Below, piece after piece: positions 1-57,967 of a DNA stretch of 57,967 bases. Position 1 is the first letter of the stretch. The number at the start of each line of letters is the position of its first letter. A program made the position numbers and the translations under genes. Origin of the DNA: Terriglobia bacterium (GTDB lineage: Bacteria; Acidobacteriota; Terriglobia; JAIQFV01); contig JAQUPQ010000024.1 in assembly GCA_028716525.1 (NCBI GenBank), positions 1 through 57,967 on the forward strand, read 5' to 3'. Below the pieces are notes generated by a model that was not told the DNA's origin, searched no databases, and worked only from the letters and a program-made list of their open reading frames with translations.

Positions 1-807
1 GTATTTCACCCATTCCAGACAGAGTCCGTGGGCGGGAGCGGTCCACGGAGCGGCAGAGCGGTCCCTGGCCAGCAGCAATTGAGGAATGGAGTCGACAACA
101 ACATGTTTTTTGCCGACTTCAATCAAGGTTCCCACGATGGCCCGCACCATGCGATGCAAAAATCCGGTCGCCTCAATGCGGTAAACCAGCATCCGACCGT
201 CTTTTTCCTTGATAAGCTCGGACTGCAATATGGTTCGCAATTTGGAAGCCGAAGTTTCCTGTGCATCGCAGAACGAGGTGAAATCATGCTCCCCCAAGAA
301 AGCCAGGGCGGCGGCCGACATCAAATCGACGTTCAGAGCATAAGGAATGTGATACACAAAGTGGCGACGAAACGGCGAACACATGGGATGATTCAAAATG
401 GCGTAGGAATACAGTTTCGATTTGGCGGAATAGCGGGCGTGAAAAGTCTGCTCAACCTCCTGGCAATCGTAGACACGAATTGACGGAGGCAGCAGTTCAT
501 TTAGGGCGTGTTGGAGGTTGGAGGCGGGTATTTTGGAGAGGGTTTTGAAATGGGCCACTTGTCCGCGCGCATGCACGCCCGCGTCGGTCCGCCCGGAACC
601 ATACACAGCGACTTCTTCCGCGCACAATTTCTTGAGCGTTTCTTCCAAGGTTCCTTGTATCGTCACTTGTTTGGGTTGAATTTGCCAGCCGTGAAAATCG
701 GTCCCATCATAGGCGAGCACCAGTCTGATATTGCGGCGCTCCTGCGCTACCACCACTTCATCCAAGGGTTGTGGTTCATTGAGGATTGAGGCGGAGTGCG
801 ATTGCAT
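1..807 (-). CDS. truA: tRNA pseudouridine synthase A (3' end cut by window)
   Basis: TruA isomerises uridine to pseudouridine at positions 38-40 of tRNA anticodon stems. Translating the minus strand from the ATG at 807 gives an uninterrupted frame to the window edge (269 codons, no stop), so the C-terminus is missing or nearly complete. Visible motifs are YDGTDFHGWQ near the N-terminus, the catalytic-Asp segment GSGRTDAGVHARGQV, and FLHRMVRAIVGTLIEVG further on, with a typical TruA tail (AHGLCLEWVKY) at the edge. About 18 residues precede the usual family start, so a later start is possible. It lies 35 bp downstream of pyrE on the same strand and is probably co-transcribed. Confidence 0.95.
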   Translation of the reverse strand, partial: MQSHSASILNEPQPLDEVVVAQERRNIRLVLAYDGTDFHGWQIQPKQVTIQGTLEETLKKLCAEEVAVYGSGRTDAGVHARGQVAHFKTLSKIPASNLQHALNELLPPSIRVYDCQEVEQTFHARYSAKSKLYSYAILNHPMCSPFRRHFVYHIPYALNVDLMSAAALAFLGEHDFTSFCDAQETSASKLRTILQSELIKEKDGRMLVYRIEATGFLHRMVRAIVGTLIEVGKKHVVVDSIPQLLLARDRSAAPWTAPAHGLCLEWVKY

Positions 808-842
808 GGGAAGACCACCTTCAAGGATGAGATCAGGACGGA

Positions 843-1421
843 CTAAGACCGGCTACCCGGCTTCACGATGGGAATACGTTTGGCGCACAGCGGGCACTCA
901 GCAGGCAAATAACTTTTGGCCTCCATAGTCAGGAGAGAGTGCAACGGAATGGTGAACTGAGATGAAACCGATCCCCCGCTCCGGTCGACCAAGGCCCCCA
1001 GCGCAACTACAGACGCCCCCGTAGCCTCCACGGCACGCACGGTCTCCAAGGTCGAAAGACCCGTGGTGATGACATCCTCCACCACCACGGCGCGACTTCC
1101 GCTGCGTAACGAAAAGCCACGGCGCAGCGTCATTTGGCCATTGACTCGTTCGGTGAACAGGGACCGAACATGAAGCGCCCGTGCCACCTCATGCGCGACC
1201 AGGATGCCTCCCAAAGCCGGAGCCACAACCGCAGAGATCTCCCGCGGAGTCTTGAAACAACGGGCCAGCGCCGTCCCCAGCCTTGAGGCCGCTTCCGGGT
1301 CCTGCAACACCAGCGCGCACTGGAAGTATTGATCGCTGTGTCGCCCCGAGGAGAGTTGGAAATGCCCTTCCAAAAGCGCTTGGGACTCGCGGAACAACGT
1401 GATAATCTCTGCTTCGGTCAT
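843..1421 (-). CDS. pyrE: Orotate phosphoribosyltransferase
   Basis: PyrE joins orotate and PRPP to make orotidine 5'-phosphate in de novo pyrimidine synthesis, in the cytoplasm. The protein shows the family N-terminus (LLEGHFQLSSGRHSDQYFQ), a VVAPALGGILVAHEVAR segment and the PRPP-binding loop VVVEDVITTGLSTLETV. I start it at MTEAEII (192 residues, the usual family length). In-frame starts also exist at 1454 (ATG) and 1463 (TTG); none of the three has a good ribosome-binding site. The C-terminal tail ends with CPLCAKRIPIVKPGS, a small Cys pair often seen in this PyrE subgroup. First gene of a likely pyrE-truA unit, divergent from the TolC-like gene. Confidence 0.95.
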   Translation of the reverse strand: MTEAEIITLFRESQALLEGHFQLSSGRHSDQYFQCALVLQDPEAASRLGTALARCFKTPREISAVVAPALGGILVAHEVARALHVRSLFTERVNGQMTLRRGFSLRSGSRAVVVEDVITTGLSTLETVRAVEATGASVVALGALVDRSGGSVSSQFTIPLHSLLTMEAKSYLPAECPLCAKRIPIVKPGSRS

Positions 1422-1578
1422 GGCCTCGGACGGCAGGCCGAAGCTTAAAGACATGCCTGGCAATTGTCAAGAATGATGAAACTTGTGGTAAATCAATGTC
1501 GTATAAAGATTAAAGTCTCGTAATGTTGCGCCTCATCGAAGGCGATTTTTAGTATTAATTTTCAAGGGAGAGCGAACG

Positions 1579-3402
1579 ATGCAAAAGCAAAATCGAAGAC
1601 TGGGCCCGGCTTCGCGTACCGCCATTCATGTGGGTCTGGGTCTGATGATCATCCTCCTGAGTGCCGGGTTGGGATGGGGGCAGGCCGGCAAGGATCCCGG
1701 ATTGAAGCAAACCTTTCCCATGCCGGATTATTTTCGGAATAACATTTTTGGGCGAAATTTTGTGCCGCCCCAGAAAGATCACGTCTCCAATCTGATCGAA
1801 CGCCTGACTCAAGACGGTAAAGTGGCGATCTCGGATCAGGACGTGGTCGCAGTGGCTTTGCAGAACAATCTCGATATTGAAGTCCAACGTCAGTTTTATC
1901 CGGCCGCGCAATATGACGTTCTGAAATCCATGGCGCCATTCGATCCCATCCTCAAAGCCAGTGCGGGTTTCGACCGCGCCAATCAGCCCTCCTCGAGCTT
2001 CCTGCAGACCGGCATCTTTGGTGCCGTCACCTCCGTACCCCGCATGAGTCAGACTTATAATGCATCCTATCTGCAGAACTTTCTGACGGGGACGGCCACC
2101 GAAATCGATTATTTCAATTCTAAATCGTTCGTGGGAAGCCGCCTGGCCAGCTTGAATCCCAGCTTTACGACCCAAATGAAGTTCTCGTTTTTGCAACCCC
2201 TGTTGAAGAATCGAGGTATTGGGGTCAACAGCGAACCCATCAAGGTTGCCAAGAACACTTTGGGCATGACCAAAGAAGCTTTTCGGCAGCAGGTGATCAG
2301 CATTGTCAATCAGGCCCTGAATCTTTACTGGGAATTGGTGTTCGATCGTGAAGATGTGCGAGTGAAGCAGGCTTCCTTGGACCTGGCGACAAAGACCAAT
2401 GAAGATAACAAGCGACAAGTGGAAATCGGCACCTTGGCCCCGATTGACGTGGTGCAATCGGAAACTGCTGTGGCCAGCCGCCGCCAAGACCTTATTACGT
2501 CGCAATATACGCTTCAACAAACTCAGGATAACCTGAAACGATTTCTATCCGGGAAATTGGATCCCGGCGCCATCATTGCCAAGTTGGACCCGGTCGATCA
2601 GGCCAAGCCTCCGGCCGACCAGTCCATCGCCGAGGTCCCCGACTCCATTAGAATCGCCCTTAATAATCGACCGGAGGTCGCGCAAGCTCATCTTGACCTG
2701 AAGAATCGGGATCTGCGGGTGGCCTTTACCAAAAACCAGCTGCTTCCGGAGGTCGATTTGACGGGGTCTTATTCATGGACCGGTTTGGCAGGAAATTCCG
2801 TGGTCGTGGATGCCAACGGCAATCCGGTCTTCAATCCCGACGGAACACGAGAAGTCATTGAGTCCGGATTTCGTAACGCCACGCATCAACTGTTCAGCTT
2901 CCAGTTTCCTGAATATGCTTTCGGAGTAAACATTACTCTTCCTCTGAAGAATCGATCAGCCGAAGCCGATTTCGGGCGGGCTTCTTATGAGCAACGCCAA
3001 TCCGCCAGCAATGTTCGATTGACGGAACAGCAAGTTGCTTTGCAGGTTCGAAATGCCATTACGGTCCTCCAGATGAGCAAGCAACTGACCGAAGCCGCAA
3101 CGCGTACTCGGGAGCTTCAAGAGAAGACACTGGACGCCGAAAACAAGAAATATCAATTAGGCGCTTCGACCATCCGGTTTGTGCTGCAGGAGCAAACCAA
3201 TCTCGCCATTGACCAGAGCGCTGAAGTGCGAGCCGTCGTGAACTGGATCAAGTCCAAGATCTCGCTCGAGACCGCCACGGGCCGCTTGTTGAATGCCTAC
3301 AGCGTTCAGATTGATGATGTGCTGGCAGGAAATGAACCCGCCGGCAAGAATCCCCGCGCTACCCTGACCGGGGCGAGTTTGGCTTCCGGCGCTGCACACT
3401 GA
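1579..3402 (+). CDS. TolC-family outer membrane efflux protein
   Basis: Outer-membrane channel of the TolC/OEP superfamily, which forms the exit duct for tripartite efflux or type I secretion. The 607-residue product has a signal peptide (about residues 1-35, ending GLGWGQA) and two long helical repeat regions; the segment QALNLYWELVFDREDV followed by RQVEIGTLAPIDVVQSE is the classic OEP helix-turn. A strong ribosome-binding site (AGGGAGAG) precedes the ATG. It is longer than E. coli TolC (about 490), mostly through an N-terminal extension before the first repeat. No inner-membrane pump or adaptor gene is adjacent, so the partner is unknown. A clear intrinsic terminator follows. Confidence 0.9.
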   Translation: MQKQNRRLGPASRTAIHVGLGLMIILLSAGLGWGQAGKDPGLKQTFPMPDYFRNNIFGRNFVPPQKDHVSNLIERLTQDGKVAISDQDVVAVALQNNLDIEVQRQFYPAAQYDVLKSMAPFDPILKASAGFDRANQPSSSFLQTGIFGAVTSVPRMSQTYNASYLQNFLTGTATEIDYFNSKSFVGSRLASLNPSFTTQMKFSFLQPLLKNRGIGVNSEPIKVAKNTLGMTKEAFRQQVISIVNQALNLYWELVFDREDVRVKQASLDLATKTNEDNKRQVEIGTLAPIDVVQSETAVASRRQDLITSQYTLQQTQDNLKRFLSGKLDPGAIIAKLDPVDQAKPPADQSIAEVPDSIRIALNNRPEVAQAHLDLKNRDLRVAFTKNQLLPEVDLTGSYSWTGLAGNSVVVDANGNPVFNPDGTREVIESGFRNATHQLFSFQFPEYAFGVNITLPLKNRSAEADFGRASYEQRQSASNVRLTEQQVALQVRNAITVLQMSKQLTEAATRTRELQEKTLDAENKKYQLGASTIRFVLQEQTNLAIDQSAEVRAVVNWIKSKISLETATGRLLNAYSVQIDDVLAGNEPAGKNPRATLTGASLASGAAH

Positions 3403-3435
3403 TCTCCGCGGTAACGACGGTTTATTTTGAAAGCG

Positions 3436-3461
3436 GGGCCGCTTTTCTGCGGCCCTTTTTT
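3436..3461 (+). terminator. Intrinsic terminator after the TolC-like gene
   Basis: GGGCCGC (3436-3442), loop TTTTCT, GCGGCCC (3449-3455), then six T residues. The stem is a perfect 7 bp, all G/C. It lies 34 bp past the TolC-like stop and upstream of the next ATG at 3514, which argues that the glycosyltransferase begins at 3514 and has its own promoter. Confidence 0.9.
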
Positions 3462-3513
3462 ATTCTCCTTTATCTTTCCGGGAAAACCTTTTATCCTTGC
3501 AGCACCTGCCATC

Positions 3514-4287
3514 ATGCGGATTTCTGCAACGATCATCACCTGGAATGAAGAATCGAATTTGAGACGAGCTTGCGAATCGCTTCAGGGCGTCGCAGACGAA
3601 GTCATTGTGGTGGATTCTGAGAGCCGGGATCGCACCGTTGAAATCGCACGGCAATTTACGCCTCATGTCTATGTTCAACCCTTTATCGATTACTCCAAAC
3701 AAAAGAATTTTGCCGCGTCCAAGTCGACTTATCCCTGGATTCTGAGTCTGGATGCGGATGAGTGTTTGAGCGATCGATTGCGCCGCTCGATTCTTGACCA
3801 GAAGTCTGTTCCGGAGCCGCCCCTTGCGGCCTTTAGATGCTCCCGCCTGGCCAATTACCTGGGCGGATGGATTCACCATTCCGGCTGGTACCCGGACTAC
3901 AAGGTGCGGCTCTACCATCGGGACCGCGCCCGCTGGGTGGGCGAATATGTGCACGAGTCTCTGGCGGTGGACGGGCCTATTGGCAAACTGGATGGAGATC
4001 TTCTTCACTACACGGCCGCCACCGTCGAGGAGCATATCGAACGTTTGAACCGCTACACCACCCTGGCGGCCCGGCAGGCCGCGGCCAAAGGAAAGAAATT
4101 CTCCATGTGGGTGTGCACGACAAGCCCGTTGCTGTCTTTTCTGAAATCGTACGTTTTCCGCCTGGGTTTTCTGGACGGATGGCGCGGATTGAGCATCGCC
4201 TCCTTGGCCGCCTGGTATATCTTTGTGCGCGAAGTTAAGCTTCGGGAATTGAATCGCGCCGCTCCCGATGCCGGGGAACAGGTATGA
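3514..4287 (+). CDS. Family 2 glycosyltransferase, WaaE/LgtF-like
   Basis: Inverting glycosyltransferase with a GT-A fold, resembling the beta-1,4-glucosyltransferases that decorate lipopolysaccharide core (WaaE/KdtX, LgtF). Visible are the start MRISATIITWNEESNLRRA, the nucleotide-binding VIVVDSESRDRTVEIA, the metal-binding DADE (WILSLDADECLS) and the acceptor-side segment SGWYPDYKVRLYHRD with WVGEYVHE. A longer in-frame start at 3427 would read through the intrinsic terminator, so I use 3514 (258 residues). The stop overlaps the next gene by 4 bp (ATGA), implying coupled translation with a second glycosyltransferase. The exact sugar and acceptor cannot be read from the sequence. Confidence 0.88.
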   Translation: MRISATIITWNEESNLRRACESLQGVADEVIVVDSESRDRTVEIARQFTPHVYVQPFIDYSKQKNFAASKSTYPWILSLDADECLSDRLRRSILDQKSVPEPPLAAFRCSRLANYLGGWIHHSGWYPDYKVRLYHRDRARWVGEYVHESLAVDGPIGKLDGDLLHYTAATVEEHIERLNRYTTLAARQAAAKGKKFSMWVCTTSPLLSFLKSYVFRLGFLDGWRGLSIASLAAWYIFVREVKLRELNRAAPDAGEQV

Positions 4288-5357
4288 AAGTTATCCACGT
4301 CGATACCAGTCATTCCCTGCGCGGCGGCCAGCAGCAACTCTTGTTTCTTATGGAGGAATTCCGGAAACAAAACGTCGAGCAGAAATTGATTGTCCCTCAA
4401 GTCTCCGCTCTGGCGGATCAGGCTGCCCCGAAGGGTTTTCCCGTTGAACGATTGAATCTTGAAGGCTTGGCGCTCTTTGGCGCCATCGGCCTACTGAGGA
4501 ACTGTTTGGCCGAGTTTCGTCCGGATATCCTCCATCTGCACGACGGACGAGCCCATGGGTTGGGACAATGGGCCAATCAAAAGTCGGGCATTCCGGCGGT
4601 GATTGCGCGGCGAATTGATTTCCCGATCCGGCGCAATTGGTTCTCAGGATGGAAATACGCGCGATCAAAGCAGCGCTTCATCGCCGTTTCCCAAGCAGTT
4701 AAGCAAACTTTAATCGAAAGTGGGATTCCCGAAGGAAGAATCGATGTGGTATACGACTGTGTCGATCCGGCTTTGGAGCCTTCGCTGACGATGAAAAATC
4801 GAAAGAACTCTTCAGAATTCGTTATAGGGTGTGTGGGAGCATTCGAACCTGAAAAAGGACAGGGGCTCTTGATTCAAGCAGTGGCCCGCGCAAAAGAGCG
4901 AATTCCCGGCCTTCGCTGCATACTTGCAGGAGAAGGACAACTACGGGAAGATCTGAAGCACAGGGTGGAGCAATTGTCTTTACCGGGGGTTGTCAGCGTG
5001 GAGCATTTTCCGGAGTCCTTGCCTGAATTCATGGCGCGCTTGGATCTTTTTGTTCTGCCGTCCTTACAAGAAGGTCTGGGATCGATTAATTTGGTCGCCC
5101 TGCGTTGCGGTGTGCCTGTTTTGGCCAGTAATACCGGGGGTGTGTCTGAAATTATCCGGGACCAAAATACCGGTTTCTTGTTTTCCTGTGGAGATGGCTC
5201 TGCGTTGAGCGAAGCCTTGGTGCGACTCCATGACGACCGGGCAACTCTTAGTAGCGTTATTGCACCGGCACAAGAGCACGTCCTCAAGAATTTCAGTTGC
5301 GCGTGGATGGCCGGGGAAACATTGAAAGTTTATCAATCGCTGCTTGAGACAAACTGA
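4284..5357 (+). CDS. Family 4 glycosyltransferase (GT-B), likely lipopolysaccharide assembly
   Basis: Retaining GT-B glycosyltransferase of about 357 residues. The N-terminal half opens MKVIHVDTSHSLRGGQQQ, with the RGGQ loop typical of the family and an HLHDGRAHGLGQWA segment; the C-terminal half holds VIGCVGAFEPEKGQ, the donor-site strand CILAGEGQLREDL, and FVLPSLQEGLGSINLVA. In most GT4 enzymes the last segment ends with a second glutamate (E-x7-E); here that position is valine. The gene is translationally coupled to the upstream family 2 enzyme (4-bp overlap), so the pair probably acts in sequence on one glycan, most likely an LPS core or surface polysaccharide. Donor and acceptor are unknown. 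Confidence 0.88.
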   Translation: MKVIHVDTSHSLRGGQQQLLFLMEEFRKQNVEQKLIVPQVSALADQAAPKGFPVERLNLEGLALFGAIGLLRNCLAEFRPDILHLHDGRAHGLGQWANQKSGIPAVIARRIDFPIRRNWFSGWKYARSKQRFIAVSQAVKQTLIESGIPEGRIDVVYDCVDPALEPSLTMKNRKNSSEFVIGCVGAFEPEKGQGLLIQAVARAKERIPGLRCILAGEGQLREDLKHRVEQLSLPGVVSVEHFPESLPEFMARLDLFVLPSLQEGLGSINLVALRCGVPVLASNTGGVSEIIRDQNTGFLFSCGDGSALSEALVRLHDDRATLSSVIAPAQEHVLKNFSCAWMAGETLKVYQSLLETN

Positions 5358-5368
5358 CGGAAGCAACC

Positions 5369-6208
5369 ATGGGCATTGTCTACTTCTTCATATTCGTGCT
5401 GGGCTTGGTGGTCGGCAGCTTTTTGAATGTCTGCATTGTTCGATTGCCGCAGGACCAGTCGGTCGTCCGGCCTCGCTCGCACTGCCCGCATTGCGGGACT
5501 CTCATTCGCGCCTACGACAATATCCCGGTGTTAAGTTTCCTCATCCTACGTGGACGATGCCGCAGCTGTAGAGCTCCCATCTCGCCGATGTATCCCTTGG
5601 TCGAATTGTTTACGGGTTTGTTGTTTCTTTTCTGCGTGAATCTATACGGACTATCCCCGGAAGCGCTTAAGTACGCTCTGCTCGGAAGCGGTCTGATTGT
5701 TCTCATATTCACGGACTTGAAATTCAGGCTACTGCCTAATGAAATCACCGTGCCGGGAATGGCGCTGGGAATACTGTTCAGTTTCTTTGTTCCCGTCTCC
5801 GATCGGACACTTGATTCCTTTGTTGTGCTGTTGACGGCTGTAAGCCCGAGAGCCGAAGGTCTTCTGCGTTGGTCATCGCTTTCTCCGGTGAATTCACTGG
5901 CCGGCCTGATTTTTGGGGCGGGAATTCTATTTGTTGTTGGAGAGATTTATTTTCGTTTGCGTGGGGTGGAGGGGATGGGCTTGGGGGATGTCAAGATGAT
6001 GGGCCTGGTGGGTGCGTTTGTGGGCTTAAAGCTGACCTTCCTCACAATCCTGGTGGGTTCCATCCTTGGAACCCTGGTGGGACTCGGGGAGATCTTATTC
6101 CATCAGCGAGATCTTAAATACGAGCTCCCCTTCGGCACTTTTTTGGGTTGTGCGGCATTGTTGTTGGCATTGTTTGGAACACCGCTCGTACCTTACCTCT
6201 TACCCTAG
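5369..6208 (+). CDS. pilD: Type IV prepilin peptidase / N-methyltransferase
   Basis: PilD-type aspartyl protease of the inner membrane. It cleaves the leader of type IV prepilins or type II secretion pseudopilins and methylates the new N-terminus. The 279-residue protein has the methyltransferase domain at the N-terminus (VVGSFLNVCIVRLPQ, then a CxxC...CxxC zinc motif: CPHCG and CRSC) and multiple membrane segments. The two catalytic aspartates sit in IFTDLKFRLLPNEIT and GMGLGDVKMMGLVGAFVG. It follows the glycosyltransferase pair after 11 bp on the same strand, so it may be co-transcribed although functionally unrelated. No pilin or secretion genes lie nearby. Confidence 0.95.
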   Translation: MGIVYFFIFVLGLVVGSFLNVCIVRLPQDQSVVRPRSHCPHCGTLIRAYDNIPVLSFLILRGRCRSCRAPISPMYPLVELFTGLLFLFCVNLYGLSPEALKYALLGSGLIVLIFTDLKFRLLPNEITVPGMALGILFSFFVPVSDRTLDSFVVLLTAVSPRAEGLLRWSSLSPVNSLAGLIFGAGILFVVGEIYFRLRGVEGMGLGDVKMMGLVGAFVGLKLTFLTILVGSILGTLVGLGEILFHQRDLKYELPFGTFLGCAALLLALFGTPLVPYLLP

Positions 6209-6260
6209 TCTTCGAAACCCAAAAAGAAAGAAATACCTCACCCCCCTGTCGAACCCCTGC

Positions 6261-7103
6261 TTATTTCTTGATTGGAGGGGGCGCATCCGGGTTGGGCAAC
6301 CCTGGCGGAGGCAGCGCAGGCAGTGGGAGCGATGGCGAAGGCAGCTGCGGAGGATTTGGAGTCTGTCCCCGAAGAAGCAAAGGCGCATTCAAAGCAATCT
6401 GATAATCGGTCTCGCTGATGCGGTGATATCGATAGAGATGATCGAGAATGACACCGCGGCGGTATTCGCTGTAATGGGGGTTTGCCAAAGGATTCATCCG
6501 GCGAGGATTGGGAATGATGGCCGCCAGAACGACGGCTTCTTGCAAGTTTAGTTGGGAAGCCGATTTTCCGAAATAGTATTGAGCCGCGGCCTCGGCCCCG
6601 TATACATTGTCGCCCCATTCGATCACATTCAGGTAAATCTCAAAGATCCGCCGCTTTTCAAGGGTTTGTTCCAAGCGGTGTGCCAGGATGGCCTCCCGGA
6701 ATTTGCGAATGGGATTCTTGGAGGTGGATAAGAACACATTCTTGGCCAATTGCTGAGTAATGGTCGAGGCGCCGCGCGCAAAGCGTTTCTTCTCCCAGTC
6801 TTCGGTGAGGGCTTGCCGCATTCGAGCATAATCAAAACCCTCATGTTGAAAAAAAGCGTCATCCTCTCCAATCAAAACCGCGCTTTTCAAATAGTCCGAA
6901 ATGGCGCTGTAAGAAGCCACAATCTGCATGTGCCGGGGAAGCTTGCCATTGTGTTTTTCGGCATACTCCTCATCCCGCTGCTTCATCAAAGCGGTTTCCT
7001 TCGGAATGGTATCCTGAAGGAAATCCACACTGGGCAAGGTGAAATAGACGTAGGTCATGTACCCGACGAGTGCCAGCAATGCGAGGATGATGATTTTCTT
7101 CAC
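6261..7103 (-). CDS. mtgA: Monofunctional biosynthetic peptidoglycan transglycosylase
   Basis: GT51 glycosyltransferase that polymerises lipid II into glycan strands at the periplasmic face of the membrane, without a transpeptidase domain. One N-terminal membrane anchor (KKIIILALLALVGYMTYVYF) is followed by catalytic motif GEDDAFFQHEGFD (first Glu), RGASTITQQLAKNVFL, and KRRIFEIYLNVIEWGDNVYG. The last 30 or so residues are a proline-rich tail (QLPSPSLPLPALPPPG) not usual in MtgA and perhaps a spacer or partner site. It begins 14 bp after the carboxypeptidase-regulatory repeat protein on the same strand, suggesting a shared transcript that links wall synthesis to that secreted protein. Confidence 0.95.
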   Translation of the reverse strand: MKKIIILALLALVGYMTYVYFTLPSVDFLQDTIPKETALMKQRDEEYAEKHNGKLPRHMQIVASYSAISDYLKSAVLIGEDDAFFQHEGFDYARMRQALTEDWEKKRFARGASTITQQLAKNVFLSTSKNPIRKFREAILAHRLEQTLEKRRIFEIYLNVIEWGDNVYGAEAAAQYYFGKSASQLNLQEAVVLAAIIPNPRRMNPLANPHYSEYRRGVILDHLYRYHRISETDYQIALNAPLLLRGQTPNPPQLPSPSLPLPALPPPGLPNPDAPPPIKK

Positions 7104-7117
7104 AGTGTTGTTGAGTG

Positions 7118-9010
7118 TCAGAACGGCGCGATTGCAGGTGGATGCGACTCGTCGATGACGAAATCCACCCCTTTGGCGGTCAAGCCCTTTTTAACGTCGA
7201 CGATCAGGGACTGGTAATGACGCGGGCCTGAGAACAGTTTTTCGAGAGTGAGAGGCTCCTGCGCCTCAACCAGCGCCACAATATATTTCCCGGGGGCAAT
7301 CCCGGCGATGGTGTAATGATCCTTATCGATCTTATAAAAAGCATGGAACGATTCGTTGACGCGCAGCAAAAGGATACGATATTCTTCGATGGTCAGATGT
7401 GAATGCTTCAGGGTTACCAAGCCGGTGATGGATCCCCCCACACGCAAGAGAAAATCCACATTCCGTTGCTCCCGCCCTTCGTTGACGACGATGGTCTTGG
7501 TATCCATGGCGGTGATGATCAGATTGGGATCGTCGGATTCCACGTGCAAATGGTACCGTCCGGGCGGCGCGCCCACGATGGAATATCTCCCGTCGGAATC
7601 CAGCTCAAAACGTTCGGGGACAAAACCATCAATCTCATTTCCCACTCCCGACAGAATGACGCGGCATTGCTCGGGATCAAGCGGATAATCGGGGTCATTG
7701 GTTGCGACGCGCCCCGAAACATCGCCTCCCAAGTGAAAATCGAAATCCACGTTGGGGTACACGTCCCCGTCGAGCAACGTCAAGGTGGTCGCCTTGGAAC
7801 GGGACACGGAATCGCGATACCACAAAGGGAAGTAATGTTCGGAGGCCTCCGGGGGGGTCGCCGTAACGGCATAAGTTCCCGGCGGCAAATCTTCAACCAC
7901 ATATCGGCCATCCGGGCCGCTCGTAGCTGTAGGAATCGGAACCTTGCTGGGTTTTATCAAAACGGGCCGAACCAGCACGCCCGCCAGGGGCCGGTTGTAA
8001 AAAACGGAGCGAATGCGTCCCTCGATGCGGTTCCCCCTGTACAGCTTGAAATCAACCCCCGTGATGGTTTCCGCCACGCTGACGGGCACGGTTTTGGCCA
8101 ATTCACGATCGGTTTCCAAATCAAAATACTGCGTAATGAATTGGTGAACCTTGGTACCCTCTTTTGTGTCGTTTTCTTCGTCGCCGGCCTCAATCCGGTA
8201 ATTGCCGGGGATCAATCCGTTAATGGAATAGAAACCTTCGGGATCGGAATAAGCAAACCGTTCGGGATTAGTTCCTTCCAAGGGGACCGCAATGGCCATC
8301 ACGCCGCTGAGAGGCTTATTGGTCGTGGCCGAAAAGACGCGCCCTTGAATACGGGCTCCGAAATTCAACTTCATATTGATGCCTGAAACGCGGTCTCCAG
8401 GATGAATCTCCAGAGGCTCGGCTTCACCTGCGTTGTAGACTTTGGGGTAATAAACCGGGATGTAATCGGAATCCAACACCCCCGCCACCACGACGTAAGC
8501 ATCGCGTGGAAGGGCGCGCAGAACATAGTGGCCTCGGCTGTCGGTCACTGCACTGGCACGATGAGAACCCCCCAAGGCACTCACCCGGACATTATTGAGC
8601 GCTTCTCCATCAGCGGCGCGACTAATCTGTCCCTCGATGGATCCGCCCAACTCCAACGAAATATCGGCAAAACTGAAAACGTCTTCAGCCACCAAACTGA
8701 TTGTACTGGGGCTCGTATCGGCTTCCGAGCGTCTGAAAAAACCGGGAAGATAGTTTGTTCCTGCGGGAATGGCGCGAAGCTGATACTGTCCGCGTTCCAC
8801 CTTAAGGATGAATGCCCCTTGACGGTCAGTCCGCGTCTCGTAGTTGCGGCCTTTGGGGGTTTGGGGAGTGGCGCGCACAACCACACCGGCAATCCCCTGC
8901 CCGCTCTTCTTGTCCAGGACCACACCGCCGATTTGAGCGCCCCAAATCGCTGTCGCGGCAAAGAAGCTCGTCAGTGGGATAGCAATCAGTGTGTGCAAGC
9001 CACTTCGCAT
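7118..9010 (-). CDS. Secreted protein of repeated carboxypeptidase-regulatory-like domains
   Basis: 630-residue exported protein: a signal peptide (about residues 1-25, ending AATAIWGA) and then about six beta-sandwich repeats of the CarboxypepD_reg-like (Cna-B/transthyretin-like) fold. Repeat openings are recognisable as GVVLDKKSGQGIAGVVV, GSIEGQISRAADGEALNNV, GARIQGRVFSATTNKPLSGV, GNRIEGRIRSVFYNRPLAGV, GGDVSGRVATNDPDYPL and GGSITGLVTLKHS, each followed by a DxxGxYxxxxLPPGxY-like strand. No enzymatic domain, TonB plug or membrane anchor is visible. Such proteins are thought to be surface or periplasmic scaffolds; the actual role is unknown. It sits between a LytTR two-component pair and mtgA, all on the same strand. 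Confidence 0.8.
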   Translation of the reverse strand: MRSGLHTLIAIPLTSFFAATAIWGAQIGGVVLDKKSGQGIAGVVVRATPQTPKGRNYETRTDRQGAFILKVERGQYQLRAIPAGTNYLPGFFRRSEADTSPSTISLVAEDVFSFADISLELGGSIEGQISRAADGEALNNVRVSALGGSHRASAVTDSRGHYVLRALPRDAYVVVAGVLDSDYIPVYYPKVYNAGEAEPLEIHPGDRVSGINMKLNFGARIQGRVFSATTNKPLSGVMAIAVPLEGTNPERFAYSDPEGFYSINGLIPGNYRIEAGDEENDTKEGTKVHQFITQYFDLETDRELAKTVPVSVAETITGVDFKLYRGNRIEGRIRSVFYNRPLAGVLVRPVLIKPSKVPIPTATSGPDGRYVVEDLPPGTYAVTATPPEASEHYFPLWYRDSVSRSKATTLTLLDGDVYPNVDFDFHLGGDVSGRVATNDPDYPLDPEQCRVILSGVGNEIDGFVPERFELDSDGRYSIVGAPPGRYHLHVESDDPNLIITAMDTKTIVVNEGREQRNVDFLLRVGGSITGLVTLKHSHLTIEEYRILLLRVNESFHAFYKIDKDHYTIAGIAPGKYIVALVEAQEPLTLEKLFSGPRHYQSLIVDVKKGLTAKGVDFVIDESHPPAIAPF

Positions 9011-9132
9011 CTCGCATCTATTCTAAGCGAATCAAGACCGGGCGCTACTTCTTTTTCCGCGCAACACAAGATTAGAGTGGGAATCAGACAGGTTGGACGG
9101 AAAGAAGTGGATCGTACGCCTGGAACACGGCT

Positions 9133-9906
9133 TTAGAGTTTCAGGAACTCGCGCAACTTTTTGCTCTGCATCCGGCTGACCGGAATTTCCGTGTCATGCT
9201 TGTCGCTCATCTTGAGCTGCAGCGAGCGGTTGAACCAGGGGATCACTTCTTTGATTTTATTGATATTGACGATGTAGGCGCGGTGAACCCGCCAGAATAC
9301 CTTGGGATCCAGGTTCGCTTGCAGATCTTCCAGGGTTCTGTAATTCGAGGTCCCGACCAGATCGTTGGTCACCACAGAAATGACCCCGTCCTCCACATTG
9401 GCAAAAATGATGTCTCCTGAATCGATCAGCAACATACGATTTCCGGATTTGATCAAGAGTTTGAAGCGCTGCTCGGGTTGTCCCTGCTGCATCAATTGGA
9501 CAAGATTCTTCAACTGTTGCTCCATGAATGCGGAGTTGTTGATTTGCTGCTTGGCCTTATTGATGGCCTTATCGAGGCGGCTCTTGTCAATGGGTTTGAG
9601 GACATAATCCACGGCGTTGAGATCAAAGGCATTCAAGGCATAGTCGTCGTGGGCCGTCACGAAAATGATTTTAGGCAGCTCAATCTTTTTGCTGATCAGC
9701 CGCTCAATCGTCTGCAGACCGTCCAGCCCGGGCATCTGAATATCCAGGAACATCAGTTGCGGCTTGCTTTTCTTCACCAGTTCAACCGCCTCCAACCCGT
9801 TTTTGGCCTGGCCCACCAACTTCACTTCAGGATTGGCCCCCAACAAAAAGGCCAGTTCCTCTCGCGCCAGCGGTTCGTCATCCACAATGATCGATTCAAT
9901 CTGCAT
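9133..9906 (-). CDS. LytTR-family response regulator
   Basis: Cytoplasmic response regulator: an N-terminal receiver domain (IIVDDEPLAREEL acidic pocket, phospho-Asp in LMFLDIQMPGLDGLQT, conserved Lys in YVLKPID) and a C-terminal LytTR DNA-binding domain (about residues 150-257, with ANVEDGVISVVTND, FWRVHRAYIVNINKI and the end IPVSRMQSKKLREFLK). Length 257 is typical of LytR/AlgR/YehT regulators. An AAGGAGAG ribosome-binding site lies about 11 bp before the ATG. The cognate kinase gene is directly upstream with a 68-bp gap. Candidate targets are the downstream repeat protein and mtgA, by position only. Confidence 0.93.
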   Translation of the reverse strand: MQIESIIVDDEPLAREELAFLLGANPEVKLVGQAKNGLEAVELVKKSKPQLMFLDIQMPGLDGLQTIERLISKKIELPKIIFVTAHDDYALNAFDLNAVDYVLKPIDKSRLDKAINKAKQQINNSAFMEQQLKNLVQLMQQGQPEQRFKLLIKSGNRMLLIDSGDIIFANVEDGVISVVTNDLVGTSNYRTLEDLQANLDPKVFWRVHRAYIVNINKIKEVIPWFNRSLQLKMSDKHDTEIPVSRMQSKKLREFLKL

Positions 9907-9974
9907 TTCTGAGATTCTCTCCTTGAACTCTGTTCAGGCTAACCTCTACATCCCCCGGGCGAATTCGCACTCCA

Positions 9975-11300
9975 TTATTTGCGCGACGGCACGGCCTCCA
10001 GTTCAGGAATACGGATCTGGGTCACGGTTCCCTTCCCGGGCTCGCTCTGAAGTTGCAGTTGAAAGTCGTCGCCATACACAACGCGCAAGCGTTCATTGAC
10101 ATTGGCGATTCCAATTCCGCCGAAGCGTTCGGATTGAGGGTGATTCAACGCCATGCCCACGCCATCATCCGACACTTGAATAATGAGATGTCCGTCGTTC
10201 CTATAGGCCCTGATCTGCACGGTGCCTCCATCGATCTTTGGGGAGATTCCGTGCTTGATGGAATTCTCGATGATGGGTTGCAGAATCATGCTGGGGACTG
10301 TCTGGTCGAGTGTGGCCGGATCAATGGACTTCACTACGCGAAGTTTCTCCGGACCGAAGCGAGTCACCTCGATATCGAGATAATCATCGATGGAATCCAG
10401 TTCCTCTTTCAGGGTGACAAAGTTGTTGCGGGTTTTCAGAAGTTTGCGAAGCAGGTTGGAGAGTTTGTAAACCATCCCGCGGGCATCTTCCGGATGAGTC
10501 CGGATCAGCGAGGCAATGGAATTGAGAGTATTAAAGAGGAAGTGCGGGTTGATCTGATTCTTCAGGGCGTCCAATCGCGCCTGCATCACCAACCGCTCCT
10601 GTTCCTCCAACTTAACCTCCACACGGCGGCTGTTCCACACCTTGAGGGCAATCCCGATGGCCATGGGAGTGGAGATCAGAATGCAAAACACGATCCAGGG
10701 AGTGCTGCTGTTCTGAGAATACAGCCAGATGGAAGAGCGATGCAGACGCACCAAAAACAATCTCAAGGCTTCAATCCCCACGGTCGAAGCCAGGAGAATT
10801 AATTGCCAGTCGACGTTTCGAAACGTCAACGCATTCCGTAGAGAGCGGTAAATATTCAAGTCGAAAAACGGCGAGAAATGCCAGAGATCTTCTTTGTTCT
10901 TGCACAAGGCCCGCAGCAGGCCTCCCAGAAGTCCGGCAATAGCCAGCATCAGCGGCGACAGCCATTCCTTGCGGAACAGGGGAAGCAGCCCGAGAACGCC
11001 TCCCGTCACTCCCCCCGTCACATATCCGCCCAAGAGCCCGATGAGAAAGCTGCCTTCCAAGCTGACGTCGGCCGCCGCATAATTCAGCAACAGACGCGCT
11101 CCCTCACCCACTCCCAGAGGAATTCCCAGAAGGAACACCAGAATCATTTTTTCCTTGAAGTCCTTCCGTTCCACAAACAGCAAATTTTCGAAGGTCTTGG
11201 AACGCGCCATGACACTCGCCAAAGCCGCAATGACCCCCATCTTGAGGAGCAAGGTCAGAAGAATAAACTCGGGTTGTGGAAAAGCTGAACTTCCATGCAT
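9975..11300 (-). CDS. LytS-like sensor histidine kinase
   Basis: Membrane sensor kinase of the LytS/YehU class, partner of the LytTR regulator downstream. The first 210 or so residues hold six or seven hydrophobic segments (including VTGGVTGGVLGLLPLF, like the 5TMR-LYT sensor module) and the rest is cytoplasmic: a coiled linker (VKLEEQERLVMQARLDALK), the phospho-acceptor box NQINPHFLFNTLNSIASL, and the ATPase motifs QPIIENSIKHGI, VSDDGVGMA and GGIGIANVNERL. 441 residues, normal for the class. Signals for such kinases include pyruvate or membrane state in known members; the ligand here is unknown. A sigma-70 promoter lies at 11347-11375. Confidence 0.93.
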   Translation of the reverse strand: MHGSSAFPQPEFILLTLLLKMGVIAALASVMARSKTFENLLFVERKDFKEKMILVFLLGIPLGVGEGARLLLNYAAADVSLEGSFLIGLLGGYVTGGVTGGVLGLLPLFRKEWLSPLMLAIAGLLGGLLRALCKNKEDLWHFSPFFDLNIYRSLRNALTFRNVDWQLILLASTVGIEALRLFLVRLHRSSIWLYSQNSSTPWIVFCILISTPMAIGIALKVWNSRRVEVKLEEQERLVMQARLDALKNQINPHFLFNTLNSIASLIRTHPEDARGMVYKLSNLLRKLLKTRNNFVTLKEELDSIDDYLDIEVTRFGPEKLRVVKSIDPATLDQTVPSMILQPIIENSIKHGISPKIDGGTVQIRAYRNDGHLIIQVSDDGVGMALNHPQSERFGGIGIANVNERLRVVYGDDFQLQLQSEPGKGTVTQIRIPELEAVPSRK

Positions 11301-11346
11301 ACGTCTTCGCCGTCAATTGAAATCAGGATGGGTGAGCTAAACGTGA

Positions 11347-11375
11347 ATTCTACTTCCTTGTCGTGAATTATTCAA
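11347..11375 (-). promoter_or_regulatory. Sigma-70 promoter for the LytS-like kinase
   Basis: On the minus strand: TTGAAT (11375-11370), 17-bp spacer, TAGAAT (11352-11347). The -10 box matches 5 of 6 and the -35 box 4 of 6. The predicted start of transcription is about 40 bp before the ATG at 11300. Confidence 0.6.
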
Positions 11376-11443
11376 TGTGCAGAATGCGCTTCCTTTGTGG
11401 TAGAGGAGCCATCACAGCGACCTCGGGCCTGACGTCCCCTGAA

Positions 11444-11472
11444 TTTACGACGCCACCAAACCTTGCTATAAT
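11444..11472 (+). promoter_or_regulatory. Extended -10 sigma-70 promoter for ribA
   Basis: TTTACG (11444-11449), 17-bp spacer, TATAAT (11467-11472), with an extended -10 TG one base upstream (TGCTATAAT). The -10 is a perfect consensus. Predicted transcription start is near 11479, about 41 bp before the ATG at 11520. Confidence 0.75.
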
Positions 11473-11519
11473 GCCTCCCCTTTGAGGGCTTTGATCTTCT
11501 CCGGGAGTTACACACTTTG

Positions 11520-12155
11520 ATGGCGCCATTGAAGAAACAAACCAGAAACCCAAAGTCGGTCCGCACATGCCTGATCGCAAACGCTCAACTTCCCACGCGC
11601 TGGGGACGATTTCGGGTCTTGGGCTTTCAAAGCGGTGATGGAGCGGAATCGGCTGTTGCTCTGGTGATGGGCCGTCCAGCGCGGGCCCGGGCGCCCCTGC
11701 TTAGAATTCATTCCCAATGCTTGACCGGCGATGTGTTCTCTTCGTCTCGCTGCGATTGCGGCTGGCAGCTTCAAACCGCCTTGAAACGCATTGCCCGACA
11801 AAAATGCGGCATTCTCATTTACCATCTCCAGGAAGGCCGCGGGATCGGACTTCTCAACAAGCTGCAAGCCTACGAACTACAGGATCACGGCAGTGACACC
11901 GTGGAAGCCAATGAGAAACTGGGTTTCGAGGCGGACCAGCGGAATTACGATATCTGTGCTGACATCCTGCATCTGCTGGCTGTGCGCAGCGTCAGTTTGC
12001 TTAGCAATAATCCCGAAAAATTTTTGGCCTTGGTGCAGCGCCACATCCGTGTGGTGAAACGCGTCCCCCTGGAAATGCCGGTTTCGAAGATGACCCAGAA
12101 ATATCTGACCACAAAAAAAGAAAAGTTGGGCCATCTCCTGGGAAGAATTGCGTAG
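11520..12155 (+). CDS. ribA: GTP cyclohydrolase II (riboflavin synthesis)
   Basis: RibA opens and hydrolyses GTP to 2,5-diamino-6-ribosylamino-pyrimidinone phosphate, the first step of riboflavin synthesis. Hallmarks: RIHSQCLTGDVFSSSRCDCG with the three zinc-binding cysteines (C-x10-C-x-C), the catalytic YHLQEGRGIGLLNKLQAY, and the substrate-binding VRSVSLLSNNPEKF. Stand-alone GCHII of about 211 residues, without the DHBP synthase (RibB) half that many bacteria fuse to it. The ATG at 11520 follows a TTG codon; GGGAG at 11503-11507 is the likely ribosome-binding site. No other riboflavin gene is nearby and no FMN riboswitch is evident upstream. Confidence 0.95.
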   Translation: MAPLKKQTRNPKSVRTCLIANAQLPTRWGRFRVLGFQSGDGAESAVALVMGRPARARAPLLRIHSQCLTGDVFSSSRCDCGWQLQTALKRIARQKCGILIYHLQEGRGIGLLNKLQAYELQDHGSDTVEANEKLGFEADQRNYDICADILHLLAVRSVSLLSNNPEKFLALVQRHIRVVKRVPLEMPVSKMTQKYLTTKKEKLGHLLGRIA

Positions 12156-12207
12156 AAATGCCTTCACTTCATCGGCGCAGCGGCAAATGAAAGCCGCGCC
12201 ACTCTTC

Positions 12208-12711
12208 TTAGTCGATTGAAAGCCTCATGAGGATGGCGTCTTCCACAGGGTTTGAATAATACTCTTTCCTTCTGCCCACCTCGACAAATCCTTCTTTGAA
12301 ATAAAACTCTCGGGCAGAGGCATTCGAAGGGCGAACTTCGAGAAAGATGTTCTGGCGGCTGGAACCCAGCAATTGCAGTAATCCATGCAGCATTCTTGTG
12401 CCGATGCCTTTTCGGACTGCTTTGGAATCCACGGCCACGTTCAGAATTTCTGTTTCTCCCACCGCAGAGCGATAAATCAAAAATCCGAGGGTCACCGCCT
12501 CGGCTCCCCCGGTCGATTGTTCGGCGATCAAGGCCTTGGCGCTGTCCTTGCCGTGGGCGATGCGGCGGTACACTTCAACATCCCAGTGCGACAGCAAAGG
12601 CCAGGATAGCTCAATCGCCTTGACATGCTCGACATCCTCGGGTCGAATGGGGCGCAAATGGACCTCGGGCGTTGAGTCTAGAAGCGCCATACGACTGTCC
12701 GGTTGGCTCAT
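12208..12711 (-). CDS. rimI: Ribosomal protein S18 alanine N-acetyltransferase (GNAT)
   Basis: GNAT acetyltransferase of 167 residues. It has the acetyl-CoA site VAVDSKAVRKGIGTRMLHGLL (RxGIG/A motif), preceded by GETEILNVAVD and followed by FLEVRPSNASAREFYFKEGF and YYSNPVEDAILM, the RimI signature. RimI acetylates the N-terminal Ala of ribosomal protein S18. Its place directly downstream of tsaB, as in many bacteria, supports RimI over a generic GNAT. The gap to tsaB is 76 bp. Start taken at MSQPDS; MALLDS seven codons later is an alternative. Confidence 0.88.
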   Translation of the reverse strand: MSQPDSRMALLDSTPEVHLRPIRPEDVEHVKAIELSWPLLSHWDVEVYRRIAHGKDSAKALIAEQSTGGAEAVTLGFLIYRSAVGETEILNVAVDSKAVRKGIGTRMLHGLLQLLGSSRQNIFLEVRPSNASAREFYFKEGFVEVGRRKEYYSNPVEDAILMRLSID

Positions 12712-12787
12712 GCTGGTCTTCTCTTTTCAGCCGGAGGTGACTGCTGTGCAACGATCAACGATCCCCAATGATCGGCCCCGGCCCCGC

Positions 12788-13474
12788 TCAACCCTTGAAA
12801 AATATTTCCGCATCGGATCTTCGAATGTACTGGATCGGGACATCCTCCATCCATTCGTTCGAGCCTGAGTTTAACTTTTGAAAGGCCACCTGCGCAACCG
12901 CTGTCGCCAGATAGGGTGTGGTTTTCTGAAATGTCCAGTTTCTCTCTTGATGGGAGAAAATAACGCTTTCAAATTTTTCAATCTCGGGACCGGCAAAGAG
13001 CGCGGTTTGGCCCCGCTGCGACTTGAACAAATCTTCTGTGTTGACCACCGCGTCGGCGTGAACTCTGAGAAGCTGTCCGCCATTTCGGGCATAGGCTCCA
13101 CAGTACATTTCCCCACGACGAGCGTCCATCAAAGGAATAATTGTGACGCCGGAAGAGGCGGGCTCCACCGTGGCTGCAATGGCTTCCAACGTTGAAACCG
13201 CCACTACAGGTTTTTGAAACACTTCTCCGAACGCTTTGAGCGCGGCGACGCCGATACGAAGTCCTGCAAAGGACCCGGGACCCCGGGTTACGGCGAAAGC
13301 ATCAAAATCCGAAAGCCGCAGCTGGTGGCGTTCCAGAAGCTCCTGGAGTGAGCCAAAGAGTCGTTGAGAATGGCTTTCATTCGAGCAAGTTTCGGTCTGG
13401 TCCAGCAGCGTTCCATCACGAGCGAAAGCCACACTGCCCGGCGGTCCGGAAGTATCCGCACTCAAAATCAACAT
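12788..13474 (-). CDS. tsaB: tRNA t6A biosynthesis protein TsaB
   Basis: TsaB is the non-catalytic ASKHA-fold partner of TsaD that, with TsaE, installs threonylcarbamoyl on A37 of ANN-reading tRNAs. The 228-residue product has the N-terminal MLILSADTSGPPGSVAF strand, the SHSQRLFGSLQELL segment, AVTRGPGSFAGLRIGVAALK, and MDARRGEMYCGAY, all diagnostic. It lacks the metal-binding HxxxH of TsaD, as expected. A GGAGTG ribosome-binding site precedes the ATG. It is the first gene of tsaB-rimI and divergent from mutS. Confidence 0.95.
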   Translation of the reverse strand: MLILSADTSGPPGSVAFARDGTLLDQTETCSNESHSQRLFGSLQELLERHQLRLSDFDAFAVTRGPGSFAGLRIGVAALKAFGEVFQKPVVAVSTLEAIAATVEPASSGVTIIPLMDARRGEMYCGAYARNGGQLLRVHADAVVNTEDLFKSQRGQTALFAGPEIEKFESVIFSHQERNWTFQKTTPYLATAVAQVAFQKLNSGSNEWMEDVPIQYIRRSDAEIFFKG

Positions 13475-13499
13475 CGCTATTCACTCCGTTCCAACTGAA

Positions 13500-13528
13500 T
13501 TGACAGCCTTTCAGTCGGAGAATATACT
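13500..13528 (+). promoter_or_regulatory. Sigma-70 promoter for mutS
   Basis: TTGACA (13500-13505), 17-bp spacer, TATACT (13523-13528): a perfect -35 and a 5-of-6 -10. This leaves a leader of about 130 nt before the GTG start of mutS at 13665. It may serve the whole run of co-directional genes down to 22224. Confidence 0.75.
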
Positions 13529-13664
13529 TCCTGCCGTCGGACGCTGCACCGATATTTAGAAACGCAAGGATCAATCCCGCACATTTCCTTTGTCGACATT
13601 TTACCAAAACGTGAGTTCGGTTCACGAGGGAGATATTGTCGTCTGAAGAAAGGCTGCCGGCTCG

Positions 13665-16292
13665 GTGATCGAAAACCTCACACCCATGATGCGTCAGTAT
13701 TCGCAGATCAAACAGGCGCATCCCAATGCCCTGCTCTTCTTCCGGCTCGGTGATTTCTACGAATTATTTTTTGAAGACGCATTAATTGCCTCCCGCGAAC
13801 TCCAGATTGTTTTGACCTCGCGTAATCGAGAGAAAGGCATCCAAGTCCCGATGTGCGGCGTCCCGTATCACGCCGCGGACGGTTACATCGACAAGCTGAT
13901 TCGCAAAGGGTTTCGCGTGGCCATCTGCGATCAGACCGAAGATCCGAAATTTGCGAAGAAGCTGGTTCGCCGCGAAATCACACGCATTGTCACTCCCGGC
14001 ACGGTGGTCGCTTCCAATCTTTTAGATCCCTCCGAGAACAATTATTTGTGCGCAATTTGTTGTGACGACAATGCCGCCGGGTTGGCCTGTGCGGATCTTT
14101 CCACGGGCGAATTTAAGGTGGCCCAATTTGCAGGAAAGGATTATCTCCAGCCGCTTTCCGAGGAGTTGGAGAGTCTGCGCCCCCGGGAGATTTTGCATCC
14201 GTCCGAAACTGCGGAATTCATCACTGAGCGCATGTGGCGGTCGGATCGAGCCCGGCCTGTGGATACGGCCATGGAAGACTGGACCTTTGCGTTCGAATAC
14301 GCCGAGCGCATCTTGAAACAGCATTTCGGTGTTCTTACCCTGGCGGGATTGGGTTGCGAGGACTTTCCGCTGGCCATTCGCGCCGCCGGCGCCGTCATTC
14401 ATTATCTCAAGGAGACGCAGCGATCCACCCTGACACATTTGACTCAACTCTCCACCTATTCGCCGAGCCACTTTCTGCTTCTCGATCAAATCACCCAAAA
14501 GAACCTGGAGCTCATCGAGCCTCAATTTGCCGAAAACAAGGATGCCACCCTCCTCAAGACCATTGATTTTACGACCACCGGAATGGGCGCCCGCCTCTTG
14601 CGTCACTGGATTGTGTGGCCGTTATTGCTCCGCGAAGAGATCGAGAAACGACTGAACGTCGTCGAAGAGCTTCAACACTCCACCATCAGCCGAGAGGAAA
14701 TTCGAAACACCCTGAAGACCCTGTGCGACCTGGAGCGCGTCCTCAGCAAAGTTGTTCTGGGAACGGCCACTCCCAGGGAGTTGATTGCCTTAAAACAGTC
14801 CTTGGCGCGGCTTCCCGACATTCGGGATTTTATCGCCCACTATCATTCGGCTCTGTTGGCCGAGATTCATCGCGACATCGATGTACTTGAGGATGTCCGC
14901 CTACTGATTGAGGCTCAAATTAAGCCGGATCCACCGATCAGCATTTCGGAAGGCGGCGTGATTCAAGGCGGTGTCGACAAGGAATTGGACTCCTTGCGCG
15001 ATATCAGCCTCAACGGCAAGACCTACATCGCCCAGCTCGAAGCCCGCGAGCGATCCCGAACCGGAATCAATTCGCTCAAGGTCAAATACAATCAGGTGTT
15101 CGGTTATTATATTGAGGTTTCAAAGAGCAACCTCGATCATGTACCGCAGGATTACGAACGCAAACAAACGCTTGTGAATGCCGAACGCTTTACCACTCCG
15201 GAATTGAAAGAATATGAAGTCAAAGTTTTAAGCGCCGAGGAGCGGATCTGCGAGCTGGAAAAGAGTTTGTATGAAGCCATACGCGCCCAGATTGCGGCCC
15301 AGTCGCCACGCATCCGCCAGACGGCTCAGGCTGTAGCCCAACTCGATGTTTTGTCTTCTCTGGCCACGGCGGCCACACGATACAACTATGTTCGTCCTAC
15401 CTTCAGCTCCTCTTCCGAGTTCATGGTAATTGCAGGACGGCATCCGGTCATTGAACGGATGTGTGAAAAGCAGGGCGAAGGCGGCTTTATTCCGAATGAT
15501 TTGTACATGAATTCCCAAAGTGATCAGATTCTTATTCTCACCGGACCTAATATGGGCGGGAAGTCGACCTACCTTCGGCAAGCGGCGTTGTTGGTGGTGA
15601 TGGCGCAGATGGGCTCCTTTGTTCCCGCCGAAAAGGCTTTGGTACCGATTGTTGACCGGATTTTTACCCGTATCGGAGCCTCCGATAATCTGGCCCGCGG
15701 TCGCTCCACCTTCATGGTGGAGATGACGGAAACCGCAGCCATCTTAAACTCCGCCACGCCGCAAAGCCTGATCATCCTGGATGAAGTGGGCCGCGGTACG
15801 GCCACCTTTGACGGGCTGTCCATTGCATGGGCCACCGTTGAGCACATCCAAAACAATCTACGGGCCAAAACGCTCTTTGCGACTCACTACCATGAACTCA
15901 CGGAACTCGCGACCCTTCTGGCCGGCGTCAAGAATTATCATGTCTCCGTTCGTGAGTCGGGACATCAAATTGTATTTCTGCGCAAAGTGGAAGCGGGCCC
16001 GGCCGACAAGAGTTACGGGATTGAAGTGGCCCGATTGGCCGGGCTTCCGATGCCTGTTGTGGAACGAGCCCGGGAGATATTGAGCCGGCACGAAAAACGT
16101 GAACAGGAAGTCGGCGACGATTTATCGCACCCCGCGGGCGGGAACGGCAGTGGACGTCATTACCAAATATCGTTGTTTGAGCCGCCCTCGCAAGCGCTTG
16201 TAGAAGAGCTTCGAACCCTCCAGGTGGAGAGTCTCACACCCGTGGATGCGCTGAACCTTTTGAACGATTTGGTTAAGAAAGCTAATTCTTAG
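13665..16292 (+). CDS. mutS: DNA mismatch repair protein MutS
   Basis: MutS recognises base mismatches and starts methyl-directed or nick-directed repair. The 875-residue protein carries the mismatch-reading Phe-x-Glu motif (LGDFYELFFEDA), the connector and lever domains, the clamp, and the ATPase with Walker A GPNMGGKST, DEVGRGTATFDG and THYHELTEL. GTG at 13665 is used as start, with an in-frame ATG seven codons later; the upstream AAAGG favours the GTG. Length matches MutS1. It heads a plus-strand run in which anmK follows after 38 bp. Confidence 0.97.
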   Translation: MIENLTPMMRQYSQIKQAHPNALLFFRLGDFYELFFEDALIASRELQIVLTSRNREKGIQVPMCGVPYHAADGYIDKLIRKGFRVAICDQTEDPKFAKKLVRREITRIVTPGTVVASNLLDPSENNYLCAICCDDNAAGLACADLSTGEFKVAQFAGKDYLQPLSEELESLRPREILHPSETAEFITERMWRSDRARPVDTAMEDWTFAFEYAERILKQHFGVLTLAGLGCEDFPLAIRAAGAVIHYLKETQRSTLTHLTQLSTYSPSHFLLLDQITQKNLELIEPQFAENKDATLLKTIDFTTTGMGARLLRHWIVWPLLLREEIEKRLNVVEELQHSTISREEIRNTLKTLCDLERVLSKVVLGTATPRELIALKQSLARLPDIRDFIAHYHSALLAEIHRDIDVLEDVRLLIEAQIKPDPPISISEGGVIQGGVDKELDSLRDISLNGKTYIAQLEARERSRTGINSLKVKYNQVFGYYIEVSKSNLDHVPQDYERKQTLVNAERFTTPELKEYEVKVLSAEERICELEKSLYEAIRAQIAAQSPRIRQTAQAVAQLDVLSSLATAATRYNYVRPTFSSSSEFMVIAGRHPVIERMCEKQGEGGFIPNDLYMNSQSDQILILTGPNMGGKSTYLRQAALLVVMAQMGSFVPAEKALVPIVDRIFTRIGASDNLARGRSTFMVEMTETAAILNSATPQSLIILDEVGRGTATFDGLSIAWATVEHIQNNLRAKTLFATHYHELTELATLLAGVKNYHVSVRESGHQIVFLRKVEAGPADKSYGIEVARLAGLPMPVVERAREILSRHEKREQEVGDDLSHPAGGNGSGRHYQISLFEPPSQALVEELRTLQVESLTPVDALNLLNDLVKKANS

Positions 16293-16330
16293 CCTCGAAT
16301 TTCCGGAGCGACAGAATCACGGCGCCTCGC

Positions 16331-17485
16331 ATGAAACGAATCATTGGTTTGATGTCCGGCACTTCGGTGGATGGAATCGACGTGGCGGTGGTTGATGTCT
16401 CCGGAAACGGCCCGGCCACACGCTTTTGCTTGCGGGCTTTTGAAAATGTTTCCTACCGCCCGTCGGACCGACGTCGCATTCTCTCCTTCCTCACCCCTCA
16501 GAAATTTGAATTGCAGGCCATTAGCCAGCTGAATTTCTGGTTGGGATCCTTGTTTGCCGAAGCCGTCTTGAAAGTGTGCCGCAAGCATCACATCGACGTA
16601 GGAAGTGTTGATCTCATCGGCTCTCACGGACAAACGATTTATCATCAGTCGATCCCTTCCTTGTTTGAGGGCCGCCCTGTGGCCTCGACGCTCCAGCTGG
16701 GTGAAGCTGCGGTCATTGCGGAACGGACAGGCGTCACGACGATTTCAGATTTTCGTGTCCGGGACGTGGCCGCGGGAGGAACGGGGGCTCCGTTGGTTCC
16801 TTATGTGGATTTTCTCCTGCTTCGCGATGAACACAAAAATCGCGTCGCCCTCAACATCGGTGGCATTGCCAATGTCACTTGTTTGCCCCGCCGGGTCCAA
16901 CCTCACAAGCTGATCGCTTTTGACACCGGGCCGGGAAATATGATTATCGATGCGGCCACAGCATTGGTGACGCGGCGACGCATGAGGTTTGATCGGGACG
17001 GTCGCCTGGCTGCAAGTGGTCGGGTAAATGAGCGGGTGCTGAAACGGTGGATGTCGCATCCGTTTTATCGACTGAGACCACCGAAGGCAGCCGGTCGTGA
17101 ACAGTTTGGTGTTGAGTACACCCGGGAGATCGCGAGGGATATGCGTCGCTTTCCGCATAACGATCTGATCGCTACCGCCACGGAACTTACGGCTCGAACG
17201 ATTGTTCTGGGCATTCAACGTTTCGGCGGGATGCGCGGCAATCCCAATGAGCTGATTGTCTCGGGTGGTGGCGCCCGAAATAAATTTCTCCTCACGCGCC
17301 TTCGAGCACTCCTGCCGGCATCACAAGCAATGACCTCAAATGCGGTGGGCATTGACCTGGATGCAAAGGAAGCCATTGCGTTCGCCATCCTCGCCAACGA
17401 AACCTGGCATGGCCGCACGTCAAATGTGCCGTCGGTTACTGGGGCTCACCATGAGGTGATTCTCGGAAAAATCACTCCCGCATGA
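16331..17485 (+). CDS. anmK: Anhydro-N-acetylmuramic acid kinase
   Basis: AnmK cleaves and phosphorylates 1,6-anhydroMurNAc released from murein turnover to MurNAc-6-phosphate, so wall fragments can be recycled. The ASKHA kinase features are visible: GLMSGTSVDGIDVAVVD (phosphate loop), SHGQTIYHQ, DFRVRDVAAGGTGAPLVPY, NIGGIANVT, FDTGPGNMIID and LIVSGGGARN. 384 residues, normal. Its stop overlaps the next gene by 4 bp (ATGA), coupling it to an oligopeptide-type binding lipoprotein, which suggests joint wall-peptide and sugar recovery. No murQ is present in the window. Confidence 0.96.
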   Translation: MKRIIGLMSGTSVDGIDVAVVDVSGNGPATRFCLRAFENVSYRPSDRRRILSFLTPQKFELQAISQLNFWLGSLFAEAVLKVCRKHHIDVGSVDLIGSHGQTIYHQSIPSLFEGRPVASTLQLGEAAVIAERTGVTTISDFRVRDVAAGGTGAPLVPYVDFLLLRDEHKNRVALNIGGIANVTCLPRRVQPHKLIAFDTGPGNMIIDAATALVTRRRMRFDRDGRLAASGRVNERVLKRWMSHPFYRLRPPKAAGREQFGVEYTREIARDMRRFPHNDLIATATELTARTIVLGIQRFGGMRGNPNELIVSGGGARNKFLLTRLRALLPASQAMTSNAVGIDLDAKEAIAFAILANETWHGRTSNVPSVTGAHHEVILGKITPA

Positions 17486-19059
17486 TTAGGACACGCAAAA
17501 TTTCAAAATTCGCCCCAAGGACGTTCCTACTTCTCGGATCAATTCTGGTCATGGCGCAGTTGGGTTTTATCGGGTGTGGTTCGCACCCGAGAGACCCCAA
17601 GACGCTGGTCTTTCTCCTGGAGTCCAGCCCCGTTAGCTTGGATCCCCGGATCGGAACCGATGCGTTTTCAGAGCGGCTCTATGAACTGCTCTTCAACTCT
17701 CTGGTGCGCCGCGATTCCCATGCCAACTTGGTCCCGGACTTGGCGGAGAGTTGGCAAATGCCGGATCCGCTGACCTATGTTTTTCACCTGCGCAAAGATG
17801 TACGATTTCACGACGGGCGCTTGTTGACATCCAGAGATATCCGTTACACCTTTCACAGTATCCTCGATGGCGAAGTAAAGACTGCCAAACGAGACCAGTT
17901 TGTCGACATCCTCAACATAGATACTCCCGATCCTTTTACCGTCGTCATCACGCTTCGTTCAGCCGATGTGAATTTTCTTTGGAACGTATCCTTGGGGCAG
18001 ATTGGCATCGTCCCCGAAAACTCGGATACCCGTTTCGCGGATCATCCCATAGGAACCGGTCCGTTTGAATTTGAGACCATGCATACGGACCAGGATGTGA
18101 TACTCAAGAGGAACCCGTTCTATTTCGGCGGCCCGCCGCGGCTCGAACGCCTGGAATTCAAGATTGTTCCGGAAGCTATCGTCAGAGCCCTCGAAATGCG
18201 GAAAGGCTCGGCCGATATGGCTCTCAATGAATTAACACCCGACATGGTTCGCACCTTACAATCGGATCGCCAGTTGCAGGTTATTGAAGAGCCCGGAACC
18301 ACATACAAATACCTGGCGTTTAATTTGCAGGACCGGATTCTCCAAAATGTGAAAGTTCGAAAAGCCATTGCCTACGCCATCGATATTCCCGCCATCATCA
18401 AATATCTCTGGCGAGATCAGGGAATCCCCGCAAGCGGCATCTTGCCGCCCAGTGTTTGGGCGTACGAACCGCATGTTGAACTGTATCCTCACAACCTCCC
18501 TCTCGCGCGGCGACTGTTGGATGAAGCCGGCTATCCCGTCCCGCCGAAGTCTCCTTCGGCTCCACGATTTACCTTAACCTACAAGACTTCCACCGAGGAG
18601 CTATCGCGATTGGAGGCGATTGTCATTCAACAGCAACTGCGCGAAGCCGGCATTCAAGTTGAAATAAGGTCGTTCGAATTTGCCACGTTCTATTCCGATA
18701 TTATCCAAGGCCGTTTTCAGCTCTTCTCCCTCCGCTGGATCGGCGACAATTTGAATCCTCAAATCTTCGAATCGGTGTTTTATTCCAAAAACATCCCTCC
18801 GGGCGGGAAGAATCGAGGCCACTATTCAAACCCCCGATTGGACGAGCTTATCGAAAAGTCCCGGAGCGAGATGAATCAAGAGGTGCGGAAGCAGTATTAC
18901 TCTGAAATTCAGAAGATTCTGGCCGACGATCTCCCTTACATCAGCTTGTGGTATGTTAATAACGTGTGCATCGCCAACCGGCGGGTCAAAGACATTCATT
19001 TGACGCCTTCGGGCGACTTTGATTTTTTGAAGGATGTTTGGCTGGATGCGAATCAATAG
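17482..19059 (+). CDS. Family 5 ABC transporter substrate-binding lipoprotein (peptide type)
   Basis: Extracytoplasmic solute-binding protein of the OppA/DppA family, 525 residues. It is probably a lipoprotein: an N-terminal hydrophobic stretch ends in LGFIGC with the lipid-modified Cys near residue 32. Family features are LVFLLESSPVSLDPRIGTDA, LVPDLAESWQMPDPLTYVFHLRKDVRFHDG, FADHPIGTGPFEFE and IAYAIDIPAIIKYLW. No permease or ATPase genes of an ABC importer adjoin it, so either they lie elsewhere or this is an orphan sensor-like binding protein. Coupled to anmK by a 4-bp overlap; the muropeptide idea rests on context only. Confidence 0.92.
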   Translation: MIRTRKISKFAPRTFLLLGSILVMAQLGFIGCGSHPRDPKTLVFLLESSPVSLDPRIGTDAFSERLYELLFNSLVRRDSHANLVPDLAESWQMPDPLTYVFHLRKDVRFHDGRLLTSRDIRYTFHSILDGEVKTAKRDQFVDILNIDTPDPFTVVITLRSADVNFLWNVSLGQIGIVPENSDTRFADHPIGTGPFEFETMHTDQDVILKRNPFYFGGPPRLERLEFKIVPEAIVRALEMRKGSADMALNELTPDMVRTLQSDRQLQVIEEPGTTYKYLAFNLQDRILQNVKVRKAIAYAIDIPAIIKYLWRDQGIPASGILPPSVWAYEPHVELYPHNLPLARRLLDEAGYPVPPKSPSAPRFTLTYKTSTEELSRLEAIVIQQQLREAGIQVEIRSFEFATFYSDIIQGRFQLFSLRWIGDNLNPQIFESVFYSKNIPPGGKNRGHYSNPRLDELIEKSRSEMNQEVRKQYYSEIQKILADDLPYISLWYVNNVCIANRRVKDIHLTPSGDFDFLKDVWLDANQ

Positions 19060-20365
19060 CTACATCACAAGTACTGCCTTAGGTCTGGGGCTGTTGTTGG
19101 CGTTTTCACCGGCCTGTTTCGCATGGTCAGTTCAAAAGGCTCCGCCCAAAACGAAAAGCACCAGACCCTCTGATCCCGATGAAGCACTGAGACTCCAAAT
19201 CAATAAAGCCATGGAGAAGAAAGACTGTGTTTCCGCCATTCCTCTGCTGCGAGCTCTTTTGGAGCATTCGCCTCAGGAAGCAGTAGCCTGGTTTAATCTG
19301 GGCAACTGTTATGCCATGACACATAACACCGCTGAAGCCCTGGCTAGTTTCAAAAAAGCCGTGGCCGTCGAGCCGGAACTTTACGAGGCGACGGCCAATA
19401 TGGGCCTGCTCTTGGCTCGCGAAAACCGGTGTGAAGAAGCTATGGAACCCCTGGCAAAGGCCATCAAGCGGGAGCGCAACAATTTCAGCCTGCGGTTTGC
19501 CCAAGGAGTGTGTGAGTTGGAGGGGGGAAAATATGCGGAGGCCGTGGTCGATTTGGCGGCGGCAGCAGGATTACGGCCGAAAGATCCGGATGTCCACATT
19601 CAGCTGGCACAAGCTTATTTGAAATCCGGTCAGGCCCAGGCGGCCGAGGCGGAACTCGAGAAAACCTTGGTTATTGATCCTCAGAACGAACCGGCTCATT
19701 TGGGTTTGGCAAATCTGGCCATTGATCGTAATGATTTGGAGACGGCAGTCGCACAACTCGAAAAGATTGCTGCAGCACATCCCGACAATTTTGCAGTTCG
19801 AGAACAGATTGCCACCCTCTTATTGAATCAGAAGAAATATGAGCAGGCGGCGCAGGAATTGGAGAAGATCCACGCCTCTGCTCCGGATCGAGAGTCGATT
19901 TCTGAAAAGTTAGCCCACGCTTACGCCCAGATCAGCCAGGACGAGAAGGCCATGGCCTTGTATGCCGATTTGATTCGAGCACATCCTGATAATGCGGAGT
20001 ATCATTCCAATCTGGGAAAGCTCTATCTGGCGAAGCGGAATTTCAGTGTGGCCGAGCGGGAATTTCGGGCGGCCCTCAGTCTCCGGCCCACCGACCTGGA
20101 ATGCGCGCGAAACCTGGCCTCCACCTTTCTGTTGGAGGAGAACTTCTCTACGGCCGCCGGACTTTTGGAGAAAATCATCGCCTCGGGCAACGCTACTGCG
20201 GGTGAGTATTTTTACTTGGCCGTCAGCTACGATAAAATGAATCAAGTTGACCCGGCTTATGCGAATTATCAGAAATTTTTAGCCCTGGATCAGGGCAAGA
20301 ATGATACCCAGGAATTCCAAGCCCGGCAGCGCATGAAAATTCTTGAGAAGCGAAAAAAGCGGTGA
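19046..20365 (+). CDS. Secreted tetratricopeptide-repeat protein
   Basis: About 440 residues: a signal peptide (ending SPACFAWS) and then a chain of roughly ten TPR helix pairs, e.g. AVAWFNLGNCYAMTHNTAEA, LYEATANMGLLLARENRCEE, PDVHIQLAQAYLKSGQAQAA and AEYHSNLGKLYLAKRNFSVA. TPR solenoids mediate protein contacts; nothing enzymatic is visible. I use ATG 19046 because GAAGGA lies 11 bp upstream and the signal peptide is cleaner; ATG 19034 is an in-frame alternative that overlaps the previous gene slightly more. Overlaps the binding-protein gene upstream and, by 4 bp, the next gene, so it belongs to a tightly coupled periplasmic set. Confidence 0.85.
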   Translation: MRINSYITSTALGLGLLLAFSPACFAWSVQKAPPKTKSTRPSDPDEALRLQINKAMEKKDCVSAIPLLRALLEHSPQEAVAWFNLGNCYAMTHNTAEALASFKKAVAVEPELYEATANMGLLLARENRCEEAMEPLAKAIKRERNNFSLRFAQGVCELEGGKYAEAVVDLAAAAGLRPKDPDVHIQLAQAYLKSGQAQAAEAELEKTLVIDPQNEPAHLGLANLAIDRNDLETAVAQLEKIAAAHPDNFAVREQIATLLLNQKKYEQAAQELEKIHASAPDRESISEKLAHAYAQISQDEKAMALYADLIRAHPDNAEYHSNLGKLYLAKRNFSVAEREFRAALSLRPTDLECARNLASTFLLEENFSTAAGLLEKIIASGNATAGEYFYLAVSYDKMNQVDPAYANYQKFLALDQGKNDTQEFQARQRMKILEKRKKR

Positions 20366-20862
20366 ATTCCCGTCTCCTCATTTTTGGCAATCGGGCCCGT
20401 TCAACAGTCACCTCCGGCGTCCTTAAGGGCGCATTAGGCCTGTTGATCATTGCGCTGCCTTGTCTTTCATTCACCGCGGACGCCAAGGCCAATCTTCCTA
20501 AGGCCATCGACCTGGCTGTGAAGGACGCCGATAGGACGCTCATTATCATCGAGGGAAATGTAAGAACTAATCAATTTGAAGCTGTGCAGCAAGGCTTGAA
20601 GGAGTACAAGGAGTTGTTGGACGCGGCAATCCCAAAAGCAACCGAATACTTTGTAGGACGGGTGAAAACGCCGGGAATTTTGAAGGACGCTGAAATCAGG
20701 CTGCGGAAGCAGATTCGACGCTTGGCCGACATTCGGCCGGAATTACCCATCCCGCTCCGTACAGACCTGGACTCTGCCACCGATTCCGCCGAAACGCTGC
20801 GCAAGCAGCTTTTCAGGGAATTACTCGGCCCCTCGAAGAAGAAACCAAATTCTCTCGCATGA
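20362..20862 (+). CDS. Small secreted helical protein, unknown function
   Basis: I do not recognise a family. 166 residues from a GTG that overlaps the TPR gene stop by 4 bp (GTGA). An N-terminal signal peptide (hydrophobic GALGLLIIALPCLSF, cleavage near ADA) precedes an all-helical mature region rich in charged residues (VQQGLKEYKELLDAAI, LKDAEIRLRKQIRRLADI, LRTDLDSATDSAETLRKQ). No cysteine pattern or metal motif is visible. Its layout resembles the next protein, and both may be distant relatives. Co-translated with the TPR protein, which may be its partner; that is inference. Confidence 0.75.
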   Translation: MNSRLLIFGNRARSTVTSGVLKGALGLLIIALPCLSFTADAKANLPKAIDLAVKDADRTLIIIEGNVRTNQFEAVQQGLKEYKELLDAAIPKATEYFVGRVKTPGILKDAEIRLRKQIRRLADIRPELPIPLRTDLDSATDSAETLRKQLFRELLGPSKKKPNSLA

Positions 20863-21533
20863 GCATTTTTGTGATCCGGTCAATCAAAGATTCATTCCAC
20901 GGCATGAAGTCAACGCTGCTTGTGTCGATGCTCATCCTTGTTTCGTCTTCTCTTGCCGGAACAACAGTGTGCTTCGGACAGTTCAATCGGCCCGATTTCC
21001 TTTCCGCCAGCGAAGTCGATCAGATCCGTGAGGCCCAGGATATCAACGATCGCGTCCCTCTTTATTTAAGCTTTGCCGGCGCGCGATTGGATGGCGCTCG
21101 AAAGCTCCTGGGTCTTCCTGTAAAGGAGGAGAAGGAATCCAAACACCCCAGGAAAGAGAAAGACCAGGATGTGTCGGCCCCGGTAGCGGGAGATGAACCC
21201 AAGAAGTCGCTGGCCGATTATGTGAACGAATACGCCGACATTTACGAGGAAATGTTGCGGCACTTGGAGCAAAACCTGGATCAAGGAGAGGATTCGCGCA
21301 AAGCTCTTAAAGCGATAATTAAGGAATCGCCGGAACACTTGCAGCGTCTCAAAGAAGTCGCCGCCAAAGTGTCGGAGGCGGCGCCCGATCGCCTGGATGA
21401 TGCCCTGGAGGAAACCGGAAATGCCGTGGATGGCGCGCGCAAGGCCCTCGGTCAACAAGAGGGTCAATTTAATAAACCCAAGGAGAAAGATAAGAATGGA
21501 GGCGGACAAAAGAGAAACGAGAATCTTCACTAG
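20859..21533 (+). CDS. Small secreted charged helical protein, unknown function
   Basis: Unrecognised. 224 residues, start overlapping the previous stop by 4 bp (ATGA). A signal peptide (TLLVSMLILVSSSLAGTTVC, cleavage near CFGQ) is followed by helices separated by a Lys/Glu-rich linker (KEEKESKHPRKEKDQD) and ending in a low-complexity basic tail (PKEKDKNGGGQKRNENLH). Central helices include LADYVNEYADIYEEMLRHLE and LQRLKEVAAKVSEAAP, similar in style to the preceding protein. Its last 38 bp overlap the start of the SprT-like gene in another frame. Confidence 0.75.
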   Translation: MSIFVIRSIKDSFHGMKSTLLVSMLILVSSSLAGTTVCFGQFNRPDFLSASEVDQIREAQDINDRVPLYLSFAGARLDGARKLLGLPVKEEKESKHPRKEKDQDVSAPVAGDEPKKSLADYVNEYADIYEEMLRHLEQNLDQGEDSRKALKAIIKESPEHLQRLKEVAAKVSEAAPDRLDDALEETGNAVDGARKALGQQEGQFNKPKEKDKNGGGQKRNENLH

Positions 21534-22224
21534 AGTTTTCCGTCACTGGAATCCTTCCGCTCCCCCTCCCATAATTGAGATTTCCTTTTATCCCTATTCC
21601 GCCATCTCTCATTCCGTCCGCCTGCGGCGGGGCGTGTATAAGGTTCGACTGAGCCATCTTTTTTCGGCGGCACCCCCGGCCGTCATTGAAGCCGTAGCGC
21701 ACATCCTGTTTTCTCGTTTATACCGCCATGAGACGCCCTGCGAGGCCCTTCATCGCTATCACCTGTTCATCGAAAACAATCGATCGGTCTTCGAGCAACG
21801 CCTGCGTGAGTCTTATGGACCCTCACGCCCTCATGAGCCGCATGGAGCACACTACAACCTCGAGAAAATATTTGACCGTCTGAACCGCACTTACTTCCAT
21901 CCTCGACTCGTCAGGCCCAAACTCTGCTGGAGTCGCAAGAAGGCTCAAGTCAAGCTGGGCGAATACCTGTCCCTTCACCGGCTCATTGTCATCAACCGCC
22001 GTTTCGACGACCCCGACACACCTCACTTCGTCGTGGAGTATCTGGTCTATCATGAGATGCTCCACATGAAACATCCGGTGACAATTCGCAATGGCCGTCG
22101 CATCGTTCACACACGCCCGTTCTCAGAAGATGAAAAACGATTCAAAGATTTCGGGATGGCGCGCGAATGGATTCACAAGATGTCGGGAGCTGAAGAGAAG
22201 AAACGTGTGCGCGGACTGTTCTAG
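21496..22224 (+). CDS. SprT-like zinc metalloprotein
   Basis: Putative zinc-dependent peptidase of the SprT/Spartan-like group. The motif is YHEMLHMKHP (HExxH zinc site) about two thirds along a 242-residue protein, preceded by the SprT-like LEKIFDRLNRTYFHPRL and LGEYLSLHRLIVINRRFDDP. There is no signal peptide, so it acts in the cytoplasm. The ATG at 21496 has AGGAG ten bases upstream; the open frame extends further but would overlap the previous gene more. Ends the mutS-to-SprT run. Whether it cleaves DNA-bound proteins like Spartan or only binds metal cannot be told here. Confidence 0.8.
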   Translation: MEADKRETRIFTRVFRHWNPSAPPPIIEISFYPYSAISHSVRLRRGVYKVRLSHLFSAAPPAVIEAVAHILFSRLYRHETPCEALHRYHLFIENNRSVFEQRLRESYGPSRPHEPHGAHYNLEKIFDRLNRTYFHPRLVRPKLCWSRKKAQVKLGEYLSLHRLIVINRRFDDPDTPHFVVEYLVYHEMLHMKHPVTIRNGRRIVHTRPFSEDEKRFKDFGMAREWIHKMSGAEEKKRVRGLF

Positions 22225-22250
22225 AAGGAATCGTCTTTCGGGGGCCCGCG

Positions 22251-23294
22251 CTACTTGTCGCCGGGCAGCTTCCCGGCAATGAGATGAATGGGAATGCGGG
22301 ACACAGGCAGCCGTTGGGCATACTCAAACGCGGTTGTATGCTCGGAAACCAACTCGTCCACCTTGCCCCAGGAACCGCCTCGCCGCTCGAACACCTTCAC
22401 TTTGAGGTTCGCGATTTCGGTGTTGTAGCAAAACACCCGCTGCCCGTCCGGATCCTTGTACTGAACGCCAATCATGTTGGAGGCTCCCACGGACACCTCC
22501 CCCACATAGCCGCGTTTCCCCTGACGACCCATGAAATACCAAAAGAAGGGTTCGAAGCGGGAATGAATCGAAAACCAATCCGACACCTTGTTCAGTAACA
22601 CGACATGGCCGCGATAATTGAATCGGACAATCGTGGCGCGCGGCAAATCAATTCCGGCCCAGCGTACTTCCGAAGAAAAAGCATGCAGCTCACAGCCGGG
22701 ATTGTCTTTAAAGCTCAAACAATTGGCCCACACCCACCGCCGGGCGTGCTCGCTTCCCCACACGTGTTCCTGGCTCCCGGGAGAGTTTTGGCAACGATAG
22801 GTGTTCTGGTTGATTTGAAATTCCCCGGTGAAAGCCGCGTGAGGGTGCGGCGCCAATATCTTGGTTCGGGGCCATTTGCGTTCATACATCCAGGAATACG
22901 GAAAGTATCTGAAGCACGGCGACTCGCTGAAGAAGCGCAGATCCCATTCCAACGATCCCCTTTCGCCATCAATGCGACCGCGACTTTCCTGATGGCTCAA
23001 CCAACAGTTGCCTATTCGAAAATGGAATTGATCATGTGAGATCTCCGCTTCCGTGAGGGGTATGGCCATTCGCAAGGCCAAGTGCTGCTCCGGATCGGCG
23101 GCATGAAAGAAGACGCCCCACACTTCGGCCGTGGACTTCACTTCGGGGTTGTTGGAGGCCAAGAGAGTGAATCGAATCCACAGGGCGTGACCACTCTCCA
23201 AATGGTTGAGCTTAAAGAAATATACCTCATAATGGCCCCGGCGTGAGCCGTCCCATCGGGTCCGATTGGCAAGCTCGGATTCGTTTTGAGTCAT
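22251..23294 (-). CDS. AttH/CrtC-like (lipocalin-like) protein
   Basis: 347 residues resembling the AttH/hydroxyneurosporene-synthase (CrtC) and tocopherol-cyclase-like beta-barrel group: an early WDGSRRGHYEVYFF strand, SLEWDLRFF, a central basic aromatic motif EHVWGSEHARRWVWANC, and late beta strands. CrtC hydrates carotenoid double bonds and other members act on prenyl lipids; which applies here is unknown, and no carotenoid genes are nearby. No signal peptide or membrane anchor is evident. It converges with the SprT-like gene (26 bp apart). Family assignment is from pattern memory and moderate. Confidence 0.6.
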   Translation of the reverse strand: MTQNESELANRTRWDGSRRGHYEVYFFKLNHLESGHALWIRFTLLASNNPEVKSTAEVWGVFFHAADPEQHLALRMAIPLTEAEISHDQFHFRIGNCWLSHQESRGRIDGERGSLEWDLRFFSESPCFRYFPYSWMYERKWPRTKILAPHPHAAFTGEFQINQNTYRCQNSPGSQEHVWGSEHARRWVWANCLSFKDNPGCELHAFSSEVRWAGIDLPRATIVRFNYRGHVVLLNKVSDWFSIHSRFEPFFWYFMGRQGKRGYVGEVSVGASNMIGVQYKDPDGQRVFCYNTEIANLKVKVFERRGGSWGKVDELVSEHTTAFEYAQRLPVSRIPIHLIAGKLPGDK

Positions 23295-23606
23295 TTCGGA
23301 TTTTGCGTAACTTCAATAACTGACGATGACGGAGAGACCTCTACGCACCTTATTGAATCGATAGGTTCAGGCTTTTTGTCGTCGAGTAGTCCTCTCTCTA
23401 TGCAGCCACCTCGGGCTGGTGGAGGACGACCGCCACTTCGAGGCATTCTATTCTTTCGATACCAATTTATCAATTCGCTCAGACTGATTCGCTTCCCCAA
23501 TAAGTTCATTCACAATCCTCAAACGCTGTGTTATTTTGCAAGCCGTTACGATTAGAGCCCCGACACTTATTCCGTGGCACTGAAACAGAATTAGGGGAGG
23601 TAGCGG
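23295..23606 (+). other. Divergent intergenic region upstream of pgi
   Basis: 312 bp between the start codons of the AttH/CrtC-like gene and pgi. It must contain both promoters, but I see no site as clear as elsewhere in the window. The pgi ribosome-binding site (AGGGGAGG, about 23595) is strong. No tRNA or convincing hairpin was seen. Confidence 0.4.
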
Positions 23607-25202
23607 ATGAATCCATCGACACTTTGGGAGCGCTACAAGAAGTATTTGAACGTCAATCCGGCCGTCGATGTGTGGCTGGACATCAGCCGCATGAATTTCT
23701 CGGATGATTTCTTTTCCGGAATGGAAAACTCCGTGCAGGAGGCTTTTCGAAAAATGGATGAGCTTGAAGCCGGCGGCATTGCCAATCTCGATGAGCACCG
23801 CATGGTGGGGCACTACTGGCTTCGCAATCCAGGTTTGGCGCCCCGGATCGAAATTCGCCAAGCCATTGAAACCACCATTCATCGCATCAAGGATTTTGCG
23901 AACAAGGTGCACTCTGGACAACTGATCAATGAGACGGGCGAACCCTATTCACATCTGTTGGTCATTGGAATCGGCGGATCGGCCCTGGGACCCCAGTTTG
24001 TGTCTCGCGCCCTTTCTACTTCTCAGGACAAATTGAAAGTCTTCTTCTTCGACAACACCGATCCCGACGGAATGGACCGGGTGCTTTCCCACATCGGGGA
24101 CCATCTTGGCCAAACCCTGACCGTGGTGATCTCAAAATCCGGAGGAACCAAGGAAACTCGCAACGGAATGCTGGAAGTTCAAACGGCCTTTGAACACCGC
24201 GGTTTGCTTTTTGAAAAGCACGCCGTGGCTGTGACCGGGGTCGACAGTGAATTGGATCGATACGCAGTCGCCCACCATTGGCTGGAGCGATTCCCGATGT
24301 GGGATTGGGTGGGAGGACGAACCTCCGAGATGTCCGCAGTGGGTTTGCTTCCGGCAGCGCTGCAGGGTATTCCGATTGACGCCTTACTGGCCGGCGCCCG
24401 GGCTATGGATGAGGTCACCCGGCAGAATCAAACGCTTGCAAATCCCGCCTCCCTCTTGGCCCTTATGTGGCATTACGCGGGGGAAGGTCGCGGCGCAAAA
24501 GACCTGGTCATTCTTCCCTACAAGGATCGCCTGGAACTTTTCAGCCGGTACCTTCAGCAGTTGGTCATGGAATCACTGGGCAAGGATCGTGACCTCGACG
24601 GGCACGAGGTCCATCAGGGCCTGTCGGTGTATGGAAATAAGGGGTCGACAGATCAGCACGCCTATGTACAGCAACTTCGAGATGGTCTAAACAATTACTT
24701 CATTGTGTTCATCGAAGTGTTGAAGGATCGTGAAGGAAAATCAATCGAGGTCGAACCGGGCATAACCTCCGGCGATTATCTCAATGGATTTCTCCAAGGG
24801 ACACGCCGGGCCCTGCATGACAACGGCCGCGAGTCGTTAACCATCACAATCCGCGATGTGAGCCCGGAATCCATCGGAAAATTAATTGCTTTGTTCGAAC
24901 GGGCGGTGGGTCTGTACGCGAGTCTGATTCACATTAATGCCTATCATCAACCGGGTGTTGAGGCCGGGAAGAAAGCGGCGCAGGCGGTGATCGTTATTCA
25001 AAATCAGATCATGTCTTTCCTGGGAAAGCAGCCGGGAGCGTATTTTGATGTGGATTCTATCGCCCGAGGTATTGGCGCTGAGGGAGAGATTGAAACCGTG
25101 TTTAAAGTGCTTCATCACCTGGCAGCCAATCCCGAACGAGGCATCCTCAGCAAGGCGGGCGAAAATATTTTTAAGACCACCTACACGCTTTCGAAGCGAT
25201 AA
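23607..25202 (+). CDS. pgi: Glucose-6-phosphate isomerase
   Basis: Pgi interconverts glucose-6-phosphate and fructose-6-phosphate in glycolysis and gluconeogenesis. The 531-residue protein shows the sugar-phosphate loop [18 protein letters not shown], the [14 protein letters not shown] motif, [20 protein letters not shown], the catalytic region [20 protein letters not shown] and [18 protein letters not shown] near-perfect ribosome-binding site (GGGGAGG) precedes the ATG. It is monocistronic: the proline dehydrogenase gene converges from the other side. Architecture and length match the longer bacterial Pgi subgroup. Confidence 0.96.
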
Positions 25203-25266
25203 CCGACCGATTCCCCGGTCCGGATTGCGCACCCCATTTACGACCTCTTCAGGATTGCCTCCATCA

Positions 25267-26118
25267 TCAACCTTTGAACATGTTACTGACGATGAACCAC
25301 ACGTTTTCCTTGCGCTCGCGCAGGCGACGATAGAAATAGGGTGCCCAATGTGTGCCGAAGGGAACATAAACGCGCATGCGGTGTCCGCCTCGAACCAAGG
25401 CCTTCTGCGTCCCCGGCCGAATTCCATAAAGCATTTGAAATTCGAATTGATCGTTTCTTATGCCATGGGCAGCGACGAAATCCCGAGTCCAGTGAATGAG
25501 CTGGTCATCATGGGTGGCGATCCCGGGGTAAACGCCTTTCAGGAATAATTTCTCGGCGAGCCTTTTGTAGTTCGTTCGGATATCGCGCATTTTTTGAATC
25601 GCCGCGCTCGGCGGTTCCTTGTAAGCTCCCTTACACAAACGGACGCGCGCCCCTACGGCATTGAGGGCATCAATATCGTCAGAGCTGCGATGCAGGTAGG
25701 CTTGAATGACGGCGCCCACCACGCCGGGATACTTTGCATGCAGCCGGAAGAATACCTTCAAGGTCCGCTCCGTATAGGCCGACCCCTCCATATCGATTCG
25801 CACATAATTGTTTAGGCTTCGGGCGCTCTCGCAGATTCGGCACATGTTCTCAAAACAAAGATCATCGCCAATGTCGAGGCCCGTCATGGTCAGTTTGACC
25901 GAGATATTCGAATCGATCTCCGCTCGATGGATCTGTTGAAGGAGGTTCAGATAGCCTTCCACGGCCCGTCCGGCGGTCACCTTGTCGTGCACGTTTTCAC
26001 CCAGGATATCCAGCGAGGCCGTCAGCCCCTGGCTATTGAGTTTTTGGACGGCCGTCATGGCCTGCTCTACTTGTTCCCCGGCAACAAATCGACTGGCAAA
26101 TCGAAATAAAAAACTCAT
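25267..26118 (-). CDS. Proline dehydrogenase (monofunctional)
   Basis: FAD-linked dehydrogenase oxidising L-proline to pyrroline-5-carboxylate, the first step of proline catabolism. The 283-residue TIM-barrel shows NISVKLTMTGLDIGDDL, VRIDMEGSAYTERTL, VIQAYLHRSSDDI, RLCKGAYKEPPSAA, FEFQMLYGIRP and the C-terminal YFYRRLRERKENVWF, in which the YRRLxER motif contacts the substrate carboxylate. Small stand-alone form, as in Deinococcus or Bacillus, not the PutA fusion. No P5C dehydrogenase gene is adjacent. An AAGGA site lies six bases before the ATG, and a strong promoter at 26272-26300 leaves a long leader. Confidence 0.95.
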   Translation of the reverse strand: MSFLFRFASRFVAGEQVEQAMTAVQKLNSQGLTASLDILGENVHDKVTAGRAVEGYLNLLQQIHRAEIDSNISVKLTMTGLDIGDDLCFENMCRICESARSLNNYVRIDMEGSAYTERTLKVFFRLHAKYPGVVGAVIQAYLHRSSDDIDALNAVGARVRLCKGAYKEPPSAAIQKMRDIRTNYKRLAEKLFLKGVYPGIATHDDQLIHWTRDFVAAHGIRNDQFEFQMLYGIRPGTQKALVRGGHRMRVYVPFGTHWAPYFYRRLRERKENVWFIVSNMFKG

Positions 26119-26271
26119 GGCAATCCTTCAAGGAGGGATAAATGAATTTGAGTGGTTCTATTCGTTGGAGACTTCAAAGGAAAACACTTGAAATGAATTT
26201 AAGGAGTGCTGCAGCGACTTCGGAAATCCCACACCCACTGAAATCGCAATTCCCCGCTTTAATCAAACGGC

Positions 26272-26300
26272 ATTATAAACGTTCGTTGTGAGACATTCAA
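26272..26300 (-). promoter_or_regulatory. Sigma-70 promoter for proline dehydrogenase
   Basis: Minus strand: TTGAAT (26300-26295), 17-bp spacer, TATAAT (26277-26272), a perfect -10. Predicted transcription start near 26265, giving an untranslated leader of about 147 nt before the ATG at 26118. The sequence AAATTCATTT occurs twice in this leader. Confidence 0.7.
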
Positions 26301-26347
26301 CTACCAGAAGACCACTCTCCCATTCCGACAAACGCGGCAATTCCTCA

Positions 26348-26376
26348 TTGACAGCCCCACGGAGTCTACCTAGAAT
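26348..26376 (+). promoter_or_regulatory. Sigma-70 promoter for the Ser/Thr kinase
   Basis: TTGACA (26348-26353), 17-bp spacer, TAGAAT (26371-26376). The -35 is a perfect consensus and the -10 matches 5 of 6. The predicted start is near 26383, 84 bp ahead of the GTG at 26467. It lies about 50 bp from the divergent proline dehydrogenase promoter. Confidence 0.75.
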
Positions 26377-26466
26377 GCCCAAGTTAACTTGAAAAGCGAA
26401 GGGCTTTACGGATCGGCGAGGATGTGTGCAATTCGAGGATGCCGTTTTATCTGAGGGGACTCCACT

Positions 26467-28317
26467 GTGATCGGACGTGTCATTGAGGGATTCCAAGTTA
26501 CCGAAAAACTGGGCGAAGGGGGCATGGGAGTGGTGTATCGGGCCGTCGATACCACACTCGGCCGCGTCGTTGCTCTGAAAGCCTTGCACAGTGAGTTGAC
26601 CAAGGACCCCCAGCTTACCGAACGTTTCCTGTCCGAGGCCAGAACCCAGGCCCAATTGAATCACCCCAATTTAGCCACCCTGTATCGACTATTCCAATTT
26701 GAAAATAATTATTTCATGGTCATGGAGTTTGTGGAGGGCGAAACGGTTGCCCAGAAGATCCGGAAAGACGGGCCCATCCCTCAAGAACAGGCCGTGGTTT
26801 TATTCAAACAAGCGTTGGCGGGCCTGGCGCATGCGCATCATGTCGGCATCATCCATCGCGACATCAAACCTTCCAACTTGATGGTCAACCGCCAAAACAT
26901 CGTCAAGGTGATGGACTTCGGAATCGCCAAAGTCCTCGGCGGTCGTGGCTTGACGGCGACCGGAGTGCGGCTCGGGACACTTTATTACATGGCTCCCGAA
27001 CAAATTAAGAATCAACCGTTGGACATTCGGACCGACATATACTCACTCGGAATCACCCTTTATGAAATGTTGACTGCTCGGGTTCCCTTCGACAGCAACA
27101 GTGATTACGACCTGATGCAATTGCACATTCAGCAAATCCCTCCGCCTCCACGGGGCTTTTTCCCCTATTTGAATCAGGGCATCGAGGCGGCTATTCTGCA
27201 AGCCCTCGAAAAGGATCCCGGCAAGCGATTTCAAACGGTGGAGGCATTTTCAAACGCGCTGGATGTGTCGATGCAATTTCAGCCGACCGTATCCTATCAA
27301 ACACCGCCTCTGGGCGTTGTGAACCCCGCTTCAGGAAGTTCGACCGGGTCGGGCCCCACTGCGATTACTCCTGGAATGACTCCCGCGTCAGGTATGGCTC
27401 CCACTGTCGCGACGCCTCTTCCTCTGCAGGCCACACCACCTTCGGGGGCAGCTATTCCGATAAACACTCCCATTTCGGGTTTTCAGACGCCCACCCCCAT
27501 TCCCACCGGACAACCGCCTCCTGATTGGGCGCCGAGTCCGGCGGTTAAGAAGTCCAGTTTGGGACCCGTGGCCTGGGTTGTATCCGCCATCGTTCTTTTG
27601 GCTTTTTTGGGAATTTTTTTGGTCTACCGACAGGTAGCGAAAGCACGGCAAGCGCTCAATGTAATGGCCAGCCAGACACCAGTGGAGCAGCCCACACCCG
27701 GCTTACCGGCGCCGGCATCGCAAACATCCCAAGGGACGGCCGCGCCCGAGCTGACTACCGCTTCCGTGACTGAGCAGAATGAAAAGAAGGGCACCAAAGA
27801 TTCGAAAAAAGGGCAGGATACCTCGGTCAAGAATGCCAGGAAAGGCAGCCGTGCCCCTGTTGAGGCTGCCACCCAGGCCATGGTGCAGCAGCAGATTGAA
27901 CTGGAACGCCAGCGGTTGGCTCAACAAGCCGCAAGACAACAGGGCAAAATTCCCGCGGCTCCCGTAACCTCGCCGCCATCGGTGCCTTCAGCCGCCGCAG
28001 AGACAACGTATCGCTGGCGGGTCCAACATAACCACGGTGGGATGAGTGCTGGAGCTGATTGTATTGGAACATTGGTCGCCAGCAAATCGAGGGTCAGTTA
28101 TTTCCCGGAAAAAGGGAGCGACACGTTTGATGTTCCGGCCGGCCAGGTTAAGGAAGTCAAGAAGAACGGCGGATTTTGGTCAGGTCAGAGTTTTCATATT
28201 AAGTTGGCCAATGGCGAAAATTTCAATTTTGTGCGCCTTGGGCCCAATAACCGACCTGTTTCGCCCATGGAAATTGTGATCCAAATGCGGGCCCTGTTGA
28301 AATCGGCCACTCCATGA
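26467..28317 (+). CDS. Membrane Ser/Thr protein kinase with C-terminal PH-like domain
   Basis: Hanks-type kinase of 616 residues. The cytoplasmic kinase domain (about 1-265) has the P-loop LGEGGMGVVYRAVD, the ATP lysine in VALKAL (K38), the catalytic HRDIKPSN (D132), DFGIAK, and a TATGVRLGTLYYMAPEQ activation segment. A Pro/Thr/Ala-rich linker follows, then one membrane segment (about 365-385, WVVSAIVLLAFLGIFLVY), a Lys/Gln-rich coil, and a roughly 100-residue C-terminal domain (YRWRVQHNHGG to the end) resembling a PH or GRAM-like beta sandwich, placed outside the membrane by topology. GTG start. A PP2C phosphatase gene follows, the usual antagonist. Confidence 0.93.
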   Translation: MIGRVIEGFQVTEKLGEGGMGVVYRAVDTTLGRVVALKALHSELTKDPQLTERFLSEARTQAQLNHPNLATLYRLFQFENNYFMVMEFVEGETVAQKIRKDGPIPQEQAVVLFKQALAGLAHAHHVGIIHRDIKPSNLMVNRQNIVKVMDFGIAKVLGGRGLTATGVRLGTLYYMAPEQIKNQPLDIRTDIYSLGITLYEMLTARVPFDSNSDYDLMQLHIQQIPPPPRGFFPYLNQGIEAAILQALEKDPGKRFQTVEAFSNALDVSMQFQPTVSYQTPPLGVVNPASGSSTGSGPTAITPGMTPASGMAPTVATPLPLQATPPSGAAIPINTPISGFQTPTPIPTGQPPPDWAPSPAVKKSSLGPVAWVVSAIVLLAFLGIFLVYRQVAKARQALNVMASQTPVEQPTPGLPAPASQTSQGTAAPELTTASVTEQNEKKGTKDSKKGQDTSVKNARKGSRAPVEAATQAMVQQQIELERQRLAQQAARQQGKIPAAPVTSPPSVPSAAAETTYRWRVQHNHGGMSAGADCIGTLVASKSRVSYFPEKGSDTFDVPAGQVKEVKKNGGFWSGQSFHIKLANGENFNFVRLGPNNRPVSPMEIVIQMRALLKSATP

Positions 28318-28375
28318 AGGATCTTTGTTCGGGCCGAGCTAATTTGAACTCCGAATGCCGCTCATCAAGAACATC

Positions 28376-29122
28376 ATGAAGATTCAAGTCGCCCAACTCT
28401 CTCACATCGGCATGCACCGCAGCGAGAATCAGGATTCACTGGCATTTGTCAGCCCCCAGGAGAAACCCGTGCTGGATTCCCGCGGGTGCTTGCTGGTTGT
28501 GGCGGATGGGATGGGTGGAGCAGCCGGGGGCCGTATGGCCAGTCAATTGGCCGTGACGGCCATCTCCGAGATTTACTTTCAGGAGAATCACGAACCCCTC
28601 GAAAGCCTCAAGTCGGCGATCGAACAGGCCAATTCCCGAATCTTCGAACGGGCCCAATCGGAAACCAACCTCAACGGTATGGGAACAACCGTAACCGCGG
28701 TTATCTTTGTGGACGGACGATACGTTTCCGGACACGTGGGAGATACCCGCCTTTACCGCTTGCGGTCCGCGAACCTGCAACGATTGACCAGCGATCATTC
28801 CATGGTGGCTCAAATGGTTCGCGACGGCATCTTGAGCGAAAAAGAAGCGCGCCGCCATCCTCAAAGAAATATCCTGCTTCGGTCCGTGGGCATCCATCCC
28901 AACATCACCATGGATTTGCAGTCGGATCAAATTCAGGCGGGCGATCTCTACCTGCTGTGTACAGATGGTCTGCACGGTTTGGTCGAAGATGAGGAGATCG
29001 CTTCCGTTCTGTCCCACGGATCGCCTGATGAGGCCTGCACCGCGTTGGTTGATCTCGCCAACTCCCGCGGCGGTTACGATAACATCTCCGTTTTAGTCGC
29101 GAAAATTCAAGAGGACGTTTAA
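28376..29122 (+). CDS. PP2C-family Ser/Thr protein phosphatase
   Basis: Metal-dependent phosphatase that removes phosphate from Ser/Thr residues, the probable partner of the kinase encoded 58 bp upstream. Motifs in order: HIGMHRSENQDS (metal Asp), VVADGMGGAAGG, GTTVTAVIFVDGRYVSGHVGDTRLYRL, DHSMVAQMVRDG, YLLCTDGLHGLVEDEEI and SRGGYDNISVLVAKI. About 248 residues, no membrane segment, so cytoplasmic. I start at the ATG giving MKIQVAQLSHIG, as is common in the family; an in-frame ATG at 28355 would add seven residues. Its stop codon overlaps that of maf, which runs the other way. Confidence 0.94.
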   Translation: MKIQVAQLSHIGMHRSENQDSLAFVSPQEKPVLDSRGCLLVVADGMGGAAGGRMASQLAVTAISEIYFQENHEPLESLKSAIEQANSRIFERAQSETNLNGMGTTVTAVIFVDGRYVSGHVGDTRLYRLRSANLQRLTSDHSMVAQMVRDGILSEKEARRHPQRNILLRSVGIHPNITMDLQSDQIQAGDLYLLCTDGLHGLVEDEEIASVLSHGSPDEACTALVDLANSRGGYDNISVLVAKIQEDV

Positions 29123-29799
29123 GAAGTCCGGCGTACTCTGGCTTTTCCGCGGTTACCTCGGCGTGACAGATAAGATTTTCTCAGACCCGCCAGTTGCTCT
29201 AATTCCTTTCGAAGACTTTCAATCGGCAGTCCCATCACGTTAAAGAATGAACCCTTGATCGCTTCGACGAAGTCTCCTGCTGCACCCTGGATGGCGTAGG
29301 CTCCAGCTTTATCGAATGGTGCCGAGGTCGAAACATAATGGTCAATTTCTTTATTCAGAAGTCGACGGAACTTGACAAACGTCGTCACACTCCACTTCTT
29401 GCGGATTTTCAGAAGGGGGTCGATCAGAGCGACGCCCGTGATAACGCGATGCCACTTCCCTGCCAATTGGTGCAACATGGCTCGAGCCGAAGCTGGTGAA
29501 GTCGGCTTTCCAAACACCTTCCCGTCGAGGCATACCACGGTATCGGCAGCGACGATCACCTCACTTGTTTGAATGCTGCGCTCCACGGCCTGCGCTTTAA
29601 CGGCGGCCAAACGCGCGGCATAGGCCGTACGTCGTTCTCTTTTTCGAGGTTGTTTTTCGGGCACTCGGCTGGCTACACACCGAAATCGCACTTCTGCCGT
29701 GCGCAGAATTTGCTTCCGACGGGGCGAACCCGAGGCCAGGACCAGGCCGTATGGCCAGGAGATTTTGCGAATGTACCGGGGAAACTTGAAATTCTTCAT
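29119..29799 (-). CDS. maf: Maf-family nucleoside triphosphate pyrophosphatase
   Basis: Maf enzymes hydrolyse non-canonical or selected NTPs (dTTP/UTP type) to monophosphates, a house-cleaning and cell-division-linked function. The 226-residue product has LVLASGSPRRKQIL, EVIVAADTVVCLDGKVFGKP (catalytic Asp), MLHQLAGKWHRVITGVAL and FDKAGAYAIQGAAGDFVEAI ending GLPIESL. The frame is open for 73 codons further upstream, but homology starts at MKNFKFP; a TACAAT-like -10 at 29820-29825 fits this start. The basic C-terminal tail (RRGNRGKARVRR) is unusual. It converges on the PP2C gene with a 4-bp overlap of stops. Confidence 0.92.
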   Translation of the reverse strand: MKNFKFPRYIRKISWPYGLVLASGSPRRKQILRTAEVRFRCVASRVPEKQPRKRERRTAYAARLAAVKAQAVERSIQTSEVIVAADTVVCLDGKVFGKPTSPASARAMLHQLAGKWHRVITGVALIDPLLKIRKKWSVTTFVKFRRLLNKEIDHYVSTSAPFDKAGAYAIQGAAGDFVEAIKGSFFNVMGLPIESLRKELEQLAGLRKSYLSRRGNRGKARVRRTS

Positions 29800-29935
29800 C
29801 GGGATGTTGATCGCGGAGCATTGTATCGAAAGGTCAATTCGATTTCCACCATCGAGGGCGGGCTTCTGGTCAGCGCGGATGCCCCCCTCACTTTTCACTT
29901 GAAAAAACTGGAAATGGGCGTAAGAAAGAGCGGTC

Positions 29936-29963
29936 TTGCAATTTCTCTCCTCGGCGGTAAAAT
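29936..29963 (+). promoter_or_regulatory. Possible sigma-70 promoter for the DUF721 gene
   Basis: TTGCAA (29936-29941), 16-bp spacer, TAAAAT (29958-29963), about 33 bp before the ATG at 29996. The -10 matches 5 of 6, the -35 4 of 6. Confidence 0.45.
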
Positions 29964-29995
29964 CGCGTTTCAACTTTAAAGAATTGGACTTGGAT

Positions 29996-30325
29996 ATGAA
30001 ACATATCAGCCATTCCATGCCTCAACTTCTGCGCCGCTGGAAGCAGTCCCCGACCCTGGCAATCAACGTCTGGCAAAATCTATGGATGTCGAACGTGGGC
30101 GACTCCACAGCTCGGCATTCCAAGGTATTGAGGTGCGAATTCCGAAGACTGGTGGTGGCTGTAGACAGTCCGGTGTGGATGAAGGAACTTGAGCGCCTTA
30201 AACCCGACCTTATTTTGACTTTCAATCGAATCTGTGGCCGAAAGACTTTGACTGATTTGGAATTCGTCCGGGTGGATTATCTTTCGAATGATGGCGGCGC
30301 GAAACGCACGTCGGACCCACTCTGA
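29996..30325 (+). CDS. DUF721 (DciA-like) protein
   Basis: Small basic protein of 109 residues with the DUF721 signature: WQNLWMSNVGDSTARHSKVL, then FRRLVVAVDSPVWMKELERL, and a C-terminal EFVRVDYL strand. DciA members load or assist the replicative helicase DnaB in bacteria lacking DnaC; many DUF721 proteins share only the KH-like core, as this one does. It has no zinc ribbon. The frame is open upstream to 29936, but family similarity begins near MKHISHSM. Divergent from maf, 146 bp ahead of gatC. Confidence 0.75.
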   Translation: MKHISHSMPQLLRRWKQSPTLAINVWQNLWMSNVGDSTARHSKVLRCEFRRLVVAVDSPVWMKELERLKPDLILTFNRICGRKTLTDLEFVRVDYLSNDGGAKRTSDPL

Positions 30326-30471
30326 ATTCCTCCACCCTTCCTCACCGCTCCGGCCGCCCCGTTTTTCAGAACCCTCATCGCATCCTTCCTTCGGTCCTGT
30401 TATCGCTATTGCATTTCAGAAATGCTAATGGTAGTTTTCTGCGTTCGCCAAATTCTCCGAGTGGTGACCCT

Positions 30472-30783
30472 ATGAGCATTTCAGTAGAGGAGGTTCGTTA
30501 TGTTGCGCGGTTGGCTCACCTGGACTTGTCGGCGGCTGAGGTTCAGGAATTCGCATTGCAACTGAGTGACATCTTGCAACACATGGAAGCCATGAAGGAC
30601 GTCGCTACCGACGATGTTGAGCCCATTATGCAGGTTCTCGATCCGGCCGTGGGCGGCGCTCTGACAACGCCGCTGCGCGATGACGCCGTCCAAGTGTCCT
30701 TTGGGACACGTCTGGCCATCAGCAATGCCCCGGATCCTTGTGACCCCTATTTCAGGGTTCCGAAAGTAATCGCCGAACGCTAA
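30472..30783 (+). CDS. gatC: Aspartyl/glutamyl-tRNA amidotransferase subunit C
   Basis: GatC stabilises the GatCAB complex that converts mischarged Glu-tRNA(Gln) or Asp-tRNA(Asn) to the correct aminoacyl-tRNA. The 103-residue product starts MSISVEEVRYVARLAHLDLS and shows LQLSDILQHMEAMKDVATDDVEPIM, PLRDD and YFRVPKVI at the end. An upstream in-frame start at 30409 is not supported by homology. It is 28 bp upstream of gatA; gatB is not in the window, as is common when GatB is encoded elsewhere. Confidence 0.95.
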   Translation: MSISVEEVRYVARLAHLDLSAAEVQEFALQLSDILQHMEAMKDVATDDVEPIMQVLDPAVGGALTTPLRDDAVQVSFGTRLAISNAPDPCDPYFRVPKVIAER

Positions 30784-30811
30784 ATTACAGATATTCTTGC
30801 GAAATCCCAGA

Positions 30812-32254
30812 ATGGATATTTCCACATTTTCAATCGAAGAGCTGCGGTCACTAATGACCCGGGGCCAGATTTCCGCGCGTGAGATTTGCCAAGCCACCTT
30901 TGATTACATCGAACAAACCGATTCCAAATTTCACGCCTTCCTCAGTCTCAATCGCGAACGTGCCGAGCAACAGGCCGAACGCATCGACAAGACTTCTCTC
31001 GCCGAACGCCCTCCTCTCGCCGGAATTCCAGTGGCGTTGAAAGACAACATGGTGCTGGCGGGAAGGCCGACCACCTGCGGGTCAAAAATTCTCGAAAACT
31101 ATGTGGCCCATTACGATGCCACGGTCACTGAGCGGCTGGAAGCGGCCGGCGCCCTCCTCATCGGCAAAACGAATCTGGATGAATTTGCCATGGGAAGCTC
31201 GACTGAAAATTCCGCCTTCTTCCCGACCCTCAATCCCCACGACACGCAACGCGTTCCGGGCGGGTCCAGTGGAGGTTCCGCTGTCGCGGTGGCATCCGGG
31301 ATGGTGGTTGGAGCCTTGGGTAGCGATACCGGCGGGTCCATTCGGCAACCGGCAGCCATGACGGGCACAGTGGGATTGAAACCCACTTACGGGCGCGTCT
31401 CCAGGTTTGGACTCGTGGCTTTTGCTTCCTCCCTCGACCAGATAGGACCGTTCGGCCGCTCGGTGCGCGATGTTGCGGAAATTCTGGGAGCGATTGCCGG
31501 CCACGATCCGCATGATTCCACATCGGCGGCACTACCTGTGCCGTCGTACACAAAGCTTTTGGAAGACAGCGTCAAAGGAAAAAAAATCGGAGTTCCCTGG
31601 GATTTATTTGGCGAGGGCTTGGAACCTGCGGTCAAGACGAATGTTACACGCGGCATTGAGTTGTTGAAATCTTTGGGATGTTTGATTGAGGACGTAAAAC
31701 TTCCGCACTCCCAATACGCCATTGATGTCTACTACATTATCGCGCCGGCGGAGGCCAGCGCCAATCTGGCGCGTTTTGATGGCGTGCGCTACGGCTTCCG
31801 AAAGGCCCAGGCTGCTTCTCTGACCGAGATGTACACACAGACGCGGGAAACCGGCTTTGGTCCTGAAGTGAAGCGCCGTATCATGTTGGGAACTTACGCC
31901 CTCAGCTCCGGATATTATGACGCCTATTACGCGAAAGCGCAGAAGGTGCGATCCCTGATTATTGAGGATTTTAAGAAAGCCTTTGAGCGTCTCGACGTCA
32001 TCATCTGTCCGACCTCACCTACGGTGGCCTTTAAGTTGGGCGAAAAAACCGATAATCCATTGGCCATGTATCTCAGTGACGTTTTTACGATCACGGCCAA
32101 TTTGGCAGGGATTCCCGGAATATCACTTCCCTGCGGCCAAGATGCGCGCCATCTTCCTGTCGGCTTGCAAATGTTGGCCAAACCCTTCGATGAAGCCACA
32201 CTTCTGCAGTTATCTTACGCATTTGAGAAGGCCGGGGGATTTCATCTCGGCTGA
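30812..32254 (+). CDS. gatA: Aspartyl/glutamyl-tRNA amidotransferase subunit A
   Basis: GatA is the amidase that frees ammonia from glutamine (or uses it directly) for the GatB transamidation. The Ser-cisSer-Lys triad is visible: Lys in VALKDNM, cis-Ser in PGGSSGGSAVAVASG, nucleophile in GSDTGGSIRQPA. Further features are YGRVSRFGLVAFASSLDQIGP and the C-terminal AGIPGISLPCG. About 480 residues, full length. ATG 30812 is chosen over an upstream TTG at 30797 because the family begins at MDISTFSIEEL. A large hairpin at 32308-32362 follows the stop. Confidence 0.96.
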   Translation: MDISTFSIEELRSLMTRGQISAREICQATFDYIEQTDSKFHAFLSLNRERAEQQAERIDKTSLAERPPLAGIPVALKDNMVLAGRPTTCGSKILENYVAHYDATVTERLEAAGALLIGKTNLDEFAMGSSTENSAFFPTLNPHDTQRVPGGSSGGSAVAVASGMVVGALGSDTGGSIRQPAAMTGTVGLKPTYGRVSRFGLVAFASSLDQIGPFGRSVRDVAEILGAIAGHDPHDSTSAALPVPSYTKLLEDSVKGKKIGVPWDLFGEGLEPAVKTNVTRGIELLKSLGCLIEDVKLPHSQYAIDVYYIIAPAEASANLARFDGVRYGFRKAQAASLTEMYTQTRETGFGPEVKRRIMLGTYALSSGYYDAYYAKAQKVRSLIIEDFKKAFERLDVIICPTSPTVAFKLGEKTDNPLAMYLSDVFTITANLAGIPGISLPCGQDARHLPVGLQMLAKPFDEATLLQLSYAFEKAGGFHLG

Positions 32255-32307
32255 AACTCTCAGAGTCCTGCCCGAGCCCTCCTCTCGGAAAAAGCACTCG
32301 CAAAATA

Positions 32308-32362
32308 AAACCCTCAAAGAGCGCCGCCGCTCCACCGCGTGGAGACCGCTCTCTGAGGGTTT
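32308..32362. terminator. Long nested hairpin after gatA, probable bidirectional terminator
   Basis: AAACCCTC (32308-32315) continues to 32323 and pairs with 32347-32362: 16 positions with one mismatch. Inside the loop a second perfect hairpin forms (CTCCAC, CGC, GTGGAG; 32330-32344). On the minus strand it is followed by TTTTATTTT, a proper terminator tail; on the plus strand the tail is weaker (TTTGG). It ends the gatCA transcript and could also stop transcripts arriving from pdxJ. Confidence 0.65.
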
Positions 32363-32853
32363 GGTAAGCTGTTTGGATTGGTTCAAGGAATTTGCGAGAT
32401 GCTCTATTTCATCTCATTTCATTCCTCGCCAAGGCAGCACTCTCATTTCCGGCGCCTTGATGTTGCGATCAAGCCGTCCGTTCATGAGCCTGTGACTGAA
32501 CTAAGCTGCTGATGGTAGACGAATCAACCCAAAACACGTGGACCCCTGTCGACCAAGTCGCTCAAAGTCTTGGAGGACGGGAGGTGTCCGTTGCATTGAT
32601 CTCAATTGAGATCGCTGCAGTTTCAGGTCTTCGTCTAAACCGCAGTCACCTCACATTGGTCATTGTTGATACTACATAAGTCTTCTAACAACATGGACCA
32701 CCCCCTTTCCTGTGTAAGGCCACAATACAAAATGACAAAACCGCAAGTCAAGGAAAAATCCAAGGGGTGGTGGAGGGGCCAGCCATGAATACCATGGAAC
32801 GCGTAGAACGCTGGGTACCCCCTAAGCGGGACACAGACTATGGATTTGTGTGT
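32363..32853. other. Non-coding stretch between gatA and pdxJ
   Basis: About 490 bp with no convincing gene on either strand; the longest open frames are low-complexity and lack ribosome-binding sites or family features. There is no tRNA. Together with the adjacent hairpin repeats this is the largest non-coding block in the window. Confidence 0.6.
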
Positions 32854-32918
32854 GCCGGGGTGGCGCAGCCGAAGGCTGCGGCTGGTGTACGCCAGGGTAG
32901 CGCAGCCGAAGGCTGCGG
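32854..32918. repeat. REP-like palindromic direct repeat, two copies
   Basis: A 28-nt unit occurs twice with two mismatches (32854-32881 and 32891-32918, period 37). Each holds the perfect hairpin CGCAGCC-GAA-GGCTGCG (32864-32880 and 32901-32917). A short intergenic hairpin unit in tandem is typical of REP elements, which are moved or maintained by TnpA-REP (RAYT) proteins; no such gene is in the window. Confidence 0.75.
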
Positions 32919-32984
32919 ATCGTCGGCGCAGTCGCAAGGAATCTAGCTAACCGCGGAATTTTTCCATCCCGCAGGAGAGTGCCG

Positions 32985-33006
32985 CGCCCCCGCCGCGGCG
33001 GGCGCG
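32985..33006. repeat. GC-rich palindrome downstream of pdxJ
   Basis: CCCGCCGCGGCGGG (32989-33002) is a perfect 14-bp palindrome; three further base pairs extend it after one C-C mismatch. It lies 56 bp beyond the pdxJ stop. It lacks a T tract, so it is unlikely to be a simple intrinsic terminator; it may be part of the same intergenic repeat family. Confidence 0.6.
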
Positions 33007-33061
33007 GGCGGGCTACCAACTCATTCTGGAGGTTGCCGCTGGAGCGCAGCGCCAAACGGGT

Positions 33062-33793
33062 TCATTTGAGAATGGCGATCATCTCGCGCACGGCTTGATC
33101 CAGGCCCACGAGGGTGGCGCGCGCGATGATGTTGTGCCCGATATTCAATTCCTGTATCTCGGACAGGGCGGCGATGGGCCGAACATTTCGATACGTGAGT
33201 CCATGCCCCGCAAGAATTTCCAGACCTCGTTTCGCGCCCAATTCGGCCGCATACTTCACCTTACTGAGTTCGGCATCGATTTGAGGTTGATTGGCGGGTG
33301 TAATGTAAAGAGAGGCATCGGAATATCGTGCGGTGTTCAACTCGATCATCCGGACGCCCATATCGGCGGCGGCTTCAATAGCCTCTTTTTCCGGGTCGAT
33401 GAAAAGGCTGACCGCCATGCCGCTATCGCGCAGTTTCCGGGCGGCGTTCTTTAAAAGCTCGAATTGAGCCGTGCAATTCAGTCCCCCCTGAGTGGTCACC
33501 TCGTTGGGTTGTTCCGGAACCAGGGTGGCGATGTCGGGTTTGATTTCGAGCGCCACATTAATCATCTCCGGCGATGCGGCCATCTCCAAATTCAATCGAG
33601 TCTTCACTATTTCACGGAGCAGTTCGACATCCCGGTCCTGGATGTGTCGGCGGTCGGCACGAAGATGAACAGTAATCTGGTTGGCGCCGGCATTTTCCGC
33701 AATCATGGCCGCAGTCGCGGGATCGGGCTCATTAGTCCGGCGTGCTTCCCGCAACGTGCCGATATGGTCAACGTTAACGCCCAGGCGAGTCAT
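33062..33793 (-). CDS. pdxJ: Pyridoxine 5'-phosphate synthase
   Basis: PdxJ condenses deoxyxylulose-5-phosphate with 3-amino-2-oxopropyl phosphate to form pyridoxine phosphate (DXP-dependent vitamin B6 route). The 243-residue TIM barrel shows the start TRLGVNVDHIGTLREAR, GANQITVHLRADRRHIQDRD, NLEMAASPEMI, LVPEQPNEVTTQGGLN, SLFIDPE and LAGHGLTYRNV with IGHNIIARA. It overlaps the upstream glycosyltransferase by 20 bp, the last gene of a long minus-strand series. Confidence 0.97.
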   Translation of the reverse strand: MTRLGVNVDHIGTLREARRTNEPDPATAAMIAENAGANQITVHLRADRRHIQDRDVELLREIVKTRLNLEMAASPEMINVALEIKPDIATLVPEQPNEVTTQGGLNCTAQFELLKNAARKLRDSGMAVSLFIDPEKEAIEAAADMGVRMIELNTARYSDASLYITPANQPQIDAELSKVKYAAELGAKRGLEILAGHGLTYRNVRPIAALSEIQELNIGHNIIARATLVGLDQAVREMIAILK

Positions 33794-34541
33794 GGCTTGC
33801 CTCCCAACGATATCGTCCTCGAAAATAATTCCAACGAATGCGGATCAAATCAAGAAACATCTCCCGGGCATCTGAGAAGAGCCGCACCTTGGATCCCTCG
33901 GCATGGTCCCAACGAACCGGTACTTCCAAAATGCGCAGGCCGCGGATTTTGGCGAGAAACAGAATCTCGGGATCGAATCCAAACCGGAAGATTCTCTGCC
34001 GCTCAAACAAGGGTAAGACCGCACTTCGCCGAAAAGCCTTAAATCCGCATTGGGTATCGGTGAATTTTAATCCCAAGAGCCAGCGGACCAAACGGTTAAA
34101 TACTTTTCCCGATTGTTCCCGCATCCAGGGTTGATGAATGCCGATAAGCGCCCGGTCCAGCCCTCGCGAGCCCAAGGTCACATCCGCCAGGCCCGAAAGA
34201 ATGGGATCTACCAATTTCTGTGCTTCCTCGATGGGTGCTGATAAGTCAGCGTCCGTGAAAAGGACACACTCGGCACGCGACTCTTGAACTCCGTGTCCGA
34301 CACTATATCCCTTTCCACGGTTGCCATCGTTTTGGACCAAGCGGATGTGGGAGTCGGATAGACTGGATTGGCGCACAATGGCGGCCGTGGAATCGGTGGA
34401 ACCGTCATTGACGATCAGCACTTCGTAAGTCCATTTTTCCTTTTGGAGAAATCTCGATACCTGCTGAATCGTCGATACAATACGATCACCCTCGTTAAAT
34501 GCCGGAATAACGATGGAGAGCTCAGGGATGGAAGCACTCAT
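33774..34541 (-). CDS. Family 2 glycosyltransferase, dolichyl-phosphate-glucose synthase-like
   Basis: GT-A enzyme of 255 residues resembling ALG5/DPG-synthase: it would attach a sugar from a nucleotide donor to a polyprenyl phosphate. Motifs: LSIVIPAFNEGDRIVSTI, VLIVNDGSTDSTAAIV, NRGKGYSVGHGV, FTDADLSAPIEE (metal-binding DAD), VTLGSRGLDRA, DTQCGFKAFRR and FGFDPEILFLA. No C-terminal membrane segments. It begins 12 bp after the phospholipase-like gene and overlaps pdxJ by 20 bp. Polyprenyl-linked sugar use in cell-surface glycans is a family-based guess. Confidence 0.88.
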   Translation of the reverse strand: MSASIPELSIVIPAFNEGDRIVSTIQQVSRFLQKEKWTYEVLIVNDGSTDSTAAIVRQSSLSDSHIRLVQNDGNRGKGYSVGHGVQESRAECVLFTDADLSAPIEEAQKLVDPILSGLADVTLGSRGLDRALIGIHQPWMREQSGKVFNRLVRWLLGLKFTDTQCGFKAFRRSAVLPLFERQRIFRFGFDPEILFLAKIRGLRILEVPVRWDHAEGSKVRLFSDAREMFLDLIRIRWNYFRGRYRWEASHDSPGR

Positions 34542-34553
34542 AAGGCCGTAGCA

Positions 34554-35399
34554 CTATTGGGAAGGTAAAGGGGGTTTACCGGCATTGACCCAGGCGGTGT
34601 ACCAATAAGACCCCACTGAGCCAACGGCATCTGAAATTTCCTGCGAAAGCATCGGGCCGATTTCGTTGTAGAGATGATCAAAGTATACATCCGTATACCC
34701 CCCGGCACCCTCCAGTGCCCGACGGTCGGCCAGCAGGAAGTTATCCAGCCACACAAAATTATCGAGCGCCATTTCGAAGGCGTGTTCAGTGGGATCTTTC
34801 AAATACTCTGGTCGGGAAGGGCGTAAAAGCAGGAAATTGGAGAAGCGGTCGAACAAACTGACCTCAATGCGCTCGCCGATGCCATTCTGCCCGGAGAGCT
34901 GTCCATTGTAATTCTCAGTGAGCCGAAATGGATCCGTTGCATCGGCCACATAATGCGCCAACCACGCCGAAGTTTCCCGGACTTGGTCCCAGTTCTTGGC
35001 CCGAAAGGCCTGGGTCAATCGCAGGTGATATTCCCCGATATACCACGGCAGGATTCCATTGCGGTTCAGCTTATAAGCGCCGTATTGCTGTCGAGCCTGG
35101 TTGTAATTGTGAGACAAAAGCGGGAAGGGGTATTTCCCGTAACGGTCCAGATAAATGAAATGCCTCACGGCCTCGGCTCGATTGGTCAGCGCCGTCTTTT
35201 CGGAGTCGTTCACGTGGTCCAAAAGATAGCCGCGTTGGCTGGAGTAGAAAGGGCGCAATTCCGGCGGCAGGCTGTCAACGGCTTTATCCACAACAATGCG
35301 GTGGGCCTTGGGTCCCCATCCCCACAGTGGAGAATCCGATGCCGTCACTGAAATTGCAAGGATTAAGATGGCGACTTTTACGACTCTTGTGAGAGGCAT
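34554..35399 (-). CDS. Secreted zinc phospholipase C / S1-P1 nuclease-like protein, ligands altered
   Basis: 281 residues with signal peptide (about 1-20). The mature N-terminus has WGPKAHRIV (W28, H33), the same W-x4-H spacing that forms a zinc site in P1 nuclease. Further likely ligands are D61/H62 and D65 (LLDHVND), H80, and H149/D153 in AHYVADATDP. Two positions where family members normally have His are changed: the PFH-type position is R159 (DPFRLTENYNGQ) and the GIHxRFE-type position is G175 (GIGERIE). It may therefore be inactive or bind fewer metals. ATG 35399 is used; a start six codons earlier is possible. It lies between a permease and a glycosyltransferase on the same strand. Confidence 0.72.
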   Translation of the reverse strand: MPLTRVVKVAILILAISVTASDSPLWGWGPKAHRIVVDKAVDSLPPELRPFYSSQRGYLLDHVNDSEKTALTNRAEAVRHFIYLDRYGKYPFPLLSHNYNQARQQYGAYKLNRNGILPWYIGEYHLRLTQAFRAKNWDQVRETSAWLAHYVADATDPFRLTENYNGQLSGQNGIGERIEVSLFDRFSNFLLLRPSRPEYLKDPTEHAFEMALDNFVWLDNFLLADRRALEGAGGYTDVYFDHLYNEIGPMLSQEISDAVGSVGSYWYTAWVNAGKPPLPSQ

Positions 35400-35490
35400 C
35401 TCCGGTCCAAACAGCATTCAAATCAAAGTCATTGATGTACTTGAGAATCGAGCGTCCGTTGACTTATGTCCCGCCCAGGGAATGGAACTT

Positions 35491-36975
35491 TCAGTCTCCC
35501 TCGGCCGAAACGGTAACGTTATTGGAACGGAGTTTACTATTAATCCGCCCGTAAAGGAAATAGATTACGATTCCGATCAAGAACCAACCGATGAATCGCA
35601 GCCACGTGATCCAGGGTAGATAGCACATTAGAATCAGGCAACAGATGATGCTGAGGATGGGGACAACCGGCACCCAGGGACAGCGAAACGGGCGCGGCCG
35701 CTCGGGGTCAATGCGCCGAAGAACGATCACACCGGCCGATACCAGGATAAACGCAAACAACGTACCGATGTTGGTAAATTCCACCGCCGAGTTGATGTCC
35801 ACAAACGCCGCGAAGGAAGCCACTCCTACGCCCGTGATGATGGTCGTCACATGCGGCGTGCGAAAGCGGGGGTGCACGTGCGCAAATTTCTTGGGCAACA
35901 AACCGTCCCGCGACATCGAAAAGAAGATTCGGGGTTGGCCCATTTGAAAAACCAGAAGCACCGCGGTCATGGCGATGACCGCCCCGAAAGCCACTATTCC
36001 CGAGGCCCAATTCAAATTGATCAGCCGCAAGGCGGTGGTCAAGGGCTCAGCGGTCCCAAGCTGTTTATAAGGCACAATCCCCGTGAGCACGGCGGTCACG
36101 GCAACATAGAGAACCGTGCAGATGATCAAAGACGTAATCATCCCGATGGGCATATCGCGCTGCGGATTGCGGGCTTCCTCGGCGGTTGTAGAAACGGCGT
36201 CAAATCCGATGTAGGCGAAAAACACCAACGAAGCGCCCGTCAAAACACCGTGCATGCCGTTGGGCATGAAAGGATGCCAATGCTCGGGCCTCACGTATTT
36301 GACCCCGACCACAACGAACCCGATCACCACCGCCAGTTTGATGGCCACAATGACCGAATTAAAATTGGCTGATTCCTTGATTCCAACAACGAGAAGAACC
36401 GTAATAGCGGCGACAATAAACACGGCAGGAAGATTGATGAAAATAGGCATTCCGAACAGGTGTGGCGCCGCCGCCAAAATATCGGGCGAGCTCATGGCGG
36501 TGTTGTAATTGGTGGTCAGCCACCGCGGCAGCTCAACTCCAAATCCATGGAGCAGGTCCTGAAAATAGCCGGACCAGCTCACCGCCACGGCCACATTTCC
36601 CACGGCATATTCCAAAATCAGGTCCCAGCCGATAACCCAGGCAATGAGTTCCCCCAGCGTGGCGTAGGCGTAGGTATAGGCGCTCCCGGAAATGGGGATC
36701 ATGGAGGCGAGTTCCGCATAGCATAAGGCGCAGAATCCACACGCCACAGCCGTCAAAAAATACGAAAGGATCAGGGCCGGTCCCGCGCCGGGACGCAAGC
36801 TGTCGCCAGCCGCGGCCGTGCCGGTGGTGGCAAAAATTCCCGCACCGATGATGGCGCCGATCCCTAGCGCCGTCAGGCTGACGGGCCCGAGGACCCGCTT
36901 CAACTGGTGCTCGGGTTTCCTGGCTTCTCCAAGAATGTCGTCCAGGGTCTTTCGCTTAAATAGCGGTGAAGACAC
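35491..36975 (-). CDS. APC-family amino acid permease
   Basis: Inner-membrane amino-acid transporter of about 494 residues with 12 or so membrane segments, cationic amino acid transporter (CAT/YhdG) subgroup. The substrate loop GIGAIIGAGIFATTGTAA in segment 1, CALCYAELASMIPISGSAYTY, and AYIGFDAVSTTAEEARNPQRD in segment 6 are typical. I place the start at a GTG (36975): AAAGGAG lies four bases upstream, within an open frame that continues to a TTG at 36996. The substrate cannot be read from the sequence. Confidence 0.92.
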   Translation of the reverse strand: MSSPLFKRKTLDDILGEARKPEHQLKRVLGPVSLTALGIGAIIGAGIFATTGTAAAGDSLRPGAGPALILSYFLTAVACGFCALCYAELASMIPISGSAYTYAYATLGELIAWVIGWDLILEYAVGNVAVAVSWSGYFQDLLHGFGVELPRWLTTNYNTAMSSPDILAAAPHLFGMPIFINLPAVFIVAAITVLLVVGIKESANFNSVIVAIKLAVVIGFVVVGVKYVRPEHWHPFMPNGMHGVLTGASLVFFAYIGFDAVSTTAEEARNPQRDMPIGMITSLIICTVLYVAVTAVLTGIVPYKQLGTAEPLTTALRLINLNWASGIVAFGAVIAMTAVLLVFQMGQPRIFFSMSRDGLLPKKFAHVHPRFRTPHVTTIITGVGVASFAAFVDINSAVEFTNIGTLFAFILVSAGVIVLRRIDPERPRPFRCPWVPVVPILSIICCLILMCYLPWITWLRFIGWFLIGIVIYFLYGRINSKLRSNNVTVSAEGD

Positions 36976-37098
36976 AATGCTCCTTTCACCGAACAATCGG
37001 CCCCGGGAAAGCTGTGCCGAGATTGTCGCATCCCGTCCGAAGGAGAATATTGCACACGCGCGCCGAAAGCTTACCCGAAATTCAGGTCACAAGAAAAG

Positions 37099-39366
37099 TT
37101 AAACCTCTTCCAGGTCGGCAAATTTCTCCATCAGCTTCTTGAGCCCATGATGAGGAAAGTTGATGCTGAGTTTAATTTCTTCTCCCTGGCCTTCGCTTCG
37201 CAATACGGTCCCGACCCCGTACTTCGGGTGTCGCACTTGGCTTCCCAAGGCGAATTTTGATTTCCATTTCTTTATCCCGCTCCCTTTGAAAGGGTTGGTG
37301 AAGGGCGAGGGTGTTCTCTTCGATGCGGGGTTGCCTTCTTTAATTCGGTTCAAATAATCCTGAATATCCTCCGGCGTGTCGTAGGTCACACCTTCGAAGG
37401 CCGCTCGGCGGCGGGGACCGCGTCCTCGCGTCAAATCGTTAATAAACTCACGAGGGATTTCATCAAGAAATCTCGACGGTTCAGTTCTGTCCGATGCCTC
37501 GGCACCGTAAAACCGCCGCGTTTGTGCCTGCGTCAAAAAGAGCCGATCTTTGGCGCGGGTCATGGCGACATAAAACAGCCGCCGCTCTTCCTCCAGTTCT
37601 TCTTGAGCAATCAGCGATCGGCTGTGCGGGAACAGGCCCTCTTCCAGTCCCACGATGAAGACCACCGAGAACTCCAGTCCTTTGGCGCTGTGCATGGTCA
37701 TGAGACTGATGGCCGCATTTTCATCATACGCATCCTGATCTGAAACCAAGGCGGCATGATCCAGGAAGGTGCGGAGGGATTCTTCCCGTTCGAACGCCTC
37801 AGCCGCTGCATTGGCAAGTTCATTAAGGTTTTCCAGCCGGCCGACGGCCTCTTCCGTCCCGTCCTCTTCCAGCATTTTTCGATAACCCGTGCACTCCACA
37901 ACATGCCGAATGAGTTCGGGAAGAGAGAGTTCTTCACGCTTCTGGCGGATGGACTGCATCAAAGCGGAAAAATCCGCCAATGCCCTTTGAGCTCGCGGTG
38001 AAAGCGCTCGCTCAGCCAGAGCATGATCCAGCGCTTGTTGAACGTCAAATTGATGCTCGCGAAGCAGTCTTTCCAAAATCTCCACAGTGGACTTACCGAC
38101 ACCGCGGGGCGGAGTATTCACGACCCGATACAAAGAAACCGCATCGTGTGGATTAACAGCCAATTTCAAATAACTCAGGATGTCTTTGATTTCGGCCCGA
38201 TCGTAAAAACTGAATCCCCCCACCATCCGATATGGGATGGCATAGCGGCGGAAGACCTCCTCGAAAACGCGCGACTGGGCATTGGTGCGGTACAAAACCA
38301 CGGAATGGAAATCCGGATGAGAGGCGCGTAACTGCTGCGCCTGTTCAGCGACAAACATCGCCTCACTCTCGGCATCCACACATCGGGATAAAGAAACCAA
38401 CTCTCCACCGTGACGTTCCGTCCATAACACCTTTTCATGGCGCTCGGAATTGTTGCTGACGACGGCGCTGGCAGCATTCAAGATGACTTGAGTGGAGCGG
38501 TAATTCTGTTCCAATTTAATAAGGCGCGCTTGCGGATAATCGTGCGAGAAATCGAGTATGTTGCGAATGTCGGCGCCTCTCCAGCGATAGATGGACTGGT
38601 CTTCATCTCCAACCACACAGAGATTTTGTTGCAGCTCAGTCAACTGTCGAATCAAGCGGTATTGAATTTGATTCGTGTCCTGATACTCGTCCACAAGGAC
38701 ATGTTGGAACCGTTGATTGTATCGTTCCCGGACGTCCGGAAACTGGCCTAATACCTCGACCGTCCGCAGGAGCAAATCATCAAAATCCAAACCGTTGTGA
38801 CTTTTGAGCCGCCGCTCATACAGATCAAAAAGAACGGCGACTTGCTGTCGGCGGGGATCGGAGGCGGCCGCGTAAAACTGTCGTGCGGACTGGCCATGAT
38901 TCTTGGCATAGCTGATTTGAGACAAAACGGAGCGCGGTGTAAGGGATTTGCTGTCGAGATCGACCTCCTTCAAACAGGCCTTCATGAGGGATTCCTGGTC
39001 GGTCTCATCGTAAATTGCAAAATCTCGCGAGTATCCCAAACGCTCAATTTCGCGGCGCAAGATGCGGACACACAAAGAATGAAAGGTGCAAATCAAAGGC
39101 CAGGAGGCATGGCGGCCTTGAAGCAAGCTCAGAACGCGGTCCTTCATCTGGTCGGCGGCCTTATTGGTAAACGTAACGGCCAAAATGTTCTCCGGCCGGA
39201 CTATTCCCGATTCGATCAAATAGGCAATTCGGTAAGTGATGACGCGTGTCTTCCCGCTTCCCGCACCCGCCAAAATCAACAAGGGACCTGCTCCATGCAA
39301 CACCGCTTCCCGCTGAGGAGAATTCAAATCATTGAGCAAGGATGAGGGACCTTCAGGTGAAACCAT
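37099..39366 (-). CDS. pcrA: UvrD/PcrA superfamily 1A DNA helicase
   Basis: 3'-5' DNA helicase for nucleotide excision repair, mismatch repair and clearing of stalled complexes. The 755-residue protein has motif I ILAGAGSGKTRVI, Ia VTFTNKAADQM, II VDEYQDTNQIQY, III VVGDEDQSIYRWRGAD, IV LEQNYRST, V MTMHSAKGLEF, VI LFYVAMTRAKDRLFL, and the C-terminal Tudor-like domain (VRHPKYGVGTVL) that in PcrA/UvrD binds RNA polymerase. The ATG has no ribosome-binding site; a promoter positioned to start on the ATG is described separately. Confidence 0.95.
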   Translation of the reverse strand: MVSPEGPSSLLNDLNSPQREAVLHGAGPLLILAGAGSGKTRVITYRIAYLIESGIVRPENILAVTFTNKAADQMKDRVLSLLQGRHASWPLICTFHSLCVRILRREIERLGYSRDFAIYDETDQESLMKACLKEVDLDSKSLTPRSVLSQISYAKNHGQSARQFYAAASDPRRQQVAVLFDLYERRLKSHNGLDFDDLLLRTVEVLGQFPDVRERYNQRFQHVLVDEYQDTNQIQYRLIRQLTELQQNLCVVGDEDQSIYRWRGADIRNILDFSHDYPQARLIKLEQNYRSTQVILNAASAVVSNNSERHEKVLWTERHGGELVSLSRCVDAESEAMFVAEQAQQLRASHPDFHSVVLYRTNAQSRVFEEVFRRYAIPYRMVGGFSFYDRAEIKDILSYLKLAVNPHDAVSLYRVVNTPPRGVGKSTVEILERLLREHQFDVQQALDHALAERALSPRAQRALADFSALMQSIRQKREELSLPELIRHVVECTGYRKMLEEDGTEEAVGRLENLNELANAAAEAFEREESLRTFLDHAALVSDQDAYDENAAISLMTMHSAKGLEFSVVFIVGLEEGLFPHSRSLIAQEELEEERRLFYVAMTRAKDRLFLTQAQTRRFYGAEASDRTEPSRFLDEIPREFINDLTRGRGPRRRAAFEGVTYDTPEDIQDYLNRIKEGNPASKRTPSPFTNPFKGSGIKKWKSKFALGSQVRHPKYGVGTVLRSEGQGEEIKLSINFPHHGLKKLMEKFADLEEV

Positions 39367-39372
39367 GAAGGC

Positions 39373-39401
39373 ATCTTAACGAAAATTATCAACCTTCGCA
39401 A
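39373..39401 (-). promoter_or_regulatory. Possible promoter giving a leaderless helicase mRNA
   Basis: Minus strand: TTGCGA (39401-39396), 17-bp spacer, TAAGAT (39378-39373), each matching 4 of 6. Six bases then separate the -10 from the ATG at 39366, so initiation at the usual distance falls on the first base of the start codon. The gene also lacks a Shine-Dalgarno sequence. Confidence 0.35.
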
Positions 39402-39457
39402 TGCGGGTTGATGCGTGTAAAGAGGTGGGAATAATCGAAGGCGAAATGGGGAACTTT

Positions 39458-40624
39458 TTACCCCGTTATGATCTTGTGGCGTGGGCTGGACTCCACTGCG
39501 TTGCGCAAGTCCAGCCACTCGGATTTCGGGACGGAAAGAAAATACTTCACCACGTCGGGGTCAAACTGTGCACCGGAGCAGCGAATAATTTCATCGCGAG
39601 CGGCTTCGTAAGTTGTGGCCTTGCGGTAGGGCCGATCCGATGTCATGGCGTCATAGCAATCGATGACCGAGAAAATTCGGGCTCCCAGGGGAATATCGGA
39701 GCCTTTCAGCTTTCTTGGATAGCCCGTTCCATCAAAGCGCTCCTGGTGCGCCAGGACGATCTCGGAGGCCGGCCTTAGCGGTTCGATGCCTTCCAAAATC
39801 CACGCTCCGATTTGGGGATGTTTCCGCATTTCAACCCATTCCTCTTCGGTTAATTTGGCGGGCTTCAACAAAATGGTATCCGAAATGCCGATTTTACCGA
39901 TATCGTGGAGCATGGCCCCACGTCCGATGTCTTGTAACAACGACACCGGAACTCCCATAGCTCGGGATAATCGTACCGTGTATTCGGCAACGCGCTTGGA
40001 ATGTCTTTGGGTTTCGTGCTCCCGTGCGTCGAGGGCCGTAATCAACGCTTCCAATGTGGTATCGGGTGCATCCTGCAGGTTGGCAAAGGTGTGTTTCAGC
40101 TCCAAGGTTTGAGTTTTGACCTGCTGTTCCAACTGCAAAATATAATGCTTTTCCTGACGCTTTTCCTGATGTCGGGCTAGCGCCTTCCGAACAACATTTG
40201 AGATCTGCTCGACTTGGAATGGCTTCAACACGTAATCCAAGGCGCCTATCTTCATCGCTTGAACCGCCAGGGAAACATCTTCACATGCGGTCAGCAACAG
40301 CACTCCTACGTCTTCGTGGGTTTTGACGATAGTCTCCAGCAGTTCGATTCCGGTCATCCCCGGCATTCTGACGTCGGAAAGAACCAGATCAAAGGGATGT
40401 GCCGCCAGAGCCTTGAGCGCTTCCTGACCGCTCTCGACGAGTCGGGGTTCATAGCCCTGAGCCTCCAGGCACTCCCCCAAAAGGGCGCGGATGGCCTCTT
40501 CATCATCGACCACCAGGATCTTTCTTGGAGGGGCCGGCTCCGCGGCTTTAGGCCGCATAGTAGGGTGAAACATGCTCTCCCGGGTTTTTAAATCGCTAGA
40601 GTGATTCAAAGTTCGAAGTTCCAC
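39458..40624 (-). CDS. Response regulator with HD-GYP phosphodiesterase domain
   Basis: Two-component output protein predicted to degrade cyclic di-GMP. Receiver domain (about residues 34-150: KILVVDDEEAIRALL, phospho-Asp in DLVLSDVRMPGMTG, Lys in YVLKPF), a coiled linker, then HD-GYP (about 200-388: HDIGKIGISDTILLKPAKL, AHQERFDGTGYPRKL, DCYDAMTSDRPYR). The usual HHE before DGxGYP reads HQE. A GTG at 40624 has GAGG nine bases upstream and is used; ATG at 40573 is an alternative. It follows a diguanylate cyclase gene on the same strand, so synthesis and breakdown enzymes are neighbours. Confidence 0.92.
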   Translation of the reverse strand: MELRTLNHSSDLKTRESMFHPTMRPKAAEPAPPRKILVVDDEEAIRALLGECLEAQGYEPRLVESGQEALKALAAHPFDLVLSDVRMPGMTGIELLETIVKTHEDVGVLLLTACEDVSLAVQAMKIGALDYVLKPFQVEQISNVVRKALARHQEKRQEKHYILQLEQQVKTQTLELKHTFANLQDAPDTTLEALITALDAREHETQRHSKRVAEYTVRLSRAMGVPVSLLQDIGRGAMLHDIGKIGISDTILLKPAKLTEEEWVEMRKHPQIGAWILEGIEPLRPASEIVLAHQERFDGTGYPRKLKGSDIPLGARIFSVIDCYDAMTSDRPYRKATTYEAARDEIIRCSGAQFDPDVVKYFLSVPKSEWLDLRNAVESSPRHKIITG

Positions 40625-40795
40625 GGCAAAATTCCTCGCCTAAAAATATTGAGTCCAACTCCCTATTCTTTATCGGCACATCACAACCTTCCCTTTAGGA
40701 AAACTTTTTCCGGGTGTGAGATCCAAACGAATCCACACGCATGGATGCGATCTGCAAGCCCACCAGGAGGCCACAAAGGGTATCGACAAAATCGC

Positions 40796-42889
40796 TCATG
40801 CGATACCTTGGACCCTGGGTCTCTCCGTGATGTCCGTTGAGTGTAACGGCTCCGCCGCAACAACCCGGTTCCGTCCCGATTGTTTGGCCTTGTACAGTGC
40901 TGCATCGGACGCCCGCTGTAACTGTTCCACGGATTCTCCGTGAAGCGGATAAGTCGCCACACCAATACTCACTGCAATATGAGGCAGATCAGGAAGAATT
41001 TGGGAAATGCTGGTGCCCAGCGCCAATTGCCGTATCTTTTCGGCCCAACTCATGGCGCCTCCGAAACCCGTATTGGGAAGAACGATAACAAACTCTTCTC
41101 CCCCATAACGCGCTGCCATATCGCTTTCACGGAGATTCTCACGAAGCCGCAAAGCGAATAACTTGAGAACCAAATCGCCCGACTCGTGTCCGTAGGTGTC
41201 GTTCACCTCTTTGAAGTGATCCAAGTCCAGCATCAGCACCGACAAAGGCTGGTTGTATCGTTTTGACTGTGTGATCTGCTGTTGCATAAATTCAAATAAG
41301 AAACGTCGATTATAGAGTCCCGTTAAGGGGTCGCTTATGGCGCGCTGTTGCGCCTGCTGCAAGAGATTCAGGCTGGCGAGGATCGGAGCGGTCTGATCCA
41401 CAAAGGATTCGGCGTGACTCATGCGGTCCGAATTCCAGTAATCCTCCGTTTTGGCCTGTAAATGCGCCACGCCTGTCACACTGCCGCCGACGATCAACGG
41501 CAAGCAAAGATAACTTCCGCGGCAACCCTCATGACAATTCTGCGGGCAGGAATAATCTTCCTGCTGGTTGTTCATCACGAATCGCCGGCTGGAGCGCAGC
41601 GCCAGACAATTCATGGGCTCATTCAACACCGAAAATCTGAAATCCGGTGCCAACGGCACTTGAGTCTCTTTGACCTCCAAGCGGTTAGCTGAAGGGTTTT
41701 GCTTCATAATCACAATTTGCTCCAAATCAAATTCCCGCTTCAACGTTTGTGTCAGCGCCTGCGACACTTCGTCCGGCTCGATGGCCATTTGAATCACATC
41801 GCGGAATTTCTTGAGCGCGACTAATCGTTGGCTGCGTTCATTTTCCAGGCGGAAGAGACGGCTGTTGTTCAAAGCAATGGCGCTTTGAGCGGCAAAGGAT
41901 TGGACGATATCAATCTCCTCTTGTGTGAAGCGGCGTTGTTCCGGAGTACCGATTTCAAGGACACCAAACAAACGCTCGCTAAAAATCAGGGGAACCGCCA
42001 GGTATCCGACAAACCCCAGGCCCTTGGCCACCTCCCGGAATTGTGTCCGCGAATCCTGCAAAACGTCCGTGAGCGCGATGGTTTGTCGGTTCGCCGCCAC
42101 CCAACCCACCAAACCTTCTCCCACGGTCAGATGATTGGCTGAGGGCGGCAGCGGTTGAGTGGTGTGGCCGGCACAGGCGGTGAGGGCATTTTCATCCGCA
42201 TCCAGGGTCCAGAGAAAACAGATGGGCACGTTCAGGAGCTTAGAAATAGATTCGACCACTTGTTGAAAAACCTTCTGGTCTTCCAGGCTGGACACGACGG
42301 ACTGGGTGAGGACGGTCAGAGCCGCCAATCTCTGGGCACGAGATCGCGCCTGGCGTTCACGTTGTTTGAGAGAACGCGAAAGCACACTGGCGAAGAAAGC
42401 CACCATCACGAGACTGGCTGTATTGATAAGATGAAGGATTCCCGAGGGTGTCAAGGAAAAGGGCTCGCGACCCGCCAGGCGTGCCACCATCAAGTAACAA
42501 GAAATGATGAGGACGGCAACGACAATTGTTTCACGCGGCCCCAGATAAATGGCCGCCGTCAGAATGACCAGGAAGTAAAGGAAGAAGAAGGGGCTTCGAT
42601 CAAATTGCGAATAGAGTAAGACCATGGTGATGAAGAAAACCGCAAACAGTACGCCGACAATTGTCTTGATACGTCCAATAAAGCGCTCGGGGAGCATGAA
42701 ATAGAATACGACATTGAAGAGAACGGCGGCTGCGGCCAGTTTGTATAGCCCCAGGGTGTTCAGCTCTATGGATCCAGGAAAGTGCGTGAGGATGAGGATC
42801 AGACCAATAGTAACCCCGTATGCGGCCACAAAGATCTTCTCATAGCGCTTATACATTTTGTTTTTGGTTGTCACAACTGGTGCCCCCAC
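40796..42889 (-). CDS. Membrane diguanylate cyclase with GAF sensors
   Basis: 697 residues: about five N-terminal membrane segments (1-165), two GAF domains (the first with KLLNVPICFLWTLD and EGLVGWVAANRQTIAL), and a C-terminal GGDEF domain. The active site reads RYGGEEFVIVLP, with DPLTGLYNRRFL and LDLDHFKEVNDTYGHESGD, so it should make cyclic di-GMP. The product-inhibition site RxxD is intact (RESD, five residues before GGEEF). The long frame starts at GTG 42889; ATG 42856 also fits. Downstream on the same strand is the HD-GYP regulator, 171 bp away. Confidence 0.93.
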   Translation of the reverse strand: MGAPVVTTKNKMYKRYEKIFVAAYGVTIGLILILTHFPGSIELNTLGLYKLAAAAVLFNVVFYFMLPERFIGRIKTIVGVLFAVFFITMVLLYSQFDRSPFFFLYFLVILTAAIYLGPRETIVVAVLIISCYLMVARLAGREPFSLTPSGILHLINTASLVMVAFFASVLSRSLKQRERQARSRAQRLAALTVLTQSVVSSLEDQKVFQQVVESISKLLNVPICFLWTLDADENALTACAGHTTQPLPPSANHLTVGEGLVGWVAANRQTIALTDVLQDSRTQFREVAKGLGFVGYLAVPLIFSERLFGVLEIGTPEQRRFTQEEIDIVQSFAAQSAIALNNSRLFRLENERSQRLVALKKFRDVIQMAIEPDEVSQALTQTLKREFDLEQIVIMKQNPSANRLEVKETQVPLAPDFRFSVLNEPMNCLALRSSRRFVMNNQQEDYSCPQNCHEGCRGSYLCLPLIVGGSVTGVAHLQAKTEDYWNSDRMSHAESFVDQTAPILASLNLLQQAQQRAISDPLTGLYNRRFLFEFMQQQITQSKRYNQPLSVLMLDLDHFKEVNDTYGHESGDLVLKLFALRLRENLRESDMAARYGGEEFVIVLPNTGFGGAMSWAEKIRQLALGTSISQILPDLPHIAVSIGVATYPLHGESVEQLQRASDAALYKAKQSGRNRVVAAEPLHSTDITERPRVQGIA

Positions 42890-43094
42890 CCCGAAGCTTG
42901 AAACCGGTCCCCACGACCTCCTCAGAATATATCCCTATTTACTCTGAAATCTTCACAAGATGTTTTCAGTGCCAGATTTATGCGAAAACGATCACAAACT
43001 CCTGTTTTTCAATTTTCCCGGCTGGTAAGGCCATCGGATCAAGAGGAGCCGCTGGAAGCAGTCTGTTCACAAGCGCCTCAGTCCAGTCTCGCAT

Positions 43095-43123
43095 TTGACA
43101 GAATGTACCCGCACCCCTAAACT
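43095..43123 (+). promoter_or_regulatory. Sigma-70 promoter for holA
   Basis: TTGACA (43095-43100), 17-bp spacer, TAAACT (43118-43123): perfect -35, 4-of-6 -10. Predicted transcription start about 55 bp before the ATG at 43186. Confidence 0.6.
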
Positions 43124-43185
43124 CCAGTCTCGAAATCCTTTCAAGGGTCGGTCCGCTTTTTCTTTTGATCGACACCTCACATCGT

Positions 43186-44226
43186 ATGGCGACAGTTCAC
43201 AAATTCACCCCCACAGAATGCCTCGCCCAGTTCAACCAAAAGAAATTTCCTTCGAGCCTTCTCCTGCTGGGTGAAGAAACATTCTTCCATGAACAGTTGA
43301 TTTCGGCGTTAAAGACTTTGCTTTGGAATGATCCGCGCGCGGATTTTTCGACATTTACTTTCTTGATGTCGGAGTCTCATCTGGAAGACGCCATTGAGGC
43401 CGCGTCTACCAACTCGCTGCTTGCGCCCCAGAAGCTCGTCATCATTCGCGGCTTGGAGCAGGTACGCGAGAACCAGATTCGAGAGCGCGACGAAGAAGCA
43501 GTGGCCCGATATTTGGAACGACCGAATCCTCAGACGATTCTGGTGGTGCAAGCCGAAAAGTTGGATGGTCGCCGCCGGCTGACGCAACAGTTGCAGAAAC
43601 ACTCCTGGGTCATCGACTGCTGTTCCCTCCCCAACGAGGCCGTCGTTCAGTGGATCGGACAACAAGTTTCGGCGGAGGGGGTTTCAATTGATGCCTATGC
43701 CGCCCGCGAGCTCGTCGAGGCCGCAGGAAATTCCTTGACGCTTCTACAGCAGGAAATCAAAAAGCTGGTGAGTTTTGTGGGGGACCGTCGAAGGATCCAG
43801 GCCGACGACGTCGATGTGTTGATGTTTCGTGCCCGCGTCAATACTGTGTTTGAATTGGTCGATGCCATTAATCAGCGCAACCGCGCGGCGGCCATCCGGA
43901 TTGTGCGCAATCTCTTCGAGAATGATTCTGAGGTGGGCATTCTGATGTACTGGCTGGACCGCTTGTATCGTCAACTCGTGACCCTGAAGGATCAGCCGCG
44001 CAAACTGGACGGTTGGGGGGCCGTACGCCTCCTGCGTGTCCCGCGTGATTATGCCGAACGGCTGGTCCAACAGGAAAAGCATTTCACTCGTGAGGAACTC
44101 CTGGCTGGATTTCATAAATTCGCCGCCTTCGATCGCGGCCTCAGAACGTACTCGTTCAACAGCCAGGTGCAGTTCGAATTCCTGATTCTGGAGCTTATTG
44201 GAAACAGACCCGCCAAAAACGCCTGA
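43186..44226 (+). CDS. holA: DNA polymerase III delta subunit (clamp loader)
   Basis: HolA is the wrench of the clamp loader that opens the sliding beta clamp. The 346-residue protein shows the Walker-A-like but non-catalytic LLLLGEETFFHEQLI, TNSLLAPQKLVIIRGLEQ, and the helical C-terminal collar domain (VFELVDAINQRNRAAAIRIV, then YWLDRLYRQLVTLKD). Sequence conservation of HolA is low, and this protein fits its length and layout. A TTG seven codons upstream is less likely. Gene converges with rpsT, as is often found for holA/rpsT in bacteria. Confidence 0.9.
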   Translation: MATVHKFTPTECLAQFNQKKFPSSLLLLGEETFFHEQLISALKTLLWNDPRADFSTFTFLMSESHLEDAIEAASTNSLLAPQKLVIIRGLEQVRENQIRERDEEAVARYLERPNPQTILVVQAEKLDGRRRLTQQLQKHSWVIDCCSLPNEAVVQWIGQQVSAEGVSIDAYAARELVEAAGNSLTLLQQEIKKLVSFVGDRRRIQADDVDVLMFRARVNTVFELVDAINQRNRAAAIRIVRNLFENDSEVGILMYWLDRLYRQLVTLKDQPRKLDGWGAVRLLRVPRDYAERLVQQEKHFTREELLAGFHKFAAFDRGLRTYSFNSQVQFEFLILELIGNRPAKNA

Positions 44227-44253
44227 TTCATTGGCGCATTTTTGCCAAACGAA

Positions 44254-44284
44254 AAGGAGTCGCCCCGTCAGGGTCCCACTCCTT
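44254..44284. terminator. Bidirectional terminator between holA and rpsT
   Basis: AAGGAGT (44254-44260) pairs with ACTCCTT (44278-44284), with a GC-rich inner part that can pair further. On the minus strand the stem is followed by TTTCGTTT, a better tail for rpsT than for holA. Confidence 0.6.
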
Positions 44285-44351
44285 CATTGTCATTGTCGCC
44301 GGGTCATTTCAGGGAGGCTATTCGCTGCCAGGTGACCGCCTCACGACCGTA

Positions 44352-44624
44352 TTACGGTTTCTTCCCCAAGGCAGATACTCTCTTGGTTAACCGGGATTTA
44401 TAGCGATCGGCGGTGTTTCTATGGATCACGCCTTTGGTGACGGAACGATCGATGACGGAGAGGGTTTGAGTCAAAACGGTTTGGGCGTCGCTGCCGTTGC
44501 CGGAAGCAATGATTTTTCTCAGAGACTTAATTTGGGTTCGAAGCCGGCCCATATTCCGGCGGTTCACCGCCGTGCGGCGCGCCGTCTGTCGCACCCGCTT
44601 CCATGCTGATTTATGTGTGGCCAT
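44352..44624 (-). CDS. rpsT: 30S ribosomal protein S20
   Basis: Small-subunit protein that binds 16S rRNA. The 90-residue product is highly basic, with family features MATHKSAWKRVRQTARRTAV, NRRNMGRLRTQIKSLRK, LSVIDRSVTKGVIHRNTADRYKSRLTKRV. Complete. A promoter lies at 44700-44728 on the minus strand, and it is divergent from phoH. Confidence 0.97.
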   Translation of the reverse strand: MATHKSAWKRVRQTARRTAVNRRNMGRLRTQIKSLRKIIASGNGSDAQTVLTQTLSVIDRSVTKGVIHRNTADRYKSRLTKRVSALGKKP

Positions 44625-44699
44625 TTACCTTGAAAAATCCTTTCGCAATCTACCGCGGTATTGTGATGAGAGCCGATTCAGCCCCCTTCAAAGCGCCAT

Positions 44700-44728
44700 A
44701 AACTATCGTACATTGGCTTTAAAGTCAA
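44700..44728 (-). promoter_or_regulatory. Probable rpsT promoter
   Basis: Minus strand: TTGACT (44728-44723), 17-bp spacer, TAGTTT (44705-44700). Good -35, weak -10. Predicted start about 70 bp before the rpsT ATG. Confidence 0.4.
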
Positions 44729-44743
44729 CGCACAACATTTTCG

Positions 44744-44772
44744 TTGACACCCATTTTAGCGTGGTGTAGCCT
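44744..44772 (+). promoter_or_regulatory. Probable phoH operon promoter
   Basis: TTGACA (44744-44749), 17-bp spacer, TAGCCT (44767-44772). Perfect -35, poor -10; the site starts 16 bp from the divergent rpsT promoter. Leader of about 85 nt to the phoH ATG. Confidence 0.4.
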
Positions 44773-44863
44773 CCAAAGAGGTTATGGTGAAACCCGCTGT
44801 TTCAACGGATTTTCCTTCATCCCTACTTTCGATTGCAAATGAGGTGCGGCGACTTCTGAATCA

Positions 44864-45898
44864 ATGAAGAAGAGTATATCTATCACCCAAGGGCTTCAAT
44901 CGCTGTTTGGCACCTACGACCGTAACATTCGTTTCCTGGAAAAGTCCCTCAGCGTCCAATTCCAAACCCATAACGGAACTCTGGAGATTGTCGGCAACAA
45001 CGGTGGTGTTACCGTGGCAGAAAACATCCTGCGTGACTATGCCACCCTGGTCGACGAGGGAATGCGGCTGGATAACGGAGAAGTGGAATCGCTTCTCAAG
45101 ATTGCCGTTGACGATCCCTCCCGCTCGGTTCGAGAAATTGCCACGTCGCTTCGTTCACGGCCGCTGGGCAAGAAGCAAGTGACTCCCAAAAGCCTGAACC
45201 AAAGGCTCTATGTGGAAGCCATGGAGACCCATGATATCGTCTTCGGCGTGGGCCCGGCCGGTACCGGTAAGACCTATTTGGCGGTGGCGCTGGCCTTGAC
45301 CGCTCTCCAAAATCACTCCGTGAGCAAGATCATCCTGGCTCGCCCGGCAGTGGAAGCGGGAGAACGTTTGGGGTTCCTCCCCGGGACACTTCAGGAAAAA
45401 GTCGATCCTTATTTACAGCCGCTTTATGACGCTTTGTATGATCTCTGTGATCGCGATAAGATCGATCGCTGGTTGGAAAAAAACATCATCGAAATCGCGC
45501 CCATTGCTTTTATGCGGGGCCGCACCTTGAACGAATGTTTTGCCATCCTGGACGAGGCCCAAAACACTACGCCAGAGCAAATGAAGATGTTCCTCACACG
45601 CATCGGATTCAATTCCAAGGCCGTCATCACCGGAGACATTACTCAGATTGATCTACCCCAGGGGAAGCGTTCCGGTCTGATTGAAGCCATTGACGTAGTA
45701 TCGAACATCTCAGGAATTGCTTTTGTGTGGTTCAATGAAAAAGATGTGGTGCGTCATGCCTTGGTTCAGGAAATCATCAAAGCGTACGACGCTTACAATC
45801 AAGCCCGGGGACACAATGGAAAGCAGCCGACCGGTCCGGAGCTGAACGAACAGGCTCCCGTCCGTCCGAGCCACTCCACGAGACCTTCAGATGAGTGA
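44864..45898 (+). CDS. phoH: PhoH-family ATPase
   Basis: P-loop NTPase (YbeZ group) thought to act in RNA metabolism with YbeY. The 344-residue protein has an N-terminal nucleic-acid-binding-like region and an ATPase core: [18 protein letters not shown] (Walker A), [44 protein letters not shown] (Walker B) and [19 protein letters not shown]. The C-terminal tail is hydrophilic. First gene of a conserved series with pgpH, ybeY, corC-like and era; it overlaps pgpH by 8 bp. Confidence 0.95.
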
Positions 45899-48260
45899 CC
45901 GCCCACCTAACCCTGACCCCGAAACTCACGGAAGCGAGAAACCTTCGGGCTTCCCTTCCCCTGCTGACATCGTGTCGCTCCAAAAGAGAGCGCAGGGTTC
46001 GAGGTCCTTTACGCAGCGATTGGTCAATGATCTCGCACGCGGTCTCCGCTCCAGAGACCTTTATATCGGATTTCTTTTGGTGGCACTTGTTGCCATTCTA
46101 TCCGCCCGCATTTCACTCACACCCCTTCCACAGTACAAAGTGGGCGACATCGCCAAAGAAGACTGGGTGACGTCGGACACCCTCGTCGTTGTCGACCAGG
46201 ATCTGACGCGTTTGCAACAGCAAAAGGTGATGGCCGAGTCACCCGCCGTGCTTGATTATGATCCCAGTATCGACCAAGCCTCGGTGGCCGTCCTGAATGG
46301 ATTCTTCGGACGTCTCAATGAATCCAACATTGATTCTGACACCCCGGCGTCTCAAAAAATCATCACCGCCGCTTTCACCAATACATTTCATCGCCCCGCC
46401 TCTAGAAGTTTAATCGAGGCTTTGACGCACCGGAATATACGCGACAGTTTGCAATCGAATGCCGCCTCCTTGCTGAGTCAGGCCCAACGCGTCGGCATCA
46501 TCAACGGTATGGAAGGTTTGGAGACAACGGCCAATCCCCCGCGGATGGTGCTCCGGAATATCGATACGAACGCCGAGCAACCGCTTCCTCCCAACACCTC
46601 CATTCCGACGGTCACTGTGGCGCGAGACAAGATTCAACACGGCATTTTGGCATTAAGAGATTTGGCACCTCAAGCCAAGGAAGAATTTGGGTCGGCGGTC
46701 AGCAGTTTGGCAGCTGTCAATTGTCTCTACAACGCTCGGGAAACCCAGGAACGCCGGAAAGCGCTACTCGCGCAGATTCAACCCGTCACCACACTGATTC
46801 CGCCGGGAACCTCACTTCTCCGAATTGGACAGCCGGTGACACCCGGGACGGTGGCCGCTCTGGGGACCCTCCAGGCGCAGGAAAGCCGTCGCAAACGCCC
46901 CGCCTATTTTATTGGGCTCCTTCTGGCGGTGAGTATCCTGGCATTTTTCATATGGCGCTTTTTGCTGCAAAGGAACATTACTGCTGTCAGCCTGAGGAAA
47001 CAGTTCGTCTTGATGATGGCCACCCTGGCAGGCTCACTGGCACTGATGCGTCTCCTGTTTTTCACCTTTGAGGTTATTCGTGAAAATTTTTCAACGCCGC
47101 CGTTGAACGATCCGCTCTCTTCGAAATTTGCAATTCCTTTTGCAGCGGGAGCCATGCTCGTAACTCTGCTACTGGATGCCCAACTCGGCATGGTTTTTGC
47201 CATACTGTTTGCTTTGTTTACGGGATATCTCAGCCAATCGTCAACGCTGGCTTTTTATGCTTTGATTTCCAGTTGGGCCGCGATTTATGCCGCCCGCCAA
47301 TACCAGAATCGAAATGCCCTGATCAAAGCCGGCTTGATCGTCGGAGTCTGCAATTTTCTTTTGGTGGCGGGGTTGGTGTTGATGGGCGAACGGGCACACG
47401 ACCGGCAACTGTTCTTATTCGATTTGGGCAATACAATCGTGGGGGGATTTTTTGTAGCCGCGAGCGTATCCATCCTTCTTCCCCTGTTTGAGTACGCCTT
47501 TGATATCTGCACCGATATCCGTCTGCTGGAACTATCCAATCTCAACCTTCCGATTCTTCGCCGCTTGGCCGCAGAGGCCCCCGGGACATATCATCACAGC
47601 ATTCTGGTGGGCATCCTGGCGGAGACGGCCGCCGAAGCCATTGGAGCGAACGGACTGCTGGCTCGAGTGGCCTGTCTCTATCACGACATCGGCAAAGTGA
47701 TCAAACCCACCTACTACATCGAGAACTCCAAGGAGGCCATTCAACGACATGATCAGTTGGCGCCGAGCATGTCCAGCAGCGTCATCATGGACCATGTTCG
47801 GGAGGGCTTGCGACTGGCCCGCGAGATTCATCTTCCACGGCGTGTTTCCGACATGATCCCGCAACATCATGGAACCAGCCTGGTCACTTATTTTTATCAC
47901 AAAGCCAAGAGCGGACCCGATTCGGAAGAGGTCGGTATTTCCGAGGAGCAATATCGTTATCCGGGCCCGCGCCCCCAATCCCAGGAAGCCGCCCTCATCA
48001 TGATGGCGGATTCGATTGAGGCGGCCTCCCGAACCGTTCAGAATCCAACGCCTCGGAAATTGCAAAAGGTGGTGGAACGGATTATGGAGCGGTTCCTGAA
48101 TGACCACCAGCTCGACGAGGCCCCTCTAACTCTTCACGAGCTAAGCCTGGTTCAAAACGCTTTTACGAAGGCTCTTTCGAGCATCTACCACGAGCGCATT
48201 GCCTACCCCAATTTTGATTTTAATCAGACCACGGCCACAGTTTCCTCCTCCGGCGCGTGA
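45891..48260 (+). CDS. pgpH: 7TMR-HD membrane phosphodiesterase (PgpH-like, cyclic di-AMP)
   Basis: 789-residue membrane protein: one N-terminal membrane segment ([20 protein letters not shown]), a large extracytoplasmic 7TMR-HDED domain, seven membrane segments (about 340-530), and a cytoplasmic HD domain with [56 protein letters not shown] and [13 protein letters not shown]. PgpH of Listeria and relatives hydrolyse cyclic di-AMP. The HD residues appear intact. The 8-bp overlap with phoH suggests coupling. Whether this organism makes cyclic di-AMP cannot be told from the window. Confidence 0.93.
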
Positions 48261-48341
48261 GCCCTCTTGCCTCCATAGCCGCAGCTCATTTCTATGAGAT
48301 AATGGTGCTCCTTATTCTTTGACGCCCATGGCGACTTGGGG

Positions 48342-48776
48342 ATGAATATTCATAATCTGCAGACATCGATTCGCGTCAATCAGCGCGCCCTCACGCTCTT
48401 TGCAAAGCGGGCGGCTCGAGCGACCCGTCAGGCCCCTGATGATTTTTCCGTGGTGCTCGTCAATGACCGTACTATTCAAGCCTTGAATCGCCGCTTTTTG
48501 GGGAGAAATCGCGCGACCGACGTCCTTTCATTTGCCACCGGGAATAGCTTGGCACCCTGGAACGCCATGGAAAGACATGAAATACTCCGGCGGGGCGAAA
48601 TTGTGATTTCTGTTTCCACGGCACAACGGCAAGCCCGCCGTGAGGGACACTCGCTTTTCAAAGAGCTCGAGATGCTGATCATCCACGGAATGCTCCATCT
48701 GATGGGCTACGACCACGAAGTCGATCACGGTCAAATGACACGAAAAGAACTGGCCTTGCGGGACAAATTGTTATGA
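48342..48776 (+). CDS. ybeY: Endoribonuclease YbeY (16S rRNA maturation)
   Basis: Zinc-dependent single-strand endoribonuclease for 16S rRNA 3'-end processing and ribosome quality control. 144 residues; the metal motif is intact (IIHGMLHLMGYDHEVDHG: H-x3-H-x5-H). LNRRFLGRNRATDVLSFA and GEIVISVSTAQRQA are also typical. ATG 48342 is used; a TTG two codons earlier lacks a ribosome-binding site. Stop overlaps the next start by 4 bp (ATGA). Confidence 0.95.
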   Translation: MNIHNLQTSIRVNQRALTLFAKRAARATRQAPDDFSVVLVNDRTIQALNRRFLGRNRATDVLSFATGNSLAPWNAMERHEILRRGEIVISVSTAQRQARREGHSLFKELEMLIIHGMLHLMGYDHEVDHGQMTRKELALRDKLL

Positions 48777-50041
48777 GCGTGCTTCAACTTTTCCTGATTC
48801 TGTTGCTTCTTTTGCTGTGGTCGCTGATTGCGATCATGGAAGTCGCTCTGGCTTCCTTCGGAAAGATCAGCGCTCGTATGCGGGCCGAAGAGGCCAGGAA
48901 TTCCAGAAATGATTTTCTCGTTCGTTTAGTGGAGCGGCCTGAGCCTCGCCGAATTGCAATATCCATGGGCTCACAGACCTGTCTCGTTCTGATGGTCTAC
49001 TTGTTGGCGTCCTTTTTCTTCTCCCGCCAGCTATCTTTCCATTTGGCATTCCTGGCCACCTTCGGGACACTGGTTTTTCTGATCTTAATTTTCCACCACT
49101 TTCTGCCCCGGTTGATTGCTACACGCCATCCCGAGGAAGTTCTTCTCAGGATCTATCCGCTGGTGCATGGTTTTTTCGGCGTGACGCTTCCATTCGCTCG
49201 AATCATTTTGTCGACTCTGGCGCTCGTCGAGGACTCGGAGAATACCTCGAGGAACGTCGAAGCAACGGCCGAACCTCAGGAAATTCAAGCGCTCCTGGAT
49301 GTCGGCAAGGAGGAGGGCATCATCGCGGCCTCCGATGGCGCCTTGATTCAATCCGTGGTGCAATTCGGGACCAAAATGGCCAAAGACTCGATGACACCAC
49401 GCACCGAGATCGTGGCCATCCACGACACCGCCACCTTGGAGGAACTTCAAAACCTGATTGCCCAGAGGAAGCATTCTCGGATTCCGGTTTTTCATGAAGA
49501 CATCGACAACATAACGGGTATCGTCTTCATTCGGGACATGCTGGTGGAAATAGAGAAAGGCCATGCCAAGCAATCGGTTCGCACCATCGTTCGACCCACC
49601 TTGTTTGTCCCCGAGACCAAGCCCGTCTCGGACCTGTTGAAAGAGCTTCAGCTTGAAGTGGCTCCAATGGGGATTGTGATCGATGAATTCGGGGGCGTGG
49701 CCGGCCTGATCACCATCGAGGATCTTGTGGAAGAGATTGTGGGTGAGATCCACGACGAAGATGAAACACCTGAGACTTCGGTCATTCGAGTGGATCACGA
49801 TGAATATATCTTTTCGGGCCGCTTGCCCATTGGACGCGTGGAAGAGTTGTTGAAGTGCGAGATCAGTGACGAGGATTATTCCACCATCGCCGGTTTCGTC
49901 ATCTCCAATTTGGGAAGGGTCCCCTCTCCCGGGGAGAAGATCGAATTGGCAAACTTGAACATCGAAATTCTTGAATCCACCTCACAACAAATCCGCCGAC
50001 TTCGCATAGCCAGGAAGAAAGCGGCGGCCTCCGCTGAATAA
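48773..50041 (+). CDS. CorC/HlyC-family membrane protein with CBS pair
   Basis: CNNM-type protein of 422 residues: an N-terminal DUF21-like membrane domain (four segments, from LQLFLILLLLLLWSLIAIMEV), two CBS domains (MTPRTEIVAIHDTATLEELQ and IVRPTLFVPETKPVSDLLKE, with GIVIDEFGGVAGLITIEDLVEEIVGEI), and a C-terminal CorC/HlyC domain. Such proteins are linked to magnesium or cobalt handling and often wrongly called hemolysins. It is coupled to ybeY by a 4-bp overlap and three bases before era, the usual gene order. Confidence 0.92.
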   Translation: MSVLQLFLILLLLLLWSLIAIMEVALASFGKISARMRAEEARNSRNDFLVRLVERPEPRRIAISMGSQTCLVLMVYLLASFFFSRQLSFHLAFLATFGTLVFLILIFHHFLPRLIATRHPEEVLLRIYPLVHGFFGVTLPFARIILSTLALVEDSENTSRNVEATAEPQEIQALLDVGKEEGIIAASDGALIQSVVQFGTKMAKDSMTPRTEIVAIHDTATLEELQNLIAQRKHSRIPVFHEDIDNITGIVFIRDMLVEIEKGHAKQSVRTIVRPTLFVPETKPVSDLLKELQLEVAPMGIVIDEFGGVAGLITIEDLVEEIVGEIHDEDETPETSVIRVDHDEYIFSGRLPIGRVEELLKCEISDEDYSTIAGFVISNLGRVPSPGEKIELANLNIEILESTSQQIRRLRIARKKAAASAE

Positions 50042-50044
50042 ACC

Positions 50045-50935
50045 ATGCCCAAATCAGGATTTGTCGCAATCGTGGGTCGACCCAACGTCGGGAAGTCAAC
50101 GCTTCTAAATCGCCTGATCGGCGAAAAGGTGGCCATCGTCTCCCCCGTTCCGCAAACCACCCGAAATCAAATTCGCGGCATCCTCAATCGATCGGAGGGC
50201 CAGGTTATTTTCGTCGATACACCGGGAATTCATCAGCCCAAACACCGGCTCAATGAACGCATGATGAAGCAGGTGCATGCCGCATTCGACGGATTGGATC
50301 TCGTGTTGTTTATGACCGATGCCGCCTCTTCCCGGAACGAAGAAGAGTTTTTTGCCTTTGATCTGGTTCGAAAGAAAGGAATTCCCAGCTTCCTGCTCTT
50401 GAATAAGATCGATCTGATCCGGAAGGAACGATTATTGCCCCTCATTCAAACTTATGCCGGCCGGGCGGATTGGAAAGAGATCATACCGGTCAGTGCTCAA
50501 ACCGGGGACGGGGTTGATCTGTTGATCCATTCCATTTTTGCCGTGCTGAAAGAGGGGCCCCCGTTTTTTCCACCTGATCAATATACAGACCAGCCGGAGC
50601 GTGATTTGGTTGTGGAGTTCATTCGGGAGAAAATCATGCTGAACACTCGGCAGGAAATCCCCCATTCCGTCGCGGTGATCATTGATCGATATGAAGAAAC
50701 CCCGGCGCTGGTTCGCATTTACGCTTCCATCCTGGTAGAACGAGAATCTCAAAAAGGAATTGTGATTGGTCAAAAAGGCAGCATGTTAAAACGGATTGGA
50801 TCTGAGGCCCGGCGCGACATTGAAAGGCTCTTGAACACCAAGATTTACCTGGAGCTTTTTGTCAAGGTGCGGGTGCATTGGCGGGATGATGAAGCCATTT
50901 TGGATGAAATCAAAGGGAATCGCAGGGAGTCCTGA
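50045..50935 (+). CDS. era: GTPase Era
   Basis: Era is an essential GTPase that binds 16S rRNA near its 3' end during 30S assembly. GTPase motifs: G1 GRPNVGKST, G2 QTTRNQIRG, G3 DTPGIHQPKH, G4 LLNKIDLI, G5 PVSAQTGDG; the C-terminal KH domain has VIGQKGSMLKRIGSEARRDIE. 296 residues, normal. It sits three bases after the CorC-like gene and directly abuts the next. Confidence 0.97.
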   Translation: MPKSGFVAIVGRPNVGKSTLLNRLIGEKVAIVSPVPQTTRNQIRGILNRSEGQVIFVDTPGIHQPKHRLNERMMKQVHAAFDGLDLVLFMTDAASSRNEEEFFAFDLVRKKGIPSFLLLNKIDLIRKERLLPLIQTYAGRADWKEIIPVSAQTGDGVDLLIHSIFAVLKEGPPFFPPDQYTDQPERDLVVEFIREKIMLNTRQEIPHSVAVIIDRYEETPALVRIYASILVERESQKGIVIGQKGSMLKRIGSEARRDIERLLNTKIYLELFVKVRVHWRDDEAILDEIKGNRRES

Positions 50936-52114
50936 ATGTCTGGTCCGATGGAGACTCTAAACGCTGTCGTGCAGCCGGCGAACGCCACACACGATTCACC
51001 ATCGAATCCTCAGGCTCCTGATCGATTGGTCTCTCTGGATGCCTTTCGCGGTTTAACCATCGCTTTCATGATCCTGGTAAATAACCCGGGAACTTGGAAT
51101 GCGGTTTACAGGCCGCTGGAGCATGCCCCGTGGAACGGTTGGACCCTCACCGATCTGGTCTTCCCATTCTTCCTTTTCATTGTCGGAGTATCCATGACGA
51201 TGTCCTTCGCGCGTCGTCAAGAGCGAGGTGATGGGCGAGGCTCATTATTTCTTCAGGTTGTTAAGCGTACGGTGATTATCTTTGTGCTGGGGCTGGTTTT
51301 AAACGGTTTTCCCTATTACCATTTTTCCACTCTCAGAATTCCCGGCGTGCTTCAACGCATTGCAGTGTGTTACTTCATTGCCGCAGTCATCTATCTGACT
51401 TGCAAGTTGAGGGGGCAGATTTTGGTCACCCTGGCCTTTCTGATCGGCTATTGGATATTGATGAAGACCGTCAATGTTCCCGGGTTCGGTCATGGAATAC
51501 TAACTCCCGAGGGCAATCTTGCGGCGTATCTCGACAATAAGTACCTGCATGGGCACATCTACAGGCCTACCTGGGACCCGGAAGGAATGCTCAGTACCCT
51601 TCCGGCTGTCACCACCACACTCTTTGGAATATTTGCGGGCCAATGGATGCGCCACACGAAGAGCATCGCTTCACGCCTGTGGGGTCTTATCCTTTCAGGG
51701 ACCATCGGAATAATCTTGGGCCAGATAATGAATGTCTGGTTTCCGATCAACAAGAATCTATGGACCAGCTCTTATGCCGTTTTCACTGCCGGAGCCGCCC
51801 TGTTGTTATTCGCGATTTGCTATTGGGTAATCGATGTTCGGGGTTTCAAATCGTGGTCAATCCCGCTCCGCATCTATGGAACGAATGCTATCGCCGCCTA
51901 TGTGCTGTCGAGTTTGATGGGAACGGCTTCCGTTACCTGGAGAATCTCTCAAGGAGGACGTTTCTGGACTTACAAAGGTTTCCTCTTCTCAAAATTCTAT
52001 GCTCCATGGGCAAATCCATTTAACGCCTCAATGTTATGGGGCCTTTCTTATGTGATTTTGTGGATGGGAATCCTATGGATGCTGTATCGGCGAAGAATCT
52101 TCATCAAAATTTGA
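50936..52114 (+). CDS. NagX/HGSNAT-like multispanning membrane acyltransferase
   Basis: 392 residues with about ten membrane segments, of the heparan-alpha-glucosaminide N-acetyltransferase-like (DUF5009/NagX) family common in Bacteroidota and Acidobacteriota. Its first segments read LVSLDAFRGLTIAFMILVNN and WNGWTLTDLVFPFFLFIVGV, the family hallmark. It would move an acyl group across the inner membrane onto an amino sugar; the acceptor here is unknown. The ATG starts directly after the era stop, with AGGGAG as ribosome-binding site, so it is in the same transcript although unrelated to ribosome assembly. Converges with the SpoIIE phosphatase. Confidence 0.85.
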   Translation: MSGPMETLNAVVQPANATHDSPSNPQAPDRLVSLDAFRGLTIAFMILVNNPGTWNAVYRPLEHAPWNGWTLTDLVFPFFLFIVGVSMTMSFARRQERGDGRGSLFLQVVKRTVIIFVLGLVLNGFPYYHFSTLRIPGVLQRIAVCYFIAAVIYLTCKLRGQILVTLAFLIGYWILMKTVNVPGFGHGILTPEGNLAAYLDNKYLHGHIYRPTWDPEGMLSTLPAVTTTLFGIFAGQWMRHTKSIASRLWGLILSGTIGIILGQIMNVWFPINKNLWTSSYAVFTAGAALLLFAICYWVIDVRGFKSWSIPLRIYGTNAIAAYVLSSLMGTASVTWRISQGGRFWTYKGFLFSKFYAPWANPFNASMLWGLSYVILWMGILWMLYRRRIFIKI

Positions 52115-52141
52115 GACTTCTTACCTCTTGCCTTCGCGATT

Positions 52142-53935
52142 TCACTGTCCTCTCAACACGACCACGGTCTGATCATCATGTTGAGGCGCACCGTGAGCGA
52201 AGTCAAGAACCGCACTGAAGAGGACATCTTTCAAGGCGGCCGGATCCAGGTCGCAGTGATTCCCGATGGCCTGCAGCAACCGCTCTGTTCCGAATTCCAC
52301 GTCCTCGCGCGTCATCGCTTCCGAAATTCCGTCGGAGTAGAACACCACCATCTCGCCGGGCTCAAGATGCACGCTGAGCTCCTCGTAGACAACATCATCA
52401 AACAGGCCCAGCGGCACGCCTGAAACCTCCAGCAATTCTACGGAATTCTTTTTGCAATAAACCGGTTTAGGCAAGCCCGCATTGGCTATCACAAGATGGC
52501 GTGTTTCGCTGTCCCAGACAGCGTAGCACAAGGTCATGTAGCGGCCTTCAACCCGCCGCTGGCACAACGACCAATTAACTCGAGCCAGCATTTCAGCGGG
52601 TGAGTATTGACGGGTGGCACGCGTACGTATGATCCCGCTGGTCATGGCGCTGTAGAGCGCCGCGGGTGCGCCCTTGCCCACTCCGTCGCCCACGGCAATC
52701 GCCAGCTTGGATCCCTCATAGGGAATGAAATCATAAAGGTCGCCTCCAATGATGCGGGCCGGGCGAAATTCTGCCGCGATTTCCAGGCCGGGAACATGCG
52801 GGATTTCATCACTGACGAGTTGATATTGGATTTCGCGGGCAAACTGCATCTCCCGCTCCATGCGCGCCTCCTGCCGGGAGACGTGTTCGTACAAGCGCGC
52901 ATTTTCAATGGCCGTGGCAATCTGGCTGGCCAGCATCGTCAGGATTTGTTCGTGTTCTTTGGTGAAATAATTGCCGCGACGGCTTTCAAGATCCAGAACC
53001 CCAATGGACCGTTCTTGATGAATCAGCGGGATGACCAATTCCGACCGGGTCTCCTTATTCACGCAAATGTACCGGGGGTCTTTCTCGACGTCGTTCACGC
53101 GAACCGCCTTGCGGGTGGCCGCGGCTTCGCCCACCAAGCCATCTCCCACAGGAATACGCAGTTTTTCCTGCGTCCGCTGATCGAATTTGAAGGAAAAACG
53201 GGTCTTCAACACATTTTCCCGTTCGTCGATCAGCATGACGGCGAAAAAGTCGTAGTCGATGACGGGTTTCAGCATCTCCGCCAGCTTGCGCAACAGTTCT
53301 TCGAGATTCAAAATCCCGGTCATCTGTTCGCTCAAGGCAAACAGGGTGCTCAACATTTCGGCCTGATTTCGCGTTCGCTCGTATAGACTGGCGTTTTCAA
53401 TGGCGATGGCGATCTGGCTCCCCAGCAATTCGAAAACGTGTTGGTGGTAAGCGGTGAAGAAATGGGGCTCCGGGCTCTCGATATCAAGAAGTCCAATCAC
53501 CCGGTTCTTGGAAATCAAGGGAACCACCATCTCCGATCGGACACTGTCGTAGGCCTTCAAATAGCGCGCATCTTGTGAAACCTCGCCGACCAGAATGACG
53601 CGTTTTTCCGCCGCCGCCGTCCCGATCAGTCCTTCGCCCATTCGCAGGCGCATGGAGCGAATGACCTTCTCATCATGCCCAATCGAGAAACGGAAACGAA
53701 ATTCTTCAGCGTCGTCATTCAGAAGTAGGATGGCAAAGATCTGGTAATTGACAATCTGCCGGACCAGTTGAGCGATTTTGGGAAGCAAGGCATCCAAGTC
53801 GAGAATGGCGTTGATCTCACGCCCGATCTCCACCATGGTTGTCAAGATGCGCGAACGCTCCTCCAGCTCGCGCTTAATGGCAGGCGACGTGGTGCGAATT
53901 TTGTAAATCGTCTCAACCGGTTCTTTGGTGTTCAC
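52142..53935 (-). CDS. GAF-GAF-SpoIIE (RsbU-like) serine phosphatase
   Basis: PP2C-type phosphatase of 597 residues. Two GAF domains (about 30-190 and 205-360, with EGLIGTAAAEKRVILVGEV and DGLVGEAAATRKAVRVNDV) sense small ligands, then a coiled linker (MQFAREIQYQLVSDEIP) and the SpoIIE/RsbU catalytic domain: RIIGGDLYDFI, AIAVGDGVGKGAPAALYSA, VFYSDGISEAM and the final DDQTVVVLRG. Members dephosphorylate anti-anti-sigma factors in partner-switching cascades, but no such partner is adjacent. GTG start, GAGAG upstream. Separated from deoC by an intrinsic terminator. Confidence 0.93.
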   Translation of the reverse strand: MNTKEPVETIYKIRTTSPAIKRELEERSRILTTMVEIGREINAILDLDALLPKIAQLVRQIVNYQIFAILLLNDDAEEFRFRFSIGHDEKVIRSMRLRMGEGLIGTAAAEKRVILVGEVSQDARYLKAYDSVRSEMVVPLISKNRVIGLLDIESPEPHFFTAYHQHVFELLGSQIAIAIENASLYERTRNQAEMLSTLFALSEQMTGILNLEELLRKLAEMLKPVIDYDFFAVMLIDERENVLKTRFSFKFDQRTQEKLRIPVGDGLVGEAAATRKAVRVNDVEKDPRYICVNKETRSELVIPLIHQERSIGVLDLESRRGNYFTKEHEQILTMLASQIATAIENARLYEHVSRQEARMEREMQFAREIQYQLVSDEIPHVPGLEIAAEFRPARIIGGDLYDFIPYEGSKLAIAVGDGVGKGAPAALYSAMTSGIIRTRATRQYSPAEMLARVNWSLCQRRVEGRYMTLCYAVWDSETRHLVIANAGLPKPVYCKKNSVELLEVSGVPLGLFDDVVYEELSVHLEPGEMVVFYSDGISEAMTREDVEFGTERLLQAIGNHCDLDPAALKDVLFSAVLDFAHGAPQHDDQTVVVLRGQ

Positions 53936-53946
53936 AGGATGCTCTC

Positions 53947-53975
53947 AAAAAAAAGAGGCAGGACACTCCTGCCTC
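53947..53975 (-). terminator. Intrinsic terminator of the hpt-rpiB-deoC operon
   Basis: Minus strand: GAGGCAGGA, loop GTG, TCCTGCCTC (53975-53955), then eight T. Perfect 9-bp stem. It lies 40 bp after deoC and before the SpoIIE phosphatase gene, marking the operon end. Confidence 0.92.
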
Positions 53976-54015
53976 GCGCTCTTCTTAAGCTTCGGTGCGC
54001 ATTCGATTGTGCCGT

Positions 54016-54903
54016 TCAGGCAGCCTTGGAGCCCTCCACGATCTTGATGCTGGCGCTGGCTCCAATCCGCGTTGCTCCCGCCTCAACCATTTGACGGGCA
54101 TCTTCAAAGGTGCGGACCCCACCCGAGGCCTTCACTCCGACGTCGGGTCCCACGACCTGCCGCATCAGCTCCACATCTTTAGCGGTGGCGCCGCCTCCCA
54201 CAAAACCCGTCGAAGTCTTCACAAAATCGGCGCGGCCCGCTTTGGCCAGCGTGCAGGCCTTAATCTTCTCCTCATCGCTCAGCAGAAATGTTTCCAGGAT
54301 GACTTTTGTAATGGCGCCGTAGCGATGGCACACATCCACCACGCCGGCCACATCCTCTTCGACAAGGCTATAGTTCCGCGATTTGAGGGCGCCCACATTC
54401 ATGACCATGTCGATCTCATCGGCGCCCATGCATACCGCTTGCTTGGCTTCGAATGCTTTGACGGCTGGAAGTGTCGCCCCCAACGGAAATCCCACTACGG
54501 TGGCGATTTTAACGCAGCTGTCCTTTAATAACTGAGCGCACAGCTTGGTCCAGCAGGGGTTCACACAAACGCTCGCGAATTGATACGTGCGGGCCTCTTC
54601 ACACAGCTTGCGGATTTGCTCCTCCGTGGCCTCAGGTTTCAACAGAGTATGATCGATAAGGTGGGCAATGCCCGCGTCGATGCAGGACTTCCCGGAGCAG
54701 GTCGAAATGCGGTCGGCCCCGCACCGGATGATCTTGTGTGCCTCCACCGAACAATTTCCATGGCAATCGCCGTTGCAGCTGCTGCTGATGCGGTCATCGA
54801 TCCAGATTCCACCGGGCGATGTCACTCCTCCGGCAGCTTGAATACGGCTCCACAGCTCGGCCGTAATCGATTCGATCAGTTGCTCCAGCTCCGATGGGTT
54901 CAT
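54016..54903 (-). CDS. deoC: Deoxyribose-phosphate aldolase with N-terminal encapsulation-like peptide and Cys-rich segment
   Basis: DeoC splits 2-deoxyribose-5-phosphate into glyceraldehyde-3-phosphate and acetaldehyde. The catalytic barrel (about 78-295) is complete: IAHLIDHTLLKPEA, CVNPCWTKL, GFPLGAT, ADEIDMVMNVGALKS, Schiff-base Lys in FVKTSTGF, and GVKASGGVRT. The first 75 residues are extra. Residues 1-22 (MNPSELEQLIESITAELW and on) form an amphipathic helix strikingly like the PduP microcompartment-targeting peptide (MNTSELETLI). Residues 43-74 hold six cysteines (43, 47, 51, 61, 69, 74; motif CNGDCHGNC), possibly a metal or iron-sulfur site. ATG overlaps the rpiB stop by 4 bp. A shell-associated role is inferred. 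Confidence 0.9.
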   Translation of the reverse strand: MNPSELEQLIESITAELWSRIQAAGGVTSPGGIWIDDRISSSCNGDCHGNCSVEAHKIIRCGADRISTCSGKSCIDAGIAHLIDHTLLKPEATEEQIRKLCEEARTYQFASVCVNPCWTKLCAQLLKDSCVKIATVVGFPLGATLPAVKAFEAKQAVCMGADEIDMVMNVGALKSRNYSLVEEDVAGVVDVCHRYGAITKVILETFLLSDEEKIKACTLAKAGRADFVKTSTGFVGGGATAKDVELMRQVVGPDVGVKASGGVRTFEDARQMVEAGATRIGASASIKIVEGSKAA

Positions 54904-55541
54904 CGTTCTTCCCTGCCCCCGGATCGTTTTTCAATGTCCATGATCTTGTCGACCCGGCGTTGGTGACGGCCTCCTGCAAAATCCGTATGAAGCCACGTTG
55001 AAACAATATCGCACAACTGCTCGAACGACTGCAGCTTCCCTCCCAGCGTCAGCACATTAGCATCGTTGTGCTCCCGCGAGTTTCGGGCCGTGGCCTTATC
55101 GTAGCACAAGGCGGCACGAATCCCGGGAACCTTATTGGCGGCCATCGCGGATCCGATTCCGGCCGCATCGATCATAATACCCCAGCGACATTCCCCTTTT
55201 GCCACGGCATGCGCCACCAAATGCGCGTAATCCGGATAATCCACAGCCTCGCTATCGTGCGTTCCGAAATCCTTCACGGCAAAATGCATTTCATCGGAAA
55301 TGAATTTCTTCAGGCGTTCCTTCATAGGATAGCCGCCGTGATCGGCACCCAAGGCGAGCGTCTTCTGAGGCGAGGGTGCAGAGGCCACCCCGTCTCGCGG
55401 CAAGATGACAATAGACACGCTGCGTTTAGCCGCTTCTTCGCGCGCCTCATCGGTGATCAAAGCCCGGGAAGCCACTTCGATTCGGCCTCCACGTTCGATG
55501 GCCACCACATCTTGTCGCGTCAAAACTCGGAAGGGTTCCAT
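54900..55541 (-). CDS. rpiB: RpiB/LacAB-family sugar-phosphate isomerase with extra N-terminal domain
   Basis: RpiB-fold isomerase, nominally ribose-5-phosphate to ribulose-5-phosphate. The core (about 60-213) has LALGADHGGYPMKERL, KDFGTH, VDYPDYAHLVAHAV, IDAAGIGSAMAANKVPGIR and NSREHNDANVLTLGG. Typical RpiB has Cys (in CGTG) as the catalytic base; here D125 replaces it (MIDAAGIG), so chemistry or substrate may differ. The first 59 residues form an added domain (VLTRQDVVAIERGGRIEVA, ALITDEAREEAAKRSVSIV) resembling one I associate with microcompartment proteins such as EutT. ATG 55541 is used; an in-frame TTG at 55562 overlaps hpt. It links hpt and deoC in one operon. Confidence 0.85.
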   Translation of the reverse strand: MEPFRVLTRQDVVAIERGGRIEVASRALITDEAREEAAKRSVSIVILPRDGVASAPSPQKTLALGADHGGYPMKERLKKFISDEMHFAVKDFGTHDSEAVDYPDYAHLVAHAVAKGECRWGIMIDAAGIGSAMAANKVPGIRAALCYDKATARNSREHNDANVLTLGGKLQSFEQLCDIVSTWLHTDFAGGRHQRRVDKIMDIEKRSGGREER

Positions 55542-55552
55542 GGAGAGGAAGT

Positions 55553-56110
55553 TTAATGCCAATTCGCTGAAGGATCAATGACCACGCAAATATCGGGAAC
55601 GTTGCGATACTTCTCACCCACATCCAGTCCGTAGCCGACCACGAATTTGTCGGGGATTTCGAAGCCGATGTAGTCCGCGTGAACTTCCTTGATCCGGCGC
55701 GAAGGTTTGTTCAAGAGAGCGCATATTTTCAGGGAGGCCGGATTGCGGTTCAAAAGACTTTCGTGCAGATAACTGAGCGTCAAACCGGTATCCAAAATGT
55801 CCTCCACCAGGATGACATCGCGCCCCTCGATGGGCGCATCGAGGTCTTTTGTGATGCGCACGACACCGGAGCTCTTGGTGCTGGCCCCGTAACTGGACAC
55901 CGCCATAAAATCCAACGACAGCGGCAATTCGATGGCCCGAACAAGGTCCGACAGAAAAATGCAGGCTCCCTTCAGGATGGAAATCAGATGCGGCGACTTG
56001 CCGGCATAATCCCGGCTGATTTCGGCGCCCAGCTCCTGCACGCGCGCTTGAACTTGATCACGCGTCAGCAACGGCTCCAGATTATTTTGGAAAAAACCCG
56101 CTTGCGGCAT
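55553..56110 (-). CDS. hpt: Hypoxanthine phosphoribosyltransferase
   Basis: Salvages hypoxanthine (and often guanine) with PRPP to make IMP/GMP. 185 residues from the ATG at 56110: LISILKGACIFLSDLVRAI, FMAVSSYGASTKSSG, PRPP loop VILVEDILDTGLTL, LLNKPSRR, DYIGFEIPDKFVVGYGLD. The frame stays open for 139 codons upstream, but homology and a promoter at 56161-56189 support the short form. First gene of hpt-rpiB-deoC: base salvage plus pentose-phosphate handling. Confidence 0.95.
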   Translation of the reverse strand: MPQAGFFQNNLEPLLTRDQVQARVQELGAEISRDYAGKSPHLISILKGACIFLSDLVRAIELPLSLDFMAVSSYGASTKSSGVVRITKDLDAPIEGRDVILVEDILDTGLTLSYLHESLLNRNPASLKICALLNKPSRRIKEVHADYIGFEIPDKFVVGYGLDVGEKYRNVPDICVVIDPSANWH

Positions 56111-56160
56111 GCTCAATGTCCTCGACAGGTTGGAAATATGGCAGCGCCCCTGGTGACGGC

Positions 56161-56189
56161 AATGTACACCACTTGTGCTAGCTTGGCAA
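56161..56189 (-). promoter_or_regulatory. Sigma-70 promoter of the hpt-rpiB-deoC operon
   Basis: Minus strand: TTGCCA (56189-56184), 17-bp spacer, TACATT (56166-56161); -35 5 of 6, -10 4 of 6. Predicted start about 45 bp before the hpt ATG at 56110. Confidence 0.55.
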
Positions 56190-56647
56190 TACGAGGCCAC
56201 AAAATACTTGGTCTTGGGACCCGCGCCAGTCACACCATAGTGAGATTGGAGTTTTCCATTCTTTTGATACAGTTTCGAATGTGACGGCCCGTGATGGACG
56301 GGCCTGGAAGGTGAATTCACGTCCCATTCGATTAAAAACACCGCAAGGTAAACAGCTATTTCTGGTGCCTGATTGCTTGTTGGACCCAAGTGATAGTGCA
56401 TTTGCACTTGACTTTTATGTTCATAAGCGTTAAACCGTAAAAAGTAAGAGCGTTGTGCGCTGTATTTTGTGGGGCTTTTGAGTAGATCATTGAAGGGCTT
56501 ACCTCTAGATTCAGCCCGGAATTTCAATATCCATAGATTTATTCTAAATTTGGAATTTCCCGGACTGTAGTGTCATTGGAAGGATAAAAATTCTCCTGAT
56601 ACTGCATGGGAATTCAACGAGATAAGCGCACTTTTAATTTAGTTTTT
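56190..56647. other. Intergenic region between hpt and the Oar-like receptor
   Basis: About 460 bp, AT-rich towards the right end, with no supported gene. It holds a perfect hairpin (GGCCCGT 56286-56292, loop of five, ACGGGCC 56298-56304) without a T tract, and two direct copies of GGAATTTC near 56518-56565 that could be regulator sites. No tRNA or riboswitch was recognised. Confidence 0.45.
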
Positions 56648-56664
56648 TTGGCCTGAAAATTGCA
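56648..56664 (+). promoter_or_regulatory. Sigma-54 (-24/-12) promoter for the Oar-like receptor
   Basis: TTGGCCTGAAAATTGCA matches the consensus YTGGCACGRNNNTTGCW at all but two defined positions. The invariant GG (56650-56651) and GC (56662-56663) are exactly 10 bp apart. A T-rich run lies just upstream. The start of translation is 172 bp downstream, so the leader would be about 160 nt. Confidence 0.6.
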
Positions 56665-56835
56665 CCTCTTTTGGCGAAATCTTCGGGGGGTTTTTGTTTT
56701 CTCTTCAAATGCAGGGCATTCCGCTAGACGATTAGTCAATTCCATTCGCCGTGATCCCACCACTTCCGAGGATTGCGGAATCATACTAGGTACCAACCTT
56801 TGACCAAGAAATTCCAATTGAAGGAGAGTTTAAAT

Positions 56836-57967
56836 ATGAAAAACAAGGCTTTGTGGTGTTTCCTCTGCCTCTGTTTGGGAGTGTTGCTTGTGGCAACGAT
56901 GTGGGCCCAAGGGCAAGGCAATGGAACCATTGAAGGAACCGTAACCGACCAGTCCGGAGCTGTGATTCCGGGGGCCAGGGTTGTGGTTCTTAATTTAGGC
57001 ACCAATGCCACCCGTGAGCTCACAACGGATGCCACGGGGCATTATCGCGCCGATATTTTGCAACCCGGTGATTACTCCATCACGGCGACCCACGCCGGCT
57101 TTGCAACCACCAAGATCGAGCGCGCCAACGTTTTTGTCGGCACTGTGACCAACGGCGATCTGCGCCTGGGTGTGGCCGGGACGCAGCAGCAGGTTGAGGT
57201 GACCGCTGAGGCCCCGCTCACTGATCCCGAGAAAATTGCGGTGGGCGGCTCCGTAGGAGAACGGGCCATCGAGGATCTCCCGGTCAATGGCCGGCGCTGG
57301 TCGAACTTCGTTCTGCTGACGCCCGGCACCATACCGGATGGCACGTTTGGACTCGTGAGCTATCGAGGTATTTCAGGCTTGTACAATAACAACAGCATCG
57401 ATGGTGCTGACGACAACCAGGCTTTCTTCTCGGAAGCCAACGGTCGTACCCGAACGCCGTATGCCATCAGCCAGGCCACCATTAAGGAATTTCAGGTCGG
57501 CTTAAGCAACTACTCCGCCGAATTTGGCCGGGCCGCCGGTGGAACGGTGAATGCTGTGACCAAATCCGGAACCAATCAGTTCCATGGCGAAGGTTTTTAT
57601 TTCCTCCGCACCAAGGCATTCATTGCCATGGATCCGTTTATCAAAGCTCAAGGAAAACCAAAGCCGGATGAACGTCGACAGCAGTTCGGCGGCGCGGTGG
57701 GTGGTCCTATCATCAAGGACAAGGTTTTTTTCTTTGCGAATTACGATCAGCAACGTCGCAACTTCCCCATCACCACGCTTCCCAATGTTCCGATTGCCAA
57801 TCAACTGTGCTCAGTTCCGGGATGTGCTTCCACCATCGCTTTTCTGAACACCCTGGTCGGCACCTTTCCGCGTCAGGGAAACAACCTGATCTTTTTGGGT
57901 AAGGTCGATTGGATTATCAACGCCAACAATACCTTGACCGGTCAGTACAACTACCACAAGTGGCATT
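56836..57967 (+). CDS. Oar-like TonB-dependent outer membrane receptor (N-terminal part)
   Basis: Start of a large TonB-dependent receptor; the frame runs open for 377 codons to the window edge, so the beta-barrel is mostly missing. It begins with a signal peptide (LCLCLGVLLVATMWAQG), then a carboxypeptidase-regulatory domain (NGTIEGTVTDQSGAVIPGAR, TTDATGHYRADILQPGDYSI), then a plug domain (DLPVNGRRWSNFVLLTPG, NNNSIDGADDNQAFF, FQVGLSNYSAEFGRAAGGTV, NAVTKSGTNQFHGEGFYFLR). AAGGAGAG lies seven bases before the ATG. These Oar/OmpA-like receptors are multiplied in Acidobacteriota; substrates are unknown, perhaps oligomers or proteins. A sigma-54 site lies upstream. Confidence 0.93.
   Translation, partial: MKNKALWCFLCLCLGVLLVATMWAQGQGNGTIEGTVTDQSGAVIPGARVVVLNLGTNATRELTTDATGHYRADILQPGDYSITATHAGFATTKIERANVFVGTVTNGDLRLGVAGTQQQVEVTAEAPLTDPEKIAVGGSVGERAIEDLPVNGRRWSNFVLLTPGTIPDGTFGLVSYRGISGLYNNNSIDGADDNQAFFSEANGRTRTPYAISQATIKEFQVGLSNYSAEFGRAAGGTVNAVTKSGTNQFHGEGFYFLRTKAFIAMDPFIKAQGKPKPDERRQQFGGAVGGPIIKDKVFFFANYDQQRRNFPITTLPNVPIANQLCSVPGCASTIAFLNTLVGTFPRQGNNLIFLGKVDWIINANNTLTGQYNYHKWH

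Follow-up and report, generated by a model that had tools for sequence, protein, structure and literature searches.

A run of overlapping genes behind mutS in a Terriglobia bacterium is very probably composed of two separately conserved modules

Introduction

Acidobacteriota are abundant soil bacteria. MppA of E. coli is a murein-peptide binding protein that works with the Opp permease. YepA is a family-5 binding protein. YejBEF and YepA constitute the muropeptide importer of Agrobacterium, in which a binding protein and an ABC permease replace AmpG alongside wall-recycling enzymes (PMC9790009).

The window, a stretch of 57,967 nucleotides from a Terriglobia bacterium, carries a gene for a family-5 solute-binding lipoprotein (SBP) directly behind anmK. 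As in YejBEF–YepA, a family-5 binding protein is found together with wall-recycling enzymes and ABC permease genes in genomes of the family without detectable AmpG. Unlike in that importer, the complete permease pair is Opp/Dpp-like, is unlinked to the SBP gene and has amino-sugar genes adjoining it. By analogy with MppA, the SBP could be a family-5 protein serving an unlinked Opp-type permease; unlike MppA, it sits with anmK, and its closer matches in the PDB are other family-5 proteins. The genes behind the SBP have other relatives. The first encodes a protein that shares the exported multi-TPR architecture of the periplasmic proteins MamA, PilW, Tgl, PrsT and GltE, but scores under all the curated cut-offs. 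The last encodes p6, a relative of the metalloprotease Spartan (SPRTN). No description of this second set was found in the literature searched.

Organization of the gene run

The following features were recognized, all on the forward strand.

13500–13528, forward: sigma-70-like promoter match TTGACA-17-TATACT, 11 of 12 positions, 5′ of mutS; candidate for the whole run
13665–16292, forward: mutS, opening the co-directional run, module A (Pfam MutS domains; NCBIfam MutS 1098 bits, cut-off 480)
16331–17485, forward: anmK, anhydro-N-acetylmuramic acid kinase, module A (Pfam AnmK 4.9e-103; NCBIfam NF007148)
17482–19059, forward: SBP, family-5 solute-binding lipoprotein of Opp/Dpp type, module A (SBP_bac_5 4.6e-85; FIGC lipobox-like motif)
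19046–20365, forward: exported TPR protein, module B (export signal; TPR profile matches)
20362–20862, forward: p4, exported four-helix protein, module B (export signal; AlphaFold2 model, mean pLDDT 84.5)
20859–21533, forward: p5, exported four-helix protein, module B (export signal; second possible start at 20904)
21496–22224, forward: p6, SprT/Spartan-related metalloprotease-like protein, module B (no export signal)

The genes of the run are real and overlapping. The initial annotation had begun the run at anmK and so omitted mutS, which lies 38 bp upstream and belongs to the same run. It had also described the genes as chained mostly by 4-bp overlaps, which holds for three of the five junctions: anmK/SBP (ATGA), TPR/p4 (GTGA) and p4/p5 (ATGA). 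The last of these is uncertain and may not mark the real p5 start, since the p5 profile match opens at the second ATG, at 20904. The two remaining overlaps are longer, namely 38 bp between p5 and p6, whose ATG at 21496 stands behind AAGGAG, and 14 bp between the SBP and TPR genes if the latter starts at 19046, behind AAGGA (26 bp if it starts at 19034). In two genomes of the same family (L069 and L070) the first three junctions likewise measure 4, 14 and 4 bp, which favours the TPR start at 19046; the 4-bp p4/p5 overlap was not seen in either. Upstream signals were weak, as the region contained seven promoter-type matches where shuffled sequence would give 5.3, and the combined promoter and terminator scan barely exceeded shuffled sequence.

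Gene order was kept in both same-family genomes, and the loss of order in close relatives, which had been named in advance as grounds for abandoning the idea of a coherent set, was not encountered. This conservation in relatives is what argues against an accidental run.

Separate conservation of the two modules

Module A (mutS–anmK–SBP) recurs across the class Terriglobia apart from module B (TPR–p4–p5–p6), and its SBP part is not constant. Among the 30 anmK loci examined, mutS lies within 1.5 kb upstream of anmK in 25, and the SBP gene directly behind it in 10. In all seven genomes outside the family in which anmK and the SBP gene are adjacent, module B lies on another contig, behind uvrA.

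Module B shows a wide spread of its own. In 38 of 58 p6-centred loci in relatives, the p4-bearing unit stands directly behind uvrA, whose identity was confirmed by NCBIfam on two proteins. The same unit follows an SBP gene in only two loci, both from the same family as the window, while in 10 it is preceded by some other gene or has none ahead of it for 900 bp; the other eight, all from family f5, have p6 without p4–p5. Module B was also found in all 12 sampled genomes that lack an anmK match (nine in family f3 and three in f7, some of them incomplete drafts).

These results bear on the proposal that the stretch is one unit, in which the lipoprotein, the TPR protein, p4 and p5 form a periplasmic complex for muropeptides or wall assembly with AnmK behind it. 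The gene order and the 4-, 14- and 4-bp overlaps are shared by all three family members, and module A fits wall salvage. However, module B behind uvrA, module B in genomes without anmK and module B on a separate contig in the other anmK–SBP genomes all speak against a single unit. As the modules each occur apart, this proposal was rejected as the main reading and is very unlikely. It is very probable, instead, that the stretch consists of two independently conserved modules joined in one Terriglobia family.

Within module B, p4, p5 and p6, mostly with the TPR gene, were found together in nine of the ten class families sampled. In 43 of 44 relatives having both genes, p4 begins no more than 200 bp from the end of the TPR gene or overlaps it; p4 and p5 are adjacent in all 52 stretches that contain the two, and the p5–p6 gap is at most 200 bp in 44 of 50. 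An alternative is ordinary operon packing, in which the genes gather behind housekeeping genes such as uvrA, argS and mutS that give steady transcription and only p4 and p5 share a function. The gene ahead of module B does vary (uvrA, SBP, argS-like and others), and no member is always present and linked: a TPR gene was not found next to p4 at 8 of 50 loci, in some of which the contig ends there; p4–p5 are missing in 14 among the best 80 named loci listed; and p6 is not beside p4–p5 in family f5. We nevertheless consider packing alone unlikely, given the recurrence of the set across the class and its traces beyond it. In other classes the TPR gene precedes p5 in 9 of 20 p5 loci. p6 was found in none of these 20 loci within the stretch read, yet beyond the class the presence of p5 goes with that of close, unlinked relatives of p6 (65 of 84 against 3 of 265, with clades that are not independent and a cut-off set by eye).

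Module A and a possible route of wall-sugar salvage

The anmK product reached 487.4 bits against NF007148 (cut-off 387) and is thus covered by the curated AnmK model. The SBP is one of three SBP_bac_5 proteins in the genome. Its PDB matches are closest to other family-5 proteins, including heme-binding and dipeptide-binding proteins (2.7e-57 to 2.2e-50); the murein peptide-binding protein 3o9p matched at 1.6e-23.

The lipoprotein had been noted as a binding protein without transporter genes, which is correct locally but not genome-wide, where permease genes are present and unlinked. The only complete Opp-type permease pair of the genome lies on contig C10, followed by NagB-II-like, NagK-like, SSF and MurQ genes; the order permB–permC–NagB-II is retained in all three family members, and the NagB-II and NagK models score under their cut-offs. 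The best NCBIfam matches of the pair are Opp2B/Opp4B and Opp4C (about 3e-73 and 1e-78), and it is not of YejB/YejE type (YejB model 1.7e-29, microcin C permease model 3.7e-30). A second Opp-type permease is represented by a C subunit that is cut off where contig C53 ends. The remaining BPD_transp_1 matches are PstA/PstC (C14), a choline/betaine type (C31) and ModB (C19). With three SBP_bac_5 proteins and a second Opp-type C subunit in the genome, the pairing of the SBP with a given permease is a guess.

A TIGR00901 search for AmpG gave no match in three family members (G000, G001 and G002, which are drafts, G000 being 96.5% complete), and G000 encodes both AnmK and MurQ. Across the class, AmpG scored over its cut-off in 0 of 10 genomes with the SBP beside anmK, compared to 3 of 20 without an adjacent SBP (p = 0.53). 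An exclusion between the SBP and AmpG within the class was dropped as not significant; 17 of these 20 genomes likewise have no AmpG over the cut-off, so that loss of AmpG does not follow SBP adjacency. AmpG was over its cut-off in 8 of 12 genomes without anmK against 4 of 49, but all eight belong to family f3, and this pattern therefore adds no independent evidence.

Wall recycling had been suggested from anmK, with the other genes possibly handling muropeptides or assembly on the wall. For anmK and the lipoprotein a role in wall salvage is plausible, as they form a recurring pair, the three family members have no AmpG match and the complete permease pair lies with MurQ; for the TPR protein and the small proteins the suggestion is not supported, and nothing found ties module B to muropeptides. 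That module A constitutes an AmpG-free salvage route is a tentative proposal with somewhat less than an even chance of being right, our confidence having been reduced by the truncated permease on C53.

p6 as a relative of Spartan

The sequence of p6 contains the zinc-site motif HEMLH (H186, E187 and H190), and this motif, together with H205 and E213, is invariant in all 42 family members. Its description as SprT-like holds at the family level, where 34 of the 42 match the Pfam SprT-like model at E ≤ 0.01, although the window protein alone matches no Pfam model at that threshold; at E ≤ 0.001 none of the 42 matches an NCBIfam model. The family profile matched Spartan 6mdx at E 1.5e-8, with HExxH and the third histidine aligned, and the HEMLH of p6 and a downstream histidine in an H..EF context align with this structure over 100 positions. 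p6 differs from the SprT-like/Spartan domain in the roughly 120 residues that precede its matched region.

p6 has no hydrophobic export signal by a simple rule, and the same rule found such signals in the window TPR protein, p4 and p5, in agreement with their earlier description as secreted. An earlier idea of a periplasmic complex is plausible for the TPR protein, p4 and p5 acting together, but p6 is outside any such complex on present evidence.

The likeness to Spartan raises the possibility of a DNA-damage or proteostasis operon, with p6 as its core, acting as a Spartan-like crosslink protease co-transcribed with uvrA, and the exported genes as bystanders. The HExxH…H set of p6, the presence of uvrA in front at 38 of the 58 loci and, in the window, a mutS gene farther upstream are consistent with it. 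So is a scan of genome contigs of named relatives with p6 only: among its best 80 loci listed, 13 have TPR–p6 without p4–p5 and still behind uvrA. Such an operon is nonetheless unlikely. The TPR protein, p4 and p5 bear export signals; p4–p5 persist without p6 beside them in family f5 and in the 20 loci of other classes, most of which keep p4 near p5 and none of which shows p6 in the stretch read; and outside the class p6 has different neighbours, including an hrcA–dnaK run in 3 of 14. The evidence leaves module B most likely a periplasmic TPR scaffold holding a p4–p5 pair, with a cytosolic zinc protease that would be co-expressed in Terriglobia.

p4, p5 and the TPR protein

Comparison of the p4 and p5 profiles gave 96.2% (E 2.5e-9), against 1.6% for a reversed control, and both models show four long helices (mean pLDDT 81.6 for p5, with the helical core mostly above 90). 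The two are distant homologues with the same predicted four-helix architecture. A single-sequence search missed p5 in 21 of 61 genomes, several of which proved positive with profiles, and its tally was left out of the counts.

The fold itself yields no function for p4 or p5, as Foldseek searches with the two models gave nothing at E ≤ 0.001. In VIA the best row for both was MukF (1t98_B, 118–281), with Z scores of 12.2 (rmsd 3.8, 123 aligned) and 12.8 (rmsd 2.5, 120 aligned); both lie under the level of about 13, at which a helical bundle match may reflect only a common arrangement, and no function was drawn from this likeness. PDB sequence searches with the two profiles found mainly designed or coiled-coil proteins. 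DUF5667 (Pfam PF18915) is the sole Pfam family recurring in all three p4/p5 alignments, where it was hit by 1 of 41, 2 of 36 and 1 of 18 sequences at E values no better than 7.6e-4. Such hits are too weak for an assignment, and the term occurs in none of the papers searched. The window p5 matches no curated NCBIfam family, and two models each match one of the 41 members of the p5 family (4.1e-5 and 5.9e-4).

Several observations argue for p4 and p5 as a physical pair, which we regard as fairly probable. First, they are fused in 5 of 20 p5 loci of other classes. Second, they are lost together: in the genomes with TPR–p6 and no p4–p5 between, neither p5 nor p4 was found anywhere (0 of 14 each), and all six control genomes hold both. 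The p6 tree (59 rows) places this joint loss at least twice. Separation also occurs. No p4 was detectable near p5 in 7 of 20 loci of other classes, p5 stands beside p6 with p4 out of reach in 6 of the best 80 named loci listed, and in Paracidobacterium p4 lies on another contig; where p5 stands without it, p4 could be missing, have diverged or have moved. Among members of one family, some have a p4 that looks lipoprotein-like.

The TPR protein matched the MamA model at E 1.9e-50, with 171.1 of the 200 bits of its cut-off; it also fell below those of PrsT (133 of 312.2 bits) and PilW (104.8 of 154). Its role as a scaffold for p4 and p5 is possible, at a little under even chances.

Discussion

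The explanation we favour overall, with close to but not quite an even chance of being right in all its roles, is as follows. In module A, a peptide or muropeptide of wall origin would be bound in the periplasm by the SBP and delivered to an Opp-type permease encoded elsewhere, for which the C10 pair is the likeliest candidate. AnmK would yield MurNAc-6-phosphate, with MurQ carrying on, and the SBP route would stand in for AmpG. In module B, p4 and p5 would have arisen by an ancient duplication. As exported four-helix bundles they would bind each other and attach to the superhelix of the exported TPR protein, giving an envelope scaffold or chaperone complex. p6 would be a cytosolic SprT-type zinc protease, probably co-transcribed with them in Terriglobia.

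A bolder version of the module B part takes p4 and p5 as halves of an undescribed exported heterodimer on the TPR scaffold, an envelope machine peculiar to Acidobacteriota (the phylum sampled) and old therein, whose expression in Terriglobia would be shared with a DNA-repair gene and a protease of Spartan type. We hold it to be rather unlikely; if true, such shared expression could link the condition of the envelope to the repair of damage.

The locus illustrates that gene order within one genome can mislead on function. The presence of anmK–SBP in genomes without detectable AmpG, together with a permease by MurQ, offers a directly testable wall-sugar salvage route in Acidobacteriota. The p4–p5 pair, without a convincing curated model, present in many families, fused in some lineages and lost jointly in others, is a good entry to lineage-specific envelope biology.

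Gene run and its junctions

The window is contig C24 of a 4.2-Mb draft genome in 104 contigs. Its relatives place it in Acidobacteriota, class Terriglobia; the named p6 relatives nearly all carry acidobacterial names. The features and junctions of the run are as follows.

Features of the run
13665 (mutS) to 22224 (end of p6): seven co-directional genes, namely mutS, anmK, SBP (a family-5 solute-binding lipoprotein), TPR, p4 and p5 (proteins with export signals) and p6 (SprT/Spartan-related)
22251-23294, minus strand: tocopherol-cyclase-like gene (Pfam 1.7e-9), next after p6 and convergent with it

Junctions read from the window sequence
anmK/SBP: overlap of 4 bp
SBP/TPR: overlap of 14 bp, with the TPR start taken as 19046
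TPR/p4: overlap of 4 bp
p4/p5: overlap of 4 bp with the first p5 start
p5/p6: overlap of 38 bp

The initial annotation regarded anmK and the five following genes as a translationally coupled periplasmic set, chained mostly by 4-bp overlaps and possibly forming a muropeptide or wall complex. The short overlaps stand at anmK/SBP, TPR/p4 and, depending on the start chosen, p4/p5; those at SBP/TPR and p5/p6 are longer. An alternative p5 start at 20904 agrees better with the profile match than the first start, and the 4-bp p4/p5 overlap is present in neither same-family genome. Gene order was kept in these close relatives, with the first three junctions identical (4, 14 and 4 bp) in both.

Two modules with separate linkage

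Across relatives, the run divides into module A (mutS-anmK-SBP) and module B (TPR-p4-p5-p6). A search for p5 and p6 in 60 relatives and the window genome yielded 60 stretches, in which ORFs were called and iterated profiles built. Both p4 and p5 were detected in 52 of the 60, and in all 52 the p5 start overlaps the p4 stop or lies less than 200 bp from it; by the same rule, TPR adjoins p4 in 43/44 and p5 adjoins p6 in 44/50. Directly ahead of the module B unit, the 58 p6-centred stretches carry uvrA in 38 (identified by eye at first, with two proteins then confirmed by NCBIfam), SBP in 2, both from the same-family pair, and another gene or no gene within 900 bp in 10. p6 occurs without p4-p5 in 8, all of Terriglobia family f5, and two f5 genomes (L127, L128) retain TPR-p4-p5 at another place. 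Among the matches listed in a scan of named species genomes, the best 80 p6 loci comprised uvrA-TPR-p4-p5 (31), TPR-p4-p5 (13), uvrA-TPR without p4-p5 (13), TPR without p4-p5 (1), p5 only (6), none in reach (15, several on short contigs) and anmK-SBP-TPR-p4-p5 (1, the contig of same-family genome G002).

p4-p5 lacked a detected adjacent TPR at 8 of 50 loci (L096, L100, L108, L120, L122-L125), seven of them in family f4; at L108 a contig end lies close upstream. Two loci titled Rhodanobacteraceae (L154) and Verrucomicrobia Tous-C9LFEB (L173) have the acidobacterial order uvrA-TPR-p4-p5-p6, and their p6 proteins fall within Acidobacteriaceae on the p6 tree; both assemblies are probably mislabelled.

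Counting the window's, mutS lies within 1.5 kb upstream of anmK at 25 of 30 anmK loci; at 10, the gene that immediately follows anmK encodes an SBP relative. In all seven anmK-SBP genomes outside the window's family, module B is on a different contig and behind uvrA. In G045, a genome of one 5.1-Mb contig, the coordinates of anmK and p6 differ by 3.9 Mb, or by 1.2 Mb if the contig is circular. No anmK match was found in 12 of 61 genomes (nine in family f3, three in f7), and all 12 carry module B.

Module A and a possible role in wall salvage

The initial annotation noted a binding protein without transporter genes. This describes the locus, but elsewhere the genome has a complete Opp-like pair (contig C10) and a truncated Opp-type C subunit (contig C53). 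The C10 pair is the sole complete adjacent Opp-like pair among seven BPD_transp_1 matches, the others being PstA/PstC, choline/betaine type, ModB and the truncated subunit. At the C53 end (L332), this subunit (Opp2C model, 1.1e-50) stands beside an unannotated long frame. Because of it, a second Opp-type transporter, split by assembly, probably exists; no second relative of the C10 B subunit was found in a search of the window assembly.

On C10, the permease pair is followed by a SIS protein nearest NagB-II, a NagK-like kinase, an SSF symporter and MurQ. MurQ scores above its cut-off (336 against 302 bits), and the SIS and kinase proteins score below those of the NagB-II and NagK models. The permease-NagB-II linkage is kept in 3/3 family members. 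AnmK and MurQ catalyze consecutive steps of an established pathway; thus, an SBP beside anmK and a permease beside murQ suggest one salvage route encoded in two places, with the SBP delivering to an unlinked Opp-type permease. Such a route would be comparable to that of Agrobacterium, where YejBEF-YepA takes the place of AmpG (PMC9790009). A model search found no AmpG in 3/3 family members. Counting against this reading, the genome has three SBP_bac_5 proteins and two candidate permeases, and mutual exclusion of AmpG and SBP among the sampled genomes was not significant. Owing to the truncated C53 subunit, we lowered our estimates for both the salvage reading and the overall proposal; the former, once evenly balanced, is now tentative and slightly below that.

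AmpG exceeds its cut-off in 12 of 61 sampled genomes: 8 of the 12 without an anmK match versus 4 of the 49 with one. All eight belong to f3, and AmpG without AnmK is an odd combination.

The p4-p5 pair

Profile-profile comparison of p4 with p5 gave 96.2% probability (E 2.5e-9, 116 columns), and a reversed p5 profile gave 1.6%. AlphaFold2 models have four long helices each (p4: 45-68, 72-97, 105-127, 130-154; p5: 62-83, 118-141, 147-170, 177-204). Their common best PDB-chain match, MukF 118-281, is at a level that perhaps reflects mere helical-bundle arrangement, and we take it as a sign only that the two predicted bundles resemble one another. Neither protein has a convincing Pfam match, nor did NCBIfam give one for window p4, window p5 or the p5 family. 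By a simple rule, the export signal (a hydrophobic N-terminal stretch) occurs in p4 35/36, p5 41/41, TPR 29/32 and p6 3/42. A loose lipobox pattern appears in four p4 members, all of f3, and in three p5 members, all at unlikely positions. The last 25 residues of p5 (alignment A1) carry a net charge of +2 or higher in 27/41 members.

Fourteen named loci have TPR and p6 side by side with p4-p5 missing between them, and a search of these 14 assemblies (completeness not stated) found neither p4 nor p5 at any other place. Both were found in 6/6 control assemblies, adjacent in two of Chloracidobacterium and on different contigs in Paracidobacterium. On a quick p6 tree (59 rows), the absence amounts to three changes, at least two forced by well-supported branches.

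Module B beyond the class

The phylum sample of 396 genomes has p5 in 128 and p6 in 145: 44 and 47 of 47 class members, and 84 and 98 of 349 others. Of 20 other-class stretches selected for p5, 9 have TPR ahead of p5; 8 carry p4 as its own gene (4.7 kb away in one case), 5 have p4-p5 fused into a single frame, 7 lack a detected p4, and none shows p6. argS-like genes lie ahead of fused p4-p5 (one confirmed, three more by eye). The case for joint action of p4 and p5 draws most strength from pair loss, fusion and duplication taken together; the strongest counter-evidence is the 7/20 p5 loci without visible p4.

Outside the class, a close p6 relative occurs in 65/84 p5 genomes versus 3/265 others (cut by eye; clades not independent), and p6 has different neighbours from those in Terriglobia. 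At 3 of 14 other-class p6 loci (L317, L326, L328; family f29), a p6 relative is divergent to an hrcA-grpE-dnaK-dnaJ run (HrcA and DnaK confirmed at L317, the rest by eye). HEMLH, H205 and E213 are invariant in 42/42 p6 members, and the family profile matches Spartan 6mdx (1.5e-8) with zinc-site motifs aligned; p6 therefore likely retains an intact SprT-type zinc site and may be active.

Proposed role

The observed evidence comprises homology between sequences, export signals, gene linkage, p4-p5 fusion and loss of both genes together. Literature searches found no paper on module B. The best overall explanation, combining both modules as proposed, falls only just short of evenly balanced; physical binding, the ligands, transcription as one unit and the phenotype are steps that we infer. 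Module B would be an exported TPR scaffold that, in the envelope, bears p4 and p5 as a pair of helical bundles, resembling in kind known TPR-based envelope assemblies, and in Terriglobia a putative cytosolic protease, p6, would be encoded at the operon end.
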